This document shows, one piece after another, positions 1 to 48,100 of a DNA stretch of 48,100 nt. Within the stretch, counting starts at the first letter, position 1. Every line of letters begins with the position of its first letter. The DNA lies in the IMG/VR virus record IMGVR_UViG_3300032144_000018, positions 1 to 48,100 of that record; one strand, written 5' to 3'. Below the pieces are notes generated by a model that was given only the letters and a program-made list of their open reading frames with translations, was not told where the DNA came from and made no database searches. Source of the DNA: a virus. Position numbers and translations under genes: made by a program.

Positions 1-45
1 GGTGCCTAGGGCGCGTCTCGCCGGTCCGCCCATGGGTCCCCTTAA

Positions 46-89
46 CCCGGGATGGTTTTTCCGACGCCTGGGAAGCGTCCCCGGGATGG
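46..89. repeat. Direct repeat of CCCGGGATGG around a small hairpin
   Basis: CCCGGGATGG occurs at 46-55 and again at 80-89. Between them GACGC (63-67) pairs with GCGTC (75-79). It lies just past the end of the leftmost gene. The T run sits on the wrong side for a leftward intrinsic terminator. I see no gene in 1-105. Confidence 0.4.
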
Positions 90-105
90 CCCCTAGCGGC
101 CAATC

Positions 106-444
106 TCAAACTCCGTGATACAGGTCCCACTCCGGGCGAATACCCATCCGCACTTCCGCCTCCTGCTGGGCGTAGATGTCGAAGCGTTCTTCCAGGGACA
201 TCCGAGGCTCCAGCTTCGTCCAATGAGCCGGATCGAAGGAACCGCGGGCCTGGACCTTCGCCAGCAGCTGATCCGCGTCATACCGGCGCGAGGGGCGGAA
301 GAGATGGTTGTGCGCCCACTCCCCGCCCTCGGCGTCTTCCGCCACCAGGTAAATGCGGAAGGTTTCGGCCGGGCCCTCTTCCGAGGCTTCCATGAACAGC
401 GGGCCTTCCGCGACAACCACATCCTTGAAAGCGATCCGGGCCAT
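106..444 (-). CDS. Hypothetical protein, 112 aa
   Basis: Not recognised. It is a soluble, acidic protein with no membrane segment or cysteine pair, ending in DLYHGV. The ATG at 444 is chosen because GGAGAGACTGAA precedes it. The same frame stays open to 606, but that extension would cover the promoter and leader hairpin at 461-517, so it is rejected. It is the only gene of a short transcription unit that starts at that promoter and reaches the left edge region. Confidence 0.8.
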   Translation of the reverse strand: MARIAFKDVVVAEGPLFMEASEEGPAETFRIYLVAEDAEGGEWAHNHLFRPSRRYDADQLLAKVQARGSFDPAHWTKLEPRMSLEERFDIYAQQEAEVRMGIRPEWDLYHGV

Positions 445-460
445 TTCAGTCTCTCCGTCC

Positions 461-480
461 CCGAGGCCCCAACGCCCCGG
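461..480 (-). promoter_or_regulatory. 5'-terminal leader hairpin, GTTGGG loop
   Basis: On the minus strand CCGGGGC (480-474) pairs with GCCTCGG (467-461), with one G-U pair, around a GTTGGG loop. It starts 7 bases after the -10 box at 488-493, so the mRNA would begin with this stem. Similar hairpins sit in the same place at 12462, 28432, 35115 and 37740. Confidence 0.7.
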
Positions 481-487
481 TCCGATC

Positions 488-517
488 CTTATAGTTGGGG
501 ATCGCCCCGGGCGTCTA
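488..517 (-). promoter_or_regulatory. Phage promoter TAGACG-N18-TATAAG
   Basis: Minus-strand -35 TAGACG (517-512), 18-base spacer, -10 TATAAG (493-488). It drives the gene at 106-444. Immediately upstream is the CTTTTTGG block shared with the promoters at 28459 and 38669. Confidence 0.75.
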
Positions 518-541
518 CCCAAAAAGAGGACAGTTGGCGAA

Positions 542-874
542 TTATTCGATGAGTGTCCGGAGGTAGCCGGCGGAGGGCATGAAGGCGCACCCCTGAATGC
601 GCTCAAACTGCTCTGGGTTCGCGCCGTAGAGCCGGACAGCGCCGTATTCCAGATGGTCGCAGCGCCGGAGTTCCGCGACCGCCAGCGGCCGGGTCATCGG
701 CATCGGGGCGTCTGACCAAAAGGCGCGAAGTTCCTCATGCCGCTCCGGGACGGTCGTGGACTGGAAGCGGATGAACCCGCGGTCCGGGTCGCCCAGGTAG
801 CGTTCCCACTCGTCAGGGTAGGTGACCAGCCCGAGGTAGGTCCCGCGGTCGGAATAGAGTTTGCGGCAGGCCAT
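542..874 (-). CDS. Hypothetical protein, 110 aa
   Basis: Not recognised. The ATG at 874 follows GGGAG at a normal distance. It has a mixed alpha/beta composition and no signal peptide. It is the last gene of the unit that begins at the promoter near 3749. Its final codons overlap the conserved CCAAC element of the next promoter, so its 3' end and the regulatory site share DNA. Confidence 0.8.
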   Translation of the reverse strand: MACRKLYSDRGTYLGLVTYPDEWERYLGDPDRGFIRFQSTTVPERHEELRAFWSDAPMPMTRPLAVAELRRCDHLEYGAVRLYGANPEQFERIQGCAFMPSAGYLRTLIE

Positions 875-877
875 GGT

Positions 878-1069
878 CTACTCCCGGACCGTGAAGGGAC
901 GGAGGTCGGTCTTCCCGTCGCGGAGGTCTTTGAACCGGCCTTCCGCCATCCATTTCAGGTAGGTGGAGAGGACCGTTTCCCAGTCCTCGCCCCGATTGCG
1001 CTGCACCTGGAATATCCGGCCATGCGACTGGACCAGCCGGAGGCCGGGCGCCGAGTCGAGGATGATCAC
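878..1069 (-). CDS. Hypothetical protein, 63 aa
   Basis: Small soluble protein with an N-terminal IILDSAPGLRLV strand region and a basic, aromatic middle (YLKWMAEGRF). Its ATG overlaps the stop of the Rz1-like gene by four bases (ATGA), implying translational coupling to the spanin genes. No function is recognised. Confidence 0.75.
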   Translation of the reverse strand: MIILDSAPGLRLVQSHGRIFQVQRNRGEDWETVLSTYLKWMAEGRFKDLRDGKTDLRPFTVRE

Positions 1070-1362
1070 CGTTGCGTCTCCCGGGTGTTGTCGGCGGCGA
1101 TCCGGTCGTCATTGATCCGGCGGATCGCGGCGATGCGCGCGTTGCAGTCGTCTATCGTTGACACCAGGTCAATCGTCCACGCGATGAAGGCGGCGTCGCC
1201 CGCGTCTTCGGGCGGCATCGGCGGGACCGGGCAGGGCGTCAGGAGACTAGCGGGCAGCAGGACGGTTTCCACCCGCACCCGCGGTATCTCGGGCGAGCAG
1301 GCTGCCGCGCAGAGCGCGAACACCGGGGGAAGCCACGCAGGCCGTAGACCGGGGAGCAGCAT
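1066..1362 (-). CDS. Rz1: Rz1-like outer-membrane spanin lipoprotein
   Basis: 98 residues. A short hydrophobic N-terminus ends in a lipobox-like ALCAAAC, so Cys22 is the likely lipidated residue. It is followed by a proline-rich stretch (LLTPCPVPPMPPE), as in o-spanins. It starts inside the upstream Rz-like gene in another frame, the classic Rz/Rz1 nesting. In this family the lipoprotein spans the periplasm with Rz and fuses inner and outer membranes at lysis. It is longer than lambda Rz1 (60 aa): the C-terminal 45 residues are an extra helical segment. The ribosome binding site is weak, as usual for a nested gene. Confidence 0.75.
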   Translation of the reverse strand: MLLPGLRPAWLPPVFALCAAACSPEIPRVRVETVLLPASLLTPCPVPPMPPEDAGDAAFIAWTIDLVSTIDDCNARIAAIRRINDDRIAADNTRETQR

Positions 1363-1618
1363 TGGCGGCGATCCTCGCTGACTGGAGATTGGCGCTGGAC
1401 GCGCGGAGGTCCCGGGTCACGCCTTCCAACGCGGCCACGGTCGTTTCCCGGTCGCGCCGGAGGGCGGTCAGCGCGGCCTCATTGTCCCGAAGTTTGTCCT
1501 GGGCGTCCTTCAGGTCCGCCTCGGCGGCGACCCGGGACGCCCGTTCAATCTGTCCGTAGGCGACGGAGCCGGCGGCGAGGACTAGGGCGCCGCCGAGTAG
1601 CCAGGGGGTCAGGTTCAT
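1247..1618 (-). CDS. Rz: Rz-like inner-membrane spanin
   Basis: 123 residues. An N-terminal transmembrane anchor (LTPWLLGGALVLAAGSVAYG, residues 3-22) is followed by a long heptad-rich coiled coil over roughly residues 24-95, with many Ala, Glu, Arg and Leu. This is the i-spanin architecture. The 3' third overlaps the Rz1-like gene in a different frame. The ATG at 1618 overlaps the preceding stop (ATGA). No holin or endolysin gene is seen next to it, so the rest of the lysis cassette is probably left of the window. Confidence 0.8.
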   Translation of the reverse strand: MNLTPWLLGGALVLAAGSVAYGQIERASRVAAEADLKDAQDKLRDNEAALTALRRDRETTVAALEGVTRDLRASSANLQSARIAANAAPRSTACVASPGVRALRGSLLARDTAGAGGNRPAAR

Positions 1619-1836
1619 GTCTTCACCGCCTTCGTTGCAGGCTCCGGCGGCGGGTTCATCCGGCGACGCATTGCCGCTTCGTCTCGGCTCTGCGAAACCC
1701 AGACCCATTCGCCCCGGGCGATCTCCTGCTGGAGGATATAGAGCCCCCCGAATGTCCGGAGAAGCCGGCGGCTATGTTCCTCCTTGACCAGTGTCGTCCC
1801 GGCCGGGATCGGGGCCGGCTCCCGGGGCGGCTTCAT
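1615..1836 (-). CDS. Hypothetical protein, 73 aa
   Basis: Basic protein with a central LYILQQEIARGEWVWVSQS region and Pro-rich ends. No homology is recognised. It is coupled by ATGA junctions to the zinc-ribbon gene upstream and the Rz-like gene downstream, so it may belong to the lysis group only by position. Confidence 0.75.
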   Translation of the reverse strand: MKPPREPAPIPAGTTLVKEEHSRRLLRTFGGLYILQQEIARGEWVWVSQSRDEAAMRRRMNPPPEPATKAVKT

Positions 1837-2087
1837 TTCCGCTTCCCCTCGCGCCGCTTCGCCCCGCCGGGCTTTCCGGCGGCCAGCCAGCTGTAGAACG
1901 ACTTGACGCAGTCGGGGCAGAGGTCGGGCGTCGGGTCCGGCCCATCGGGGAGCCGGTTGGTGTTAATGGACCCCCAGGGGTGCGGGGCGAAGGCGGGTTT
2001 GTCCCGGCCTTCCGACCGCTCATGCTTCTCTGTCTTCCCGCATCGGTCGCAGGTCAGGAGCGTCACGCAGGCGTTCTTGATCGTCAC
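1833..2087 (-). CDS. Tandem zinc-ribbon paralog A, 84 aa
   Basis: Has LLTCDRCGK near the N-terminus and DLCPDCVKSFYSWL near the C-terminus, a four-cysteine zinc site with about 45 residues between the knuckles and a conserved W-G-S-I in the middle. A GTG start at 2087 is used: GGGAGG precedes it and it makes a GTGA overlap with paralog B. The family is otherwise unknown to me. A zinc-stabilised host-takeover or nucleic-acid-binding protein is a guess. Confidence 0.8.
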   Translation of the reverse strand: MTIKNACVTLLTCDRCGKTEKHERSEGRDKPAFAPHPWGSINTNRLPDGPDPTPDLCPDCVKSFYSWLAAGKPGGAKRREGKRK

Positions 2088-2326
2088 TGCGGCTCCCTCC
2101 CGGCGATGACCCAGGCTTCCAGGGATCGGTAGCAGGCATTGCAGAGGTCGCCCCGCGCCGAGGGGAAGACCGGCGCCACGTCTCCTGTCTCGCTCTGGAT
2201 CGTCACGCAATACCAGGTAGGCCGCCGCGGGGCCGGCGGGTTCAGCGTCATCCTCGGCTTTTCCTGGAGGGACGTGCACCCGCATCGGTCGCATGTCAGG
2301 AGGGTCTGGGTGATCTCTTCGCGCAT
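2084..2326 (-). CDS. Tandem zinc-ribbon paralog B, 80 aa
   Basis: Same plan as its neighbours: LLTCDRCG at the N-terminus, TWYCV in the middle in place of WGSI, DLCNACYRSLEAW at the C-terminus. The middle is rich in Pro and Arg and differs most from the other copies. The start ATG shares one base with the stop of paralog C (TGATG). Confidence 0.8.
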   Translation of the reverse strand: MREEITQTLLTCDRCGCTSLQEKPRMTLNPPAPRRPTWYCVTIQSETGDVAPVFPSARGDLCNACYRSLEAWVIAGREPQ

Positions 2327-2577
2327 CAGCCGAACTCCCGGGCGTTGAACCAGTTGGCGAACGACCTGACGCAGCGGGGGCAGAGGTCGAAACGGTTGAG
2401 GTAGGGGTTCTTGTTCATCGCCTTCAGAGCGACCGACCCCGGCGATATCCGGCCCCAGTCCTCCCTCGGGCTCCGGTCATCCTCCGCCTCATGCTCCGGG
2501 CGTTCCTCCGTGTAGCGATCGCCGCAGCGGTCGCAGGTGGTCGTCACACGGGCAAAGGTCTCACTCTCCTGGGCCAT
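2326..2577 (-). CDS. Tandem zinc-ribbon paralog C, 83 aa
   Basis: TTTCDRCGDRYTEE, an acidic linker, DWGRI, then DLCPRCVRSFANWF. The four cysteines and the aromatic residues around the second knuckle align with copies A, B and D. Together they argue for serial duplication followed by divergence of the linker only. Confidence 0.8.
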   Translation of the reverse strand: MAQESETFARVTTTCDRCGDRYTEERPEHEAEDDRSPREDWGRISPGSVALKAMNKNPYLNRFDLCPRCVRSFANWFNAREFG

Positions 2578-2800
2578 CGTCTTTGCCCTCCCCGATGTAG
2601 CGCCATCCGTTCTTTACCAATGCCGACATCGTCCCCGGAGTCGCCACTTCGGGGACTTCGTTGTCAGTTCCGACCCACCACAGGTTCACCCCCGGATGCC
2701 ACTCGCACCAGATAGTGAATTCCCGTTCTCCGTCCCGGTTCGCGAATATATGGACCGCCAGTTTGTCCGGGTTCGGCGGAAGACCTTCGGCGCTGATCAT
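2561..2800 (-). CDS. Hypothetical protein, 79 aa
   Basis: Trp-rich middle (IWCEWHPGVNLWWVGTDNE) and an acidic C-terminus. It overlaps the start of zinc-ribbon paralog C by 17 bases and is coupled upstream by ATGA. It looks like a compact beta domain of unknown role placed between two zinc-ribbon copies. Confidence 0.75.
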   Translation of the reverse strand: MISAEGLPPNPDKLAVHIFANRDGEREFTIWCEWHPGVNLWWVGTDNEVPEVATPGTMSALVKNGWRYIGEGKDDGPGE

Positions 2801-3057
2801 TCTTCGTCCTCTTCCCCCCGCGCATCGCGCTTCCGGCAGATTTCAAAGACCGACTCGCCCCCGATGACGCCGCCGATCCTCCACTCAAAGTCGCTGCCCA
2901 GGAGTTCCCGGGCGGCGCGCTCCAGGCACGCTTCCCATCGGCTGTTCTCGGGGCCATTCACCCCGCGGGTGATCGTCAGCCGGGCCTCGGGGTCCTTCTG
3001 GTAGAACCGGGCGCGCTCTACAATCCGCTGGGCCACGGTCCGGATATCTTCGGTCAT
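2797..3057 (-). CDS. Hypothetical protein, 86 aa
   Basis: Mostly helical, charged protein ending in a run of acidic residues (RGEEDEE). The start at 3057 makes an ATGA overlap with zinc-ribbon paralog D. The longer open frame to 3249 is only the antisense-free shadow of that paralog. Function unknown. Confidence 0.75.
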   Translation of the reverse strand: MTEDIRTVAQRIVERARFYQKDPEARLTITRGVNGPENSRWEACLERAARELLGSDFEWRIGGVIGGESVFEICRKRDARGEEDEE

Positions 3058-3290
3058 TTCTTCATCCAATCGCGGAAGGATGCGATGCAGACGGGGCAGA
3101 GGTCGCTCCGGGTCGAGTCGCGCCAGGGCGTCGTCGCGTCGCCCCGAGGGGCGTCCAGGAGGACCGACCCCCACTGGCGGAGGGCGAAGCCGTCCCGCGC
3201 CTTCCCGTCCACAGTGACCAGCGTCGCCGATACCGCGCAGCGGTCGCACGTCACTGTCTCCGTCTCAGTCTGCGTTTTGGTTTGAGCCAC
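3054..3290 (-). CDS. Tandem zinc-ribbon paralog D, 78 aa
   Basis: TVTCDRCAVS at residues 12-21, QWGSV, then SDLCPVCIASFRDWMKK at the C-terminus. GTG at 3290 is preferred: AAGGAG lies 7 bases upstream and the protein length then matches the other three copies. The N-terminus is a Thr/Gln/Glu-rich tail (AQTKTQTETET) absent from the others. It is separated from copies A-C by two unrelated genes. Confidence 0.75.
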   Translation of the reverse strand: MAQTKTQTETETVTCDRCAVSATLVTVDGKARDGFALRQWGSVLLDAPRGDATTPWRDSTRSDLCPVCIASFRDWMKK

Positions 3291-3735
3291 TCTCCGTCTC
3301 CTTCGGTTGATACTTGTAGCGGTGGCCGTCCTTGTGCGCCGCGCGAGCGTAGGCGAGGGCGCACTGGAGGGTGCAGAATGGATCGTAGCCCCCGATGTAG
3401 GCTTCCCCATCCCAGGTTTCGCGGGAGACGGTCTTCACCATCTCCCAGTTCTCCGGCTTCCGATACTCTGCGGAGGTTGGGTGCGTCGTCCGGTCCCCGC
3501 TCCGGGCGGAACCGGGCCCCACGTAGGTCTTCGCCACCTCAATCGTCTCGCACAGCAGGAGACGGTTCCCGACATAGAGCGGGATGGGGGCGTCGGGCGC
3601 GAGGTAGAAGGCCGCCAGCTGGGTGTTCCGGGCGCCGTAGGACCGCGCGCACACGGTGCAGCGGGGGCGCGGGGCGCCTTTGACGCGAAATCTTTGGATA
3701 TACTTCTCCACGGGGCCTTCTCCATCGGGGGCCAT
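3265..3735 (-). CDS. Cysteine-knuckle protein, 156 aa
   Basis: Contains RCTVCARSYG near residue 25 and FCTLQCALAYARAAH near residue 122, a probable treble-clef zinc site. A YVGNRLLLCETIE strand region lies between. The CTLQCALAYA helix recalls small FCS/MYM-type zinc fingers, a guess. It is the first gene of its unit: the promoter -10 is only about 14 bases from the ATG, giving a very short leader (about 7 bases). Confidence 0.8.
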   Translation of the reverse strand: MAPDGEGPVEKYIQRFRVKGAPRPRCTVCARSYGARNTQLAAFYLAPDAPIPLYVGNRLLLCETIEVAKTYVGPGSARSGDRTTHPTSAEYRKPENWEMVKTVSRETWDGEAYIGGYDPFCTLQCALAYARAAHKDGHRYKYQPKETESGSNQNAD

Positions 3736-3740
3736 TCCCC

Positions 3741-3770
3741 GGCCGCCTAGCCTAGTTGAGACTAGGCGGC
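3741..3770. promoter_or_regulatory. 10-bp inverted repeat over the promoter, likely operator
   Basis: GGCCGCCTAG (3741-3750) and CTAGGCGGCC (3762-3771) are perfect inverted arms around an 11-base centre. The repeat covers the -10 box and spacer of the promoter at 3749-3778. It is followed by no T run, so an operator is more likely than a terminator. Confidence 0.55.
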
Positions 3771-3778
3771 CGCGTCAA
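3749..3778 (-). promoter_or_regulatory. Phage promoter TTGACG-N18-TAGGCT
   Basis: Minus-strand -35 TTGACG (3778-3773), 18-base spacer ending CTCAAC, -10 TAGGCT (3754-3749). The stop codon of the small membrane gene upstream is the TGA inside the -35 box. Confidence 0.7.
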
Positions 3779-3921
3779 GCGCGGGGATTGAGGGCCCGCG
3801 CGCATAAGAGAAGGGAGGCGGAGGCCGCAGCGGTCCGGAGGTCGCCCTTGGTGAGCGCCCCCGCCGTCACGATGATCCCGAGAAGGACCCCGATTGCGGA
3901 AAGCCGGCGAGCCGTGTTCAC
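3775..3921 (-). CDS. Small membrane protein, 48 aa
   Basis: Two predicted membrane helices: LSAIGVLLGIIVTAGAL, then a short charged turn (TKGDLR), then TAAASASLLLCARAL. The GTG start at 3921 overlaps the stop of the gene upstream as GTGA, the junction type used across this genome. It has the same length and plan as the protein at 11119-11265. Holin-like and superinfection-exclusion roles are both possible, and neither is shown. Confidence 0.65.
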   Translation of the reverse strand: MNTARRLSAIGVLLGIIVTAGALTKGDLRTAAASASLLLCARALNPRA

Positions 3922-4130
3922 GGCTTTGCCCACATCCCATTCGTCCCGGTCACGTAGGCGTAGCCGTGGCGCTTGAGCCAGGCGGCGACGCTCCCGATGG
4001 TCCCGAAGAAGGCGGGGGCGCCGCTAGGCCGCTCCCGGACCTCGACAGCGAGGAAGGGGAGGCCCGTCCCCGCGTCGATGCCGCGCTGATGGTGAAGTTG
4101 AACCAGGTCGGGCGTCGGGAAGTCGATCAT
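3918..4130 (-). CDS. Hypothetical protein, 70 aa
   Basis: MIDFPTPDLVQLHHQRG start; the C-terminal half (GTIGSVAAWLKRHGYAYVTGTNGMW) looks like a small alpha/beta domain. The start ATG at 4130 is the first methionine that leaves the hairpin at 4148-4170 in the leader. The SD is weak. Function unknown. Confidence 0.65.
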   Translation of the reverse strand: MIDFPTPDLVQLHHQRGIDAGTGLPFLAVEVRERPSGAPAFFGTIGSVAAWLKRHGYAYVTGTNGMWAKP

Positions 4131-4147
4131 GTCCGGGTATCTCCATC

Positions 4148-4170
4148 CTCGGCGGGGCCATCCCGCCGAG
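4148..4170 (-). promoter_or_regulatory. Leader hairpin with ATGGC loop
   Basis: CTCGGCGGG pairs perfectly with CCCGCCGAG (9 bp) around ATGGC on the minus strand, between the DUF3310 gene and the gene at 3918. There is no T run. The loop resembles the GATGGG loops of promoter-linked hairpins elsewhere, but I see no promoter just upstream here. Confidence 0.5.
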
Positions 4171-4206
4171 TCGCATCGAAGCCTAGCGCGAGTCGCAAGG
4201 CCGGCG

Positions 4207-4857
4207 CTAGGGGAGGCAGTCGCAGGAGACTTCCCGGAAGGCGCCGCCCTCACGGACGAAGACCGACCGCCCGCAGTCCTTGCAGATGAACTCCCCGGCG
4301 AGGGTCCCGATGCCGAACCCGTGGGGCGGGGTGATCCCCGCCGCCCAGGCCGGGACCGCCGGAACCGGGGCCAGCCCCTCCTGCTCCCGGGCTTCGTTCA
4401 CGGTCAGGAGGCTTGCCCCGGCTGCGCCGGGCACACCGTCCGCGGCCGGGAGGAAGTCCGCCGCGGTCGCCGGCTTCGCGACGGCTCGCGAGGGCCTAGC
4501 GGCCGCCGGGGGCTTCAGCCGCGGGTCGTTGATCACGACACCTTCCCGATCGAAGAGGGCCCGGAACTCGTGGGGAATAGGCTCGCCCGCATTGTCCAGC
4601 TGCTCGGCGATCCGGACCGCCTCCCTCAGCCTCTCTTCCTCCACCTCAATCAGCTTGTCGAGGAAGTGCCGGGCCTTCCGGAGGTCGGACAGGCCCGCCT
4701 TGTCCTGCCACCGGAAGGTGTATTTCATCACCTGCGCTTCCATATACGGGATGCGGTTGGCGATCACGAAATCCCAGTGCTGGATGGCGCGCTTCCGGTA
4801 GTGGTCCCCGCCGATCTGGACGTCATTCGCCCGGGCGGCTTTTCCCTGGTCGCTCAT
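4207..4857 (-). CDS. DUF3310 protein with C-terminal zinc ribbon
   Basis: 216 residues. The N-terminal 85 residues match DUF3310: GGDHYRKRAIQHWDFV, then a KYTFRWQDKAGLSDLRKA segment and HFLDKLIEVEEE. These proteins are common next to phage nucleotide genes and are often labelled nucleotide kinase without proof. A long Pro/Ala linker holds a VNEAREQEGLAPV motif. The C-terminus has CKDCG and SCDCLP, a four-cysteine site. ATG at 4857 follows GAGGAGAAGACCA. It sits directly after the HD phosphohydrolase and thymidylate synthase-like genes, which fits a nucleotide role. Confidence 0.85.
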   Translation of the reverse strand: MSDQGKAARANDVQIGGDHYRKRAIQHWDFVIANRIPYMEAQVMKYTFRWQDKAGLSDLRKARHFLDKLIEVEEERLREAVRIAEQLDNAGEPIPHEFRALFDREGVVINDPRLKPPAAARPSRAVAKPATAADFLPAADGVPGAAGASLLTVNEAREQEGLAPVPAVPAWAAGITPPHGFGIGTLAGEFICKDCGRSVFVREGGAFREVSCDCLP

Positions 4858-4868
4858 TGGTCTTCTCC

Positions 4869-5426
4869 TCACATCACGAAAGAACGGGGGAAGGCTCGCG
4901 GGAGCCCGTTCAGCGGCGCATAGTCCTGGATGATCTGCCCGACCTCCGTGGCGACCTCTGCGGCCCGGTTGGTCGGGGGCGTCACCTTCGTGTAGAGGAC
5001 AGAGGGGCACTCCCGGAGGTTTTCCCAGGCGTAAGCGGAGCCCCGCAGGCCTTCCTCCAGGAGCCACAGGACCGCCTCGGCGAGGTCTGCCCAGGCGAGG
5101 GCGGAAGCCTCAAAGTCGTTCAGCGTCTCCCGGAGGTCGTGGCGCAGTTCAAATTCCCGGGTGATCCGGCCGGCGACCGTCCGCAACTCGGGCTCGCGGC
5201 GCTTCGCGTGGTAGGGGATATCACCAGTCACGAGTTCCGAGATATCGTGCTGGATGGCCGCCTTCATGAGCGGGAGGGTCAGGACCTCCCCCATGACCGC
5301 GATGAGGATGGCCGCGACCCCGAAGGAATGTTCGCCCACGTTCTGCTCCCGGGTGACCGGGAAGACGTGGTATCGCCGGATCATTCCGCCCTCGCGGAAG
5401 AGGAAGACCCTCTCAAGCGGGCTCAT
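4869..5426 (-). CDS. HD-domain 5'-deoxynucleotidase, YfbR-like
   Basis: 185 residues. RRYHVFPVTREQNVGEHSFGVA carries the first metal histidines, and QHDISELVTGDIP supplies the HD pair, matching the YfbR/HD family of deoxynucleoside monophosphatases. Such an enzyme could remove dTMP or dCMP and so favour a modified pyrimidine in the pool (inference). It overlaps the hydroxymethylase-like gene by ATGA, so the two are probably made together. Confidence 0.85.
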   Translation of the reverse strand: MSPLERVFLFREGGMIRRYHVFPVTREQNVGEHSFGVAAILIAVMGEVLTLPLMKAAIQHDISELVTGDIPYHAKRREPELRTVAGRITREFELRHDLRETLNDFEASALAWADLAEAVLWLLEEGLRGSAYAWENLRECPSVLYTKVTPPTNRAAEVATEVGQIIQDYAPLNGLPRAFPRSFVM

Positions 5427-6532
5427 GCTGCCATCTCCTTCTTCGCCTGCCGGCGGGCCACCCAGGCGTCCGCGGCCGCGGCCCAGTCGGGGGCCATGAC
5501 GTCTTCGCGGAGGATATCCCGCGCCACCTCATAGTCTCCGGCCTTGTAGGCGTAGAAGGCCTGGGCCATCGGCGCGACCACCTGCTTGAAGAAGGGGCTG
5601 ACCCAGCGCCGGGTGGGCCCGACTTCCTCCGCCGGGAGCGTCTGGAGCGTCCCGAGGTCTGCCTGTATCTCCCCGAAGTCTTCCACCGGATCGCCGGGCT
5701 CATGGAACCCGTTCGGAAGGCTGAACATGGGGTGGATGGAGGCGAAGCCTCCGCGCTGCATCAGGACCGGGAACCGGCCCGCCGCGTCAGCGGACTGGTA
5801 GGGGTCCTGGTGCGCCGCGTCGATGCCCAGAGTCGCCGGGGCGATCTTCGCCCAGGTGTCCGGGTAGACGTGGAAGGAGTTGGACACCTGCGTGTAGGTC
5901 CCGACATGCGCCCCGATGGCGCCAGCGATATACTCCTGGACGAAGGAGAACTGAACCGCGTTGGCCCCGTAGGCGCCCCAGATCATGTCATTCGATCGGT
6001 TGAACACGGTCATGTCCAGGTAGCCGTCCCGGGCGGAGAAGGCGACCCCGACATTGCAGGGGATATCAAGGCTCTGCGCCCCGAGGTCCCGCGGTTCAAA
6101 GATGGCCGCATAGGCCCGCCGGCTCGCCGGGTCCTTGTGAAGCATGGACATGATGATCGGGAGTTCCGACCCGAGGCGTGCGCCGTAGCCGCCGTGGAAG
6201 TCCTTCCCGTTGTCGCTGAACTGCCGGATGTTCTTGAGGAAGTAGGCGAGGAAGTCCACGTCATTCCGGGCAGCCAGGAGCCACATCCCTTCCATGAGGT
6301 GGAAGAACGGGTGGGCGTCCCGCTGGGGATCGAAGAGGACCCGGAAGACCGGGCGCCGGTAGACCGTCGCGACCGGGCCCCGGGCCTCCCAGACGTGCCC
6401 GCCCTGCCGCGTCGGGACCTTCCGGACCTCGGCGGCCGCCTCGCCGCGCTCCGCGAGCGCGATGTGCCGGGCGAAGAAGTCGCGCCCGACATGATAGGCT
6501 TCGTTGACATCGAGAACATTGAACACCTTCAC
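5423..6532 (-). CDS. Thymidylate synthase-fold dUMP hydroxymethylase
   Basis: 369 residues. Catalytic Cys159 lies in DIPCNVGVAF. RSND at 179-182 binds the phosphate. GAYGANAVQFSF at 186-197 has Asn at the position that selects dUMP (dCMP hydroxymethylases carry Asp there). FHVYP near residue 225 is the His-x-Tyr pair. It is longer than bacterial ThyA (264 aa) and lies beside a 5-hmdU kinase-type gene set, so it most likely makes 5-hydroxymethyl-dUMP with methylene-tetrahydrofolate rather than dTMP. A plain or ThyA-like thymidylate synthase cannot be excluded from sequence alone. It starts ATGA-coupled to the next pathway gene. Confidence 0.85.
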   Translation of the reverse strand: MKVFNVLDVNEAYHVGRDFFARHIALAERGEAAAEVRKVPTRQGGHVWEARGPVATVYRRPVFRVLFDPQRDAHPFFHLMEGMWLLAARNDVDFLAYFLKNIRQFSDNGKDFHGGYGARLGSELPIIMSMLHKDPASRRAYAAIFEPRDLGAQSLDIPCNVGVAFSARDGYLDMTVFNRSNDMIWGAYGANAVQFSFVQEYIAGAIGAHVGTYTQVSNSFHVYPDTWAKIAPATLGIDAAHQDPYQSADAAGRFPVLMQRGGFASIHPMFSLPNGFHEPGDPVEDFGEIQADLGTLQTLPAEEVGPTRRWVSPFFKQVVAPMAQAFYAYKAGDYEVARDILREDVMAPDWAAAADAWVARRQAKKEMAA

Positions 6533-7446
6533 AGTGGCATCTCCTGTTGGGGACGGTAGTGGGAACGCGGCTTGCCCTCCCCGAGGCGCACCCGTTCATA
6601 CTTGTCGAACTCGCAGAGCGTATGCTCCACGTCTCGCATCTCGAAAGGCCGGCGGGAGAAGAGGCGGGCCCCTTCCACGCGCGGCCAGTCGCGCTTCAGC
6701 TTGATGATGGAGAGAAGCAGCTGCATCTCCCCTACTGACTGGTTCTCCTTGAGCGGCGTCTTCAGCGGCCGCCCAGCGAGCCGGTTCAGACCGCGGACCG
6801 CCCCCGGCCCGGGGTTGGCCCACAGCCCAATATCCTCGGCGCTCATCAGCCCGTAGGGCCCTGGCGCCCAGCGGAGGTCGCAGGCGACTTCGTATGCCAT
6901 AAAGCCGCCCCACGACTCATAAGGCTTCATGGAGATGACGAAGGCCTGGAGGCTCGCAAGGTTAGGCTTGTGCGGGAGCAACTGCCCTATGACTCGCTGC
7001 AGCACGTAGTGGTTCTTATTCGCCCACTGATCGCGCGTCGCCGGGTTGCTGTCGGCGTGGATCATATAGGCGCCCGTGTAGACCTTCCGGCCCATCGCCT
7101 GCCAATCATCGAGCGAAGACCGGATGCGGTTCAGCGCCGCGGTATCGAGGCGCGCCGGCCACGACCCCTCCCGGAGCGCGAAGGCGAGGGACGGCGGCCA
7201 GTTGATCTGCCGGGCGATCGCTAGATGGATCCACAGCTGCGGGGAAGACGCGAAGCGGTCGGTCACGTTCTTCTGGATCCACCGGCTCACTTTGTCGTCC
7301 TCGCGGAAGACATTGCAGAAACGGTAGCCGGCGAGGATCGGGTCATCCGTCCAGGGGGGCGGCCGGCCCGCCTCCTTGTGCGCCCGAATCGTCTCCCGCG
7401 CCGCCATGTAGGCGGTGAACTCTGAAACGCGATCCGCGACGCTCAC
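6529..7446 (-). CDS. 5-hmdU DNA kinase helical-domain / aGPT-Pplase-like protein
   Basis: 305 residues. Signature: PWTDDPIL at 31-38, YRFCNVFRED at 41-50, WGGFMAYEVACDLRW in the middle and FEMRDVEHTLCEFDKYERV near the C-terminus. This is the helix-hairpin-helix, glycosylase-derived superfamily described for phage thymine hypermodification (HMUDK_hel and the aGPT-Pplase clades). In some phages this domain is fused to the P-loop kinase; here the kinase is the adjacent separate gene. GTG at 7446 overlaps the kinase stop as GTGA. It either assists the kinase on DNA or is itself a transferase acting on phosphorylated 5-hmdU; I cannot tell which. Confidence 0.8.
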   Translation of the reverse strand: MSVADRVSEFTAYMAARETIRAHKEAGRPPPWTDDPILAGYRFCNVFREDDKVSRWIQKNVTDRFASSPQLWIHLAIARQINWPPSLAFALREGSWPARLDTAALNRIRSSLDDWQAMGRKVYTGAYMIHADSNPATRDQWANKNHYVLQRVIGQLLPHKPNLASLQAFVISMKPYESWGGFMAYEVACDLRWAPGPYGLMSAEDIGLWANPGPGAVRGLNRLAGRPLKTPLKENQSVGEMQLLLSIIKLKRDWPRVEGARLFSRRPFEMRDVEHTLCEFDKYERVRLGEGKPRSHYRPQQEMPL

Positions 7447-7997
7447 CACCCGAACTCCCCCCACAACTGGTCTACCGGCCGCTGCCAGTCGAGGATCGTA
7501 ACCTTCAGACCAGCTTCCCGAAAGCGGGAAACCAAGCGGGCATTCTGGTGCCACTTGGCCTTCACGTTTTCGAGGTTGAGGGGTTTCGTCGCGCGACCGC
7601 TTTCCGCCCGACGCTTCTCCAGGCGGTCCAGGCACACCTCCATCGGGGTGTCGAGGAAGGCGAAGAGGACGGGCGGGAATTTGAGCCCCTGCGCCCACGT
7701 CCCGATCGCCCCGAAGGTGGTGGAGATAAGGATGCCCTCAAAGAGGACGTTGGCCCCCCGGTGCATCGCCCGCTCCGTCCGGTCGATGACCTCCTGAACG
7801 GTCCGGATCGTGTCGCAGCCGCCGCAGGCGTTCTCGTAGGACCCGAGGACTTCCAGGCGCCAGGGGGCGGGGCCGGCGTAGCCGATCGGCCGCCCTCCGG
7901 GCTTCAGGCGCACTGGACGGCATTCCGCCCGGGCCATGAGGTCGCGGGCGATGGTCGTCTTGCCGGCGGCGTTCGGGCCGCGAAGGTTGATGATCAT
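7443..7997 (-). CDS. P-loop 5-hydroxymethyluracil DNA kinase
   Basis: 184 residues. Walker A GPNAAGKT at 7-14, YENACGGCDTI at 54-64 (the CGGCDTI block typical of phage 5-hmdU kinases), and VLFEGILIS as the Walker B region. The C-terminal half carries LDRLEKRRAESGR (lid). Family knowledge: it phosphorylates the hydroxymethyl group of 5-hmdU already in DNA, creating the leaving group for later amino-acid attachment. ATG at 7997 is the first codon that starts the P-loop strand (MIINLRGPN) and makes an ATGA overlap with the gene upstream. Confidence 0.85.
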   Translation of the reverse strand: MIINLRGPNAAGKTTIARDLMARAECRPVRLKPGGRPIGYAGPAPWRLEVLGSYENACGGCDTIRTVQEVIDRTERAMHRGANVLFEGILISTTFGAIGTWAQGLKFPPVLFAFLDTPMEVCLDRLEKRRAESGRATKPLNLENVKAKWHQNARLVSRFREAGLKVTILDWQRPVDQLWGEFGW

Positions 7998-8569
7998 GTC
8001 CGGTATCCTAGGACAGAGGCGGGGATGCACAGCGCGGCGGGTTTGGGTTTCAGGAGTTCCGGACGGTTCCAATCCATCACCGGGCGGAGGCGGGATTGAG
8101 CAGCCAAGTCCCCGAGGCGAGCGACCAGGCAGTTGGGCGGGAGGTAGTTTGACCAATGCTCTTTCCCGCGCTGCCCGCGGGATAGGTCTGGGATGCCTCG
8201 GGCTTTTGCTTCTTTCGTCTCCGTCCAATACATCTTGTAAGCCCGGTTGAAGAGTGAATCCTGCCAATCTTCTTCGGTCTTGTCGGGCTCCAAGTCCCTC
8301 AGATAGGCGTGGATGCCCGGGAACAACCGGCCGAACTCTTCCCATATCCATCTCTTCATATCTCGGCTCCCCCATTCCCGGTCCTTCTCCAAGGCGTCGG
8401 TCCCCCCGCGTTCCCGATGGAGCAGGGAGTCCGCGATGACTGGACCGACGACGCAACGGAACTTCCACATGAAGTTCTTCCGTCCTTCGCCGGACCCTTG
8501 CTGCCGGTTCTGGGGAGAGGGGGTGAAAGGCTTCCCCTTCACCCTCGCGTTCAGCCCGTATCGCGCCAC
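7994..8569 (-). CDS. Unknown protein inside the hypermodification operon, 191 aa
   Basis: No family recognised. The middle contains MWKFRCVVGPVIADSLLH, an aromatic helical segment WIWEEFGRLFPGIHAYL, and EHWSNYLPPNCLVARLGDL. The composition is that of a soluble enzyme or adaptor. GTG at 8569 follows AGGAGGCGGGGGC, one of the best ribosome binding sites here. It lies between the kinase and the methyltransferase-like gene in one operon, so a role in DNA modification or its regulation is reasonable but unproven. Confidence 0.8.
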   Translation of the reverse strand: MARYGLNARVKGKPFTPSPQNRQQGSGEGRKNFMWKFRCVVGPVIADSLLHRERGGTDALEKDREWGSRDMKRWIWEEFGRLFPGIHAYLRDLEPDKTEEDWQDSLFNRAYKMYWTETKEAKARGIPDLSRGQRGKEHWSNYLPPNCLVARLGDLAAQSRLRPVMDWNRPELLKPKPAALCIPASVLGYRT

Positions 8570-8580
8570 GCCCCCGCCTC

Positions 8581-9162
8581 CTACTTCGGGACCGCAAGGA
8601 ACATCGACGCCTTGGTGTGCGTCACGAACTTCTTGACCTTGTATCCCTTCGGCCGGAGATATTTCCCCCAGGCCTTCATATACTCCGCCCAGTTGGCCTC
8701 GGCGAGCCCGTAGGACTCGAAATTGAGGTGGAACTTGGAGACGGCGCTATCCGTCAACGCGACGAAGGCCGGAGCCCGGGCGAAGATCGCGGACAGGCGG
8801 GCCTCATACTCCCGCTGCGCCCGGAGAAGCGTCATGACATTGAAGTCGAGCACAACCCCGACGCCCGGCTTCACGAAGGGGAGCCCGGCGGTCAGGCAGT
8901 CCTGGGGGAGGAAGGTCACCCGATTGGCCCATCGCATGACTCGCGTCTCGGCGAGCACCAGGCACTGCGGGTCCTGCTCAAAGGCAACCAGCCGGGCCTT
9001 TGGTGCCCAGCCGGCCAGGAACTCGGTCATCATCCCGAGGCCCCCGAAGTATTCCACGATGCGCCCGGGGGGCTCGATGCCCGTCAGGAGGTCGCGGAGC
9101 ATGTCCACGTTCTTCTCCAGGTCAGTCTCCCGGATATCCCGGGCAGGGGTGTTCATGTCCAT
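8581..9162 (-). CDS. Methyltransferase-fold protein, paralog 1
   Basis: 193 residues. A Rossmann-type start RIVEYFGGLG at 34-43, an acidic strand end VAFEQD (59-64) where SAM ribose would bind, and LDFN at 105-108 in the motif IV position. LTDSAVSKFHLN (136-147) is shared with the protein at 18078-18818, so the two are paralogs. It lacks the DPPY/NPPY or PC motif of DNA methyltransferases, so base methylation is not assured. It is translated right after the radical SAM gene (TGATG overlap), suggesting a joint role in the modified base. Confidence 0.7.
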   Translation of the reverse strand: MDMNTPARDIRETDLEKNVDMLRDLLTGIEPPGRIVEYFGGLGMMTEFLAGWAPKARLVAFEQDPQCLVLAETRVMRWANRVTFLPQDCLTAGLPFVKPGVGVVLDFNVMTLLRAQREYEARLSAIFARAPAFVALTDSAVSKFHLNFESYGLAEANWAEYMKAWGKYLRPKGYKVKKFVTHTKASMFLAVPK

Positions 9163-10598
9163 CAGGCCGTCTCCTTCCTCAGCGGGATTGCATAGTCACT
9201 CATCCTCATCGCCTTCGCGGCGCCGAGGGTAGCCGAACCGCACCGGGGCTTCCCGCCGTTGTCCTCAGCGCAGTAGAGGCAGCCGGTAGGCGCGCACTCG
9301 GCGATCGGGGCGAAGTCCCCGAGGGCGTCCCGGGCGAACATCGGGACCTTGTGCCCGTGGCACTGGGCAGCGGTTGTGAACTCCCGACCGATCGAAACGC
9401 CCACCTTGGAAATGATTGTCCCATCCTTGTCGCGGAGATACTTGTATTCATAGCAGGTTGCGTAGGTCATCCCACGCTTGGTCGCCATCGCCCGGTAGCG
9501 GCGGTGGGCGTCCAGCCGATACTCTTCCGCGATCGTCCGCTGGCCCCCGATGTTGTCAACGAAGAGGTCCGCGAAAGCCTCGGCGCGATCGCCGAACCCC
9601 TTCCGGAGACGTTCCACCATCGCGGGCGCCCAGCTGAAGCCGGCTTCCACGAACTTGACGATGACGTGGTTGTTCCCGACCGCCGCGAGCCGATCGAAGA
9701 GGCATTCAATGTCATCGTGGGTCGTGATCCCGGCGATGATCGGGTTCACCTGGATGGACGTGTAAATCCCCCGCTTCCGGAGTTCCGCGACCTCGGCGAT
9801 ATGCTCGGTCAGGGACAGCGCCCGCGGGGACAGCTTCTTGAAGTCCGCGTCGATGCCGGTGTTCAGGGATTTCTGCGCATAACTGTAGCGGTTCTTCGCC
9901 AGGAGGTCATAGGCCCACCCCGGGTAGCGCATCCGGGAGAGGAAGAAGACCGGCAGGCCCTCCCGGGTGAACGCCTCGGCGCCGGCCCGCGTATTCCCAT
10001 ATACGTCCTCAAGGGGGAGGAACGGGTCAGTGAACGATGAGAAGTAGCCGGCGGCCGCGGTCTGCATCTTCCGGAGCATCTTCGCAACCTGGTCCCCGTA
10101 GCCGATCGGGACCGTGATCAGCCCGCTCCCCCGGTAGCCTCGGAAGCCGGAATTGATGTAGCAGAAGGAGCACCCGACCGCGCAATAGCCACCATAGGGT
10201 TCCGTCAGGACCGCATCAGTGAAGCAGGGGCGCGGGCGCTGGCCATCCAGGTCATCGTCCTTCGCCTTATACCACCCCTGGAGCGGCTTCGCCGCGTCCA
10301 GACGGGTATGGGGGAGCGGTTCCAGGTAGACCTTCCTGGGCGTCGTCTTCTTCGCGTTCCGGACCATCCCCACGTTCATCATCCGGAACTTGGTCTCACG
10401 CCCGAAGATCGGATCAAACTCGGTTTCGATATCACCGAGAATGTCGCGCATCTTCGGGTCGGTGGACATGAAAAACTGGTAACGCTCGCGGAGGCTCCCC
10501 GAGTCCGTCTCGCTCCCATCGTCCTCCCCGAGGCCCAGGGGGTCATCGTCCGGCGGGAAGGGAAGGCCGGGCTCCGGCTTCTTCGGCATTACATGCAT
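9162..10598 (-). CDS. Radical SAM enzyme of thymidine hypermodification
   Basis: 478 residues. CAVGCSFC at 139-146 is a CX3CX2C cluster site; YFSSFTDPFLPLE and PVFFLSRMRYPGWA follow in a TIM-barrel arrangement close to the spore-photoproduct-lyase-like group. The C-terminus has further cysteines (CHGH, then CAPTGCLYC and CGS), a likely second iron-sulfur or zinc site. In phage M6-type pathways a radical SAM isomerase rearranges the amino acid attached to the thymine methyl carbon. It starts at ATG 10598 after AAAGGAG and heads an operon with its own promoter. Confidence 0.85.
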   Translation of the reverse strand: MHVMPKKPEPGLPFPPDDDPLGLGEDDGSETDSGSLRERYQFFMSTDPKMRDILGDIETEFDPIFGRETKFRMMNVGMVRNAKKTTPRKVYLEPLPHTRLDAAKPLQGWYKAKDDDLDGQRPRPCFTDAVLTEPYGGYCAVGCSFCYINSGFRGYRGSGLITVPIGYGDQVAKMLRKMQTAAAGYFSSFTDPFLPLEDVYGNTRAGAEAFTREGLPVFFLSRMRYPGWAYDLLAKNRYSYAQKSLNTGIDADFKKLSPRALSLTEHIAEVAELRKRGIYTSIQVNPIIAGITTHDDIECLFDRLAAVGNNHVIVKFVEAGFSWAPAMVERLRKGFGDRAEAFADLFVDNIGGQRTIAEEYRLDAHRRYRAMATKRGMTYATCYEYKYLRDKDGTIISKVGVSIGREFTTAAQCHGHKVPMFARDALGDFAPIAECAPTGCLYCAEDNGGKPRCGSATLGAAKAMRMSDYAIPLRKETA

Positions 10599-10627
10599 CG
10601 GGGCGGCTCCTTTGGTTAGGGCCGCCG

Positions 10628-10656
10628 ACTATACCGGGCCAGACTGGTATGGTCTA
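10628..10656 (-). promoter_or_regulatory. Phage promoter TAGACC-N17-TATAGT
   Basis: Minus-strand -35 TAGACC (10656-10651), 17-base spacer, -10 TATAGT (10633-10628), about 23 bases before the radical SAM start codon. A perfect TTGACA lies a little upstream (10668-10663) but has no matching -10. Confidence 0.7.
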
Positions 10657-10670
10657 TTGCCGTGTCAATT

Positions 10671-10704
10671 GAAACGGGGGGCCGGCCCTAACAGCCGACC
10701 CCCC
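10671..10704 (-). terminator. Intrinsic terminator, leftward
   Basis: On the minus strand GGGGGGTCGGC (10704-10694) pairs with GCCGGCCCCCC (10686-10676), 11 pairs with one G-U, loop TGTTAGG, then GTTTC. It ends the unit coming from 10895 and separates it from the radical SAM promoter. Confidence 0.65.
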
Positions 10705-10894
10705 GCCAGGAGGCGCCCCAGTCAACACGAGTGGACAGGCCTCCCTTCCGACCGCTTGCGCGGCCGGCGCCCCACAAGGGGGACGCCTCTACAAACTCGC
10801 CGGGGAAGGGGACCAGTTGACAATCCCCTCCCCCGGGCCCGCTCCCCCTGAATGCACGGGGGGCGGGGGCTCGGGCTCCGTAGCCAGCAAGGCC
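10705..10894. other. Gene-free GC-rich interval
   Basis: About 190 bases between the terminator and the gene at 10895. It contains C- and G-runs and two isolated TTGAC sequences (near 10722 and 10813), but no open frame with a ribosome binding site. I see no clear function beyond a long 3' UTR. Confidence 0.5.
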
Positions 10895-11119
10895 CTAGCC
10901 GGTAGCGGCCGGGGGCTTCTGGGCCCCCTTCCGCCTAACTGACCGCTTCGCAGCGGCCAACGCTTCCGGCGCGTTGTGCGCCATCAGCGTCCCTGCCGCC
11001 CGCTTTGCGACTGAGCGGGCGAAGTCCTCAGGCACCTTCCACTCGGGGTGCCCGTTCAGCGCATCCCGGACCGCCCCGAGGACAATCCGGAAGGCGAGGG
11101 TGTGGCGGAGTTCCGGCAT
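10895..11119 (-). CDS. Hypothetical protein, 74 aa
   Basis: Helical, basic protein (FRIVLGAVRDALNGHPEWKVPEDFARSVAKRAAGTL) with a Lys/Arg-rich C-terminus. It is TGATG-coupled to the small membrane gene upstream and is the last gene before the terminator. No family recognised. Confidence 0.75.
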   Translation of the reverse strand: MPELRHTLAFRIVLGAVRDALNGHPEWKVPEDFARSVAKRAAGTLMAHNAPEALAAAKRSVRRKGAQKPPAATG

Positions 11120-11265
11120 CAGCCGCGCTCCTTGAATACCAGCGCCGCCGCGACCCCGATCCCGAGGGACAGCGCCGCTAGGTCATAGCGCATCCGGGAG
11201 AGGGCCGCGAGGCCCCCGATGAGGCAGACCCCAAGGAAGAGGGCGAGGGCGATGGCGCGGATCAT
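11119..11265 (-). CDS. Small membrane protein, 48 aa
   Basis: Two membrane helices (AIALALFLGVCLIGGLAAL and LAALSLGIGVAAALVF) joined by a short basic turn (SRMRYD). It ends KERG. ATG at 11265 overlaps the stop of the next membrane gene by ATGA, and its own stop overlaps the following ATG. It is the twin in length and layout of the protein at 3775-3921. Confidence 0.7.
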   Translation of the reverse strand: MIRAIALALFLGVCLIGGLAALSRMRYDLAALSLGIGVAAALVFKERG

Positions 11266-11426
11266 CCGGGGTTCCGATGTAGGGCCAGGGCGGCGAGGAT
11301 CGCGGCCGCGAGGCCACAGACCTGGGCCGCGCTGTTGTCCCGGGCGGCGATGACCGTGACCGCGGCCGCCCCGAAGGCCATCCAGGCCACGGAGCGCGCG
11401 AGGGAATTGAGGATGGCGTTCATCAT
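11262..11426 (-). CDS. Small membrane protein, 54 aa
   Basis: N-terminal amphipathic segment, then SVAWMAFGAAAVTVIAA, the charged turn RDNSA, and QVCGLAAAILAALAL: again two helices with a short turn. Adjacent to another membrane gene of nearly equal size, suggesting duplication or a two-component membrane complex. ATG at 11426 overlaps the GNAT stop. Confidence 0.7.
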   Translation of the reverse strand: MMNAILNSLARSVAWMAFGAAAVTVIAARDNSAAQVCGLAAAILAALALHRNPG

Positions 11427-11779
11427 ATCAGTTTTCCGAAGTCGGGCGGGGTCGCCCCGTTGGAGATGTAGCCGCGCCTGGAGAGAAGGCGGGCCGCAGG
11501 TTCGGTGATCACGCTTTCGGCGCGGACCAGCTGGAAGTCCTTCTGGGCCTCTGCCCAGTCGATGACCGCGCTGAACCATCCGCGCCGCTGGAACCGGGGC
11601 TTGACCCCGACGCTGGCCAGCGTGATCGTCCGGAGCCGGGCACCGTCCCACACGGTGTCCGTCCGCCGGAGGTAGATGGACAGCGGCCCATACTTGACCC
11701 AGAGGGACGGGAACGGCGGGGCCTGCTTCCAGATGTCCAGCCGGGCGGCGAGCCCGGAGAGGGGAGGCTGCCGGCTCAT
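11423..11779 (-). CDS. GNAT-family N-acetyltransferase
   Basis: 118 residues. The core TITLASVGVKPRFQRRGWFS holds the acetyl-CoA loop (R-x-x-R-G-x), followed by the helix AVIDWAEAQ, the strand LVRAESV and AARLLSRRGYI, the usual GNAT C-terminal pattern. Start at ATG 11779 (ATGA with the upstream stop). Acetyltransferases are among the enzyme classes reported to finish phage thymidine hypermodifications; acting on the added amine here is an inference from its position between the radical SAM and PLP genes. It could instead be an ordinary phage acetyltransferase. Confidence 0.7.
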   Translation of the reverse strand: MSRQPPLSGLAARLDIWKQAPPFPSLWVKYGPLSIYLRRTDTVWDGARLRTITLASVGVKPRFQRRGWFSAVIDWAEAQKDFQLVRAESVITEPAARLLSRRGYISNGATPPDFGKLI

Positions 11780-12042
11780 GTCGGCACCCCCGTCTTGAAC
11801 CACTGGAGAACCGCGAGCCGGTTCCGGTTGTGATAGCAGGAGTGTATCCCGGCGATCGGGCCGCCGTTGTAGAGGGTCCCCTGCCAGGCCGGCCCACCCG
11901 CGTTCTTCCAGCGGCTCCGGTTGTAGCGGACCTCCCCGACCTCGGCGCCGTCCTTCAGGATGGCGTAGACCTGGAAGGTGTCGGGAAGGCCCTCGCAGCC
12001 CTCCCGGCGGCGCCGGGCCATCGTCCAGACGGGGGCGCTCAC
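11776..12042 (-). CDS. Hypothetical protein, 88 aa
   Basis: A beta-rich sequence with FQVYAILKDGAEVGEVRYN, then WQGTLYNGGPIAGIHSCYHNRNRLAVLQWF. GTG at 12042 is used (GTGA junction). It is placed just before the GNAT gene. No domain recognised. Confidence 0.75.
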   Translation of the reverse strand: MSAPVWTMARRRREGCEGLPDTFQVYAILKDGAEVGEVRYNRSRWKNAGGPAWQGTLYNGGPIAGIHSCYHNRNRLAVLQWFKTGVPT

Positions 12043-12275
12043 CGGAAGGCCCTCGCGATCGCGTTCCGGCGGATCGCCTCAGCGGTCCGCGCGGCCTGCT
12101 CGGCGTGCTGCCGGCGGCCGGAGCGGGAGCCCGTCCCGCGGGGCTTCTTCGGGGCGAGGGCGAAGGCCGCGGCGACCGCGGCGCGCATCGCCTCGCGGTT
12201 GGCGGGAGACGGGTCCGCCCGGAAGGCGGCGACGGCGGCGACCTCGGCGGCGCAGGCGGTGGCGAAGGCGTTCAC
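12039..12275 (-). CDS. Alanine/arginine-rich protein, 78 aa
   Basis: An N-terminal Ala-rich helix (ATACAAEVAAVAAFRADPSP) and a basic C-terminal half (KKPRGTGSRSGRRQH, then AIRRNAIARAF). A nucleic-acid-binding role is possible from charge alone. The GTG start at 12275 overlaps the previous stop by GTGA. The frame remains open further upstream, but only as a shadow of that gene. Confidence 0.65.
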   Translation of the reverse strand: MNAFATACAAEVAAVAAFRADPSPANREAMRAAVAAAFALAPKKPRGTGSRSGRRQHAEQAARTAEAIRRNAIARAFR

Positions 12276-12448
12276 TGTGAAATCTCCCCATCGAAATAGG
12301 CGGCCAGGTCTTCCTCCAGAGCGGCGAAGGTCCGGCCCGTCTCGGCAGAGAGGCGGTTGATGACGGTGGTGTAGTCCCAGGTCACACCGGCTTCGGTGAG
12401 TTCCAGGGTGATCGCTTCGTAGCGGGCGATCAGTTGAGCGAGGGTCAT
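12272..12448 (-). CDS. Hypothetical protein, 58 aa
   Basis: Small acidic helical protein: MTLAQLIARYEAITLELTE... ending AAYFDGEISQ. It is the first gene after the promoter at 12489-12517, with GGCGGAGACGCTACG before the ATG. It opens the operon that runs through the GNAT and the membrane genes to the terminator at 10704. Confidence 0.75.
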   Translation of the reverse strand: MTLAQLIARYEAITLELTEAGVTWDYTTVINRLSAETGRTFAALEEDLAAYFDGEISQ

Positions 12449-12461
12449 CGTAGCGTCTCCG

Positions 12462-12481
12462 CCGGGGCCCCATCGCCCCGG
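12462..12481 (-). promoter_or_regulatory. 5'-terminal leader hairpin, GATGGG loop
   Basis: CCGGGGC (12481-12475) and GCCCCGG (12468-12462) form a perfect 7-bp stem around GATGGG on the minus strand. It begins 7 bases after the -10 box, at the expected mRNA 5' end. Confidence 0.7.
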
Positions 12482-12488
12482 TCCCTTC

Positions 12489-12517
12489 CTTCTAGTTGGC
12501 GCAATCGGGGGCGTCAA
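12489..12517 (-). promoter_or_regulatory. Phage promoter TTGACG-N17-TAGAAG
   Basis: Minus-strand -35 TTGACG (12517-12512), 17-base spacer ending GCCAAC, -10 TAGAAG (12494-12489). This copy has the more classical TTGACG -35 with the same -10 as the TAGACG promoters, so the two -35 forms appear interchangeable. Confidence 0.75.
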
Positions 12518-12858
12518 GAAGTTTCTTTGGGAGGCAGGAACAAATTCCACGCTTCGATCGCGGCCCGTTCCGCCGCCTGATATTCGGGACTACCCGGGAG
12601 CGGTCCGTCATAGGCTTCATACAGCAGGAGGTCCATCTGTTCGGGCGTCGCGTCGATGACCAGGAGACGTTCCACCGGGTCGCGCCCATTGATCGCCACG
12701 TTGTTCGGTGAATGAAGCCTGATCCAGAGGCCCGGCTTCCGGTCCTCCGTGATATGTATTGACAGGTGCTCCAGCTTGTTGACCCACTTCGGGTCGCGGA
12801 AGCGGTCGATGCCTGCGGCGGCCGCGGCGTTGATGGAGAGAAGGGTCATGACGGTCAT
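12514..12858 (-). CDS. Hypothetical protein, 114 aa
   Basis: Contains KLEHLSIHITEDRKPGLWIRLHSPNN and RLLVIDATPEQMDLLLYEAYDG, an alternating strand/helix protein. It follows the PLP enzyme by ATGA overlap and ends inside the next promoter. A second in-frame ATG (12849) is possible. No family recognised. Confidence 0.75.
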   Translation of the reverse strand: MTVMTLLSINAAAAAGIDRFRDPKWVNKLEHLSIHITEDRKPGLWIRLHSPNNVAINGRDPVERLLVIDATPEQMDLLLYEAYDGPLPGSPEYQAAERAAIEAWNLFLPPKETS

Positions 12859-13691
12859 CCTATGTTCCAGAAGAGGACGGGGCCCGGAAGTTCATCGCGC
12901 TTCCGGTAGAGCCAGGACCAGGCCTTGGCATCGTAGAAGGGGTTGGACGGGAACGGGCAGGGGGAGGGCGTCCGGACCTCATCGGCGTAGGCGTAGCCTT
13001 CATCAATAACCTTCAGGTGGCTTTCGCTCGCCTCATATCCGCTCATCTGCTCGATGTAGGTCCGCACCGCGTCTTCCGACCGCGAGTAGCCCATATGGAC
13101 ATAGAGCGTGGGGAAGTCCTTCAGCCGCGACTCGGCCAGCCCCTTGTAAACCCCGGCGGCGATCGTCCCGGAGGACGCGGAGACGACAACCGCCCGGAAC
13201 GGCGCGACATTGGTGCGCAGGACCTCCGCCGCGACGCTCTGGACCGTCTCCGGTAGTTTCAAGGCGTTCGGCATCATGTAGCCGCCGGCCTCGCGGGTGC
13301 ACGCCTTCGCGGTGTGGTAGAGGATCGCGGACCGACCGGCTGGGAGCGGGTGAAGGTCCGCCCCGAGGCGCCGGGCATTGATCTGGTAGGGGCGGACGGG
13401 AAGGCTCTGCTCCGCCTTCCGGACCGGGTAGAAGTTGATGCAACGCTTCCCGAGTAGCGAGCAGGCATAGGCGACCGCCCAGCCGCCCTGAGAGTGGGCC
13501 GTGTCCAGAACCCCGATGACGCGAGCCTCCTGCGCCTGGACGTGATCGAACACGCCTCGCATCTTCGCGAATGGAGGTCCGGGCGGGGGTGAGCAGAGGT
13601 CTTCACGCTTGACCCAGACCGTCTTCAGGACCTTCTCCACCGGGGTTTCCTCCCGGATCGGTGACACCACAGGCTTCGTCCGGATCGTCAT
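12855..13691 (-). CDS. PLP-dependent enzyme, fold type II, of DNA hypermodification
   Basis: 278 residues. WVKREDLCSPPPGPPFAKMRG (residues 26-46) is the substrate-side motif with Lys43 as the likely Schiff-base lysine. TAHSQGGWAVAYAC binds substrate and SASSGTIAAG (171-180) is the phosphate loop, as in threonine synthase or ACC deaminase relatives. It is shorter than typical metabolic members (about 340 aa), as in phage members. Known phage relatives decarboxylate the amino acid appended to thymine in DNA. ATG at 13691 follows GAAGGAGACAACCA. The 5' end overlaps the upstream gene by 89 bases. Confidence 0.85.
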   Translation of the reverse strand: MTIRTKPVVSPIREETPVEKVLKTVWVKREDLCSPPPGPPFAKMRGVFDHVQAQEARVIGVLDTAHSQGGWAVAYACSLLGKRCINFYPVRKAEQSLPVRPYQINARRLGADLHPLPAGRSAILYHTAKACTREAGGYMMPNALKLPETVQSVAAEVLRTNVAPFRAVVVSASSGTIAAGVYKGLAESRLKDFPTLYVHMGYSRSEDAVRTYIEQMSGYEASESHLKVIDEGYAYADEVRTPSPCPFPSNPFYDAKAWSWLYRKRDELPGPVLFWNIG

Positions 13692-14163
13692 TGGTTGTCT
13701 CCTTCGCTGCGATCGCCCCCATCCCTGCGATCTGCCAACCTAGGCGGACCGTCTCGCGGAGGGCTTTCAACTCGCCTACCTTTCCGCGACGGATGTGGTC
13801 AATGATGTTGTTCGGGGTCGTCTCCCTCGCCTCGGCGGCGAGGGTCTTCAGTCGGGCGTCGATGAGCGGGAGGGCATCCTGCAGGGTCGGGCGGGAATAC
13901 CCGTTTGCGCCTTCCGTCAGGGCCACCCCGCAGTAGGGGCAGAAATTTGCTATCATCCCCTTCCCGATCCGGCGAGGCGGATACAGGACCAGCCGGGCGT
14001 TCCGCACAGACATGTCGTCCATCTTCACGAAGGTCTGGAAGCGGACCCCCGGCCCGTGCTCAGTGTCGGATAGCACGCGCGCTAGATGCGCGCAGGGCCG
14101 GATCGCGGACCCGGCCCCTACCTGCGTCACCCGGCAGAACGCCTCGGGCTTCTTCCTCGGCAT
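13603..14163 (-). CDS. Zinc-knuckle protein, 186 aa
   Basis: FCPYCGVALTE near residue 75 is a single knuckle, with more cysteines at FCRVTQ and RPCAHL near the N-terminus. The middle is helical (PLIDARLKTLAAEARE) and the C-terminus is acidic and Gly/Pro-rich. The MPRKKPEA start (14163) is preferred because AGGAG is too close to the earlier ATG at 14172. The C-terminal tail overlaps the PLP gene by 89 bases, long for this genome. Confidence 0.7.
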   Translation of the reverse strand: MPRKKPEAFCRVTQVGAGSAIRPCAHLARVLSDTEHGPGVRFQTFVKMDDMSVRNARLVLYPPRRIGKGMIANFCPYCGVALTEGANGYSRPTLQDALPLIDARLKTLAAEARETTPNNIIDHIRRGKVGELKALRETVRLGWQIAGMGAIAAKETTNDDPDEACGVTDPGGNPGGEGPEDGLGQA

Positions 14164-14203
14164 AGTTTCCATTTCTCCTGAGCGCCGGCACAGTTCAGAA
14201 CGA

Positions 14204-14227
14204 TCGCCCGGCCCGGAGGCCGGGCGA
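14204..14227 (-). terminator. Strong hairpin, possible leftward terminator
   Basis: TCGCCCGGCC and GGCCGGGCGA form a perfect 10-bp stem with a 4-base loop, between the genes at 14241 and 13603. Only TCGTTCTG follows, so termination would be weak or factor-assisted. Confidence 0.45.
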
Positions 14228-14240
14228 CCTCGGGGGCCGC

Positions 14241-14528
14241 CTAGGGGTCATAGGGCGGCGGCGCGTCCTCATACAGATGCCAGACGAACAGGCCCGAGGC
14301 TTCCAGGAACGTCCCCCGATGCCGGGCGCCGGGCGGGACCGTCTCCCCGGTCCCGAGGATGAGGAAGGACCGGGTGTGGTCCTCCGGCGCCTGGTCTTCG
14401 TTCAGTTCCACTTCCAGCCAGACAAAGCGGTCGCCCCGCTGCATGTCGGCGTGGAGGAACCGGGACACCCCAGGGAGCACGTGCGCTGTCCGCCGCCCGA
14501 CCTCATACTTGCGGATTTGCCGGCTCAT
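14241..14528 (-). CDS. Hypothetical protein, 95 aa
   Basis: A beta-rich sequence (RFVWLEVELNEDQ, RSFLILGTGETVPPGARHRGTFL, GLFVWHLYE) that reads like a small cupin-like or jelly-roll fragment; that is only an impression. ATGA-coupled to the gene upstream. Confidence 0.7.
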   Translation of the reverse strand: MSRQIRKYEVGRRTAHVLPGVSRFLHADMQRGDRFVWLEVELNEDQAPEDHTRSFLILGTGETVPPGARHRGTFLEASGLFVWHLYEDAPPPYDP

Positions 14529-14800
14529 CGGCTCGGGTCCGCCCGGCGGGAGGCGCCGTCATCCCGGGGCCCGCCGGTTGTGGCCCGCGACTCGGGAGAG
14601 ACAGGCGGCGACCGATCCTCAACGGTCACGATCCGCTGCTCATCGAACCAGGCCGGGTCGCGCGGCTTCCCGTCCTTATCCAGATCAGTCGGTTCAATCC
14701 CGATCCGGGAGCACCCATACAGCCAATCCGTCCGGCCGATCATGATGCCCTGGAAGCCCGTGATTGTGTCGCGGACGATATTCCCCATCTTCAACGTCAT
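14525..14800 (-). CDS. Conserved phage protein (GxxVRDxITGFxG type)
   Basis: 91 residues. KMGNIVRDTITGFQGIMIGRTDWLYGC, then IEPTDL, then WFDEQRIVTVE is a widespread small phage/prophage protein pattern resembling a KOW-like SH3 barrel. The C-terminal 30 residues are a disordered Ser/Pro/Arg tail. ATG at 14800 follows AAGGAG. The role of the family is not established. Confidence 0.8.
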   Translation of the reverse strand: MTLKMGNIVRDTITGFQGIMIGRTDWLYGCSRIGIEPTDLDKDGKPRDPAWFDEQRIVTVEDRSPPVSPESRATTGGPRDDGASRRADPSR

Positions 14801-14816
14801 CCATCTTCTCCTTCAG

Positions 14817-15089
14817 TTAGTGGTCCATCCGCCCGGACATTTTATGGTCCGGGTCCTCCCAGCGGGCCAGGAGTTCCTTCATCATCCGGCGCACCTGATC
14901 ACGGTCCGCGTTTCCGATGTAATTGACGTCCTGCTTCTCCCCCGGCTTACTCGGCGGGGCGATCAGGAGGGTGATTGCGCAGCCGGGGAAGGTCAGGACC
15001 AGCGCATCCATCGCGGCGGTCATCACGTCCCCGGTCTTCGTCATCGGCGACTTCTGGGCCTGCGCCGCCCGGCGGTCGCGACGGTTCAC
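14817..15089 (-). CDS. Hypothetical protein, 90 aa
   Basis: A basic start (NRRDRRAAQAQK), then ALVLTFPGCAITLLIAPPSKPGEK, a hydrophobic strand pair, and a helical C-terminus (QVRRMMKELLARWED). GTG at 15089 overlaps the upstream stop. No family recognised. Confidence 0.75.
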   Translation of the reverse strand: MNRRDRRAAQAQKSPMTKTGDVMTAAMDALVLTFPGCAITLLIAPPSKPGEKQDVNYIGNADRDQVRRMMKELLARWEDPDHKMSGRMDH

Positions 15090-15361
15090 GACGCGGGCGC
15101 CGCGGCAGTCTTCGCGGCCTCCCGGATGATCGCGGCGAGGTCTTCGATGATCTCCACCCGCATCTCGGCTTCGATGTTATGCGTATCCAATTCCTGTTTG
15201 ATCCCGCGCCGATCGGCGAGGTTGGCGATGATCCCTCGCGCGGCCGCGTGTGCCCAGTCCTTCGCCGGCTCGGGCTTCTCCCCGTGCGTCCAGAAGGAGG
15301 CAGAGCCGTCGAAAGGGAAGGCAGCCCCGTGCGCGAGGTAGAAGGCGGCGTCAGCTGGCAT
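15086..15361 (-). CDS. Conserved phage helical protein, 91 aa
   Basis: DWAHAAARGIIANLADRRGIKQELD then AEMRVEIIEDLAAIIREA recalls a small phage protein seen beside replication genes in many siphoviruses. Function unknown. The start at ATG 15361 lies 11 bases inside the end of the amino acid:DNA transferase gene. Confidence 0.75.
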   Translation of the reverse strand: MPADAAFYLAHGAAFPFDGSASFWTHGEKPEPAKDWAHAAARGIIANLADRRGIKQELDTHNIEAEMRVEIIEDLAAIIREAAKTAAAPAS

Positions 15362-16172
15362 GGACTTTCCCCTTGCGCAGGATCGTGGAGCGGGCGACTT
15401 CAGCGGCAATCGGGCCCCAGTCGCGGTCATTGAGCGCATGGAGGACTTCCCGGATGTCCTTCCCGACCGGGTAGCGCCCGGCGACGTGACCCTTGAACTT
15501 GCACATGATCGTCTCCGCCTCCTGAATGTTGAGCGGGCGATCGTATAGCGGCGGCGCGCGAAAGTCCCGGAGTCGCGACAATAGGGCTTCAGCGACCTCG
15601 GCGATGACCTCGCGCTTCGCCTCCTTCCACCGCTCCGGGTCGCCCCACTTGACTAGCGCCGCCCCCTTCCTCGGGTCGCGGTAAAGGTCCAGCGGACAGT
15701 CAGTGAAGTCCACCCGCGTCCACCCGGTCCGGTCCGCCATGTCCGCCATCTTGAAGGCGATCCACGGGCCAAACCCGGGGAAGGCCTGGACGCCCAGGAA
15801 GGCGTCCCGGAAGGCGACCGGGCGCGCGGGGATCATCCGCATGAAGACTTCGCCCGGCGGGCCGGCCTCGGCGAGCGCGCAGGCGGAGGTCATCGCGGCC
15901 GCGCCGCGGTAGTGCCTCCGCTCCGTCCCCCGGGGCCAGCGTTCGGCGGTCAGGCCCTCGGACACCCGCCGGTAGAACTGGTGGCCCGGGCGATGCGCTA
16001 GGTGGAGCGCGACCCCGATGTGGTAAAACATGGAGTAGCCTAGCAGCGCCTTCGCGAGGTCCGCCCGGGCCAGCCCGGCTTCCTTCACCAGGATGTAGAC
16101 CGGGTCAAGGTCCCCCGTGCGGAGAAGATCGCGGCCGAACCCGACAGCGCGGGCGAGCAGGACCCTATCCAT
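15351..16172 (-). CDS. aGPT-Pplase / amino acid:DNA transferase
   Basis: 273 residues, all helical. VQAFPGFGPWIAFKMADM (128-145) is the helix-hairpin-helix block of the glycosylase-derived aGPT-Pplase superfamily. ALLGYSMFYHIGVAL and YRGAAAMTSACAL precede it. In characterised phages this family replaces the phosphate on 5-phosphomethyl-dU in DNA with an amino acid. It therefore supplies the committed step between the kinase (7443) and the PLP and radical SAM enzymes. Which amino acid is used (Gly, Ser or other) cannot be read from the sequence. ATG at 16172. Confidence 0.8.
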   Translation of the reverse strand: MDRVLLARAVGFGRDLLRTGDLDPVYILVKEAGLARADLAKALLGYSMFYHIGVALHLAHRPGHQFYRRVSEGLTAERWPRGTERRHYRGAAAMTSACALAEAGPPGEVFMRMIPARPVAFRDAFLGVQAFPGFGPWIAFKMADMADRTGWTRVDFTDCPLDLYRDPRKGAALVKWGDPERWKEAKREVIAEVAEALLSRLRDFRAPPLYDRPLNIQEAETIMCKFKGHVAGRYPVGKDIREVLHALNDRDWGPIAAEVARSTILRKGKVHAS

Positions 16173-16365
16173 TGGAGAGGGTCGCCGCGGGGGCGCATAT
16201 GGCGACCACGGTGAGCCGGCCGGCCCCGGCGGCGATTGCCTCCCGGGCGCCTTCCAGGAACATCGTCCGCGCGTGCTCGCACCCCTGCTGGGTGAGGAAG
16301 TCGTGCGTGGCGATCGCTGGGCGACCTCCGCCGGCTATGACCAGGATCATGAGGACGTAGGGCAT
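16165..16365 (-). CDS. Small exported or membrane-anchored protein, 66 aa
   Basis: Hydrophobic start MPYVLMILVIAGG, then IATHDFLTQQGCEHARTMFLEGAREAIAAGAGRLTVVAICAP. The two cysteines could pair in the periplasm. It overlaps the transferase gene start by 8 bases and the gene upstream by 19. Function unknown. Confidence 0.65.
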   Translation of the reverse strand: MPYVLMILVIAGGGRPAIATHDFLTQQGCEHARTMFLEGAREAIAAGAGRLTVVAICAPAATLSNG

Positions 16366-16556
16366 GGCTTCAACTCCTTGTGGGGTCCCCAGCGGAACAA
16401 CTCGGCGGGGTCCAGTCCTCCGCCGTTACAGGTCCAGCACCGGGTATAACTCCCGTCATTGGACCGCATTGCCTTCGTCTTCTTCAGGTCCGCCCCGGTT
16501 CCGCCACAATCGGGGCAGAGCGGTCCCGAGGTCAGCGGGCGCGGGATCGCGTTCAG
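16347..16556 (-). CDS. DnaJ-like CxxCxGxG zinc protein, 69 aa, CTG start
   Basis: LCPDCGGTG and RCWTCNGGG are two DnaJ-type zinc knuckles, the whole functional core of the protein. No ATG or GTG fits upstream. A CTG at 16556 overlaps the previous stop as CTGA, the same geometry as the ATGA and GTGA junctions here, so CTG initiation is proposed. An alternative is the internal ATG before RSNDGSYTRC, which would lose one knuckle. Confidence 0.6.
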   Translation of the reverse strand: MNAIPRPLTSGPLCPDCGGTGADLKKTKAMRSNDGSYTRCWTCNGGGLDPAELFRWGPHKELKPCPTSS

Positions 16557-16927
16557 GTCCTTGCTTCCCAATAACGGGCCTCGGGCCCGCAGTTGGCCGT
16601 CGCCCGGCGGCATTCGTTCCCGTTGATAGGCGGGCGGTAGGTATCCTGTCGGATGAGACTGCAGGGGGCCACGACCCGGAGGGGCCGCCCGGTCACCGGG
16701 TCCGCCGGATAGATCGGGCCACCGTCGATATAGTCGAGAAGCATCCAGCCCTCCTGGCGGGCGTTGGGCAGCGTCCCATTGACGATCGGGTTCAGGCATA
16801 TTGCGTTGAGGTGGCTGTCCCAGAACCGGGTCCACCAGTTGTCCCGATGCGAGCACCACCTGCAGGTGAGGCAGGGCGGTCCCTCCAGGGGCCTCGGCTC
16901 TGGCTTTGGGCGATATCCCTGGGCCAC
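16553..16927 (-). CDS. Cysteine-rich protein, 124 aa
   Basis: CLTCRWCSH and HLNAICLN near the N-terminus, then APCSLIRQDTYRPPINGNECRRATANCG: two clusters of paired cysteines with a W-rich linker (NWWTRFWDS), suggesting a zinc or iron-sulfur fold. It starts at ATG 16927, 3 bases after the previous stop. No family recognised. Confidence 0.75.
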   Translation of the reverse strand: MAQGYRPKPEPRPLEGPPCLTCRWCSHRDNWWTRFWDSHLNAICLNPIVNGTLPNARQEGWMLLDYIDGGPIYPADPVTGRPLRVVAPCSLIRQDTYRPPINGNECRRATANCGPEARYWEART

Positions 16928-16929
16928 CG

Positions 16930-17514
16930 CTAGACCTCCCCGCCGGTTGAGAAGCCTCCGCCCGAGTCGGATGAGCCGCCCGTGGAGAAACTGGACCCGC
17001 CGCCGTCGCTGCCCCCGGTCGAAAAGGGGGCCGGCTCCGCCGGCTTCTCCGGGGCGCTGTGGACCTCGGTGGGCGGGGAGACGACTGTGCGCGTAGGCTC
17101 ATCGGGCGGCAGGAACGCCTCGGCGGCGCGCCGGAGGGTCGCGGACAAGTCGGGCTCGGGGTCCGGCGGGGCCCGCCGGGTGCCGGGATCGGGCTCCGCC
17201 CGGGGGAGGGGGGCCGGCTTCCGGCTAGGCATGTGCCCTGCCTGTGCGGAAGTGGACGGTTCGGGCTTCCGCGTCGGGACTTCCTGAAGCATCGCCCGGC
17301 CCAGCGGCCCGAGGCCGGCCCGCTCCCGCGCTTCGTTCGGGGACAGCGTCCCGTCCCTCTTCGCCTCCATCCCGCGATAGAACCGGACCATGCGGGCCAG
17401 GAGGTCGGTCCGGTTGCGCACGGTTATCTTCCGGGCGTGGGAGTGCGCCATGGCTTCCTCCTTCCGGAGTTCTTCCATCCACCGCTCCACGTCCACACCG
17501 TCAATCGTGCTCAT
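16930..17514 (-). CDS. Helical protein with disordered FSTGG-repeat tail, 194 aa
   Basis: The N-terminal 75 residues are helical (VERWMEELRKEE, DLLARMVRFYRGMEAKRDG) and contain LSPNEARERAGLGPL, a motif typical of phage portal C-termini. Then comes a long Pro-rich linker and a tail with three FSTGG units separated by Gly/Ser. The tail looks like a flexible display or interaction tail. The ATG at 17514 makes a TGATG overlap. A structural accessory role is possible but unproven. Confidence 0.75.
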   Translation of the reverse strand: MSTIDGVDVERWMEELRKEEAMAHSHARKITVRNRTDLLARMVRFYRGMEAKRDGTLSPNEARERAGLGPLGRAMLQEVPTRKPEPSTSAQAGHMPSRKPAPLPRAEPDPGTRRAPPDPEPDLSATLRRAAEAFLPPDEPTRTVVSPPTEVHSAPEKPAEPAPFSTGGSDGGGSSFSTGGSSDSGGGFSTGGEV

Positions 17515-17750
17515 CAACCTTCTCCCTTGTATGACGTTCCGGTCAGGCGCAGGAACTCTTCCAGCGCCCGGAGTCGCCCCAGGACCAGGCGCAGGTCCTC
17601 ACGGGCACGATACGCCTCACGCCCCATAGCGCGCGATTCCCGTTCCAGATCATCGACGCGGCGGATCAGCCGGAGGGTCGCCCAGCCGCCGCAGATCACC
17701 CCGATGCCCAGGAAGATCGCGGTGATGGATAGGATGGTCAGAGTTTCCAC
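17514..17750 (-). CDS. Membrane-anchored coiled-coil protein, 78 aa
   Basis: LTILSITAIFLGIGVICGGWATL is a membrane helix at residues 4-26, followed by a charged coiled coil (LIRRVDDLERESRAMGREAY...LRLVLGRLRALEEFLRL). This is the layout of an i-spanin or membrane tether, but there is no nested lipoprotein gene. GTG start at 17750. Confidence 0.7.
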   Translation of the reverse strand: METLTILSITAIFLGIGVICGGWATLRLIRRVDDLERESRAMGREAYRAREDLRLVLGRLRALEEFLRLTGTSYKGEG

Positions 17751-17845
17751 CCTTGCCTCCCGGGTCGGACGATGATCGCGGCGATGCTCGCATAGCCGGT
17801 GAGGATCGCGACCGCGAGCGCGGCCCAGGCCCAGCCGGGGCTCAC
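17738..17845 (-). CDS. Single-span membrane peptide, 35 aa
   Basis: WAWAALAVAILTGYASIAAIIV is one membrane helix, then a basic tail RPGRQGWKL. GTG at 17845 overlaps the upstream stop (GTGA) and the end runs 13 bases into the next gene. It is short, but the junction and hydrophobicity support it. Confidence 0.5.
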   Translation of the reverse strand: MSPGWAWAALAVAILTGYASIAAIIVRPGRQGWKL

Positions 17846-18081
17846 GGCACCACCCGGGGGAAGGACGGCCGGGCCGCCGCGGTCCGCAGCCGGTCCTCTC
17901 CGCCGGGCGTCAGGAACAGCTTCCCGCCCCGTTCCTCGGCGAGGGCATCCCGCTTCATCTCGGACCAGAGGCGGAACCCGATCGGCTCAAAGTCTTCGAT
18001 CAGCGCCGCCACGCTACCGTTCCCGCCGGTATTGCGGACCCATTCCAGGGCGAGGATCAGCTGTGTCTTCGGGGCCATCAC
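17842..18081 (-). CDS. Winged-helix-like protein, 79 aa
   Basis: TQLILALEWVRNTGGNGSVAALIEDF, FRLWSEMKRDALAEERGGKLFLTPGGEDRL looks like a small winged helix (two helices then a beta hairpin, with LTPGGEDRL as the wing end). GTG 18081 or ATG 18078 both fit. A DNA-binding role is an inference. Confidence 0.65.
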   Translation of the reverse strand: MMAPKTQLILALEWVRNTGGNGSVAALIEDFEPIGFRLWSEMKRDALAEERGGKLFLTPGGEDRLRTAAARPSFPRVVP

Positions 18082-18818
18082 TTCGTCTTCTCATGCTCGA
18101 TGACGGGGAACTCCACCGAGGCGCCCCGGCGGAGGTAGATGAGCGAGGCGCCGCGGAAGCGATACACCCCGATGATGCCCATCCCGAGGTTGCGGCGATA
18201 GAGCGCATCAGATGCCAGATAGTAGTCCAGCGGTGTATCGCCGGCCATCCCGAGTTCCCGGGCGTAGACGCTCGCGTTGAGGTGCAGCTTGATGACCGCT
18301 GAGTCGGCGATGATCATGTAGCGCCCCCGGAAGGCGGTCATGATCTTGGGCGGCCGGCGAACAAAGTCCAGGGCCGTGAAGCGGTTCCAGTCCACGTTCA
18401 GGAGGTCCACCTTCTGGCCGTGCTCCTTCGCGTGCTCGAAAGCGTCCCCGTGGATCACATTCGCCTCGGGGAAGTTCAGCCGCAGGTGGCTGACGCAATC
18501 GGGGTCCAGATCGGTGATGACGTGCGACTCGGGGCGGAGGATGCCGCGGATCATCGTCCCGGAGAGTCCCATGCCGCCGAACGCCTCAAAGACGGTCCTG
18601 ACCTTCCCGAGGCGGGGGAGGAAGACGTCATGCGCCGCCGCGAGGGCCCGGAGGTCTTCCCGGTGCGGCCCGTCCCGGAGGAAAGTGAAGTAAGGCCGAT
18701 CGGCGACCCCCGCGAGGTCGCCCGGCCCGTCCAGCATGGCCTTGAAGGCCATGTGGATGTTCTTCTCCGCGAACCTGAGCGGGAACTTCCCCCGGAGCAT
18801 GTAGGTGAAAGCGGCCAT
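18078..18818 (-). CDS. Methyltransferase-fold protein, paralog 2
   Basis: 246 residues. VFEAFGGMG (76-84), ITDLDPD (101-107), GDAFEHA, VDWN (142-145) and ADSAVIKLHLN (171-181) align in order with FGGLG, FEQD, LDFN and TDSAVSKFHLN of the protein at 8581-9162. There is an extra N-terminal 45-residue segment. The SAM-binding topology looks intact, but no DNA- or RNA-methyltransferase catalytic motif is seen. Possible roles: modification of the hypermodified base or of a small molecule. It lies outside the core pathway genes but in the same transcription direction. Confidence 0.7.
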   Translation of the reverse strand: MAAFTYMLRGKFPLRFAEKNIHMAFKAMLDGPGDLAGVADRPYFTFLRDGPHREDLRALAAAHDVFLPRLGKVRTVFEAFGGMGLSGTMIRGILRPESHVITDLDPDCVSHLRLNFPEANVIHGDAFEHAKEHGQKVDLLNVDWNRFTALDFVRRPPKIMTAFRGRYMIIADSAVIKLHLNASVYARELGMAGDTPLDYYLASDALYRRNLGMGIIGVYRFRGASLIYLRRGASVEFPVIEHEKTK

Positions 18819-18819
18819 A

Positions 18820-19410
18820 TCAGAACCTCCACTGGAGGGCGACGTCACCCTGGTAGCGTTCCGTCCCGTCGCCGGCCCAGCTGTAGGTCAGGTCCAGCCG
18901 GATCGCCCAGGACCCGCCCAGCCCGACCTCGGCGCCGATCCCGACCGCCGGAGTGGTATCGCTTCCGACATTGGTCTGGAAGTTCTGGACCCCGACGCGG
19001 GCATAGATCATCGTCCCCGAGGTCGCCCCGCGGGCGCCGATCCGGGCATAGGCCCCGACGCCTCCCTGCTCCGTCACGGAGAAGGTCCACCCGTTCACGA
19101 CCGCCCGGGCCCGGCCCGAGGCCAGCCAGCCATCGAGTTCCCCGCCGAGGTAGAGGTTGGACGGCCAGCGGTAGCCGTAGCCGGCGCGGAGGCCGGCCCG
19201 CATCGCGTCGCCCCCGAGGTCGATCAGCTTCACGCCGCCGACTGTCTCCGTGCGGTCCATCAGCTGGGCCCCGGCGAAGATATCGACGTGGCCGACCCCC
19301 TGGGCCTTCGCGCTGACCGGGGCGGCGAGGATCGTGAGCGCGACCGCCGGGATAAGGCCCAGGGTCCGCAGTTCAATATTCCGACGCATCCGCTTGTGTC
19401 TCTCTTCCAT
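18820..19410 (-). CDS. Outer-membrane beta-barrel protein from an internal start
   Basis: 196 residues if begun at ATG 19410, which has AAGGAGG eleven bases upstream, one of the best ribosome binding sites in the region. A signal peptide follows (RTLGLIPAVALTILAAPVSAKA), then a barrel-like sequence of alternating strands (AGLRAGYGYRW, NLYLGGELDGWL, GAYARIGARG, GMIYARVG-type repeats) ending in a C-terminal aromatic (LQWRF), as barrel proteins do for BAM recognition. It is in frame with the DUF4031 gene upstream with no stop between. A phage-encoded surface protein could alter adsorption or exclude superinfection (inference). Confidence 0.7.
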   Translation of the reverse strand: MEERHKRMRRNIELRTLGLIPAVALTILAAPVSAKAQGVGHVDIFAGAQLMDRTETVGGVKLIDLGGDAMRAGLRAGYGYRWPSNLYLGGELDGWLASGRARAVVNGWTFSVTEQGGVGAYARIGARGATSGTMIYARVGVQNFQTNVGSDTTPAVGIGAEVGLGGSWAIRLDLTYSWAGDGTERYQGDVALQWRF

Positions 19411-19686
19411 ATGGGCTAGGGCCTCCTTCAAGGTCCCCATCCGCCCGGTTTCCCGGAGCATCGCCATTAACGCTCCGGCCTCGCGCCAAGTAATTTCCTT
19501 GGCACCGAACCCTACCGCGGCCCGGCGCTTCGTCAAAGAGATATCGTAATGGTCCCCCTGATACCACGCCCGGAGAAGCCCTAGCCGCCGCGCGATCGCG
19601 TGGAGTTCTGCCTCATCGTCCGCGATCATATGGCACATGACCATACCGCGGAAGGACGCGCGCATATCGTCCACGTATATGGTCAC
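18820..19686 (-). CDS. DUF4031 protein read through in frame into the outer-membrane protein
   Basis: From GTG 19686 (GTGA with the upstream stop) the frame encodes VTIYVDDMRASFRG, VMCHMIADDEAELHAIARRLGL, DHYDISLTKRRAAVGFGAKEITWREA: the whole DUF4031 domain (about 85 residues), normally a free-standing protein. There is no stop codon before the outer-membrane protein, so the formal product is a 288-residue fusion with an internal signal peptide. Either the fusion is real, or DUF4031 has lost its stop and the barrel is made from its own start at 19410. Confidence 0.7.
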   Translation of the reverse strand: MTIYVDDMRASFRGMVMCHMIADDEAELHAIARRLGLLRAWYQGDHYDISLTKRRAAVGFGAKEITWREAGALMAMLRETGRMGTLKEALAHMEERHKRMRRNIELRTLGLIPAVALTILAAPVSAKAQGVGHVDIFAGAQLMDRTETVGGVKLIDLGGDAMRAGLRAGYGYRWPSNLYLGGELDGWLASGRARAVVNGWTFSVTEQGGVGAYARIGARGATSGTMIYARVGVQNFQTNVGSDTTPAVGIGAEVGLGGSWAIRLDLTYSWAGDGTERYQGDVALQWRF

Positions 19687-19928
19687 TTGAAGGCCCGCTG
19701 CCCGGTGAAGGCGAAGCGGAGGGAGGCTGTGCCGTCCGGCTTGAGCACCGTCTCCTGCCACTCGGCGAGGGGGCGGCAGAAGGTCTTCCCATCCCCCCAG
19801 GAACGATAGACAACCTCAAGACCGCCGTCCCGCTCGCGCTGTGCGTGCGTGACGACCACGTAAAGACCCCCCTTGTAATGCCTCCAGAGGGTTCCCGCCT
19901 CGGGAACCGCGATCGGCGCCTCACTCAT
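19683..19928 (-). CDS. DUF1653-like protein
   Basis: 81 residues. GTLWRHYKGGLYVVVTHAQRE, then LEVVYRSWGDGKTFCRPLAEW is the DUF1653 pattern (a small beta barrel: HYKG, Y-V, VVY). The family is common in phages and bacteria with no assigned function. ATGA and GTGA junctions on both sides. Confidence 0.75.
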   Translation of the reverse strand: MSEAPIAVPEAGTLWRHYKGGLYVVVTHAQRERDGGLEVVYRSWGDGKTFCRPLAEWQETVLKPDGTASLRFAFTGQRAFK

Positions 19929-20410
19929 CTCTGGTTCCTTCCCGCATTGGACTCAAGGAGCATCGGAAGGAGTTCCGACACTAGGCGGTCGGTCAGGCGG
20001 TCAATCCCCTCGGGTAGCGGCGCCGGGATGTCCCGGATCAGCTGCGCGAATCGAAGACCGTAGCCGCGGGCCCGGTGATCCTCTTCCGACGCCCCGGCCC
20101 CGGGGTCTAGTCCTAAACCATCCGCGATCTGATCGCGCTGCCGGACCGCGTAGGCGGAGGTTGTCCCGACCGCGACCGCCCGAAGGAAGGTGGTCAGCGG
20201 CCCGATATACCAGGCGCCCAGCTGCGTCATCTGGTAGGGATAGAGGTTGTAAAAGGTTCCCCATTCCCAGCGGCTTCGCTGCGCTCGCCACATCGGGGCG
20301 TGGACTTCGGACTGCAGCAGGATCAGGTGGAGCCCGTCCCGCTGCGCCTCATCCGGGTAGCCGGTCCAGCGTGGACCGGCGGCCGGCGGGGGGAAGGTCC
20401 ACGCGGTCAC
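19925..20410 (-). CDS. Hypothetical protein, 161 aa
   Basis: Trp/Tyr-rich middle (WRAQRSRWEWGTFYNLYPYQMTQLGAWY) and a helical C-terminal half (RFAQLIRDIPAPLPEGIDRLTDRLVSELLP). GTG at 20410 overlaps the helicase stop. No family recognised. Confidence 0.7.
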   Translation of the reverse strand: MTAWTFPPPAAGPRWTGYPDEAQRDGLHLILLQSEVHAPMWRAQRSRWEWGTFYNLYPYQMTQLGAWYIGPLTTFLRAVAVGTTSAYAVRQRDQIADGLGLDPGAGASEEDHRARGYGLRFAQLIRDIPAPLPEGIDRLTDRLVSELLPMLLESNAGRNQR

Positions 20411-21825
20411 GCCGCGGCCCTCTGACGGGTGTATTCGCGGAGGGCGCCAAGGAAGGCGTTCTGCCCCTTCGCCCGGCTCCGGAGCAGCCCGAGGATTGCC
20501 ATGTCCACGGTATCCTCGGCGACCAGGTAGTGGACCACGGTCGGGTCCTTCTTCCCGGCGCGCCGCGCCGGCCCGATGCGGGCGATCACCTGGTCATGGT
20601 TCTCCAGGGAGCCCGGCGGGAGGGAGAAGAAGATGATGTGGCGGCCGCCGTGCTGGAGGTTCAGGCCGTGGCCGGCGGAGCCCGGGTGGAGCAGCATGAC
20701 GTGGTGCTGGCCGCGGTTCCACTCGGCGATGACGTCTTCCGGCTTCCGGTTTGATCCCCGGCCCATCACCGGCGCGTCGGGGAACAGCTTCCGGAGCCGG
20801 GCCAGGTCGTGCTGGAAGTGGTAGGCGATCAGGACCGGCTCGCCGATCTCATCGACCATCTCCGCGAGGGCTTCCAGCTTCGCGTCGTGGACTTCTTCCC
20901 AGCCCGCGTTCGGGCGAGGGTCATCCGGGTCTTCGTTCGGGAGGTAGAGCGCGCCGTTGGCGATCTGGTGGCACTTCCCGAAGGCGGCGGCGGAGTTCAC
21001 CGCGGTGACCTTCGTCCCGGAGAGGATCGCGGCCAGGTCGTCTTCCATCGCCTTGTAGGCGCGGAGCGCGGCCGGCGGGAGCGTCACGTGAACGACGTTC
21101 TCAACCTGCTCTGGGAGGTCCAGCCAGTCGGAAGCCTGGAGGCGGAGGGTGATGTCTTCGATCTTCTGGGTGATCGTGTCGAAGGCGTCGCTGTTGGCCT
21201 TCCACTCGTAGCCATACTTGTCGGTGGGGTGGAAGTAGCGATTGCGGAACCGCCCGAAGGATGTGTCCAGGCGAGCCCCGTTGTCCATGATGAACATTTG
21301 CGGCCAGAGGTCCATGAGGCTGTTCGGGGAGGGCGTCCCGGTCAGGAGGATGCGACGCTTGAACGTCTTGACGTGGTTCCGGAGACGCTTGAACCGCTGG
21401 GTGGTCCCGTTCTTGAACTTGGACGACTCGTCAATCACCAGGGTGTCGAAGGGGTTGTGGCCGGCCTCGGCGATCTGGTCGAGCAGCCACACCAGGTTCT
21501 CCGGGTTGATCAGGTAGATGTGCGCCGGAGTTTCGAGGGCCTTCACTCGCTGCGCCGGGGTCCCGCGGACCAGGGAGAAGACCAGGCCCTGGCACTGCGC
21601 CCACTCGGCGGCTTCCTGCCGCCATACCGTCTCGATGACTCGGATGGGGCCCACGACTAGGACCCGCTCCGCCTCCCCGTCCCGGATCAGGTCCGTGATC
21701 GCGGTGAGCGTCACGGCGGTCTTCCCGAGGCCCATGTCCATGAAGAGGCCGCACATGGCCTCCTTCTTCACGAATTCAACGGCGCGGGCCTGGTAGGGGC
21801 GGAGGTCTTTACGCTGGCGAGCCAT
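20407..21825 (-). CDS. SNF2-family DNA helicase
   Basis: 472 residues, the compact phage form. DMGLGKT (30-36) is Walker A, LVIDESSKFKN is motif II, LLTGTPSPN is motif III, and GSAGHGLNLQHG with ARIGPARRAGK in the second RecA-like domain are motifs V and VI. ATP-driven DNA translocase, probably for fork remodelling. It lies directly after VRR-NUC and the polymerase, the standard phage order. A possible own promoter lies inside the nuclease gene. Confidence 0.9.
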   Translation of the reverse strand: MARQRKDLRPYQARAVEFVKKEAMCGLFMDMGLGKTAVTLTAITDLIRDGEAERVLVVGPIRVIETVWRQEAAEWAQCQGLVFSLVRGTPAQRVKALETPAHIYLINPENLVWLLDQIAEAGHNPFDTLVIDESSKFKNGTTQRFKRLRNHVKTFKRRILLTGTPSPNSLMDLWPQMFIMDNGARLDTSFGRFRNRYFHPTDKYGYEWKANSDAFDTITQKIEDITLRLQASDWLDLPEQVENVVHVTLPPAALRAYKAMEDDLAAILSGTKVTAVNSAAAFGKCHQIANGALYLPNEDPDDPRPNAGWEEVHDAKLEALAEMVDEIGEPVLIAYHFQHDLARLRKLFPDAPVMGRGSNRKPEDVIAEWNRGQHHVMLLHPGSAGHGLNLQHGGRHIIFFSLPPGSLENHDQVIARIGPARRAGKKDPTVVHYLVAEDTVDMAILGLLRSRAKGQNAFLGALREYTRQRAAA

Positions 21826-22070
21826 CTGTTCAACTCCTCAAGGTTCCGGATTATTAGAACGCGAACCCCAAAGAAGGCAAGAGTGGAAATTATGGTCTTT
21901 TGATTTTCCGATAGTCGGCCGCCTCGGGGTCGCTTCAGCTCAACAAGATAGGACCGCGGTCCATGGAAGATCGCGAGCCGATCGGGAGCCCCGCGGCGCC
22001 CCGGGAAACTGATCTTGAACTCCACGCCCCCGAGGCGGCGGACCCCGCGGCGGAAGGCGGTCTCAATCAG
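21768..22070 (-). CDS. VRR-NUC nuclease, CTG start proposed
   Basis: 100 residues. GGVEFKISFPGRRGAPDR gives the first catalytic acidic residue (PDR) and SYLVELKRP gives the E-x-K; this is the virus-type replication-repair nuclease core. CTG at 22070 overlaps the polymerase stop (CTGA) and yields the normal VRR-NUC length, beginning just before the conserved IETAFRR helix. An ATG at 22190 is also open but would overlap the polymerase by 124 bases and add an unconserved tail. It acts on branched DNA in known family members. Confidence 0.8.
   Translation of the reverse strand: MIETAFRRGVRRLGGVEFKISFPGRRGAPDRLAIFHGPRSYLVELKRPRGGRLSENQKTIISTLAFFGVRVLIIRNLEELNRWLASVKTSAPTRPAPLNS
21851..21880 (-). 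promoter_or_regulatory. Candidate internal promoter TTGCCT-N18-TAATAA
   Basis: Minus-strand TTGCCT (21880-21875), 18-base spacer, TAATAA (21856-21851), about 26 bases before the helicase start and inside the nuclease coding sequence. This AT-rich patch stands out against the GC-rich surroundings. Confidence 0.4.
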
Positions 22071-24169
22071 TCTTTCCGGTATCGCTGCGTCAGGAACCCT
22101 TTTGCGCTTATGGGGCAGGATGCCGCCCAGGAAGGCCGCCGTTGGAGCAGGCGCGATAGGTAATCCAAATCGGTCTTCCCGCCTTGACATCTCGCAACAA
22201 CCTCATCGTGGACGGTTAGGACAAGCCGGAACCCGGCGGCGCGGGCGGAGAGCATCCCGAGGGCCATGATGTCCCGGGCGACCGCCTGGACGATGTTCTC
22301 CACGATCTTCCCGCCATAGGTCCAGATGGACACCCAGGAGGATTTCACCTGGCCCATGTAGGCGAGGGTTTCCCGCGGAGGCCCGCCATACATCGACGGC
22401 TTCAGCGCCTGGTGCGGCTGGGGATAGTAGAGGCGCCGGCCGGACGGGAGCCGGAGCGCGAGGAAGCCATCAAACATCTCAAAGCTGATCGGCGCCGCGC
22501 AGCCTTCAATCTCGCACTCCTGTCCGGTCCGGAGCGTGTAGCGGAAGGCTTCCTCAGCGTTCCCCCAGAACTCCGTCACCGGCTTGTGATCGTTGCGGTA
22601 GAACCCGACCGCCTCCCGGGAGAAGGTCTCATCAATCACGAGTCCTTCCTTGGCGCAGTAGGTAATGAAGGACCGCCACCCAAGCCCGTAGCCGCAGCCC
22701 AGGATCAGGTTCTTCCCGATCCGCCGCTGCTCGGCGGTCACGTCATCGTAATGACAGGAGAAGAGGCGGGCCGCTAGGATTTTATAGAGGTCCAGGCCCT
22801 CTTCGTAAGCCTGGACCTTCTCCCAGTGACCGGCGAGCCAGACCAGGACGCGGGCCTCAATCGCGGTATAGTCCACGACTGCCAGCTGTTCCCCATCGGG
22901 GGCGGCGATGAAGCCCCGGATGCAGGAGGCGATCGCGGCGAACGGCTCCGGGAAGGCGGCGGCAAACTGTTGCGCCGAGGCGTGCCGGGAGAACATCCTG
23001 AAGGCCCGGAGAAGATCGGACTCCTTCAGGTCCCCCCGATTGAGGTTCTGCGGCTGGAAGAGTTTCCCTGTCCACCGACCCGTGTGGGCGCCGTGATACA
23101 GGAGCGTCCCGTGAAGGCGACCGTCCACCAGGAGGTCGCGCATGCTGACCAGCTTCTTCGGCGCCGCCCGGCTCAACTCCATCCGGGTCTGCAGGAGGTC
23201 TTCGATGTCCTCTTCCAGTTCCCCGCCGCCCATATCCTCCAGGAGGCTCTCAATCTCCTTCCGCTGGAGGTTCGGGAGGGGCACGCCCCGGTCCTGGAGG
23301 TATTCAAGCGTGGCGTCGCGCTGCGTGACCGCGATCCCGCCGGTAAGGTCCTGGACCTTCTGCTCCAGCGTCGCCCCGATCCCCTGCGCGATCTTCAACG
23401 CGCCTTCCATCGCGTTGACGTCGATGGGCAGCCCCTCTTCGTTGATCTCCATGTTCATCCAGAACACGGCCAACTCGATAGGGCTTAGGTCCGGCATCTC
23501 CTTATCAACGGCCCGCTCCGCCTCAACGTCCCCGACGCAGTAGGCGACGAAATCAGCGAAGTCATCCGGGTAGTCCTCCGGCTTCCGGCGGACCGGCTCC
23601 AGCTGGACCCCCTTATGCTTCCGTTTGTGCAGCTTGCAGAACTTCTGGATCAGCGCCTTCCCGCGCTTGTCCTTCTGCTCGGCGACATCAAGGAGGACCG
23701 CGACCTTTTCAAGCGCCCGCGGGAGGGAGAGGACGGCCGCCTTTGCGGCGGTGCACCGGAACTGCTGGATGCGCGTCTTCGGCCAGCGCGGATCGCGGCG
23801 GGCCATCATTTCGAGGATCGCGCGCTCAAACTCCGCGTTGTGCGCGCAGATGATCGCGCCGTCGCGGATGAGGCGCAGGAGGTCGTGCGGCGGTTCATCC
23901 TCAAGGCAGGTCCAGGTCTGGACCTCGCCATCCTCTACCGCCCAGGCGATGATCAGGATGAATGTCGAGGGGTCCGCCGCGTAGCGGTAGGACCCGACCA
24001 CCCGAACGTCCTTGTGGCTGAACGTCTCGAAATCCAGGTGGATGCGGACTGGACGGTGCGGAAGGCCGGTGATCTCCGGCTTGTGCCGGGTCGGGGCTCG
24101 GGTATGCGCTACCGTTGATTGGTGGTAATCAAGCTGAAGCGGGGTCCCACCCGCCGGGTAGGACCCCAC
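22067..24169 (-). CDS. Family A DNA polymerase with 3'-5' exonuclease
   Basis: 700 residues. Exonuclease motifs: LDFETF (Asp46, Glu48), CAHNAEFERAI, and YCVGDVEAERAV. Polymerase motif A VDYTAIEARVL at 432-442, motif B RRIGKNLILGCGYGLGW, motif C VHDEVV at 653. The C-terminus ends RYRKD. There is no 5' nuclease domain. GTG at 24169 is the only usual start upstream of the exonuclease, but it lies inside a strong hairpin (24141-24167) and has a poor SD, so translation may be gated or start at a rarer codon. The first 40 residues have low complexity and are probably not domain. Confidence 0.92.
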   Translation of the reverse strand: MGSYPAGGTPLQLDYHQSTVAHTRAPTRHKPEITGLPHRPVRIHLDFETFSHKDVRVVGSYRYAADPSTFILIIAWAVEDGEVQTWTCLEDEPPHDLLRLIRDGAIICAHNAEFERAILEMMARRDPRWPKTRIQQFRCTAAKAAVLSLPRALEKVAVLLDVAEQKDKRGKALIQKFCKLHKRKHKGVQLEPVRRKPEDYPDDFADFVAYCVGDVEAERAVDKEMPDLSPIELAVFWMNMEINEEGLPIDVNAMEGALKIAQGIGATLEQKVQDLTGGIAVTQRDATLEYLQDRGVPLPNLQRKEIESLLEDMGGGELEEDIEDLLQTRMELSRAAPKKLVSMRDLLVDGRLHGTLLYHGAHTGRWTGKLFQPQNLNRGDLKESDLLRAFRMFSRHASAQQFAAAFPEPFAAIASCIRGFIAAPDGEQLAVVDYTAIEARVLVWLAGHWEKVQAYEEGLDLYKILAARLFSCHYDDVTAEQRRIGKNLILGCGYGLGWRSFITYCAKEGLVIDETFSREAVGFYRNDHKPVTEFWGNAEEAFRYTLRTGQECEIEGCAAPISFEMFDGFLALRLPSGRRLYYPQPHQALKPSMYGGPPRETLAYMGQVKSSWVSIWTYGGKIVENIVQAVARDIMALGMLSARAAGFRLVLTVHDEVVARCQGGKTDLDYLSRLLQRRPSWAASCPISAKGFLTQRYRKD
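24141..24167 (-). promoter_or_regulatory. Hairpin covering the polymerase start codon
   Basis: On the minus strand GGGGTCC (24167-24161) pairs with GGACCCC (24147-24141), and an inner ACCC/GGGT extends the stem. The proposed GTG start of the polymerase is at its top edge. There is no T run, so it would control translation rather than end transcription. Confidence 0.45.
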
Positions 24170-24175
24170 GACCGC

Positions 24176-24709
24176 TCACGCCTTGCGCACGTAGTCGTCA
24201 CCGTCCTTGACGATGAACATCAGCGGCGTGTTGGGCGCATACTTCCGATTCTTCAGGCTCGAAAGCGCCGCCGACAGCGTCGCCTCGGTGAAGTCGCCCA
24301 GCACCGTCGCCTTCGGGTGGCGCGCGCCGACCTTCAGGAAGAGGCCATACAGGTGATGGTTGATCGAAGTCGGGCGGAGCCCGTCCGGGACCGCCTTCAG
24401 GTTCCCGCCGGAGTCGAAGCCCGGGGGCGGCGACTTCGGACGGGGGGCCGGCGGGACCGGCTTCGCCTTCGCGGGGGCCGCAGCCTTCGCCGCAGCCTTC
24501 GCCGGGGCCTTGGCGGGGGCCTTCGCGGGGACCGCGGCCTTCGCCGGGGCCTTCACGGGGGCCTTCGCCGGGGCCTTGGCCACCGTCTTGGCCGCGGCCT
24601 TCGCCGGAGCCTTGGCGGAAGCCTTGGCCGCCGGAGCGGGCTTGCGGGAGGTATTGGCCTTGGGCTTCGTCCGCGCGGGCGGGTCGCCCAGGCCCAGATC
24701 ATCGGACAC
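24176..24709 (-). CDS. Lysine/alanine/proline-rich basic protein, histone H1-like
   Basis: 177 residues. Residues 15-95 are a run of KAPAKA-type units, very basic, like histone H1 or bacterial AlgP/Hc1 tails. The C-terminal 75 residues form a folded domain (SINHHLYGLFLKVG, ATVLGDFTEATLSAALSSLKNRKY, PLMFIVKDGDDYV). Placed between the ssDNA-binding protein and the polymerase, it probably binds DNA at the replication fork or compacts it. ATG at 24709. Confidence 0.8.
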   Translation of the reverse strand: MSDDLGLGDPPARTKPKANTSRKPAPAAKASAKAPAKAAAKTVAKAPAKAPVKAPAKAAVPAKAPAKAPAKAAAKAAAPAKAKPVPPAPRPKSPPPGFDSGGNLKAVPDGLRPTSINHHLYGLFLKVGARHPKATVLGDFTEATLSAALSSLKNRKYAPNTPLMFIVKDGDDYVRKA

Positions 24710-24729
24710 TGGTCTTCTCCATCATACCA

Positions 24730-24751
24730 GGGCGGCGAATATCCGCCGCCC
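24730..24751 (-). promoter_or_regulatory. Leader hairpin
   Basis: GGGCGGCG and CGCCGCCC form a perfect 8-bp stem around a 6-base AT-rich loop, in the 82-base gap before the basic-protein gene and just after a candidate promoter. There is no T run, so a leader structure is more likely than a terminator. Confidence 0.5.
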
Positions 24752-24759
24752 TCATTCCG

Positions 24760-24787
24760 GTTATACCTGAAAGACGCCTCAAGGCAA
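24760..24787 (-). promoter_or_regulatory. Candidate promoter TTGCCT-N16-TATAAC
   Basis: Minus-strand TTGCCT (24787-24782), 16-base spacer, TATAAC (24765-24760). It could give the basic protein and polymerase a transcript separate from the ssDNA-binding gene. The -35 matches the one proposed at 21875 rather than the TAGACG set. Confidence 0.4.
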
Positions 24788-24791
24788 CTTT

Positions 24792-25658
24792 TTAGTCCAA
24801 TCCGAGGTCGTCACGTCCCCGGCTGGAACCGCCCCGAGGCGGGGGAGCCCCACGACGCGAGGCGGCGCGGGTGGCATCCGGCCGGTCCCGGTCGCGCCCC
24901 GATGCGGCCGGCGCCCGGCGATCGTCACGCGCCGGAGCCCTCCGGTCATCACGGGCAGGCGCCCGGCGATCGTCCCGGCGATCGTCCCGGCCGCCGCCCC
25001 GGCGGTCCTCCCGCGCATCCTCGCGGCCTTCCTCGCGGCCGTCATCGGCGACATGCTTCCGACGCTGGTCCCGCGGGATCGGCTTGAACACCTGCTTCGG
25101 ATCGCCCCGGGTTCCACCCAGCTTCGGGCCGTCGCCGGTCTTCTGGACGTGGTTCACGAAGAAGGTGACCCCCTGGTTCCCCTTCGTGTCGTAGGCGTGG
25201 GCGTAGACCTCGGCGTGCGCCCAGCACCCCGCGTAGAACTGTTCACGCCGGATGATCGGGTTGTTGTTCTCGTCCACGAGCCCCGGCTGCTCCTTGGACG
25301 TGAGGTTGATGAAGTAGGCGTCGGGGTCGATGTCGAAGGGTTCCCCGTTGCTCGCATATTCGTCGCAGTAGCGCCACGGCCAGCGGAACCCCTGGCGGGA
25401 CTGCTCCATGCGCTCCACTTCCTCTTCGCCGAACTTGGCATATGCCGCGTTCTTCGCGATCCTTTCGAGGTCGCTGATATCGGCGCCGGGCTCGAACACG
25501 AGCATGAGCCCGAACTTGCCGGTGTCCTCCCCCTCAAACATCTTGGTTTCCCACATCGAGGGGTAGCAGACGCGACCCTGCGGGGTCACGGTCACCAGTT
25601 CCTCCCGGTCCACGTCGCTGGACCGATTACCGCCGCGACGCTGGGGCTGCCTTGCCAT
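24792..25658 (-). CDS. DUF2815 ssDNA-binding protein
   Basis: 288 residues. GRVCYPSMWE, KFGLMLVFEPGADI, QFYAGCWAHAEVYAHAYDTKGNQGVTFFVNHVQK and LGG match DUF2815, the OB-fold ssDNA-binding protein of many phages. It has a long basic tail with RDDRRAPA repeats and ends in DDLGLD, an acidic tip like the SSB C-terminus that recruits partners. The tail is unusual in length and repeat content. ATG at 25658. The first 32 bases overlap the DUF2800 gene. Confidence 0.88.
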   Translation of the reverse strand: MARQPQRRGGNRSSDVDREELVTVTPQGRVCYPSMWETKMFEGEDTGKFGLMLVFEPGADISDLERIAKNAAYAKFGEEEVERMEQSRQGFRWPWRYCDEYASNGEPFDIDPDAYFINLTSKEQPGLVDENNNPIIRREQFYAGCWAHAEVYAHAYDTKGNQGVTFFVNHVQKTGDGPKLGGTRGDPKQVFKPIPRDQRRKHVADDGREEGREDAREDRRGGGRDDRRDDRRAPARDDRRAPARDDRRAPAASGRDRDRPDATRAASRRGAPPPRGGSSRGRDDLGLD

Positions 25659-26901
25659 TTCGTTTCTCCAGGGGTTTGAACACTAGGGTTGCTGGCGCCG
25701 CGGCCTCGCGGGGATCATCCTCGGGGGCCACGTGGAAGGAGGGCTGACCGCGCGTCACGATCTTCCCCGCCGTCTTCTCATAGTTCACCTTGGCTGCGGT
25801 CAGGGCCTTCTCCGCCTGCGTCGGGGAGAGGACCGACCGCGGCGCCGCCACGTCGATGGGTAGGAACTTGCGAAGGAGGGCCAGCGCGACCTTCTCATCC
25901 ACGCTCCACTGCCTCGGGGGCGACTTCCCGCGCACCAGCTTGTGCCCGGGCAGCTTCCGTCCGGCCAGGAGGACCCGGAGGGCTTCCTGCTGGACTTCCT
26001 TGCACCACTCCTGAACCAGTGGCACAATAACTAGAGCCTCCGCCAAATCGGCATCCGTCAGGAGTTTGGCGTCAGCGCGGGCGAAAGGGGCGGCGTTCCT
26101 CCGCCCTCCCGTCCCGAGGGGTTTGAATACCTGCATGGCCCTCTCCGTTGCGGCCCGGCTCGCCGCGGGGCAGCGGGCGATGAGCGGACAGAAAGACTTC
26201 TTGCACCACGGGCCCGCGTTGAACTCGGGCCGGCGCGTCTCAAAGGTCTTCGCCGCGGCCTCCCGCGCGACCGCAGCGAAGGCGTTCAACTCCGCGTTGT
26301 CATACACCCACTCCCTTACGGGACCGTCCCGATGCGGGGCGTTCGGCTGGATGATGACGTTGCGGAAGGTCGCCGGAATGCGCTTCTTCTCTGACCGGTA
26401 GCCGAGGGTGTAGAGAAGCATCTGGGAGTTTTCTTCAACCTCCACGACGATGCCGGCGCCGTTCTTGTAGTCCACGACCACGATCTCATCGACGGTAGCG
26501 CACTGGTAGGCGTCGATGATGATGTCCGCCGTCCCGAAGGACTCCGGATCGGTCTGTTTCAGGCCAATCCCCACGTTGACCTGGTATTCGATGTGCACCT
26601 TGGCATCAGGGACCTTCCGGGTGTATTCATTGACATAGTTGATGGCGTAGCCAACACCGTCCACCATATCCTTGTCGGCCACGATCCCCTCGCCGAAGAC
26701 CTTCCCCACAAAGAACTCGGGCGGGAGGTCTAGCCGTAAGCAGGCCTCCATTAGGGCGTGGGCAGCGGTCCCGCGCAGCGAATGGATGCTTTCCTTCCCG
26801 CCGCCGATCCCCAGCTTGTCTATCGCGTCGATTGAGCCCGGACAGTTCAGCCAGCGCGATGAGGCCGAAGGTGAGAACCGGGAGTGTCCAGTTGGCGCCA
26901 T
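25627..26901 (-). CDS. DUF2800 RecB/Cas4-like nuclease
   Basis: 424 residues. GHSRFSPSASSRWLNCPGS is the N-terminal signature. GTAAHALMEAC, then DIIIDAY and VVVDYKNGAG give the PD-(D/E)XK site (Asp, then D-Y-K), and WCKKSFCPLIARCPA holds clustered cysteines of the iron-sulfur type. Paired with DUF2815 and a family A polymerase it forms the usual phage replication-recombination block. ATG at 26901 follows GGGGAGGATC; the open frame to 27072 is an artefact that crosses the terminator. Confidence 0.88.
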   Translation of the reverse strand: MAPTGHSRFSPSASSRWLNCPGSIDAIDKLGIGGGKESIHSLRGTAAHALMEACLRLDLPPEFFVGKVFGEGIVADKDMVDGVGYAINYVNEYTRKVPDAKVHIEYQVNVGIGLKQTDPESFGTADIIIDAYQCATVDEIVVVDYKNGAGIVVEVEENSQMLLYTLGYRSEKKRIPATFRNVIIQPNAPHRDGPVREWVYDNAELNAFAAVAREAAAKTFETRRPEFNAGPWCKKSFCPLIARCPAASRAATERAMQVFKPLGTGGRRNAAPFARADAKLLTDADLAEALVIVPLVQEWCKEVQQEALRVLLAGRKLPGHKLVRGKSPPRQWSVDEKVALALLRKFLPIDVAAPRSVLSPTQAEKALTAAKVNYEKTAGKIVTRGQPSFHVAPEDDPREAAAPATLVFKPLEKRNGKAAPASRR

Positions 26902-26913
26902 GATCCTCCCCCC

Positions 26914-26949
26914 TGAAAAGGAAAGGCCCGCCGGGCGACCGGCGGGCCT
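26914..26949 (-). terminator. Intrinsic terminator, leftward
   Basis: AGGCCCGCCGG and CCGGCGGGCCT form a perfect 11-bp stem with a tetraloop (26924-26949), followed on the minus strand by TTTCCTTTTC. It ends the gene at 26963 just before the DUF2800 gene, so the nuclease may depend on read-through. Confidence 0.8.
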
Positions 26950-26962
26950 CCGCGCGAGCCGA

Positions 26963-27376
26963 TCAGGCCAGCGGGTCTTCCTCAGCGGGGGCGGCCGCCA
27001 GCGCCTCATCGGCGGCGACGGCAATGGCCGGATAGTCCTTCGGGTCCAGGTCCTTGAAGCGGCTGGCGCCATAGGCTTCCATGATCTCCGCGGCCTTCTC
27101 CATGCCGAGGGAGTCGCGGACCTGGGCCAGCTTGGACTTCACTTCATCTTCGGTGATGGCCTTGCCCTTGCCGCGGCCAGCCGGCTTCGTCGCGGCCGGC
27201 TTCGTCTCCGCCGGCTTCGCGCCCCGGCGGGGCGGCGGCGGGGCCGGCTCGGGCTCCGGCTCGGGCTCCGGCTCCGGATCGGCGCCCGCCATCGCGTCAT
27301 TCGCGTCGGCGATCCGCGTCAGGAGTTCCGTGTGCAGCTTGAGTTCTTCAAGGATGTCTTCCAAGATACCGGACAA
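26963..27376 (-). CDS. Acidic Pro-Glu-repeat protein with helical ends, 137 aa
   Basis: A coiled N-terminus (SGILEDILEELKLHTELLTRIADAND), then a PE repeat (PEPEPEPEPEP), a basic KPAETKPAATKPAGRGKGK stretch, and a helical domain (DEVKSKLAQVRDSLGMEKAAEIMEAYG). TTG at 27376 is chosen because GGAGG lies 7 bases upstream. The layout resembles the Lys/Ala proteins at 24176 and 39770: charge-biased linker between small domains. Terminators flank it on both sides, so its expression is isolated. Confidence 0.75.
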   Translation of the reverse strand: MSGILEDILEELKLHTELLTRIADANDAMAGADPEPEPEPEPEPAPPPPRRGAKPAETKPAATKPAGRGKGKAITEDEVKSKLAQVRDSLGMEKAAEIMEAYGASRFKDLDPKDYPAIAVAADEALAAAPAEEDPLA

Positions 27377-27396
27377 GATACGTCCTCCACGAATAG

Positions 27397-27429
27397 GAAA
27401 AGGGAACCCCTCCACGTGCGGTGGAGGGG
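27397..27429 (-). terminator. Intrinsic terminator, leftward
   Basis: CCCCTCCAC and GTGGAGGGG form a 9-bp stem with a 5-base loop (27407-27429), followed on the minus strand by TTCCCTTTTCC. It ends the single-gene unit 27467-28417. Confidence 0.7.
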
Positions 27430-27466
27430 GGCCGATCCTAGGCGTGGACGACTGGAAGCGGAAGGC

Positions 27467-28417
27467 TTAGGAACAGGTCAGGCTGGACTTCTTCACTTTC
27501 ACGGGACGGTCGCCCCAGGGAAGGCCATAGTTCCCGGCGCAGATCGGGCCATAGCCGACCAGGACGGAACGCTCATCGGTCAGCGTCTGGGAGCAGAAGC
27601 AGCAGGTGCCCGTCTCCTTCCCGAAGGCGGCCGCGCGCTCCGCGAGGTTCCCGCCGAGGTCCGCGAGGATGCCAGCCAGGGCGGCCGGCGCCTCGCGGCG
27701 CGGGTCCCAGGTCCCGTCCGGCAGAACCTTCCCGACATAGTCGGAACCGACCGTGACATACAGGCAGCCGGGGTTGCGGCTATCCGCCTTCGCGAGTTCC
27801 AGCGTCAGTTCCCCGACGCTGGTGAGGATCGTCAGGGACGGCTTCTTGAGACCGTTCTCACGGGCAAGATTGAACTTGGCCATCAGCGCCTCCATTGTGG
27901 GGGCGGCGATGCGGGTCTTGGGGGCTTCTTCCTTCGCCTTTGCGGCCGCGGCCTCGCGGACCAGCTTCTCAGCGTAGGGGCGCTGACGATCGCTGAACGA
28001 CCCGTAGCGGCTGAAACCTTCAAGGAGGGAATTGGCGAAGGAGCGATCACGCTCCGCGGCGAGGGACGGGAGGGCGGCGCGGAGGTCCGCTGCGATCTTC
28101 GCATCCCCGGTGAGCGCCGGGGCCTCGCCCGCGGCGGCCGCGCGCTCTGCCAGGAGACGTTCCCGGGCCCGGTCTAGCATCCGCTCCGCGGCGGCTTCCT
28201 GCTTCTCCGTGAACCCACGCCAACGGGCGAAGCCAGCCAGGAGGGACTGCGCAAATTCGCGATCGCGCGCCGGGGTGCTCGCGTGCTCGGCGAACGCCTT
28301 CAGCCGCTGATCAAGGGGGCGGGGGATCGGAACGCCCGGCGAGGCCGGGGCGGCGGCCGGAGCGGCGGCCGGAGCGGCGGCGGAGCCGAAGGCAGCGCGG
28401 GGAGCGGGGAGCGTCAT
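27467..28417 (-). CDS. Zinc-ribbon protein with two helical repeats, 316 aa
   Basis: Two copies of a helical repeat (REFAQSLLAGFARWRGFTEKQ and RSFANSLLEGFSRYGSFSDRQ) precede a central beta domain (LTILTSVGELTLELAKAD, LYVTVGSDYVGKVLPDG). The C-terminus has TCCFCSQTLTDERS and YGPICAGNYGLPWG, a phage zinc ribbon seen in many unknown proteins. The repeats resemble those that sense or bind nucleic acid in other phage proteins (guess). It has its own promoter and leader hairpin and its own terminator, suggesting strong separate expression. ATG at 28417. Confidence 0.8.
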   Translation of the reverse strand: MTLPAPRAAFGSAAAPAAAPAAAPASPGVPIPRPLDQRLKAFAEHASTPARDREFAQSLLAGFARWRGFTEKQEAAAERMLDRARERLLAERAAAAGEAPALTGDAKIAADLRAALPSLAAERDRSFANSLLEGFSRYGSFSDRQRPYAEKLVREAAAAKAKEEAPKTRIAAPTMEALMAKFNLARENGLKKPSLTILTSVGELTLELAKADSRNPGCLYVTVGSDYVGKVLPDGTWDPRREAPAALAGILADLGGNLAERAAAFGKETGTCCFCSQTLTDERSVLVGYGPICAGNYGLPWGDRPVKVKKSSLTCS

Positions 28418-28431
28418 CGGGGTCTTCCTCG

Positions 28432-28451
28432 CCGGGGCCCCATCGCCCCGG
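28432..28451 (-). promoter_or_regulatory. 5'-terminal leader hairpin, GATGGG loop
   Basis: CCGGGGC (28451-28445) and GCCCCGG (28438-28432), perfect 7-bp stem, GATGGG loop, 7 bases downstream of the -10 box. The sequence is identical to the hairpin at 12462-12481. Confidence 0.7.
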
Positions 28452-28458
28452 TCCTTTC

Positions 28459-28487
28459 CTTCTAGTTGGGACTTTCCCATCCGTCTA
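28459..28487 (-). promoter_or_regulatory. Phage promoter TAGACG-N17-TAGAAG
   Basis: Minus-strand -35 TAGACG (28487-28482), 17-base spacer ending CCCAAC, -10 TAGAAG (28464-28459). Upstream CCAACTGATCGCTTTTTGGG nearly repeats the element at the 488 promoter. Confidence 0.78.
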
Positions 28488-28499
28488 CCCAAAAAGCGA

Positions 28500-28697
28500 T
28501 CAGTTGGATACGATTTTCAGGAGGGCTTCCAGGTCCCTGACTTCTGCATAGTAGCGGGTGTTGGCCGCCCGCGTCTTTGCCTCGGCGAGTTCCTTGATCA
28601 GGTCGTCAACGATCCGCTCCCGGACCTCCTGGGGGAGCCGGCGGACCACGACCCGGGCGAGTTTCCAGAGCAGGTGGAGGTCATGTGTTTCGCTCAT
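28500..28697 (-). CDS. Helical protein, 65 aa
   Basis: Amphipathic helices throughout: LHLLWKLARVVVRRLPQEVRERIVDDLIKELAEAKTRAA, then RDLEALLKIV. ATG at 28697 overlaps the upstream stop. Its last codons overlap the conserved CCAAC element of the next promoter. Function unknown. Confidence 0.75.
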   Translation of the reverse strand: MSETHDLHLLWKLARVVVRRLPQEVRERIVDDLIKELAEAKTRAANTRYYAEVRDLEALLKIVSN

Positions 28698-28849
28698 TTC
28701 GGGTTCTTCTCCAATGCGCCAAAGGCCACCCCGGCGATCTGCTTCAGCAGCAGGTCTTCGGGGGAGCAGGTCGCCTCCGGGAGTGCCCGCCAGGTCCGGG
28801 TTAGGCGGGCTATCTCCCGGAGGGCTTCGCGGATCGGGTCCTGGGTCAT
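28694..28849 (-). CDS. Small helical protein, 51 aa
   Basis: TQDPIREALREIARLTRTWRALPEATCSPEDLLLKQIAGVAFGALEKNPK. Both ends make ATGA overlaps, which is the main support for such a short gene. No function recognised. Confidence 0.65.
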   Translation of the reverse strand: MTQDPIREALREIARLTRTWRALPEATCSPEDLLLKQIAGVAFGALEKNPK

Positions 28850-29049
28850 TTCCGTGCCTTCATCATCTCATCCGCCATCCGGTAGGCGGCGCGCGGGATC
28901 GCCTGTTCATGGACCGGGGCGATGTTCTGCCCGACCCCGATGATCATGGCCTTCGCGAGTTCCAGCGCCATGTGGTCCCGGATGCTGATGCCCCGGAAGT
29001 TAGCCGGCGACGGGACCGGGCGGGCCGGTTCCTCCCCGATGCCGCTCAC
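28846..29049 (-). CDS. Conserved phage protein (GISIRD / ADxMxxAR type), 67 aa
   Basis: RGISIRDHMALELAKAMI and AAYRMADEMMKARK match a small protein common in siphoviruses and prophages. A second member with the same C-terminus (YEVADQMMAAR) lies at 29634. GTG at 29049 makes a GTGA overlap with the preceding stop. Role unknown. Confidence 0.75.
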   Translation of the reverse strand: MSGIGEEPARPVPSPANFRGISIRDHMALELAKAMIIGVGQNIAPVHEQAIPRAAYRMADEMMKARK

Positions 29050-29267
29050 CACCAGAACCCCGCGGCGACGATCCCGCCGAAGGCTAGGCCCCAGGCAGCG
29101 ATGAGAGACCAGCGAAGCCGGCGGCGCCGGGCCTCACTCTCTTCCCGGAGGGCCCGGGCGTCCGCTTCGATTGCGAGGGCGATCCCGGCGAGCGCATCGT
29201 CATATCCCCCCGGCTTCGCCCCGATGTGGGGGCCCCTCGGGGGCGGGGGCGTGAACGGGTTCCTCAT
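29046..29267 (-). CDS. Tail-anchored membrane protein, 73 aa
   Basis: Pro-rich N-terminus (NPFTPPPPRGPHIG), an Ala-rich helix (LAGIALAIEADARALREESEARRRRLR) and a C-terminal membrane segment (WSLIAAWGLAFGGIVAAGFWW). ATG at 29267 follows GGAGGAAGG. The overlap with the gene upstream is 68 bases. Confidence 0.7.
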   Translation of the reverse strand: MRNPFTPPPPRGPHIGAKPGGYDDALAGIALAIEADARALREESEARRRRLRWSLIAAWGLAFGGIVAAGFWW

Positions 29268-29637
29268 CCTTCCTCCAGCGTCTAGCGTTGATGTCAATCA
29301 AGGCCAGGGCGTTCTCAATCGCCCGGAGCCGTGCCCGGTAGATGCGGGACTGCTTCGCCTTCCGGGCCTTCCAATGTTCTACCGCCTCGGCGATGGACGG
29401 CGCGGCGAAGACCTTACGCGCAGCGTCCAGCTGGAAGCGAGTCGGGCCGCGGAGGTCTTCGGCGCGGTAGGTGCCCGTGCCAAAGACCTCGGCGAGGGTC
29501 CGCCCCTTCGGAGTCTTCCGGACCTCTATGAACCGGCGGAGCCTGAAGGCTACCGTCCCCGGCCCGACCGGGTTGTCCCACTCATCCACCGGGGCGGCGG
29601 TCAGGTAGTCCTCCACCCGGTAGAAGGTGGGGGTCAT
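29200..29637 (-). CDS. Hypothetical protein, 145 aa
   Basis: VAFRLRRFIEVRKTPKGRTLAEVFGTG is a basic beta region; AARKVFAAPSIAEAVEHWKARKAKQSRIYRARLRAIENAL is a long basic helix. The C-terminal 25 residues overlap the start of the downstream gene and are Pro/Glu-rich. ATG at 29637. No family recognised. Confidence 0.7.
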   Translation of the reverse strand: MTPTFYRVEDYLTAAPVDEWDNPVGPGTVAFRLRRFIEVRKTPKGRTLAEVFGTGTYRAEDLRGPTRFQLDAARKVFAAPSIAEAVEHWKARKAKQSRIYRARLRAIENALALIDINARRWRKDEEPVHAPAPEGPPHRGEAGGI

Positions 29638-29810
29638 TTCTTCCGCCGCCGGGCCCGCGCGGCCATCATCTGGTCCGCGACTTCATAGGCGTCCTCACCC
29701 ACCCTGTCCTCCCGGCCTTCCGACCGGCCTGCGAAGAGCAGGCCAACCATTGCGGCGATCGCGAAGAGGTCGCGCTGGTCCGCCTCGGGGTCTTCGGGCT
29801 CCCGGCTCAC
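29634..29810 (-). CDS. Small conserved phage protein, 58 aa
   Basis: An acidic start (SREPEDPEADQRDLF), a short hydrophobic stretch (AIAAMVGLLFAG), then EDAYEVADQMMAARARRRKK. The ADQMMAAR end matches the gene at 28846. GTG at 29810 overlaps the upstream stop and its own stop overlaps the next ATG. Confidence 0.65.
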   Translation of the reverse strand: MSREPEDPEADQRDLFAIAAMVGLLFAGRSEGREDRVGEDAYEVADQMMAARARRRKK

Positions 29811-30772
29811 TTAAGGAACTTCGCGAGGTCCGCGACGGTCGCGAAGGTCTGCCCCTTCAGCTTCGCCTTCACCGCGTCCTTCCCGTGCTTGAGGACGTGC
29901 GGCGTGAGCACGTCCAGGACCTTGTTGCGGTGATCGCTCCCCGACTGGTCCTTGGGGAAGAGGGCGCGGGCGATGAAGCCGGAGTTCAGACGGGCCGCCT
30001 TGGCGGGATTGGCCCACTGGTTCTTCGTGCTGTCCGCCTTCCGGCCTCCGGGGACCTTCGGGCCGGTCATCGGGCGGACCACCGGGCCGTTCGGACGGGT
30101 CGTGGGGAGGCCCGCGGTGTCAGTCGCGACGGTCTTCCCGATCCGCGCGGCCGCCGCCGAGGCTGCCGGCGCCGCAGCCGGAGGGGCTGCCCGCGGCTTC
30201 GCGTCCGCGGCCTGTGCGACCGCCGCGGCCGGCTTCTTCACCGGCTTCCCGGCTGCGGCGCGGGCCTTCCGCGCGTCCTCCTTCCCCCGCTCACGCGCGT
30301 CGGTGTCCATCTTCGTCGCCATGTTGTCGGCTTCCTTCTTCGCCTGTATCCATTTCTCAGCATGCGCCATCGCCTGCTGGACGTTCATTTCGCGCCCGTC
30401 GATGCGGATGTGACGCCACCCGTTCCGGTCCTTCCGGACGGAGATGGCGTGACCCGCCATGTAGAGTTCCCCGAGGATGAGCCTCTGGTCCTGGTAGGGC
30501 AGGAGGCTCATCCCGGGGAACCCCTCCAGCAGCGTCATCACCCCGAGCACGGAGTGGACGATGTGCGGTGCTGGAAGACTATTGGACGCCTTAGTTGGCG
30601 CCGGATGCTTTAACGCCCAGGACCGGGCGAGGGGGAGAGAGTGGAAGCCGTGGCGCTGGAGAAGCGTCCCGACCGGATCAAAGGCTTCAAGCCTCCAAAG
30701 GTAGGGCTCGCCGATATCCGGCGCCATCTTTGTGACGGTCCACCCTTCGATCGTCTCCGGGACCTCGCTCAC
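29807..30772 (-). CDS. 321-aa protein with Ala/Pro linker and duplicated C-terminal domain
   Basis: The N-terminal 150 residues are a mixed domain (EGWTVTKMAPDIGEPYLWRLEAFD, GWRHIRIDGREMNVQQAMAHAEKW). Then comes a basic Ala/Lys/Pro linker. The C-terminal 65 residues (RLNSGFIARALFPKDQS, NKVLDVLTPHVLKHGKDAVKAKLKG) align with the end of the protein at 39770-40327, so this domain is duplicated in the genome. GTG at 30772 overlaps the previous stop. An internal ATG at MATKMDTD could give a shorter form. Function unknown. Confidence 0.7.
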   Translation of the reverse strand: MSEVPETIEGWTVTKMAPDIGEPYLWRLEAFDPVGTLLQRHGFHSLPLARSWALKHPAPTKASNSLPAPHIVHSVLGVMTLLEGFPGMSLLPYQDQRLILGELYMAGHAISVRKDRNGWRHIRIDGREMNVQQAMAHAEKWIQAKKEADNMATKMDTDARERGKEDARKARAAAGKPVKKPAAAVAQAADAKPRAAPPAAAPAASAAAARIGKTVATDTAGLPTTRPNGPVVRPMTGPKVPGGRKADSTKNQWANPAKAARLNSGFIARALFPKDQSGSDHRNKVLDVLTPHVLKHGKDAVKAKLKGQTFATVADLAKFLK

Positions 30773-30975
30773 GCCGCGAGGGCCCGCAGGGCGAGATAGG
30801 GGAGGACCCGGCCAGTGCCGTTGTCCGAGATGATGTAACCCGTTTCCGAGTCCAGGAAGGAGCCAGAAGGCCCCGGGAGCGACTGGAGGCCGATGACCTT
30901 GATCCCTTTGCGGGCGAGGGCGGCAACCGCCTTCCGGCCGAAGTGGCGAACGGCGATCTGCGAAGCAACGGTCAT
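30769..30975 (-). CDS. Hypothetical protein, 68 aa
   Basis: IAVRHFGRKAVAALARKGIKVIGLQSLPG then SETGYIISDNGTGRVLPYLALRAL, an alpha/beta protein. AGGAGGTCTTCA before the ATG is a very strong ribosome binding site. It heads an operon with a roughly 130-base structured leader. Confidence 0.78.
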   Translation of the reverse strand: MTVASQIAVRHFGRKAVAALARKGIKVIGLQSLPGPSGSFLDSETGYIISDNGTGRVLPYLALRALAA

Positions 30976-31031
30976 TGAAGACCTCCTGAACTCGCCCGCG
31001 GGATTGCGGTGCGGCCTTCTGGGCGATCGCT

Positions 31032-31104
31032 CCCGGGCCTAGGCTGGCCCGGGTAGCGCCGGCAGCGCCCCTGTCCGGAGGGGGAGAGGCCCTGTGGCCT
31101 CCCC
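31032..31104 (-). promoter_or_regulatory. Structured 5' leader with two hairpins
   Basis: Two strong stems follow the promoter at 31114: GGGGAGGCC with GGCCTCTCCCC (31104-31081, with a 2-base bulge) and CCCGGGCC/GGCCCGGG (31053-31032, perfect 8 bp, loop AGCCTA). The leader is about 130 bases, the longest in the window apart from the right end. It might be an attenuator or a protein-binding leader. I recognise no riboswitch. Confidence 0.5.
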
Positions 31105-31113
31105 GTAACAAGA

Positions 31114-31143
31114 ACCCTACCCAATTGGCAGACTGTCCGTCAA
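31114..31143 (-). promoter_or_regulatory. Phage promoter TTGACG-N18-TAGGGT
   Basis: Minus-strand -35 TTGACG (31143-31138), 18-base spacer, -10 TAGGGT (31119-31114). It begins directly after the stop codon of the HicA-like gene. Confidence 0.65.
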
Positions 31144-31146
31144 GAA

Positions 31147-31341
31147 CTATTTTTGGCCGTTGACGATTTTTCTGGCGGTGGCCAGGATGTTCTTGAGCAT
31201 CCTGTGACAGCCAAGGTTCTTGCTGGTGATCATCCGGCCACCACCCCGATGTAGCCAGACCTCATGGCCTCTGCCGTTGGACCCGATCCTTGACCAATCG
31301 GGGCCTAGCGCGCGTTGTATATCCCGCTGGGAGCGGTTCAT
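31147..31341 (-). CDS. HicA/YcfA-like small RNA-binding protein, 64 aa
   Basis: RIGSNGRGHEVWLHRGGGRMITSKN is the HicA-type core (R-x-G-S-x-G-H, then a short strand and a second strand), followed by a basic helix (MLKNILATARKIV). HicA toxins cleave mRNA using that histidine (GHE here). No HicB antitoxin is next to it, so it may be a tamed phage version rather than a toxin. ATG at 31341. Confidence 0.65.
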   Translation of the reverse strand: MNRSQRDIQRALGPDWSRIGSNGRGHEVWLHRGGGRMITSKNLGCHRMLKNILATARKIVNGQK

Positions 31342-31347
31342 GGCGCT

Positions 31348-31701
31348 TCACTCCGCTGCGAGCCGGTGGAGCCTCGCGGCTTCCGACCGGAGGGCAGCCG
31401 CCCGGCGGGCCAGCGGTTCCGTCGCGGCCGCGCCGATGAACTGTCGGTCCCGTTTGGCCCAATCGGGGGCGAAGACGGCGCGCCATATGCGACCCTCGGG
31501 CCCGCGGATCGTCCACCGGCCGGCATGCTCCCATGGTAGCATATCGTCCAGGGAGGACGATCCGGAGAGGGCGGCCGGACCGTTGAAGGGAGGGAGGACC
31601 GCGACCAGGGCCAGCGCCTGGTCTAGGTCCGGGTCAGGACCTCGGGACCGTTCGCACCACGCGATCAGCCGGGTCAGTTCTTCATGGATCTGCGCGCTCA
31701 T
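31348..31701 (-). CDS. Hypothetical phage protein, 117 aa
   Basis: Three parts: a helix (HEELTRLIAWCERS), a loop region with PFNGPAALSG, and GRWTIRGPEGRIWRAVFAPDWAKRDRQF followed by a long Ala/Arg helix. ATGA-coupled to the zinc-ribbon gene upstream. No firm family. Confidence 0.7.
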   Translation of the reverse strand: MSAQIHEELTRLIAWCERSRGPDPDLDQALALVAVLPPFNGPAALSGSSSLDDMLPWEHAGRWTIRGPEGRIWRAVFAPDWAKRDRQFIGAAATEPLARRAAALRSEAARLHRLAAE

Positions 31702-31928
31702 CCGGCGAACCCGCACCAGAACTTGCCGCAGTCATTGCACCCGTAGGCGCCGTTGTCGTCCCAGAGGTCTTTGCTGCCGCAGCCTCCGCACCGGCCGGTG
31801 TAGTGGCCGGTGGGCTCGCCTCGCGGGTTCCGCGGGGTCACGGCGCCGGCTGGGAGCATCGGCCCGTCTACCTCCCGGCCTCGGGTCCGCCCAAAGAGGG
31901 CGGTTCTTGGTCCTTCGTCGCGGCTCAT
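31698..31928 (-). CDS. Zinc-ribbon protein, 76 aa
   Basis: The N-terminal 45 residues are disordered (Pro/Arg/Gly). The C-terminus is CGGCGSKDLWDDNGAYGCNDCGKFW, a classic four-cysteine zinc ribbon like those of transcription factors and transposon-type recognisers. ATGA junctions on both sides. Confidence 0.78.
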   Translation of the reverse strand: MSRDEGPRTALFGRTRGREVDGPMLPAGAVTPRNPRGEPTGHYTGRCGGCGSKDLWDDNGAYGCNDCGKFWCGFAG

Positions 31929-32236
31929 GTCTTTCGTCCTCTCATATTGCGCATCGCGGTCACCGCGTTGATCGCGGTCCGGAAGCCGGGGTTGGACTGG
32001 CAGAAAGAATCAACCTCCGCCGGGGAGAGGGCCTTGAACCCCTCCGCCCGGAGTTCCAGAGGCTGGGCGCAGTAGAGGCAGACGGTCAGCGAGCCGACCG
32101 GCATCACCTTCTTCACCGCAGGGAGGTCTGCCTGGACCAGTTCCGTCGCACCGTCTAGGGTTGTCCCGCACTCCGGGCAGGACCGGCGCGGCTGCCGCGG
32201 AAGCGTCGCCCCGAGGCGGAAAGGACGGTCACTCAT
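31925..32236 (-). CDS. Zinc-knuckle protein, 103 aa
   Basis: SCPECGTTLDGA and VCLYCAQPLELRAEG are two CxxC knuckles about 30 residues apart. The C-terminus is helical (AEVDSFCQSNPGFRTAINAVTAM). Start at ATG 32236, 8 bases inside the upstream gene. Role unknown. Confidence 0.72.
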   Translation of the reverse strand: MSDRPFRLGATLPRQPRRSCPECGTTLDGATELVQADLPAVKKVMPVGSLTVCLYCAQPLELRAEGFKALSPAEVDSFCQSNPGFRTAINAVTAMRNMRGRKT

Positions 32237-32534
32237 CCTTGGGCTTCTTCGCGTCAAGACGGAACCACACAGGGACCGTCACATTGCCGTTCGGCAATTC
32301 GATAAGCATCCCGCAGGCTTGAGCCTTTTCGAGGAACTGACCGATTCGCGCCTCTGCTAAAAAGACCGTCCCGATGCAGCGGCTGCGCACCGACAACGGT
32401 GACCGTCGCTTCCGGGCTCGGGTGTATCGTGTCTTTGAATCCGACAGCATACGCAGCGCCTCCCCAAAGGTCAGCGCGCCCCCTAGAGCAACGGAAGTTT
32501 GTTCGCATTCGGCCAGTGCGAGGTCATCCTTCAT
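32229..32534 (-). CDS. Hypothetical protein, 101 aa
   Basis: LTFGEALRMLSDSKTRYTRARKRRSPL then IGTVFLAEARIGQFLEKAQACGMLIELPNGN: a basic middle and a C-terminal strand region. ATG at 32534 overlaps the ParB-like stop. It is the next gene after a DNA-binding protein and may share its regulation. Confidence 0.7.
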   Translation of the reverse strand: MKDDLALAECEQTSVALGGALTFGEALRMLSDSKTRYTRARKRRSPLSVRSRCIGTVFLAEARIGQFLEKAQACGMLIELPNGNVTVPVWFRLDAKKPKDE

Positions 32535-33487
32535 CGGCGGACTCCCGCCTTCCGGAAGTGCTGTTCTAGGGCATCGTTGAGGTTGGCCGGTATCTCCGGT
32601 GGCTTCGCGGTTCCGAGGATGAGCGTCTTGTTCTCGTTCAGCCAATCGAAAGCCTTCCGGTTCCGCTCCATCCGTTCAGGCGGTGACCAGTCGGGGTGGA
32701 CCGAGGCCCGTAGGGTCTTGAAGACCTCTTCGGGCATGTAGCCATATTTGTCGGCGATCGTCTGACAGAACCGTTTGAGGTCCGCCGTCTTTTTCTCCCA
32801 GGCCGGGATTAGCGTCTCATTGACGAAACGCTTGTAAGCCGTCACGTCCGCCGGCTCTGGCGGAGGCTCGGCCAGCGGTTCAGGCGCCGGGGTCGGCACG
32901 GGTTTTGGCTTCGCCCGGCGGGTCCGCTCCGCGGAGAGGTCCGCGACCTTCGCCTGCTGTGCCGCGGGCGGCTCCTTCGCGACCTCTGCGGCGGAGGATA
33001 CGCCTAGGCGCCCGGCGTCAACGGCCGCGATCAGAGACGGGTCCCCGTTGCGTAGGACTGTCCTGGCGTAATTGACCGAACTGCGACCGACTTTGAGCAG
33101 CTTCGCGGCTTCAGCGGCGGACACACCTCCAGTTTCAAGGATTAGATTTAACCCTTGAAACTGTCCTGAGCGTCGGTCCCCGCCGTGCTTCATGTCCGCG
33201 AGCCTTCCAGCGATCATTGATCGCTGCGCTTCAGTGAGGTGTCGCCTATCGACGTTCTTAGCGACAACGAAGGCAACCGGGTCATCGCCTGTGAAGGGGA
33301 CGGTCTTTGGAACGATCCCGAGGCACTGGCAGGCCATCCATCGATTCGCGCCGTCCAATATCTCCTTTCCAATCATAGTTATGGGTTCCAGCTGGCCGTG
33401 CTTTTGGATACTCGCGACCAGGTCATCGAAGTCCTTACCCTCCATCCGCGGAAACACCGCGGAGAGAGGGTGGAGAGGGGGCTTCAC
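32531..33487 (-). CDS. ParB-like DNA-binding protein
   Basis: 318 residues. HPLSAVFPRMEGKDFDDLVASI, EPITMIGKEILDGANRWMAC (the ILDGxNR form of the ParB box that binds CTP) and NVDRRHLTEAQRSMIAG are the N-terminal ParB domain. GVSAAEAAKLLKVGRSSVNYARTVL is a helix-turn-helix. A Pro-rich linker leads to an extra helical domain (FVNETLIPAWEKKTADLKRFCQTIA). No ParA is seen, so a regulator or replication-related role is as likely as partition. GTG at 33487. Confidence 0.82.
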   Translation of the reverse strand: MKPPLHPLSAVFPRMEGKDFDDLVASIQKHGQLEPITMIGKEILDGANRWMACQCLGIVPKTVPFTGDDPVAFVVAKNVDRRHLTEAQRSMIAGRLADMKHGGDRRSGQFQGLNLILETGGVSAAEAAKLLKVGRSSVNYARTVLRNGDPSLIAAVDAGRLGVSSAAEVAKEPPAAQQAKVADLSAERTRRAKPKPVPTPAPEPLAEPPPEPADVTAYKRFVNETLIPAWEKKTADLKRFCQTIADKYGYMPEEVFKTLRASVHPDWSPPERMERNRKAFDWLNENKTLILGTAKPPEIPANLNDALEQHFRKAGVRR

Positions 33488-33888
33488 GCCCCCCGCTCCG
33501 GAACCGGCGGCATCTCCTTTGCCCGCTTACGGATCGCGCCCGCCTTCCCGGCAAGGCAGCGGTAGACGCGATCGGGGTCCGCCTCGGCGATTTCGGTGAT
33601 CCCCTTCTCCCGCGCAAAAGCAATCACTTTCTCCAGGAGGGCACCCTTATCGCGGCCGGTCGTCCCAAGGACGGAAGTCCCGTTGTTGGACAGGAACATG
33701 CGGCGCCCCCGGGCGTCCTCGGCGATCACACCCGCGAGACAGGTATCAACCAGGTGGTGGAACCGCTTCGGGGCGGTCATGCCAACCGCGGCGCGCATCT
33801 CGGCGAGCGTCGCCGGAGGATTGAGCGCGAGGTCGCGAAGCGCACTCATCGTCCGGACCTCGGGGCGGTCTTCGGTTTCGTCATCCAT
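33484..33888 (-). CDS. Winged-helix-like regulator candidate, 134 aa
   Basis: MSALRDLALNPPATLAEMRAAVGMTAPKRFHHLVDTCLAGVIAE is a plausible winged helix (LAEMRAAVGM as helices 2-3, followed by DARGRRMFLSN as the wing). The C-terminal half is helical and basic (RCLAGKAGAIRKRAKEMP). First gene of the regulator operon, right after the promoter at 33927, so autoregulation is plausible. ATG at 33888 with GGGAG upstream. Confidence 0.7.
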   Translation of the reverse strand: MDDETEDRPEVRTMSALRDLALNPPATLAEMRAAVGMTAPKRFHHLVDTCLAGVIAEDARGRRMFLSNNGTSVLGTTGRDKGALLEKVIAFAREKGITEIAEADPDRVYRCLAGKAGAIRKRAKEMPPVPERGA

Positions 33889-33926
33889 ATCTGATGTCTC
33901 CCTATTGGACTGAAGTCAACGTGGAG

Positions 33927-33956
33927 ATATTACTGAGACGACTGTCAACACGTCTA
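33927..33956 (-). promoter_or_regulatory. Phage promoter TAGACG-N18-TAATAT
   Basis: Minus-strand -35 TAGACG (33956-33951), 18-base spacer, -10 TAATAT (33932-33927). TTGACA overlaps the spacer. Upstream (33957-34005) GAGAC and its complement recur several times, possible operator half-sites for the regulator. Confidence 0.68.
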
Positions 33957-34009
33957 GGAAAAGTCGAGTCTCGGACCGTCTCTAGTCATCTCGCTGATTG
34001 ACGTTTCAG

Positions 34010-34342
34010 CTAGGCGGCGGAGCCCCGCGCCGTCAGGCAGTTGACCCGGGCGCCGTTCCGCGCGCCCTCCTGGGTCCGGGCCCGCCACCCGATTTCGATT
34101 GTGTCGTTGATGTCCGGGAGCGCACCGACCGGGGCCCCTCGGGTCGCCTGCGCCTGGGTAGCGCCCCGACTGATCCCGCGGGCCTTCATCTCCCAGACGG
34201 TCGCCCCGAGGTTCCCGAGGGCGGCGCAGTAGGAATGGATTGCCTGCGTCTCCGCCGGGCTCGCCGAGGGTTCAGGGGGCCCGACGATCCCAGCGACGAT
34301 GCACAGGCCGGCGACCCCGGCGAGAATGGCTTTGCCGATCAT
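34010..34342 (-). CDS. Exported protein, 110 aa
   Basis: A signal sequence (KAILAGVAGLCIVAGIVG), then a mature region with SYCAALGNLGATVWEMKARG and ARVNCLTARG: two cysteines, likely one disulfide in the periplasm. ATG at 34342 overlaps the upstream stop. Superinfection or envelope functions are possible. Confidence 0.7.
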   Translation of the reverse strand: MIGKAILAGVAGLCIVAGIVGPPEPSASPAETQAIHSYCAALGNLGATVWEMKARGISRGATQAQATRGAPVGALPDINDTIEIGWRARTQEGARNGARVNCLTARGSAA

Positions 34343-34746
34343 ACGTCCAACTCCGTCGCGAGTTCACTGAGGGTGTCGTCGTGGTCGAGGTCGTCCACCC
34401 CGTCCAGGTCTTCCGGGATTTCGAGGGACACATCATCGGGGGCGTAACCCTGCCAGGCGTCGCGCATCTCAGCGGCCGCGCTCCCGCGGTCGCCCTCCTG
34501 CCAGGCTTCCGACTTGTCGTTGATCGCGTCGTCAATTTCCTCGCCGATCCGGGCGGTGTAGTCCCGGGCCTCCTGGAGGACTTCGTTGTAGGCGGCTTCC
34601 GCCTCCTTCAGGGGCTCGCGGAGGGCCGCGAGTCCTTCGTTGAAGGTCTTGATTGCTTCGTCCAGTTCTGCCTTCGCCTTGGCGAGGCTTTGGACGATCT
34701 CATCCCGGCCGGCGAGGTCCGCCTTGTTGAACTTGAAATTGTTCAC
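34339..34746 (-). CDS. Coiled-coil acidic protein, 135 aa
   Basis: Residues 15-75 are a long coiled coil (LAKAKAELDEAIKTFNEGLAALREPLKEAEAAYNEVL) and the C-terminus is strongly acidic (SLEIPEDLDGVDDLDHDD). GTG at 34746. It could be a DNA mimic or a scaffold-like protein, by charge only. Confidence 0.7.
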   Translation of the reverse strand: MNNFKFNKADLAGRDEIVQSLAKAKAELDEAIKTFNEGLAALREPLKEAEAAYNEVLQEARDYTARIGEEIDDAINDKSEAWQEGDRGSAAAEMRDAWQGYAPDDVSLEIPEDLDGVDDLDHDDTLSELATELDV

Positions 34747-35096
34747 GTCCGGAACTCCCGGCCGGTGATGACGTTCCGGATTGTGACGCCCGGCCCGTGG
34801 GCGGCGCGGGCCTCGGCGATCTGCTCGGCGGTCGGGCCGCGATCGCGGGCCCGGACCTCGGCGAGGAAGGCGGACAACTCGGCGGCGCGGACCGTGTCGC
34901 ACATCGTGATCGCGACGGGGTGGCCGAGGAAGGCCGCGAGGGCGACAACATCGCCGGGCGGAACCTGGTTGTTGGAGTTCCAGCGCATCACACCTTCGTG
35001 GGAGGTCGCGTCATGGGCGAGCCGGGCGCCGAGGCGGCAGGCCTCTCCGTGGTAGACGCTCCCGGGCTCCTGGTAGGCGCGGACATAGTCAGTCAT
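34743..35096 (-). CDS. Hypothetical protein, 117 aa
   Basis: TDYVRAYQEPGSVYHGEACRLGARLAHD, VVALAAFLGHPVAITMCDTVRAAELSAFLAEVRARD: an alpha/beta protein with scattered cysteines. ATG at 35096 follows CGGAGACGAAGACC. First gene after the promoter at 35141. Confidence 0.72.
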   Translation of the reverse strand: MTDYVRAYQEPGSVYHGEACRLGARLAHDATSHEGVMRWNSNNQVPPGDVVALAAFLGHPVAITMCDTVRAAELSAFLAEVRARDRGPTAEQIAEARAAHGPGVTIRNVITGREFRT

Positions 35097-35114
35097 GGTC
35101 TTCGTCTCCGTTCT

Positions 35115-35130
35115 AGGGCTCCATCGCCCC
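35115..35130 (-). promoter_or_regulatory. Leader hairpin, GATGGA loop
   Basis: GGGGC and GCCCT (one G-U pair) around GATGGA on the minus strand, 10 bases after the -10 box. It is a shortened version of the 5' hairpins at 12462 and 28432. Confidence 0.55.
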
Positions 35131-35140
35131 GGTATCAAGG

Positions 35141-35170
35141 AACCTAGTCCCAAAGCAGGGCGGAGGTCAA
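35141..35170 (-). promoter_or_regulatory. Phage promoter TTGACC-N18-TAGGTT
   Basis: Minus-strand -35 TTGACC (35170-35165), 18-base spacer, -10 TAGGTT (35146-35141). It lies in the 78-base gap after the gene at 35175. Confidence 0.65.
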
Positions 35171-35174
35171 GATG

Positions 35175-35753
35175 TTAATTTGGGGCGATCCGCGGCCGTG
35201 AGGATACCGCGAAGAACACGGTGTGCGTCCGGTCCTTCATGCGCTCCGCCGGGATGTAGTAGGCGAGCATGATCCGCTCGCGATCCGCGCCAATTGGCTC
35301 CATCCCTTCCGAGTTCCGCGCCTCCAGGTAGGCCATCGTGGTGAGCGCCGCGACAAGGCTCTGGCGCTTGTAATAGCCTTCCTGGGCGGTGAAGTAGGCT
35401 TCCGCAAATCGGGTCAGGTGGCTGCGCAGGTCCGCCTCGGGGGCGAGGGCGTAGCCGGCGGCGGCCGGCTGGGCCATCGCCTGGATCATCTGTTCCCGGG
35501 TCTGCTTGAGTAGCGTCCCCGTGAAGCCGTCCGGCTTCGTCGCGTCGGAACGGGCGAGCCCGAAGATGAAGCCGGGCTCCCCGGCTCGCGCCACCGGCTG
35601 GCACATATGCTCAAAGGCGACCTTGAACAGGTCGCCCTCTTCCTGGGTAGACTGGGAAGCAATGACTTCGTGGGGCAGCATAGGCAGGTCCCTTTCCTGG
35701 TCCAGACCGCCGAGGATAGGCGAGCGATCTGGACTCAGGAAGCGGAAGACCAT
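35175..35753 (-). CDS. Hypothetical protein, 192 aa
   Basis: Helix-rich: QEEGDLFKVAFEHMCQPVARA, FTGTLLKQTREQMIQAMAQP, DLRSHLTRFAEAYFTAQEGYYKRQSLVAALTTMAYLEA. It starts at ATG 35753 directly after the previous stop (TGAATG). It ends in TAA, rare here. Function unknown. Confidence 0.72.
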   Translation of the reverse strand: MVFRFLSPDRSPILGGLDQERDLPMLPHEVIASQSTQEEGDLFKVAFEHMCQPVARAGEPGFIFGLARSDATKPDGFTGTLLKQTREQMIQAMAQPAAAGYALAPEADLRSHLTRFAEAYFTAQEGYYKRQSLVAALTTMAYLEARNSEGMEPIGADRERIMLAYYIPAERMKDRTHTVFFAVSSRPRIAPN

Positions 35754-36137
35754 TCAGCCGAGGATTGTGTTCAGCGCCTTCGCCATCCGCTTCTGGTGGT
35801 CTTCCACGTCCGGGTCCTGCATCGACAGGATGAGGCCCAGGGTGGCCTCGGGGAGCGACTCGGGTGGGAGATAGGACCACTTGGCGAAGGTGGCGTCAAA
35901 CTCGTCATCCCGATCCGAGACGAAGCCGGGGAGGCTGCGCAGGTAGGCGTTCCCCTCTTCATAGTCCTGGCGGTTCCCGCCGCCGGTCCGGGTGAAGATG
36001 ACAAGTCGGAACTCATCCCCGTCCTTCGTCACCCAGGCGTCGCGGATGCGCGGGACCTTCTCCGGCTCCGCCCCGAGGGCCTTGAGGATGATTAGGGCGG
36101 CGGGCTGCGTCTTGAACACTGCGTTGTAGAGGCTCAT
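35754..36137 (-). CDS. Hypothetical protein, 127 aa
   Basis: VPRIRDAWVTKDGDEFRLVIFTRTGGGNRQDYEEGNAYLRSLPGFVSDRDDEFDATFAKW is one alpha/beta domain, followed by a helical C-terminus. ATG at 36137 after GAAAGG. The GNRQDYE segment resembles small phage proteins, but I cannot name the family. Confidence 0.7.
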   Translation of the reverse strand: MSLYNAVFKTQPAALIILKALGAEPEKVPRIRDAWVTKDGDEFRLVIFTRTGGGNRQDYEEGNAYLRSLPGFVSDRDDEFDATFAKWSYLPPESLPEATLGLILSMQDPDVEDHQKRMAKALNTILG

Positions 36138-36148
36138 GGTCTATCCTT

Positions 36149-36502
36149 TCAGGACCATCTCGGGTTGGAAGGGTCTAGGGCCTGTGCGGCGCCGGAGGCG
36201 TTCCGGGCACGGAGAAGGGTCCACCCCCAGCGGTGGAAGTAGATGAACGGGAGGCCGCCACGCGCATCCGTCCCGGCGAAGACCGCCGCCTTCAACTCGT
36301 AAAACAGCCGCCCGACAAAGCGGTGCTGGTATGACTGCCGACGCTTGCTGAAGGTCTGGAAGACCAGCTGTCCATAGACCGTCCGGACGATCGTCGCGTC
36401 ATCGGGGGCGGGGAGCAGCACGACATAGGCGCTGGCCGCGTCCGGCCCGAAAAGGGGCTTGAGGTCCACGGCTAGGATCGTCGTGGGGTAGCTGTGCCTC
36501 AT
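36149..36502 (-). CDS. Hypothetical protein, 117 aa
   Basis: Aromatic and basic: RTVYGQLVFQTFSKRRQSYQHRFVGRLFYELKAAVF, GGLPFIYFHRWGWTLLRARN. ATGA-coupled to the gene upstream. No family recognised. Confidence 0.7.
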   Translation of the reverse strand: MRHSYPTTILAVDLKPLFGPDAASAYVVLLPAPDDATIVRTVYGQLVFQTFSKRRQSYQHRFVGRLFYELKAAVFAGTDARGGLPFIYFHRWGWTLLRARNASGAAQALDPSNPRWS

Positions 36503-36804
36503 CCGCCCGGCGCCTGTCCTAGCGTCTCCCCGATGAAGCGATACAGGGCCAGGAGCGAGGCCCGGTCAAGCGTCAGCATCGCGGCTCGGGTCCGATAGGG
36601 GATCGGATCGTTGGGCAGCGACCAGACCTCGCAGGCGTGGACGCTCCCCCAGCCGGCCTGGGGGTGGATGGCCAGCTGGAAATTGTGGTGGAAGGTCTTC
36701 GCCTTCCCGGGCTTGAGGTGCGACGGGTAGCCGGCCGGATCGTGCCACACGAAGGCCGGGAGGCCCGCCAGGGCCGTCCCGAGTCGGAAGGTCTGGCCGC
36801 TCAT
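36499..36804 (-). CDS. Hypothetical protein, 101 aa
   Basis: FRLGTALAGLPAFVWHDPAGYPSHLKPGKAKTFHHNFQLAIHPQ, a His/Trp-rich N-terminal part, then CEVWSLPNDPIPYRTRAAMLTLDRASLLALYRFIGETL. The ATG at 36804 overlaps the previous stop. Function unknown. Confidence 0.7.
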   Translation of the reverse strand: MSGQTFRLGTALAGLPAFVWHDPAGYPSHLKPGKAKTFHHNFQLAIHPQAGWGSVHACEVWSLPNDPIPYRTRAAMLTLDRASLLALYRFIGETLGQAPGG

Positions 36805-37322
36805 GACGTGGCCCTGGCAGGCTTCTCCACCTTCGCCGAGGGGATGAGCGCCACGGAGACAAAGCGCCGGGTCTTCCCGTCGCGGATCGCCTTCACCTGG
36901 CCCAGCTGCGTCATCTGCTTGATGGCGATGTAGAGCGTGTCGTGGTTCCGGAAGTCCGGGTTGCCCTTGAGGGCTTCCTGGATCGTCTTCGGGATCGCGC
37001 TCTGGCCGGGCTGCTTCTCCAGGACCTCGCGGACCGCAAGCCGGCGGTCCACCCACATCTGCGTCTTCATTGGCTTCAGACGCTTGGATGTCGGGGCGAT
37101 CTTCCGTGGCGTCGGGGGGCCGGCCTTCCGCGCGGCGAATGCGGCGCGCAGGGCCTCGCGCTTCGCCGGGTCCTTCCACTGGGCCGCGGCCGCTGACTCC
37201 GGCTTCTGGCCTTCGTCCTGGGCGATGTGGCGCAGCCGGCCGTCCGGGTAGACCAGCAGGAGGTCCCCCGCCCTTGCTGTGAAGCCGGTCTGGACTTCGA
37301 TCGCCCTGATTCGATCCTGCAT
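36801..37322 (-). CDS. Protein with C-terminal winged-helix domain, 173 aa
   Basis: The first 40 residues look like a small beta domain (FTARAGDLLLVYPDGRLRHIA), followed by a basic linker (KAGPPTPRKIAPTSKRLK). The last 80 residues (AVREVLEKQPGQSAIPKTIQEALKGNPDFRNHDTLYIAIKQMTQLGQVKAIRDGKTRRFVSV) read as a winged helix. A DNA-binding regulator is likely. ATG at 37322 with AAGGAGG upstream. Confidence 0.72.
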   Translation of the reverse strand: MQDRIRAIEVQTGFTARAGDLLLVYPDGRLRHIAQDEGQKPESAAAAQWKDPAKREALRAAFAARKAGPPTPRKIAPTSKRLKPMKTQMWVDRRLAVREVLEKQPGQSAIPKTIQEALKGNPDFRNHDTLYIAIKQMTQLGQVKAIRDGKTRRFVSVALIPSAKVEKPARATS

Positions 37323-37423
37323 GCTCTGGCCCTCCTTGAGCCGGTTCCGAGGTCCATGCCTCTGACGCCTCATCCCCGCGCGGCGTGAGCCGGGCGGGGT
37401 GGGCGGGGGAGCGGGCGGAGAGG

Positions 37424-37720
37424 CTAGGCCCCGACGCGGCCGCCCGCGGCCAGGAGGGCGTCGCGCAGGAGGTCCAGGCCTTCGCCCTCGCAGGAGAAGA
37501 CGCCCGTGACGAAGTTGACGTGGACGATCGCGTTGAGGCTCCCGCCTTCCTCGCCGAAGAGTGGCGCGCCGGTCGGGACGGTCAGGGGGAAGGAGACGGC
37601 GCGCGAGCCATGCCAGGTCGCGCCGTCGATATCACCCGTGATGTCGGCGAACTCGCCATCATCGACGCGGTTCAGGACTTCCAAGAGGCGTTCGGAAAGG
37701 GAGAGGCAGAGCAGCGGCAT
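37424..37720 (-). CDS. Hypothetical protein, 98 aa
   Basis: Beta-rich (DGEFADITGDIDGATWHGSRAVSFPLTVP, NAIVHVNFVTGVFSCEGEG) with helical ends. First and only gene after the promoter at 37767. ATG at 37720 after GAAGGAACG. Function unknown. Confidence 0.72.
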   Translation of the reverse strand: MPLLCLSLSERLLEVLNRVDDGEFADITGDIDGATWHGSRAVSFPLTVPTGAPLFGEEGGSLNAIVHVNFVTGVFSCEGEGLDLLRDALLAAGGRVGA

Positions 37721-37739
37721 CGGGGTCGTTCCTTCAATC

Positions 37740-37761
37740 GGCGGGGCCCCATCGCCCCGCC
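37740..37761 (-). promoter_or_regulatory. 5'-terminal leader hairpin with a compensatory change
   Basis: Stem GGCGGGGC/GCCCCGCC (8 bp) around GATGGG on the minus strand. Compared with CCGGGGC/GCCCCGG at 12462 and 28432, the outer pair C-G has become G-C on both sides, so the pairing is kept. It starts 5 bases after the -10. Confidence 0.72.
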
Positions 37762-37766
37762 CGAGT

Positions 37767-37796
37767 CTTCTACCTTGGGATTGTCCCAGCCGTCTA
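37767..37796 (-). promoter_or_regulatory. Phage promoter TAGACG-N18-TAGAAG
   Basis: Minus-strand -35 TAGACG (37796-37791), 18-base spacer, -10 TAGAAG (37772-37767). The TAG of the -35 box is the stop codon of the gene at 37794. Confidence 0.75.
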
Positions 37797-37988
37797 GGCT
37801 TTTTCAAGCCTGGCGCGCACGAGACAGTCCTTTGCCTCCAGGAGTTTGCGAAGGCCAGCGGACTTCTCCGCGCAGTCGGGGAGTTCCGCGTCCATCTGGG
37901 CGGCCAACTCGCCGATCGGCCGGCTGACCTCCTGGAGATGGGCCGGCAGATGGACGTAGGCGAAATGCTTCATGATTGGACTGGGCAT
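37794..37988 (-). CDS. Conserved phage protein (KHFAYVHLP type), 64 aa
   Basis: KHFAYVHLPAHLQEVSRPIGELA, then LPDCAEKSAGLRKLLEAKDCLVRA: this exact pattern is widespread in phages and prophages, function unknown. The family mostly starts at the KHFAY methionine; here a GGAGACAATC site points to the ATG five codons earlier. The stop codon is part of the downstream promoter. Confidence 0.85.
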   Translation of the reverse strand: MPSPIMKHFAYVHLPAHLQEVSRPIGELAAQMDAELPDCAEKSAGLRKLLEAKDCLVRARLEKA

Positions 37989-38025
37989 GATTGTCTCCGT
38001 GGCGGGGGAGTCCGCCGCGGGGAGC

Positions 38026-38196
38026 CTAGCCGAGGATCGCCCCGAGGGCGCGAAGAGAGTCCAGGGAAGCCTGCGTGAGGGTGATCTTCTCCTTCCCGGA
38101 GACGAAGGTGAAGAGGGGCGGACCGCTCCGCGGGACCTCCGCGGATTTCATCGTCCAGGGTCGCCCGAGGAAGAGGATGACCGGAGTGCCGCTCAT
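38026..38196 (-). CDS. Hypothetical protein, 56 aa
   Basis: SGTPVILFLGRPWTMKSAEV, then LFTFVSGKEKITLTQASLDSLRALGAIL: strands then a helix. ATG at 38196 overlaps the upstream stop. It ends in TAG. Confidence 0.65.
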   Translation of the reverse strand: MSGTPVILFLGRPWTMKSAEVPRSGPPLFTFVSGKEKITLTQASLDSLRALGAILG

Positions 38197-38444
38197 CCCC
38201 GGAGCCTCGCGAGGGCGGCGGAGACGCGGGCCCGCCGGGCGGCGACCTCGGGCGTGATCTCCGGCGGGGGCGGGACGGGCGTCGCCCGGGCGAAGGCTTC
38301 CGCCGCGCGCCGGCTCGGGAACTCATGCCGGGCGATGCGGTAGCCGTCCGGGCACAGGGCGAGCGCAAACCAATAGTAGGCGGCGCCCACGTGGTCCCGC
38401 TCGATGTTCCAGCCGTTCACTTCGGCGACGGTCTTGAGCGCCAT
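38193..38444 (-). CDS. Hypothetical protein, 83 aa
   Basis: VNGWNIERDHVGAAYYWFALALCPDGYRIARHEFPSRRAAEAFARATP forms a small alpha/beta domain with an aromatic core, then a Pro linker and a basic helix (AARRARVSAALARLRG). Function unknown. Confidence 0.7.
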   Translation of the reverse strand: MALKTVAEVNGWNIERDHVGAAYYWFALALCPDGYRIARHEFPSRRAAEAFARATPVPPPPEITPEVAARRARVSAALARLRG

Positions 38445-38446
38445 AA

Positions 38447-38647
38447 TCAGCCCTCCTTGGCTACGGTCTTGGCGAAGGCTCCGTCAGCCCAGTCCCGGAA
38501 GTAGGTGAAGTGGACGGTCTTCCAGTCCTCCTTCGCGACCTCCACCTGAGTGGCGAAGTAGGGGACCCCGTTGCGGTCTATGGCCTGGACCAACCGGACG
38601 CAACCCTGGGACTTGAGGACGGCTTTGATGTCGCGGACTTCGGTCAT
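38447..38647 (-). CDS. Hypothetical protein, 66 aa
   Basis: DIKAVLKSQGCVRLVQAIDRNGVPYFATQVEVAKEDWKTVHFTYFRDW: one small alpha/beta domain. AAGGAGATTGAC before the ATG. It is first after the promoter at 38669, with a leader of only about 15 bases. Confidence 0.72.
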   Translation of the reverse strand: MTEVRDIKAVLKSQGCVRLVQAIDRNGVPYFATQVEVAKEDWKTVHFTYFRDWADGAFAKTVAKEG

Positions 38648-38668
38648 GTCAATCTCCTTGGCCCCTCC

Positions 38669-38697
38669 TTTCTAGTTGAGACTCTCGCCCTGGTCTA
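38669..38697 (-). promoter_or_regulatory. Phage promoter TAGACC-N17-TAGAAA
   Basis: Minus-strand -35 TAGACC (38697-38692), 17-base spacer ending CTCAAC, -10 TAGAAA (38674-38669). Upstream it has the CTTTTTGG block and AATTCGCCAAC, matching the 488 promoter. Confidence 0.75.
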
Positions 38698-38708
38698 CCA
38701 AAAAGCGG

Positions 38709-38975
38709 CTAGGTTGGCGAATTATCTTTCACGACCGGCGCGACATAGAGGCACAGCTTGTGGATCGGGTCGCCGAGGCTGGAGTTGGGGTGGTAACTCG
38801 GCGCGACCCAGTGGGCGACCTCCCGGACCTCAAAAGCCGAAGGCCGGTGGTGCCATTCTGACCCGGTCATCCAGAGCAGTTCCCCAACGCGGGGAGCCGA
38901 TCGGAACCAGACGTCAGCGACGTGAGAATCGTCCGCGGCTAGGCGGACCTCGGCGGGGATCGCTAACTTGCTCAT
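38709..38975 (-). CDS. Hypothetical protein, 88 aa
   Basis: VADVWFRSAPRVGELLWMTGSEWHHRPSAFEVREVAHWVAPSYHP then KLCLYVAPVV: a beta-rich small protein. GELLW and FEVREVAHWV resemble the start of small SH3/KOW-like phage proteins. ATGA-coupled upstream. Confidence 0.7.
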   Translation of the reverse strand: MSKLAIPAEVRLAADDSHVADVWFRSAPRVGELLWMTGSEWHHRPSAFEVREVAHWVAPSYHPNSSLGDPIHKLCLYVAPVVKDNSPT

Positions 38976-39250
38976 GCGAAGTCAATCTGCACGTTGACGC
39001 TCCGCGAGCCGTCCGGCGAGGCGAAGGTGGACCCGTAGCCGATCGGCGCCGGCTCGCCCCGAAGGATGACCGCCCGCTGGCGCGAGTCCTCAAAGGCGAG
39101 CAGCGCATTGTATATTGTCGTGCAGCTGGGCCCGCGCTGAAGGTCGCGGTAGGTTGTGGCGATCGTCACCCCGTCGATGATGACGCGGAGGCGCTGCCGG
39201 GCGGCGATCCGGTAGCTGCTCTGGAGCGGGCGGACGGGAGGGGCGTTCAC
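38972..39250 (-). CDS. Hypothetical protein, 92 aa
   Basis: LRVIIDGVTIATTYRDLQRGPSCTTIYNALLAFEDSRQRAVILRGEPAPIGYG: basic alpha/beta. TTIYNALLAF could be a small helix in a DNA-binding fold, not certain. GTG at 39250. Confidence 0.7.
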   Translation of the reverse strand: MNAPPVRPLQSSYRIAARQRLRVIIDGVTIATTYRDLQRGPSCTTIYNALLAFEDSRQRAVILRGEPAPIGYGSTFASPDGSRSVNVQIDFA

Positions 39251-39507
39251 GGCTTCAGTCCTTCTGGCCAGTCCAGGATCGCGACGGAGGCGCCGCGGCC
39301 CGGGTAGATGGTGACCCGGTAGGGCTGGCCGGTCAGGGCCGCCTCTTCCAGTGCTGCGTTCAGCGTCGTCATTCTTGCCGAATGGTTGGTCATCCGTGAG
39401 GATGAGGTGAGGGCTGCCCGCGATCCCCGGCGGGCCTGGGTGTGCTTGTCACGGGCCCGGGGAGCGATTTCGAGGGGCAGGCCCTCGCGGAGGACTAGAT
39501 GCGGCAT
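39247..39507 (-). CDS. Hypothetical protein, 86 aa
   Basis: A basic first half (PRARDKHTQARRGSRAALTSSSRM) and a second half MTTLNAALEEAALTGQPYRVTIYPGRGASVAILDWPEG that looks like the folded part. ATG at 39507 has AAGGAGACGCCCCG, but an internal ATG at MTTLNA is a possible alternative start. Confidence 0.6.
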   Translation of the reverse strand: MPHLVLREGLPLEIAPRARDKHTQARRGSRAALTSSSRMTNHSARMTTLNAALEEAALTGQPYRVTIYPGRGASVAILDWPEGLKP

Positions 39508-39698
39508 CGGGGCGTCTCCTTCAACGCGGTGAGGATGAGGGCGGGTTTGTCGCCCCCGAAGGTGGGGAGCCTGATGCCGAGTTCCGCGGCGATCGCGTGG
39601 AGCGACTCGGAATGTAGCGCGCACAGCACCTGGTCTGCTTCACGGACGGAGAGACCACGGAGGCGGCTGATGGTGAGGCGGGCGAGGGTCGGGTTCAT
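39495..39698 (-). CDS. Hypothetical protein, 67 aa
   Basis: LTISRLRGLSVREADQVLCALHSESLHAIAAELGIRLPTFGGDKPALILTALKE: helical, with a helix-turn-helix-like centre (SLHAIAAELGIRLPTF). A small regulator is possible. ATG at 39698 follows GAAGGAGATGCT. Confidence 0.68.
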   Translation of the reverse strand: MNPTLARLTISRLRGLSVREADQVLCALHSESLHAIAAELGIRLPTFGGDKPALILTALKETPRCRI

Positions 39699-39727
39699 AG
39701 CATCTCCTTCTGACGCCTCGGGGCCCG

Positions 39728-39757
39728 CCCCCGATGAAGGGGAGCGGGCCCGCAGGG
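39728..39757 (-). terminator. GC-rich hairpin, possible leftward terminator
   Basis: GCGGGCCC and GGGCCCGC pair around a 14-base loop just after the gene at 39770. There is no T run after it, so termination is uncertain. Confidence 0.4.
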
Positions 39758-39769
39758 GCGCGCAGGGTC

Positions 39770-40327
39770 CTAGGCCGCGCGGCGGGAGAAGTGGGCATTG
39801 AGGGCCGCGGCGATCGCCTCCGGGGTGTCGATGAGGGTCCCCTTCGGGAAGACCGCCTTGACGGCTTCCTCGCCGCGCTGACGCATCGCCGCGGAGAGGA
39901 CATCCACCTTCAGCTTGCGGGCTTCCGACCGGAAGTGGTCGCCCGGGCAGAGGCGCTTCGCGACGAAGCCGGCGATCAGGCGCGACCGCTTCACGGCATC
40001 GTCCCACTGCGCCATCGCGCTGTTCGCCTTCTTGGCGGTGGTCTCTTCCTTGGTCGGCGCGACCTTCGGCGCCTTCGCCTTCGGGGCCTTCTTCGCCTTC
40101 GCCGGCTTCGCGGCCGGGGTCGCGGCGGCGAGGCGGGCGGCTTCCGCCTCTTCCGACGCCTTCACGCGGCGATCGCGCTCCGCGGCGAAGGCGTCCATGG
40201 CCGCGGCCTTGCCTTCGATCCGCTCGATGAGCGTCCAGGTCTGGCCGTCGATGGTCGTCTCCAGGGCGAAGCCCTTGGCCAGGCGACGGAGGCGGAGCAG
40301 GGCGGCGGCGGCAATCACGGTCTTCAT
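39770..40327 (-). CDS. Lys/Ala-linker protein sharing a C-terminal domain with 29807
   Basis: 185 residues. The N-terminal 60 residues start with a basic helix (AAALLRLRRLAKGFALETTIDGQTWTL). A KPAKAKKAPKAKAPK linker follows. The C-terminal domain (SRLIAGFVAKRLCPGDHFRSEARKLKVDVLSAAM then EEAVKAVFPKGTLIDTPEAIAAAL) aligns with the end of the protein at 29807. This is a nucleoid-like layout, probably DNA-binding. Single-gene unit under the promoter at 40383. Confidence 0.75.
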   Translation of the reverse strand: MKTVIAAAALLRLRRLAKGFALETTIDGQTWTLIERIEGKAAAMDAFAAERDRRVKASEEAEAARLAAATPAAKPAKAKKAPKAKAPKVAPTKEETTAKKANSAMAQWDDAVKRSRLIAGFVAKRLCPGDHFRSEARKLKVDVLSAAMRQRGEEAVKAVFPKGTLIDTPEAIAAALNAHFSRRAA

Positions 40328-40353
40328 CTCAGTAGTCCCTTCGTTGGGGCGGT

Positions 40354-40367
40354 CCGGACCATTCCGG
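40354..40367 (-). promoter_or_regulatory. Small leader hairpin, ATGG loop
   Basis: CCGGA and TCCGG around ATGG on the minus strand, 15 bases after the -10 box. It has the same loop core as the larger leader hairpins. Confidence 0.45.
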
Positions 40368-40382
40368 TGCGCCTGTAGGGAT

Positions 40383-40412
40383 TTTCTACTTGAGATTGGG
40401 GCGGATGGTCTA
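40383..40412 (-). promoter_or_regulatory. Phage promoter TAGACC-N18-TAGAAA
   Basis: Minus-strand -35 TAGACC (40412-40407), 18-base spacer, -10 TAGAAA (40388-40383). A TTTTTACAG patch sits just upstream of the -35. Confidence 0.72.
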
Positions 40413-40465
40413 CTGTAAAAACGCCAAGCCCCAAAGATTTTCTCCGGCCCAACCGTTACAATTGC

Positions 40466-40747
40466 CTAGCTGATGTTCCGGACACCAAAGGCGAGGCGCT
40501 GGAATGGATTGGGCTTCGTCCCCGCTGGGGAAATTGCGATATTGGCCTCAAGCCCGTCCAGCGAGACGCGGGCCCCGGCGAGGTCGATGCCTGGCTCAAG
40601 ACCGTGGAACTGAAAGGGGCGGCCGCACTCCGCGCACTTGACGCGGATTTCAGCCATGTAGGAGGTTATCGGACCGCCCTCCTTCGTGGCCAGGCGATGG
40701 ACCCCGACCTCGGCGGAGAAGTTGAGATGATCGCAGGGCTCAGTCAT
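40466..40747 (-). CDS. Conserved phage zinc protein, 93 aa
   Basis: CDHLNFSAEVGVHRLA, then MAEIRVKCAECGRPFQFHGLEPG, then VSLDGLEANIAISP matches a small phage protein family widespread in siphoviruses (C-x-x-C-G-x-x-F-x-F-x-G). Function unknown. ATG at 40747; two earlier ATGs are possible. It overlaps the end of the small membrane gene. Confidence 0.78.
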   Translation of the reverse strand: MTEPCDHLNFSAEVGVHRLATKEGGPITSYMAEIRVKCAECGRPFQFHGLEPGIDLAGARVSLDGLEANIAISPAGTKPNPFQRLAFGVRNIS

Positions 40748-40844
40748 CGTCATCATCCAGGTCCCAGAAGGCCCAGACTGTCCAGGTGACACCGAGGATG
40801 ACCGCCACGACAACCCCGCCGAGGGTCCACCATACCCAGCTCAT
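40740..40844 (-). CDS. Single-span membrane peptide, 34 aa
   Basis: SWVWWTLGGVVVAVILGVTW is a Trp-flanked membrane helix, followed by TVWAFWDLDDDDD, an acidic end. ATG at 40844 overlaps the upstream stop (ATGA). It is very short; the junction and the strong hydrophobic helix are the support. It could be a holin-like or inhibitor peptide. Confidence 0.55.
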   Translation of the reverse strand: MSWVWWTLGGVVVAVILGVTWTVWAFWDLDDDDD

Positions 40845-41152
40845 AGCGGCCCCCCGAGGCGGTTCCCGCCCGTGATGATCAGAAGTTTTGCGCCTGGTGC
40901 GAAGGTTTCCCAGGCTTCATGGATCGCCTTCGTGATATCCGCCGGGATTGAAGCCGGGACGTGGAGCACGAAGCGATCGCCAGGCTGATATTCCATCTTC
41001 TGGACCTCGCCCCGGATGACGATTTCCAGCGCCCCGCGCCTCGGGCCGGGCTCCGGGACCGCCTCAGCGACTCGGGGCCGTTCGGCTTCCGCCCGGCAGT
41101 CCGGGCAACTTGACCCGGGCCAATCGTGCTTGCACATGTCCGCGTTTACCAT
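40841..41152 (-). CDS. Hypothetical protein with N-terminal Cys/His knuckle, 103 aa
   Basis: MCKHDWPGSSCPDCRAEAERP near the start (C-x2-H...C-x2-C) is a small zinc site seen in other phage proteins. The rest (ALEIVIRGEVQKMEYQPGDRFVLHVPASIPADITKAIHEAWETFAPGAKLLIITGG) is a coherent alpha/beta domain. ATG at 41152 after GGAGGACGCT. Confidence 0.75.
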   Translation of the reverse strand: MVNADMCKHDWPGSSCPDCRAEAERPRVAEAVPEPGPRRGALEIVIRGEVQKMEYQPGDRFVLHVPASIPADITKAIHEAWETFAPGAKLLIITGGNRLGGPL

Positions 41153-41174
41153 AGCGTCCTCCCCTCAAGGATCA

Positions 41175-41192
41175 GGGCGCCTCGCGGCGCCC
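41175..41192 (-). terminator. GC-rich hairpin between two genes
   Basis: GGGCGCC and GGCGCCC, perfect 7-bp stem with a tetraloop, in the 46-base gap before the gene at 40841. No T run follows, so its role is unclear. Confidence 0.35.
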
Positions 41193-41198
41193 CTCCCC

Positions 41199-41465
41199 TC
41201 ATTCCTCGCCTTCGCCTTCCTCGGGGTCCTCTTCCCCGTCCGGGGCCGGGCTCGGGGCCTCGGCGGGCGGGTCCGCGATCGGGGCGGGCGCGGGGTCTTC
41301 GGCCGGAACCGGCTGGGTGTCGCTCATCGTCTTCTCCTGGAGAGGCCCGGCGACCTTCGCCGGGTCCGCGGAAGGTAGTGGGGCCGGAGTGTCCCGCCTA
41401 GCGGTCTTTCCGCGCTGGAAGAAGATTTCCATAGCGTCCTGGAAGAAGGGGCTGCTGTCGCTCAT
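41199..41465 (-). CDS. Acidic disordered protein with a second internal start, 88 aa
   Basis: From ATG 41465 (ATGA with the upstream stop) the product begins SDSSPFFQDAMEIFFQRG. An in-frame ATG at 41328 has AGGAGAAGACG upstream and gives a 42-residue Pro/Ala/Glu-rich acidic peptide also beginning MSD and ending in GEEDPEEGEGEE. Two products from one frame are likely. Confidence 0.65.
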   Translation of the reverse strand: MSDSSPFFQDAMEIFFQRGKTARRDTPAPLPSADPAKVAGPLQEKTMSDTQPVPAEDPAPAPIADPPAEAPSPAPDGEEDPEEGEGEE

Positions 41466-42127
41466 GACTGCATCGCCTCCCAGGCTGCCCTTGCGCCGTC
41501 GCGGAAGTCCTCTTCAGTCGCATCGCCGATCCGCGGGATGTGGTCCTTCAGCGCCTTGATGATCCTGTTTAGGACCGCCGCGGAAGGTTCCGAACCGCGG
41601 GCGCCGAGGGGGAGCGGCAGCCAGCCGTCCGGCTTCGGCGCAACCTCGGCATACATCACCACCTTCCCCTCCTTGGAAAGGACCGGGTAGAACCAGCCGG
41701 GCCCAAAAGGCGGCTGTTCCTCCCCGCCACCTTCAGCGAAATGCGCCACCATGAATTCTCCCTTTGGGCTGAAGCCTCGCGGCTTGAAGTAGAGGATGAC
41801 ATGCGAAGCGTCCTGCGGCGCGTCCTCCATGGGGAGGAACGGCGGAAGGAGGGCGGGCCGCGGGTCCCCGGCAGCGGAGAAGGAGGCCCATAGCCGGTCC
41901 CGGGCCTCGGGGGACTGCCGGTTGAAGACGGTCAGGAACTCTTCCATTGAGACCATTGCTGGCGCGCTCCGGTAACTGCCGCAGTCGCATGAACTGTCGT
42001 AGGCGATCCGGCCGCCCTCAGCGAAGAGGTAGGGCAGCGGTGTCTCGCATAGACTGCAGTGACGGAAGGTCCAGCGGTGGATGACCCGTTCGGCCAGGAC
42101 CTTCTTCACCATATCCTCGGTGATCAT
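41462..42127 (-). CDS. Two-part zinc protein, 221 aa
   Basis: N-terminal CSLCETPLPYLFAEGGRIAYDSSCDCGSY (residues 24-52) is a four-cysteine zinc domain. A central helical linker (FLTVFNRQSPEARDRLW) leads to a beta-rich C-terminal domain (HVILYFKPRGFSPKGEFMVAHFAEG, GWFYPVLSKEGKVVMYAEVAPKPDGWLPLP). ATG at 42127 with TAAGGAG upstream. The function of neither part is recognised. Confidence 0.78.
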   Translation of the reverse strand: MITEDMVKKVLAERVIHRWTFRHCSLCETPLPYLFAEGGRIAYDSSCDCGSYRSAPAMVSMEEFLTVFNRQSPEARDRLWASFSAAGDPRPALLPPFLPMEDAPQDASHVILYFKPRGFSPKGEFMVAHFAEGGGEEQPPFGPGWFYPVLSKEGKVVMYAEVAPKPDGWLPLPLGARGSEPSAAVLNRIIKALKDHIPRIGDATEEDFRDGARAAWEAMQS

Positions 42128-42534
42128 GGAGCACTCCTTACGGGAACGAAATTGGATGAGACGCGGTAGACCTCGCCCGGGTAGTCCCCGCAGGGCCAGG
42201 GCATCCGGAAGGCTTGGGACAGGCGCGGCCAATATGTCGGGAAGTCGATGGTAACTGGTGGCGCGCCATCGGGGTGGGGCGCGAAGACGAAGAGGACGGA
42301 GAGGCGGCCGCGCGAGCCGTCCCGCGCACCACGGGCCCAGGCTACCGCGGCGGTCGATAGGAAGTAGCCGGCCCACCGGGGCGGGACGTAGGCGACAGCG
42401 GGGAGGATGGCGATGACCCTCCGCCCCCGATGGTGGAGGACCCGCGTCCCCCCGAGGTCGGGGAAGTAGGCAGCGGGGCGCCGCCAGCCCCGCTGCTCGT
42501 GGATCATTGCGCGGAGGTCTTCCGCGTCGAACAT
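42124..42534 (-). CDS. Hypothetical protein, 136 aa
   Basis: An N-terminal FDAEDLRAMIHEQRGWRR helix, then RVLHHRGRRVIAILPAVAYVPPRWAGYFL and RLSVLFVFAPHPDGAPPVTIDFP: a beta-rich protein with aromatic surface loops. ATG at 42534 overlaps the upstream stop. Confidence 0.7.
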   Translation of the reverse strand: MFDAEDLRAMIHEQRGWRRPAAYFPDLGGTRVLHHRGRRVIAILPAVAYVPPRWAGYFLSTAAVAWARGARDGSRGRLSVLFVFAPHPDGAPPVTIDFPTYWPRLSQAFRMPWPCGDYPGEVYRVSSNFVPVRSAP

Positions 42535-43046
42535 CAGTAGTCCAGCGCCGGATGCGGCGGCCGGCGGCGCTGCTCCGCCGGGAGGACCCCGAACCGGGAA
42601 GCCCTCGGCGCGGTCGGGTAGGGGTTCCGCGTGTCAACGGGCTGGTAGTTCTGGTCCAGCATGTAGTAGTCCGGCAGACGCTCGCCGCGCCGGAACACCC
42701 CGTCATTCGGCGGGACGCTCTGGAGATTGGCGAAGACCTGGATGGCGTTCTCCCGGCGGTAGAGACGGCCATTCAGGTCCTTCGGCGAGTTCTCTTCATA
42801 GCGGAGCCCGATGAACCCGCGACGGATGCCGCGGAGCGGAGGCTTTGCGATCCAGCGGACGATCCAGGCCAGGGCCTCGGCGGACAGGGTGTAGTCGCCC
42901 GCCTTCCCGACCCCGCAGACCACGATGGCCGTCTGGTTCTCCGGGTGGACCCCGGCGAGGTTTCCGGCCATCCGGACATCGGCGTTGCCTTCAAAGTTGA
43001 CCCAGCCGCCCTCGCTTCCGGCGATCGCGTTGAGATTGTAGTTCAC
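42534..43046 (-). CDS. Hypothetical protein, 170 aa
   Basis: NYNLNAIAGSEGGWVNFEGNADVRMAGNLAGVHPENQTAIVVCGVGKAG: a well-ordered N-terminal half; the C-terminal half is Pro/Arg-rich with YYMLDQNYQPVDTRNPYP. GTG at 43046 has GGAAGGAAACC upstream and is preferred to a TTG at 43064. First gene after the terminator at 43078. Confidence 0.7.
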   Translation of the reverse strand: MNYNLNAIAGSEGGWVNFEGNADVRMAGNLAGVHPENQTAIVVCGVGKAGDYTLSAEALAWIVRWIAKPPLRGIRRGFIGLRYEENSPKDLNGRLYRRENAIQVFANLQSVPPNDGVFRRGERLPDYYMLDQNYQPVDTRNPYPTAPRASRFGVLPAEQRRRPPHPALDY

Positions 43047-43067
43047 GTCTCGGTTTCCTTCCAATGC

Positions 43068-43109
43068 GACAAAGAAAAGGCCCGGTCAGCGTCTCCGCCG
43101 GCCGGGCCT
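43068..43109 (-). terminator. Intrinsic terminator, leftward
   Basis: AGGCCCGG and CCGGGCCT (43109-43102 with 43085-43078) close a longer structured loop and are followed on the minus strand by TTTTCTTTG. It separates the exported-protein unit from the genes at 43046 onward. Confidence 0.65.
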
Positions 43110-43135
43110 CGGGGAAGCCCCCCGGAGGGGACCCC

Positions 43136-43357
43136 TCACGTGTGCCCCGTGTAGGGGAACCCCGTGAGGCTGAGGTGCCGGCTGGCGGTCGCGCGGGCCT
43201 CGGGCGTGAGGCCGGAGAGAAGGCCGGCGGGGAGGGTCTGCCCGGGAACCCGGACCGCGGCGGACAGCCGCGCTCCGGCGGAGGCGAGGCGGCGCCGGAG
43301 GGCAGCCGCCTCACGCTCCAGGTCATCGACTTCCCGGATGCGGTCCGCGAGGCTCAC
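43136..43357 (-). CDS. Coiled-coil protein, 73 aa
   Basis: SLADRIREVDDLEREAAALRRRLASAGARLSAAV is a coiled coil; the second half is a helical segment ending SLTGFPYTGHT. GTG at 43357 overlaps the stop of the exported-protein gene. Possibly a partner of that exported protein, since they are coupled. Confidence 0.65.
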   Translation of the reverse strand: MSLADRIREVDDLEREAAALRRRLASAGARLSAAVRVPGQTLPAGLLSGLTPEARATASRHLSLTGFPYTGHT

Positions 43358-44040
43358 CCGCAGACACCCGGGTAGCGGCGACGCTCCGCCGCGGTCGCGG
43401 TGTAGCACCAGTCGGGCCGGGACGGCGCCGTGACGACCGCCGAGGCGACCGGGGCGGCGGGAGCCGAGGTCAGCACGACCGGCTGGGCGGCGACCTGGGC
43501 CGGCCGGGGCACGTCCGCGAGGCAGGGCTGCCCGAGGCGGATGCGCGCCTCACGGACCGCCGTGGACCCGCACATGACCTCCTGGGCCAGCTGCGGCTGC
43601 CCGGTATTGTGGGCCAGCGCGGCCAGCTGGCGCCGCTCGCAGTCCGGATCAGACCAGTTGCCGCCGAGGCCGAACCCGAACCCGGCGACGGAGCCGGCCC
43701 CGGACATGCCAACCAGGCACGAGTTGGTCCCGCCCGAGACGTTCGGCGCATACGCATCGGGGGTGTTGCGGATCGTCGCCCGGTAGCGATCGGACGTGCC
43801 GCCTTCGATGATCTGGCGGTTCAGGTTGTTCGTCCCGCCGCCGTAGGTGAGGCCGGCATTCCCCGCGTTGTAGTAGTTCTGGGTGATGGCCGCGCCCGAC
43901 TGCGAAGCCGCTCCCGCCGAGGCGTCCGCGCCGGCCGCGGCCTGCCCGGTCCCGGTTGCGGTCGTCTGGGCCATGGCGGAACACCCGAGGGCGATGAGCC
44001 CCCAGAGCATCACGCCGCCGATGATTCCGTTCCTGAGCAT
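43354..44040 (-). CDS. Exported Ala/Gly-rich protein, 228 aa
   Basis: Signal peptide (GIIGGVMLWGLIALGCSAMAQ), then a mature region with NYYNAGNAGLTYGGGTNNLN, an NSCLVGMSGAGSVAGFGFGLGGNWSDPDC stretch, CGSTAVREARIRLGQPC and WCYTATAAERRRYPGVCG. Six or more cysteines would form periplasmic disulfides. ATG at 44040 is preferred over the one at 44073, which has no ribosome binding site. Similar exported proteins occur in other alphaproteobacterial phages as far as I recall; role unknown. Confidence 0.75.
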   Translation of the reverse strand: MLRNGIIGGVMLWGLIALGCSAMAQTTATGTGQAAAGADASAGAASQSGAAITQNYYNAGNAGLTYGGGTNNLNRQIIEGGTSDRYRATIRNTPDAYAPNVSGGTNSCLVGMSGAGSVAGFGFGLGGNWSDPDCERRQLAALAHNTGQPQLAQEVMCGSTAVREARIRLGQPCLADVPRPAQVAAQPVVLTSAPAAPVASAVVTAPSRPDWCYTATAAERRRYPGVCG

Positions 44041-44089
44041 CTTGAATGGGTCCTCTTCCCGATGGTCGTCCATGACGACATGCTCTCAC

Positions 44090-44138
44090 AAAAACGCCCA
44101 GCGAAGGCTCCCCCCGCGCCCCGGGAGCCTCCACTGGG
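44090..44138 (-). terminator. Intrinsic terminator, leftward
   Basis: Nested stem: CCCAG/CTGGG outside and AGGCTCC/GGAGCCT inside (44138-44097), followed on the minus strand by CGTTTTTG. It ends the single gene at 44205. Confidence 0.7.
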
Positions 44139-44204
44139 TCTTCCACCCCCCGTGGGGAAGGAGGCCTGACCGGTGGGGTCAGTCCAGCGCGGGCCGGGAG
44201 GGCG

Positions 44205-44642
44205 TCACGGGTTGGCGAACAGGTTCAGGTAGTTGAACTGCGTGCTCGCCTGGCCCGCCTGGACGCCACCGGCCGCGCCGGTCGCCTGGCCCGCGTGCAG
44301 CGAACCCGCCGCGCCGAGGGCGAAGCCGCCCGAGGTCACGCCGCCGGTCGTGCTGGACGTGCCGCCCTGCTCCGCCACGGACGTGCAGTTGGGCCCGGAC
44401 GTGCAGGAGGCCTGCCCGCCCGCGACGCCCTGCGTGGTCGAGGTCTGGCCGGCCACCACGCCACCGGCGGTGATACCCGCGATGGCCGAGATGGAACCGC
44501 CCGCCGAGTTGGACTGGGCGCCCGTGACACCGGCCGCGCCGGCACCCGTGGTCAGCGAACCGACCCCGATGCCGATTTCCGCCGCGAAGGCGGAGCCGGT
44601 CAGGGCGATGGCGGCAACGGCCGCCAGAAGGGTCTTGCGCAT
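44205..44642 (-). CDS. Exported Gly/Ala/Thr repeat protein, 145 aa
   Basis: MRKTLLAAVAAIALTGSAFA is a typical signal peptide. The mature part is built of Gly/Ala/Ser/Thr-rich repeats (AGGVVAGQTSTTQGVAGGQAS, GGVTSGGFALGAAGSLHAGQATGAAGG) resembling beta-helix or autotransporter-like proteins, with one CTSGPNC pair. The start at 44642 has GGAGACGAAAAGA; an upstream ATG at 44681 with GGGAGGCAACC is equally plausible. First gene left of the divergent promoter region. Surface masking or fibre-like roles are possible. Confidence 0.75.
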   Translation of the reverse strand: MRKTLLAAVAAIALTGSAFAAEIGIGVGSLTTGAGAAGVTGAQSNSAGGSISAIAGITAGGVVAGQTSTTQGVAGGQASCTSGPNCTSVAEQGGTSSTTGGVTSGGFALGAAGSLHAGQATGAAGGVQAGQASTQFNYLNLFANP

Positions 44643-44713
44643 TCTTTTCGTCTCCATGGAGGGAGGATGGTTCAGAGCCATGGTTGCCTCCCGTGTCAAC
44701 CTCGGCACTTGAG

Positions 44714-44742
44714 ACGGTAACGGCGCCGCGAGCAGGCGTCTA
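44714..44742 (-). promoter_or_regulatory. Divergent phage promoter, leftward, TAGACG-N17-TACCGT
   Basis: Minus-strand -35 TAGACG (44742-44737), 17-base spacer, -10 TACCGT (44719-44714). It mirrors the rightward promoter at 44901: both use exactly the same two hexamers and spacing. Confidence 0.6.
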
Positions 44743-44759
44743 GGGAAAAGTCAATGCCG

Positions 44760-44799
44760 GAAAAAAGAAGCCCCCCGTGCCAAGGCAGGAACGGGGGGC
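44760..44799 (-). terminator. Terminator-like hairpin between the divergent promoters
   Basis: GCCCCCCGT and ACGGGGGGC form a perfect 9-bp stem (44799-44770), followed on the minus strand by TTCTTTTTT. It would stop leftward transcripts, yet no leftward gene lies just to its right. It probably blocks antisense transcription from the primase side. Confidence 0.7.
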
Positions 44800-44900
44800 C
44801 AAGTGGAGCGTGACCGGGGATTCGCCCCCCGGTCGGTCCCGTCTAACCCCGCCTCTCCGGCCGGTCTAGCGAAAGGACATTGACAAGATTACGAGTCGGT

Positions 44901-44929
44901 TAGACGGGACAGTGGGCCCGCTCTACCGT
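44901..44929 (+). promoter_or_regulatory. Divergent phage promoter, rightward, TAGACG-N17-TACCGT
   Basis: -35 TAGACG (44901-44906), 17-base spacer, -10 TACCGT (44924-44929), about 33 bases before the primase start. TTGACA at 44880-44885 lies further upstream. Confidence 0.6.
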
Positions 44930-44969
44930 CCGCGCCCCCGCCCGGGGACCGTAGGAAAAGGAATACATC

Positions 44970-47237
44970 ATGCCTAGCGCCTTCACCGAAGCAGCACTGA
45001 CTTACATCCGCGCCGGCTTCCACCTTGTCCCTCTTGAGGGGAAGCGCCCGATTGGGAATGGCTGGTATCTCCCCGACCGGCTGGTGTCCGATGAGGTGAA
45101 GGCCCGGAAGGTCTTCGGCGGGGACGCGCCCCCGAACATCGGGGTTCACCTTGCGGCTTCCGGCCTCGCGGAGATTGACGTGGATGATGAGGCCGGGACC
45201 CGGAAGGTGCTCCGTGCCGCGGGGCTGGACCTTGACGACCTCGCGGCATCGGGGTGGGCGATCCGCGGGCGGGGCCTCCGGATCATGTTCGCTGCGCCTG
45301 AAGGGGTGTCCCTCCCGTTCCATCGCCTCACGATCCCCGATCCCACGCCCGACTCGCCGAGGCGTCGCAAGGTGATCTTTGAACTCCGGGCCTCAGCGAC
45401 GAACATCCAGTCAGTCCTTCCGCCTTCGATCCACCCCGACACGGGCCGGCCCTATACCGCCCTGACGCCTTTCCCGCGCGACCTCCCCGAGGTCCCCACC
45501 GACCTCCTGAACTTCTGGGATGGCTTCCCCGAGGCTGTCCCGGATATGATGCGCGTCCTGGGGGTCGTGGGGCAGGACCGGGCCGGGACGGAGACGCCTA
45601 ACCCCGGGCACCTTCCCTTCCACTCCGCCTGCCGGGAACTCTTCAATGCCGAATACTCGGTGGAAGAGGTCCTGGAGCGGAACGGCTATGAGCGGGTCGG
45701 CAAGCGGTGGAAGCATGAGGACAGCGTCGGCAACGCGGGCGTCTCCCCGGTCCCGAAGTGCGAAGGACTGTGGATGTGCTTTGACCTATCCGATCCCCTC
45801 GCGGTCGGGTCGGGCCTCTTCGATGCCTGGGTTGCCTATGTGATCCTGGAGCACGGCGGGAACCGCCAGGAGGCGGAGGCCGCGCTGCCGAATGAGATGA
45901 TCCAGGAAGCCTATGGGGCAATCGGGTTCAAGCCGATCCCGATGGAAGAGAGGAAGAAGCGCGAGGAACGGCGCGTGGAGCGGGTCAAGGCCAAGGTGAC
46001 CGAGCAGCTGAACGAGTTTGACCGGGCCTTCATCTCGCTGGACGGGGTGCTGGCGATTGAACCGCCGGACTACATCATGCGCCCGCTTCTCCCGACCTCT
46101 TCGATCACGCTCATGACCGCAACCCGGAACAGCGGCAAGACCGCCCTGGCGATCGGCGTGGCCCTCGCGGTCGCGACGGGGAAGAAGGTGGGCGGGCTCG
46201 ATGTAACGAAGGGGCGGGATGGTCTGGTCTTCTACTTCGCTGCCGAGGATATGGTGGGCGTCTGCCGCCGGTTCCGCGCCCAGGCGGAGGTCATGGGCAT
46301 GACCGGGAAGGCGGCGCTGAAGAAGGCCGGGGTGTTTATCGGCGGACTGCCCGCCTCGCTAGGCGATGCCGTCTCTACTGAGGCGGTCGCGTGGTTCATC
46401 CGCAGGCAGGAGGAAGCGATGAAGCGCCCGTGCCGGCTGATCATCTTCGATACCGGATCGCGGAACCTTGATGCGGCGGTCGATGAGAACAAGGCGGCTG
46501 ACGTGGCGAACGTCTACCGCTCCCTGACTATGCTGATCGAAAGTTTCGAGGGCTGCGCCGTCCTTGCCCTGGTCCACCCTGGCCACGCTGCCCCCGGGCG
46601 GGTCCGCGGGTCCTCCGCCTGGGAAGGTTCGGCCGATACTGTCTGCTCCCTTGAGGCCACGAAGACCCCGGCGCTGGCAACCCTCGGGGCGGAAGAGAAG
46701 GAGCGGCGGGAGAAGAAGGGGACCCCCCTCCCGACCGGGGTGATGCGGACTATCTCCTGGACCAAGATGCGCAACGATGCCCTCCCGCCTCTCCACACCG
46801 TGCGCTTCGCCCGCTATACCGGAAAGGACTGGCTGAACGCCTACGGCCCTGACGGGGAACTCCTGAACGAAGGGTCTTCGATCCTTCTTGATCAGGTCCA
46901 CAACACCGAGAAACACCCTTTCAAGCCCGTCGCCGAGGCAGAGAAGAAGGGTGCGACGGAGAGGCCGGCGGAGGGGAAGAAGGCGGCGCCCGAGGAAGAA
47001 GGGGATGACACATCGGGGGCCAGCGAGGCTGGTGTTAAGGAGCGTGATGCGCAGGTCCTTTTCCTCTTCGCGCGACACGGCGCCGCCGCCACGCAGCGTG
47101 ATCTCGCTGACAAGATGAAGCTGCCCTGGGCGTCCTTCCAGCGGTCCCGGGATCGGCTGGTTAAGATGGGACTTATCCGCCTCCGGGAGGGGAAGGTTTA
47201 TGTCACGAAACTAGGCAAGGCGAAGGTCCTTAATTAG
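44970..47237 (+). CDS. Bifunctional primase-polymerase / AAA helicase (RepA-like)
   Basis: 755 residues. Prim-Pol domain: DVD at 70-72 (LAEIDVDDEAG) and PPSIHPDTG at 151-159. A RecA/AAA_25-type helicase: Walker A TRNSGKT at 385-391, Walker B IIFDTG with Asp494, and a VHPGHA sensor region. The C-terminus is a winged helix (AQVLFLFARHGAAATQRDLADKM, SRDRLVKMGLIRLREGKVYVTKLG). It primes and unwinds phage DNA and is the only rightward gene. ATG at 44970 follows AAGGAATACATC. Confidence 0.9.
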   Translation: MPSAFTEAALTYIRAGFHLVPLEGKRPIGNGWYLPDRLVSDEVKARKVFGGDAPPNIGVHLAASGLAEIDVDDEAGTRKVLRAAGLDLDDLAASGWAIRGRGLRIMFAAPEGVSLPFHRLTIPDPTPDSPRRRKVIFELRASATNIQSVLPPSIHPDTGRPYTALTPFPRDLPEVPTDLLNFWDGFPEAVPDMMRVLGVVGQDRAGTETPNPGHLPFHSACRELFNAEYSVEEVLERNGYERVGKRWKHEDSVGNAGVSPVPKCEGLWMCFDLSDPLAVGSGLFDAWVAYVILEHGGNRQEAEAALPNEMIQEAYGAIGFKPIPMEERKKREERRVERVKAKVTEQLNEFDRAFISLDGVLAIEPPDYIMRPLLPTSSITLMTATRNSGKTALAIGVALAVATGKKVGGLDVTKGRDGLVFYFAAEDMVGVCRRFRAQAEVMGMTGKAALKKAGVFIGGLPASLGDAVSTEAVAWFIRRQEEAMKRPCRLIIFDTGSRNLDAAVDENKAADVANVYRSLTMLIESFEGCAVLALVHPGHAAPGRVRGSSAWEGSADTVCSLEATKTPALATLGAEEKERREKKGTPLPTGVMRTISWTKMRNDALPPLHTVRFARYTGKDWLNAYGPDGELLNEGSSILLDQVHNTEKHPFKPVAEAEKKGATERPAEGKKAAPEEEGDDTSGASEAGVKERDAQVLFLFARHGAAATQRDLADKMKLPWASFQRSRDRLVKMGLIRLREGKVYVTKLGKAKVLN

Positions 47238-47279
47238 TTTCGGTAGCGGTAACGAACTCAGGCCCGTTATGGGGAAAAA

Positions 47280-47346
47280 GGGACCGGGCCCTGGGCTCGC
47301 GAAAACTTGGGGCTTTCTTTGGGAAACGAAGGCCCGGCCCGGTCCC
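47280..47346. repeat. Inverted repeat GGGACCGGG...CCCGGTCCC
   Basis: GGGACCGGG (47280-47288) and CCCGGTCCC (47338-47346), perfect 9-bp arms, 49-base interior. It starts 43 bases after the primase stop. With the following stems it could be a composite terminator of the rightward transcript. Confidence 0.55.
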
Positions 47347-47375
47347 AGAGAATCGGGTCTGAATTCTGGGTGTGC

Positions 47376-47416
47376 GCGGGCCCTAGTGACGGGGGTGGCG
47401 ACTCGCTAGGGCCCGC
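47376..47416. repeat. Inverted repeat GCGGGCCCTAG...CTAGGGCCCGC
   Basis: Perfect 11-bp arms at 47376-47386 and 47406-47416 around a 19-base centre. This is too widely spaced and lacks a T run for a simple terminator; a protein-binding site is possible. Confidence 0.6.
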
Positions 47417-47460
47417 GACGGGCCTGAGCCGGACCCGCGGCAGAGCGGTCGGAAACTTGA

Positions 47461-47504
47461 CGCGGGCTAGGGTTTCCTTGAAGGCCCGCGGCGTGTGTTT
47501 TTAT
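47461..47504 (+). terminator. Possible rightward terminator of the primase transcript
   Basis: CGCGGGC (47461-47467) and GCCCGCG (47484-47490), then GCGTGTGTTTTTATTG. The T run starts 7 bases past the stem, so efficiency is uncertain. Confidence 0.45.
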
Positions 47505-47538
47505 TGTAGTTCCGCTGTGTGCGCTCATCCCTAGGCCC

Positions 47539-47576
47539 GGTGCTACTAGCACCCTTCCCCTTCCTTACGGGAAGGG
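47539..47576. repeat. Two adjacent hairpins
   Basis: GGTGCTA-C-TAGCACC (47539-47553, 7-bp palindrome) followed at once by CCCTTCCC/GGGAAGGG (47552-47576, 8 bp). Role unknown. Confidence 0.5.
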
Positions 47577-47653
47577 GGAGGGCTAGAGCGACGGCCTGGG
47601 GAGCGTGGCGGGTCTGAAGGTCTTGAAACTCGGTAGAGTTACAAAAACGTCGT

Positions 47654-47691
47654 GACGAAACCGGAGAAAGTTGTTTGTCATTCGTTTCGTC
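47654..47691. repeat. Inverted repeat GACGAAAC...GTTTCGTC
   Basis: 8-bp arms around 22 bases in the most AT-rich part of the right end (AGTTACAAAAACGTC before it). It could be a duplex-unwinding or binding site. Confidence 0.45.
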
Positions 47692-47772
47692 GCGGCGCGG
47701 TGACCGGATCGGGGCCGGGAAAGCCCCCGATGTGGGACATACCAGCGATGCGTGGCGATCCGAGGCGATGAT

Positions 47773-47806
47773 GGGGTGGGTGGGGGAGGGGGTGGGGTAG
47801 GGGATG
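47773..47806 (+). repeat. G-run tract, G-quadruplex-prone
   Basis: Six or more runs of three to five G separated by single T or A, starting GGGGTGGGTGGGGGAGG at 47773. This meets the usual G-quadruplex pattern on the plus strand. Confidence 0.6.
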
Positions 47807-47959
47807 GGATTTTGGCCCGGGATATCTTCGGTGCCGGGGACCGGGCGGCGGAGGTCTTCCCCGGGGATGGGGCTTGTGACGCGGGGAGGCGGGGGCGAGG
47901 GGGCGGGGTTGGGACAAAGCGGAACGATCCGGATGGGATATGGAAGGCCAAAGACCTGG

Positions 47960-48059
47960 GGTGTCTAGGGCTAGTGTCAAAGACCCAAAGACATACACTA
48001 GGGGCGGGACACTAGAGGTAGTGTCATCCCACCGGGGGGACCCCCTGGACCTAGACACC
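47960..48059. repeat. Cluster of TAGTGTC / TAGACAC elements
   Basis: Outer arms GGTGTCTAGG (47960-47969) and CCTAGACACC (48050-48059) are a perfect 10-bp inverted repeat. Inside are CTAGTGTC (47971-47978), ACACTAG (47995-48001), GACACTAG (48008-48015) and TAGTGTC (48019-48025), alternating in orientation. Six related elements in 100 bases look like iterons or an operator array. Confidence 0.7.
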
Positions 48060-48100
48060 GGGGGGGCGTGACAATGGGCCGGGGGGTGGGTCCCCCAAAC

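Follow-up and report, generated by a model that had tools for sequence, protein, structure and literature searches.

The window analyzed here, which takes in all 48,100 bases of a virus record with 67% GC, encodes enzymes that in phage M6 take part in thymidine hypermodification, and the question that it raises is which modified base these enzymes would produce. A preliminary description had named six genes, read them as a pathway via 5-hmdU, 5-phosphomethyl-dU and an amino-acid adduct, and taken the phages M6 and ViI as models. That route, with 5-hmdU phosphorylated within DNA, is strongly supported as a prediction by the protein families, the catalytic residues and the M6 gene order. The six genes were correctly recognized, and three others were overlooked: an HD-domain nucleotidase gene and two genes for methyltransferase-like proteins. 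We lean towards an M6-type thymidine hypermodification pathway to which a SAM-dependent methylation step would have been added.

No tRNA genes were found in the 48,100-base record, and no structural genes were seen among the larger proteins scanned in the window (1-48100). The phage genome in this record, with its replication and nucleotide region, is probably incomplete.

Core enzymes and the closest known pathway

All cluster genes lie on one strand (minus), and the six named previously are found at the positions first given for them (Table 1). Their families were recovered with Pfam, PHROGs and alignments of 31-48 homologues, and their key residues are intact; residues called conserved or invariant below are invariant or nearly so in these alignments. 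The third-position GC content is 0.84-0.89 in all six genes, which supports that they are real coding sequences. The TS homologue, the 5-hmdU kinase, HMUDK_hel and ADDT all exceed the curated Pfam cut-offs, the kinase barely so in its match to PF18748. As had been supposed, profile searches placed the helical-domain protein, the kinase and the transferase in the HMUDK_hel, HMUDK kinase and ADDT families, and none of them in an unrelated family.

Table 1. Features of the cluster and its surroundings, in window coordinates
Feature	Position	Strand	Evidence
HD-domain 5'-deoxynucleotidase (YfbR-like)	4869-5426	minus	PF12917 E 1.8e-10; M6 gp59 position
TS homologue, predicted dUMP hydroxymethylase	5423-6532	minus	PF00303 E 2.7e-11; PHROG 5131 E 4.6e-81
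HMUDK_hel, helical-domain protein	about 6529-7449	minus	PF18723 E 2.3e-45
P-loop 5-hmdU DNA kinase	7443-7997	minus	PF18748 HMUDK_HMUD1 E 1.9e-6; also AAA_33
Protein without assigned function inside the operon	7994-8569	minus	coding GC pattern
Methyltransferase-like protein of class I SAM type, short form, for which side-chain methylation is predicted	8581-9162	minus	fold; cluster linkage
Radical SAM enzyme, would isomerise the glycyl adduct	9162-10598	minus	PHROG 9252 E 3e-204
Small genes interspersed with the radical SAM, PLP and ADDT genes	10895-15439	minus	homologues absent from 51 related loci
GNAT-like acetyltransferase candidate, pathway membership doubtful	11423-11803	minus	Acetyltransf_7 E 0.054, under cut-off
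PLP fold-type II enzyme, would decarboxylate the glycyl adduct	12855-13691	minus	PALP PF00291 E 1.3e-12
ADDT (amino acid:DNA transferase, aGPT-Pplase family), would transfer a glycyl group	15351-16172	minus	PF18724 E 2e-13
Second methyltransferase-like member, long form, upstream of ADDT	18078-18818	minus	profile; BLASTP

The TS homologue shares 39% identity with M6 gp58, and its top match in the PDB is the CMP 5-hydroxymethylase 5b6d. Its residues C159 and N191 are invariant in 31 sequences, and N191 is the one that we take to be the uracil-binding Asn of thymidylate synthase. The protein combines the catalytic Cys with a uracil-binding Asn (not Asp), the residue pattern of a hydroxymethylase. 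HMUDK_hel (42% identity with M6 gp55) is split from the kinase in the same way as in M6 gp54/gp55, and the starts of both genes were corrected with respect to the longest open reading frames, the kinase gene now spanning 7443-7997 (MIINLRGPNAAGKTT). The kinase occupies the position of M6 gp54, to which it is 31% identical, and carries the Walker A motif GPNAAGKT with G12-K13 invariant. In public records this kinase family is misnamed 'terminase small subunit' (PHROG 800, M6 gp54).

ADDT is 41% identical to M6 gp51, and its matches among PDB chains include 25qc (E 8e-49), named 'Amino acid:DNA transferase', as well as 8z2m (E 1e-40), named 'Glycinyltransferase'. The PLP enzyme shares 50% identity with M6 gp52, with K43 invariant in 36 sequences. 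A Pfam search with the radical SAM protein gave no match; its identity with M6 gp53 is 63%, and C139, C143 and C146 (CxxxCxxC), together with C435, C440, C443 and C453, are invariant in 48 sequences. The four C-terminal cysteines may hold a second iron-sulphur cluster. Public records call the radical SAM enzyme 'DNA repair photolyase' and the PLP enzyme 'threonine dehydratase', both of which are misnomers. The HD gene comes after the TS gene in M6 and in most relatives. A DUF3310-like protein is encoded around and after the HD gene of the window (4207-5067), and a similar gene follows the HD gene in about 19 related loci.

The genes are arranged in the order ADDT, PLP enzyme, radical SAM enzyme, 5-hmdU kinase, HMUDK_hel, TS homologue and HD nucleotidase. 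These seven core genes also make up, in identical order, the 5-NedU cluster of M6 and the Yuavirus phages (NC_007809; gp51 ADDT, gp52 PLP, gp53 radical SAM, gp54 kinase, gp55 HMUDK_hel, gp58 TS, gp59 HD). The window differs from M6 in its backbone, which it has in common with the loci L008 and L048, in the small genes between ADDT, PLP and radical SAM genes, and in the two methyltransferase-like genes, which M6 lacks. The radical SAM protein was found in 67 phage records, chiefly of Pseudomonas and Bordetella and none of Salmonella, and the combination of this enzyme and the PLP enzyme is the hallmark of the M6 type. Because the gene order is the same and the radical SAM protein occurs in no Salmonella phage record, M6 is taken as the right model, with 5-(2-aminoethyl)-dU as the product predicted for the core pathway, and ViI, the other model first suggested, is dropped. 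A ViI-type pathway, which leads to 5-NeOmdU and runs without the M6 radical SAM enzyme, was rejected since that enzyme is present in the window.

The PaMx11 cluster (NC_028770 gp46-gp52) shares ADDT, kinase, HMUDK_hel, TS homologue and HD gene with the window, whereas a FAD oxidoreductase and an acetyltransferase take the place of the PLP and radical SAM enzymes. A PaMx11-type pathway (5-AcNmdU) was also rejected, since these two enzymes are present in the window and its GNAT-like ORF is unrelated to PaMx11 gp48; no FAD enzyme was found among the cluster genes scanned. In M6 DNA, 5-(2-aminoethyl)-dU (5-NedU) has been measured (PMC6449724), and Yuavirus phages resembling M6 have roughly 30% of their thymidine replaced (PMC11946847).

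Layout of the cluster

From the radical SAM gene through the HD gene, successive spacings are -1, 11, -4, -7, -4 and -4 bp, and these genes form a tight seven-gene operon. It includes a protein without assigned function that gave no match in Pfam, in PHROGs or among related loci. The cluster had been described as interleaved with unrelated small genes, divided among three or more transcription units and unlike compact clusters. Interleaving is indeed seen upstream of the radical SAM gene, and downstream it is limited to the one unassigned gene. A division into three such units finds no support: the genes share a single strand, the spacings from radical SAM to HD are between -7 and 11 bp, and promoter and terminator matches are no better than chance level. 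Nor is the layout out of the ordinary, given that the order is that of M6 and half of the cluster is a tight operon.

The interspersed small genes have no homologues in 51 related loci. The nearest backbone relatives, L008 and L048 (both from IMG/VR), have exonuclease, ssDNA-binding, polA and SNF2 genes beside the same cluster, which in both is compact and free of such small genes. Since these closest relatives have the whole cluster in compact form, the interleaving is most likely a later insertion in this virus. A protein whose gene overlaps the start of the PLP gene (13603-14172) has a weak zinc-ribbon match, and a search for its relatives came out empty. The entry of small genes into the upstream part might be expected of a cluster that is decaying or silent, in a virus whose virion DNA would contain ordinary dT; we give this hardly any credence, as the reading frames are all intact, the third-position GC bias is strong and the invariant residues have been kept.

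A methyltransferase-like family beside the core genes

Of the whole cluster, only the two methyltransferase-like genes may be new. The short form begins within the stop codon of the radical SAM gene (TGATG). The long form matches a family profile built without it (E 5.9e-25) and is related to the short form in BLASTP (E 4e-5). Family members have the motifs E.FGG.G, D[FWY]N and TDSA..K.HLN, with motif I degenerate in the L027 member. No confident match was obtained for the family in Pfam or PHROGs, and its weak sequence matches are to ordinary methyltransferases. The AlphaFold model of the short form (pLDDT 87.8, pTM 0.86) gave Foldseek matches in the PDB (E 2e-10) and among viral structures (TM 0.83), and according to this model the protein has a class I SAM-methyltransferase fold in which the glycine-rich SAM motif, FGG.G, is kept.

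A modelled SAM-binding fold is in itself no proof of methyl transfer. Indeed, the Foldseek matches span very different substrates, from keto acids and azetidine formation to amines. The same fold hosts reactions in which another group, such as aminocarboxypropyl or carboxymethyl, is transferred, AzeJ being among the top PDB matches, and a known phage methyltransferase homologue uses carboxy-SAM on DNA (PMC12783734). A larger modification of the side chain by such a group is nevertheless improbable in our judgement, considering that no carboxy-SAM synthase was found among the proteins scanned and that the weak sequence matches favour ordinary methyltransferases.

The distribution of the family bears on whether it belongs to the pathway. 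A tblastn search of 50,697 phage records returned one member, Pam3_39, from the cultured Pseudanabaena phage Pam3 (ON014755), which carries an M6-type cluster in a partly altered order, with ADDT after the radical SAM gene. When 2.9 million viral contigs were scanned for the signature motifs, a narrow scan from which diverged members outside clusters could escape, four contigs were recovered, all four with the cluster; together with Pam3, this amounts to 5/5. A scan of the viral contigs with the short form as single protein gave zero matches, and the signature matches in genome contigs (L056-L058) were rejected as chance (best profile E 0.87). With the profile, the family was found in seven viral loci (L010, L017, L022, L027, L038, L044 and L048, of which L010 and L017 are nearly identical), in Pam3 and, with two copies, in the window. 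Most of the loci were retrieved via the radical SAM gene, so that this share of the association is biased; the phage-record and viral-contig searches are unbiased.

In every virus except Pam3, where about 2.4 kb separate Pam3_39 from the PLP gene downstream of it, one copy of the family adjoins the PLP or radical SAM gene; in L048 it is placed between radical SAM and kinase genes, as in the window. L008 lacks the gene, and in 16 records whose cluster has no member, some of them fragments, the family is absent elsewhere as well. Along the tree of the radical SAM protein the family switches between presence and absence about 7 times, with at least 5 of these switches on well-supported branches. 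As most M6-type phages, M6 included, do without the family, it is dispensable for the core pathway. Thus, the window could encode a plain M6 pathway, complete without these genes and yielding ordinary 5-(2-aminoethyl)-dU, in which the methyltransferase-like proteins have a different target (a host molecule or some other base, for example) and are simply carried along with the cluster. We regard this as rather unlikely in view of the repeated independent association next to the PLP gene or the radical SAM gene, the TGATG overlap with the latter and the finding of no family member away from M6-type clusters in the phage-record, viral-contig and genome-contig searches. The repeated, independent placement beside amine-making enzymes suggests, instead, a step on the side chain.

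Proposed chemistry of the side chain

The enzymes of the first five steps are present, in order and with intact motifs, and the reactions that we predict from them for this virus are as follows. The TS homologue would convert dUMP to 5-hmdUMP, the HD nucleotidase would trim the competing dTMP/dNMP pool, and the polymerase would incorporate 5-hmdUTP. The kinase and HMUDK_hel would then phosphorylate 5-hmdU in DNA. The next three steps are proposed by analogy with M6, for which glycine transfer by ADDT, isomerisation by the radical SAM enzyme and decarboxylation by the PLP enzyme have reportedly been published. Glycine would replace the phosphate through ADDT, the radical SAM enzyme would shift the bond from N to C-alpha, and the PLP enzyme would decarboxylate the adduct to 5-(2-aminoethyl)-dU at a share of the T positions.

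For the sixth step, the family, its fold and its cluster linkage were observed, from which we infer acceptor and transferred group. Most likely, the short form methylates the aminoethyl group, perhaps together with its long paralogue. Methylation of the amine is the simplest reading, and other SAM-derived groups are possible. We further propose, tentatively and with less confidence than the added step as such, that the product is a new N-methylated 5-(2-aminoethyl)-deoxyuridine, possibly di- or trimethylated and then permanently charged, made by unnamed small class I methyltransferases exclusive to M6-type clusters. No description of a methylated aminoethyl thymidine was found in the literature searched, a paper on thymidine hypermodification pathways (10.1093/nar/gkab781) lying outside that search.

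The M6-type aminoethyl modification of thymine shields phage DNA, and this protection chemistry would gain a candidate new last step. As cultured Pam3 carries the same family, the prediction is open to test on Pam3 DNA without cloning.

In L018, an acetyltransferase gene (969-1382; 46% identity with PaMx11 gp48) is flanked by the PLP gene and the radical SAM gene, and its start overlaps the PLP stop codon (ATGA). A PLP-GNAT fusion was considered for this locus and rejected, as the PLP enzyme is read in a different frame and the overlap joins two separate genes. The L018 virus would be predicted to have N-acetylated 5-NedU. Since this position can hold amine-capping enzymes, and since the methyltransferase-like gene occurs in seven viral loci and an acetyltransferase in L018, the data suggest that enzymes which cap the side chain are interchangeable in this slot next to the PLP gene and the radical SAM gene. 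If true, this would serve as a rule by which DNA chemistry can be predicted from sequence.

Acetylation, which is known in the PaMx11-type pathway, might also be proposed for the window itself, where the GNAT-like gene lies between the radical SAM and PLP genes, has a GNAT-like motif and could acetylate the amine to give acetylated 5-NedU, as predicted for L018 with its gp48-like neighbour. We rejected this gene as an acetylation step and consider such a role very improbable, because the profile match is weak, similarity to PaMx11 gp48 was not detected and the gene is not conserved, with no relatives in the loci.

Elsewhere in the related loci, L022, L023 and L028 have an additional P-loop kinase-like gene, placed between those for HMUDK_hel and the kinase, and the radical SAM gene of L044 (4518-6794) matches as two pieces 0.95 kb apart, possibly separated by an intron or an insertion.
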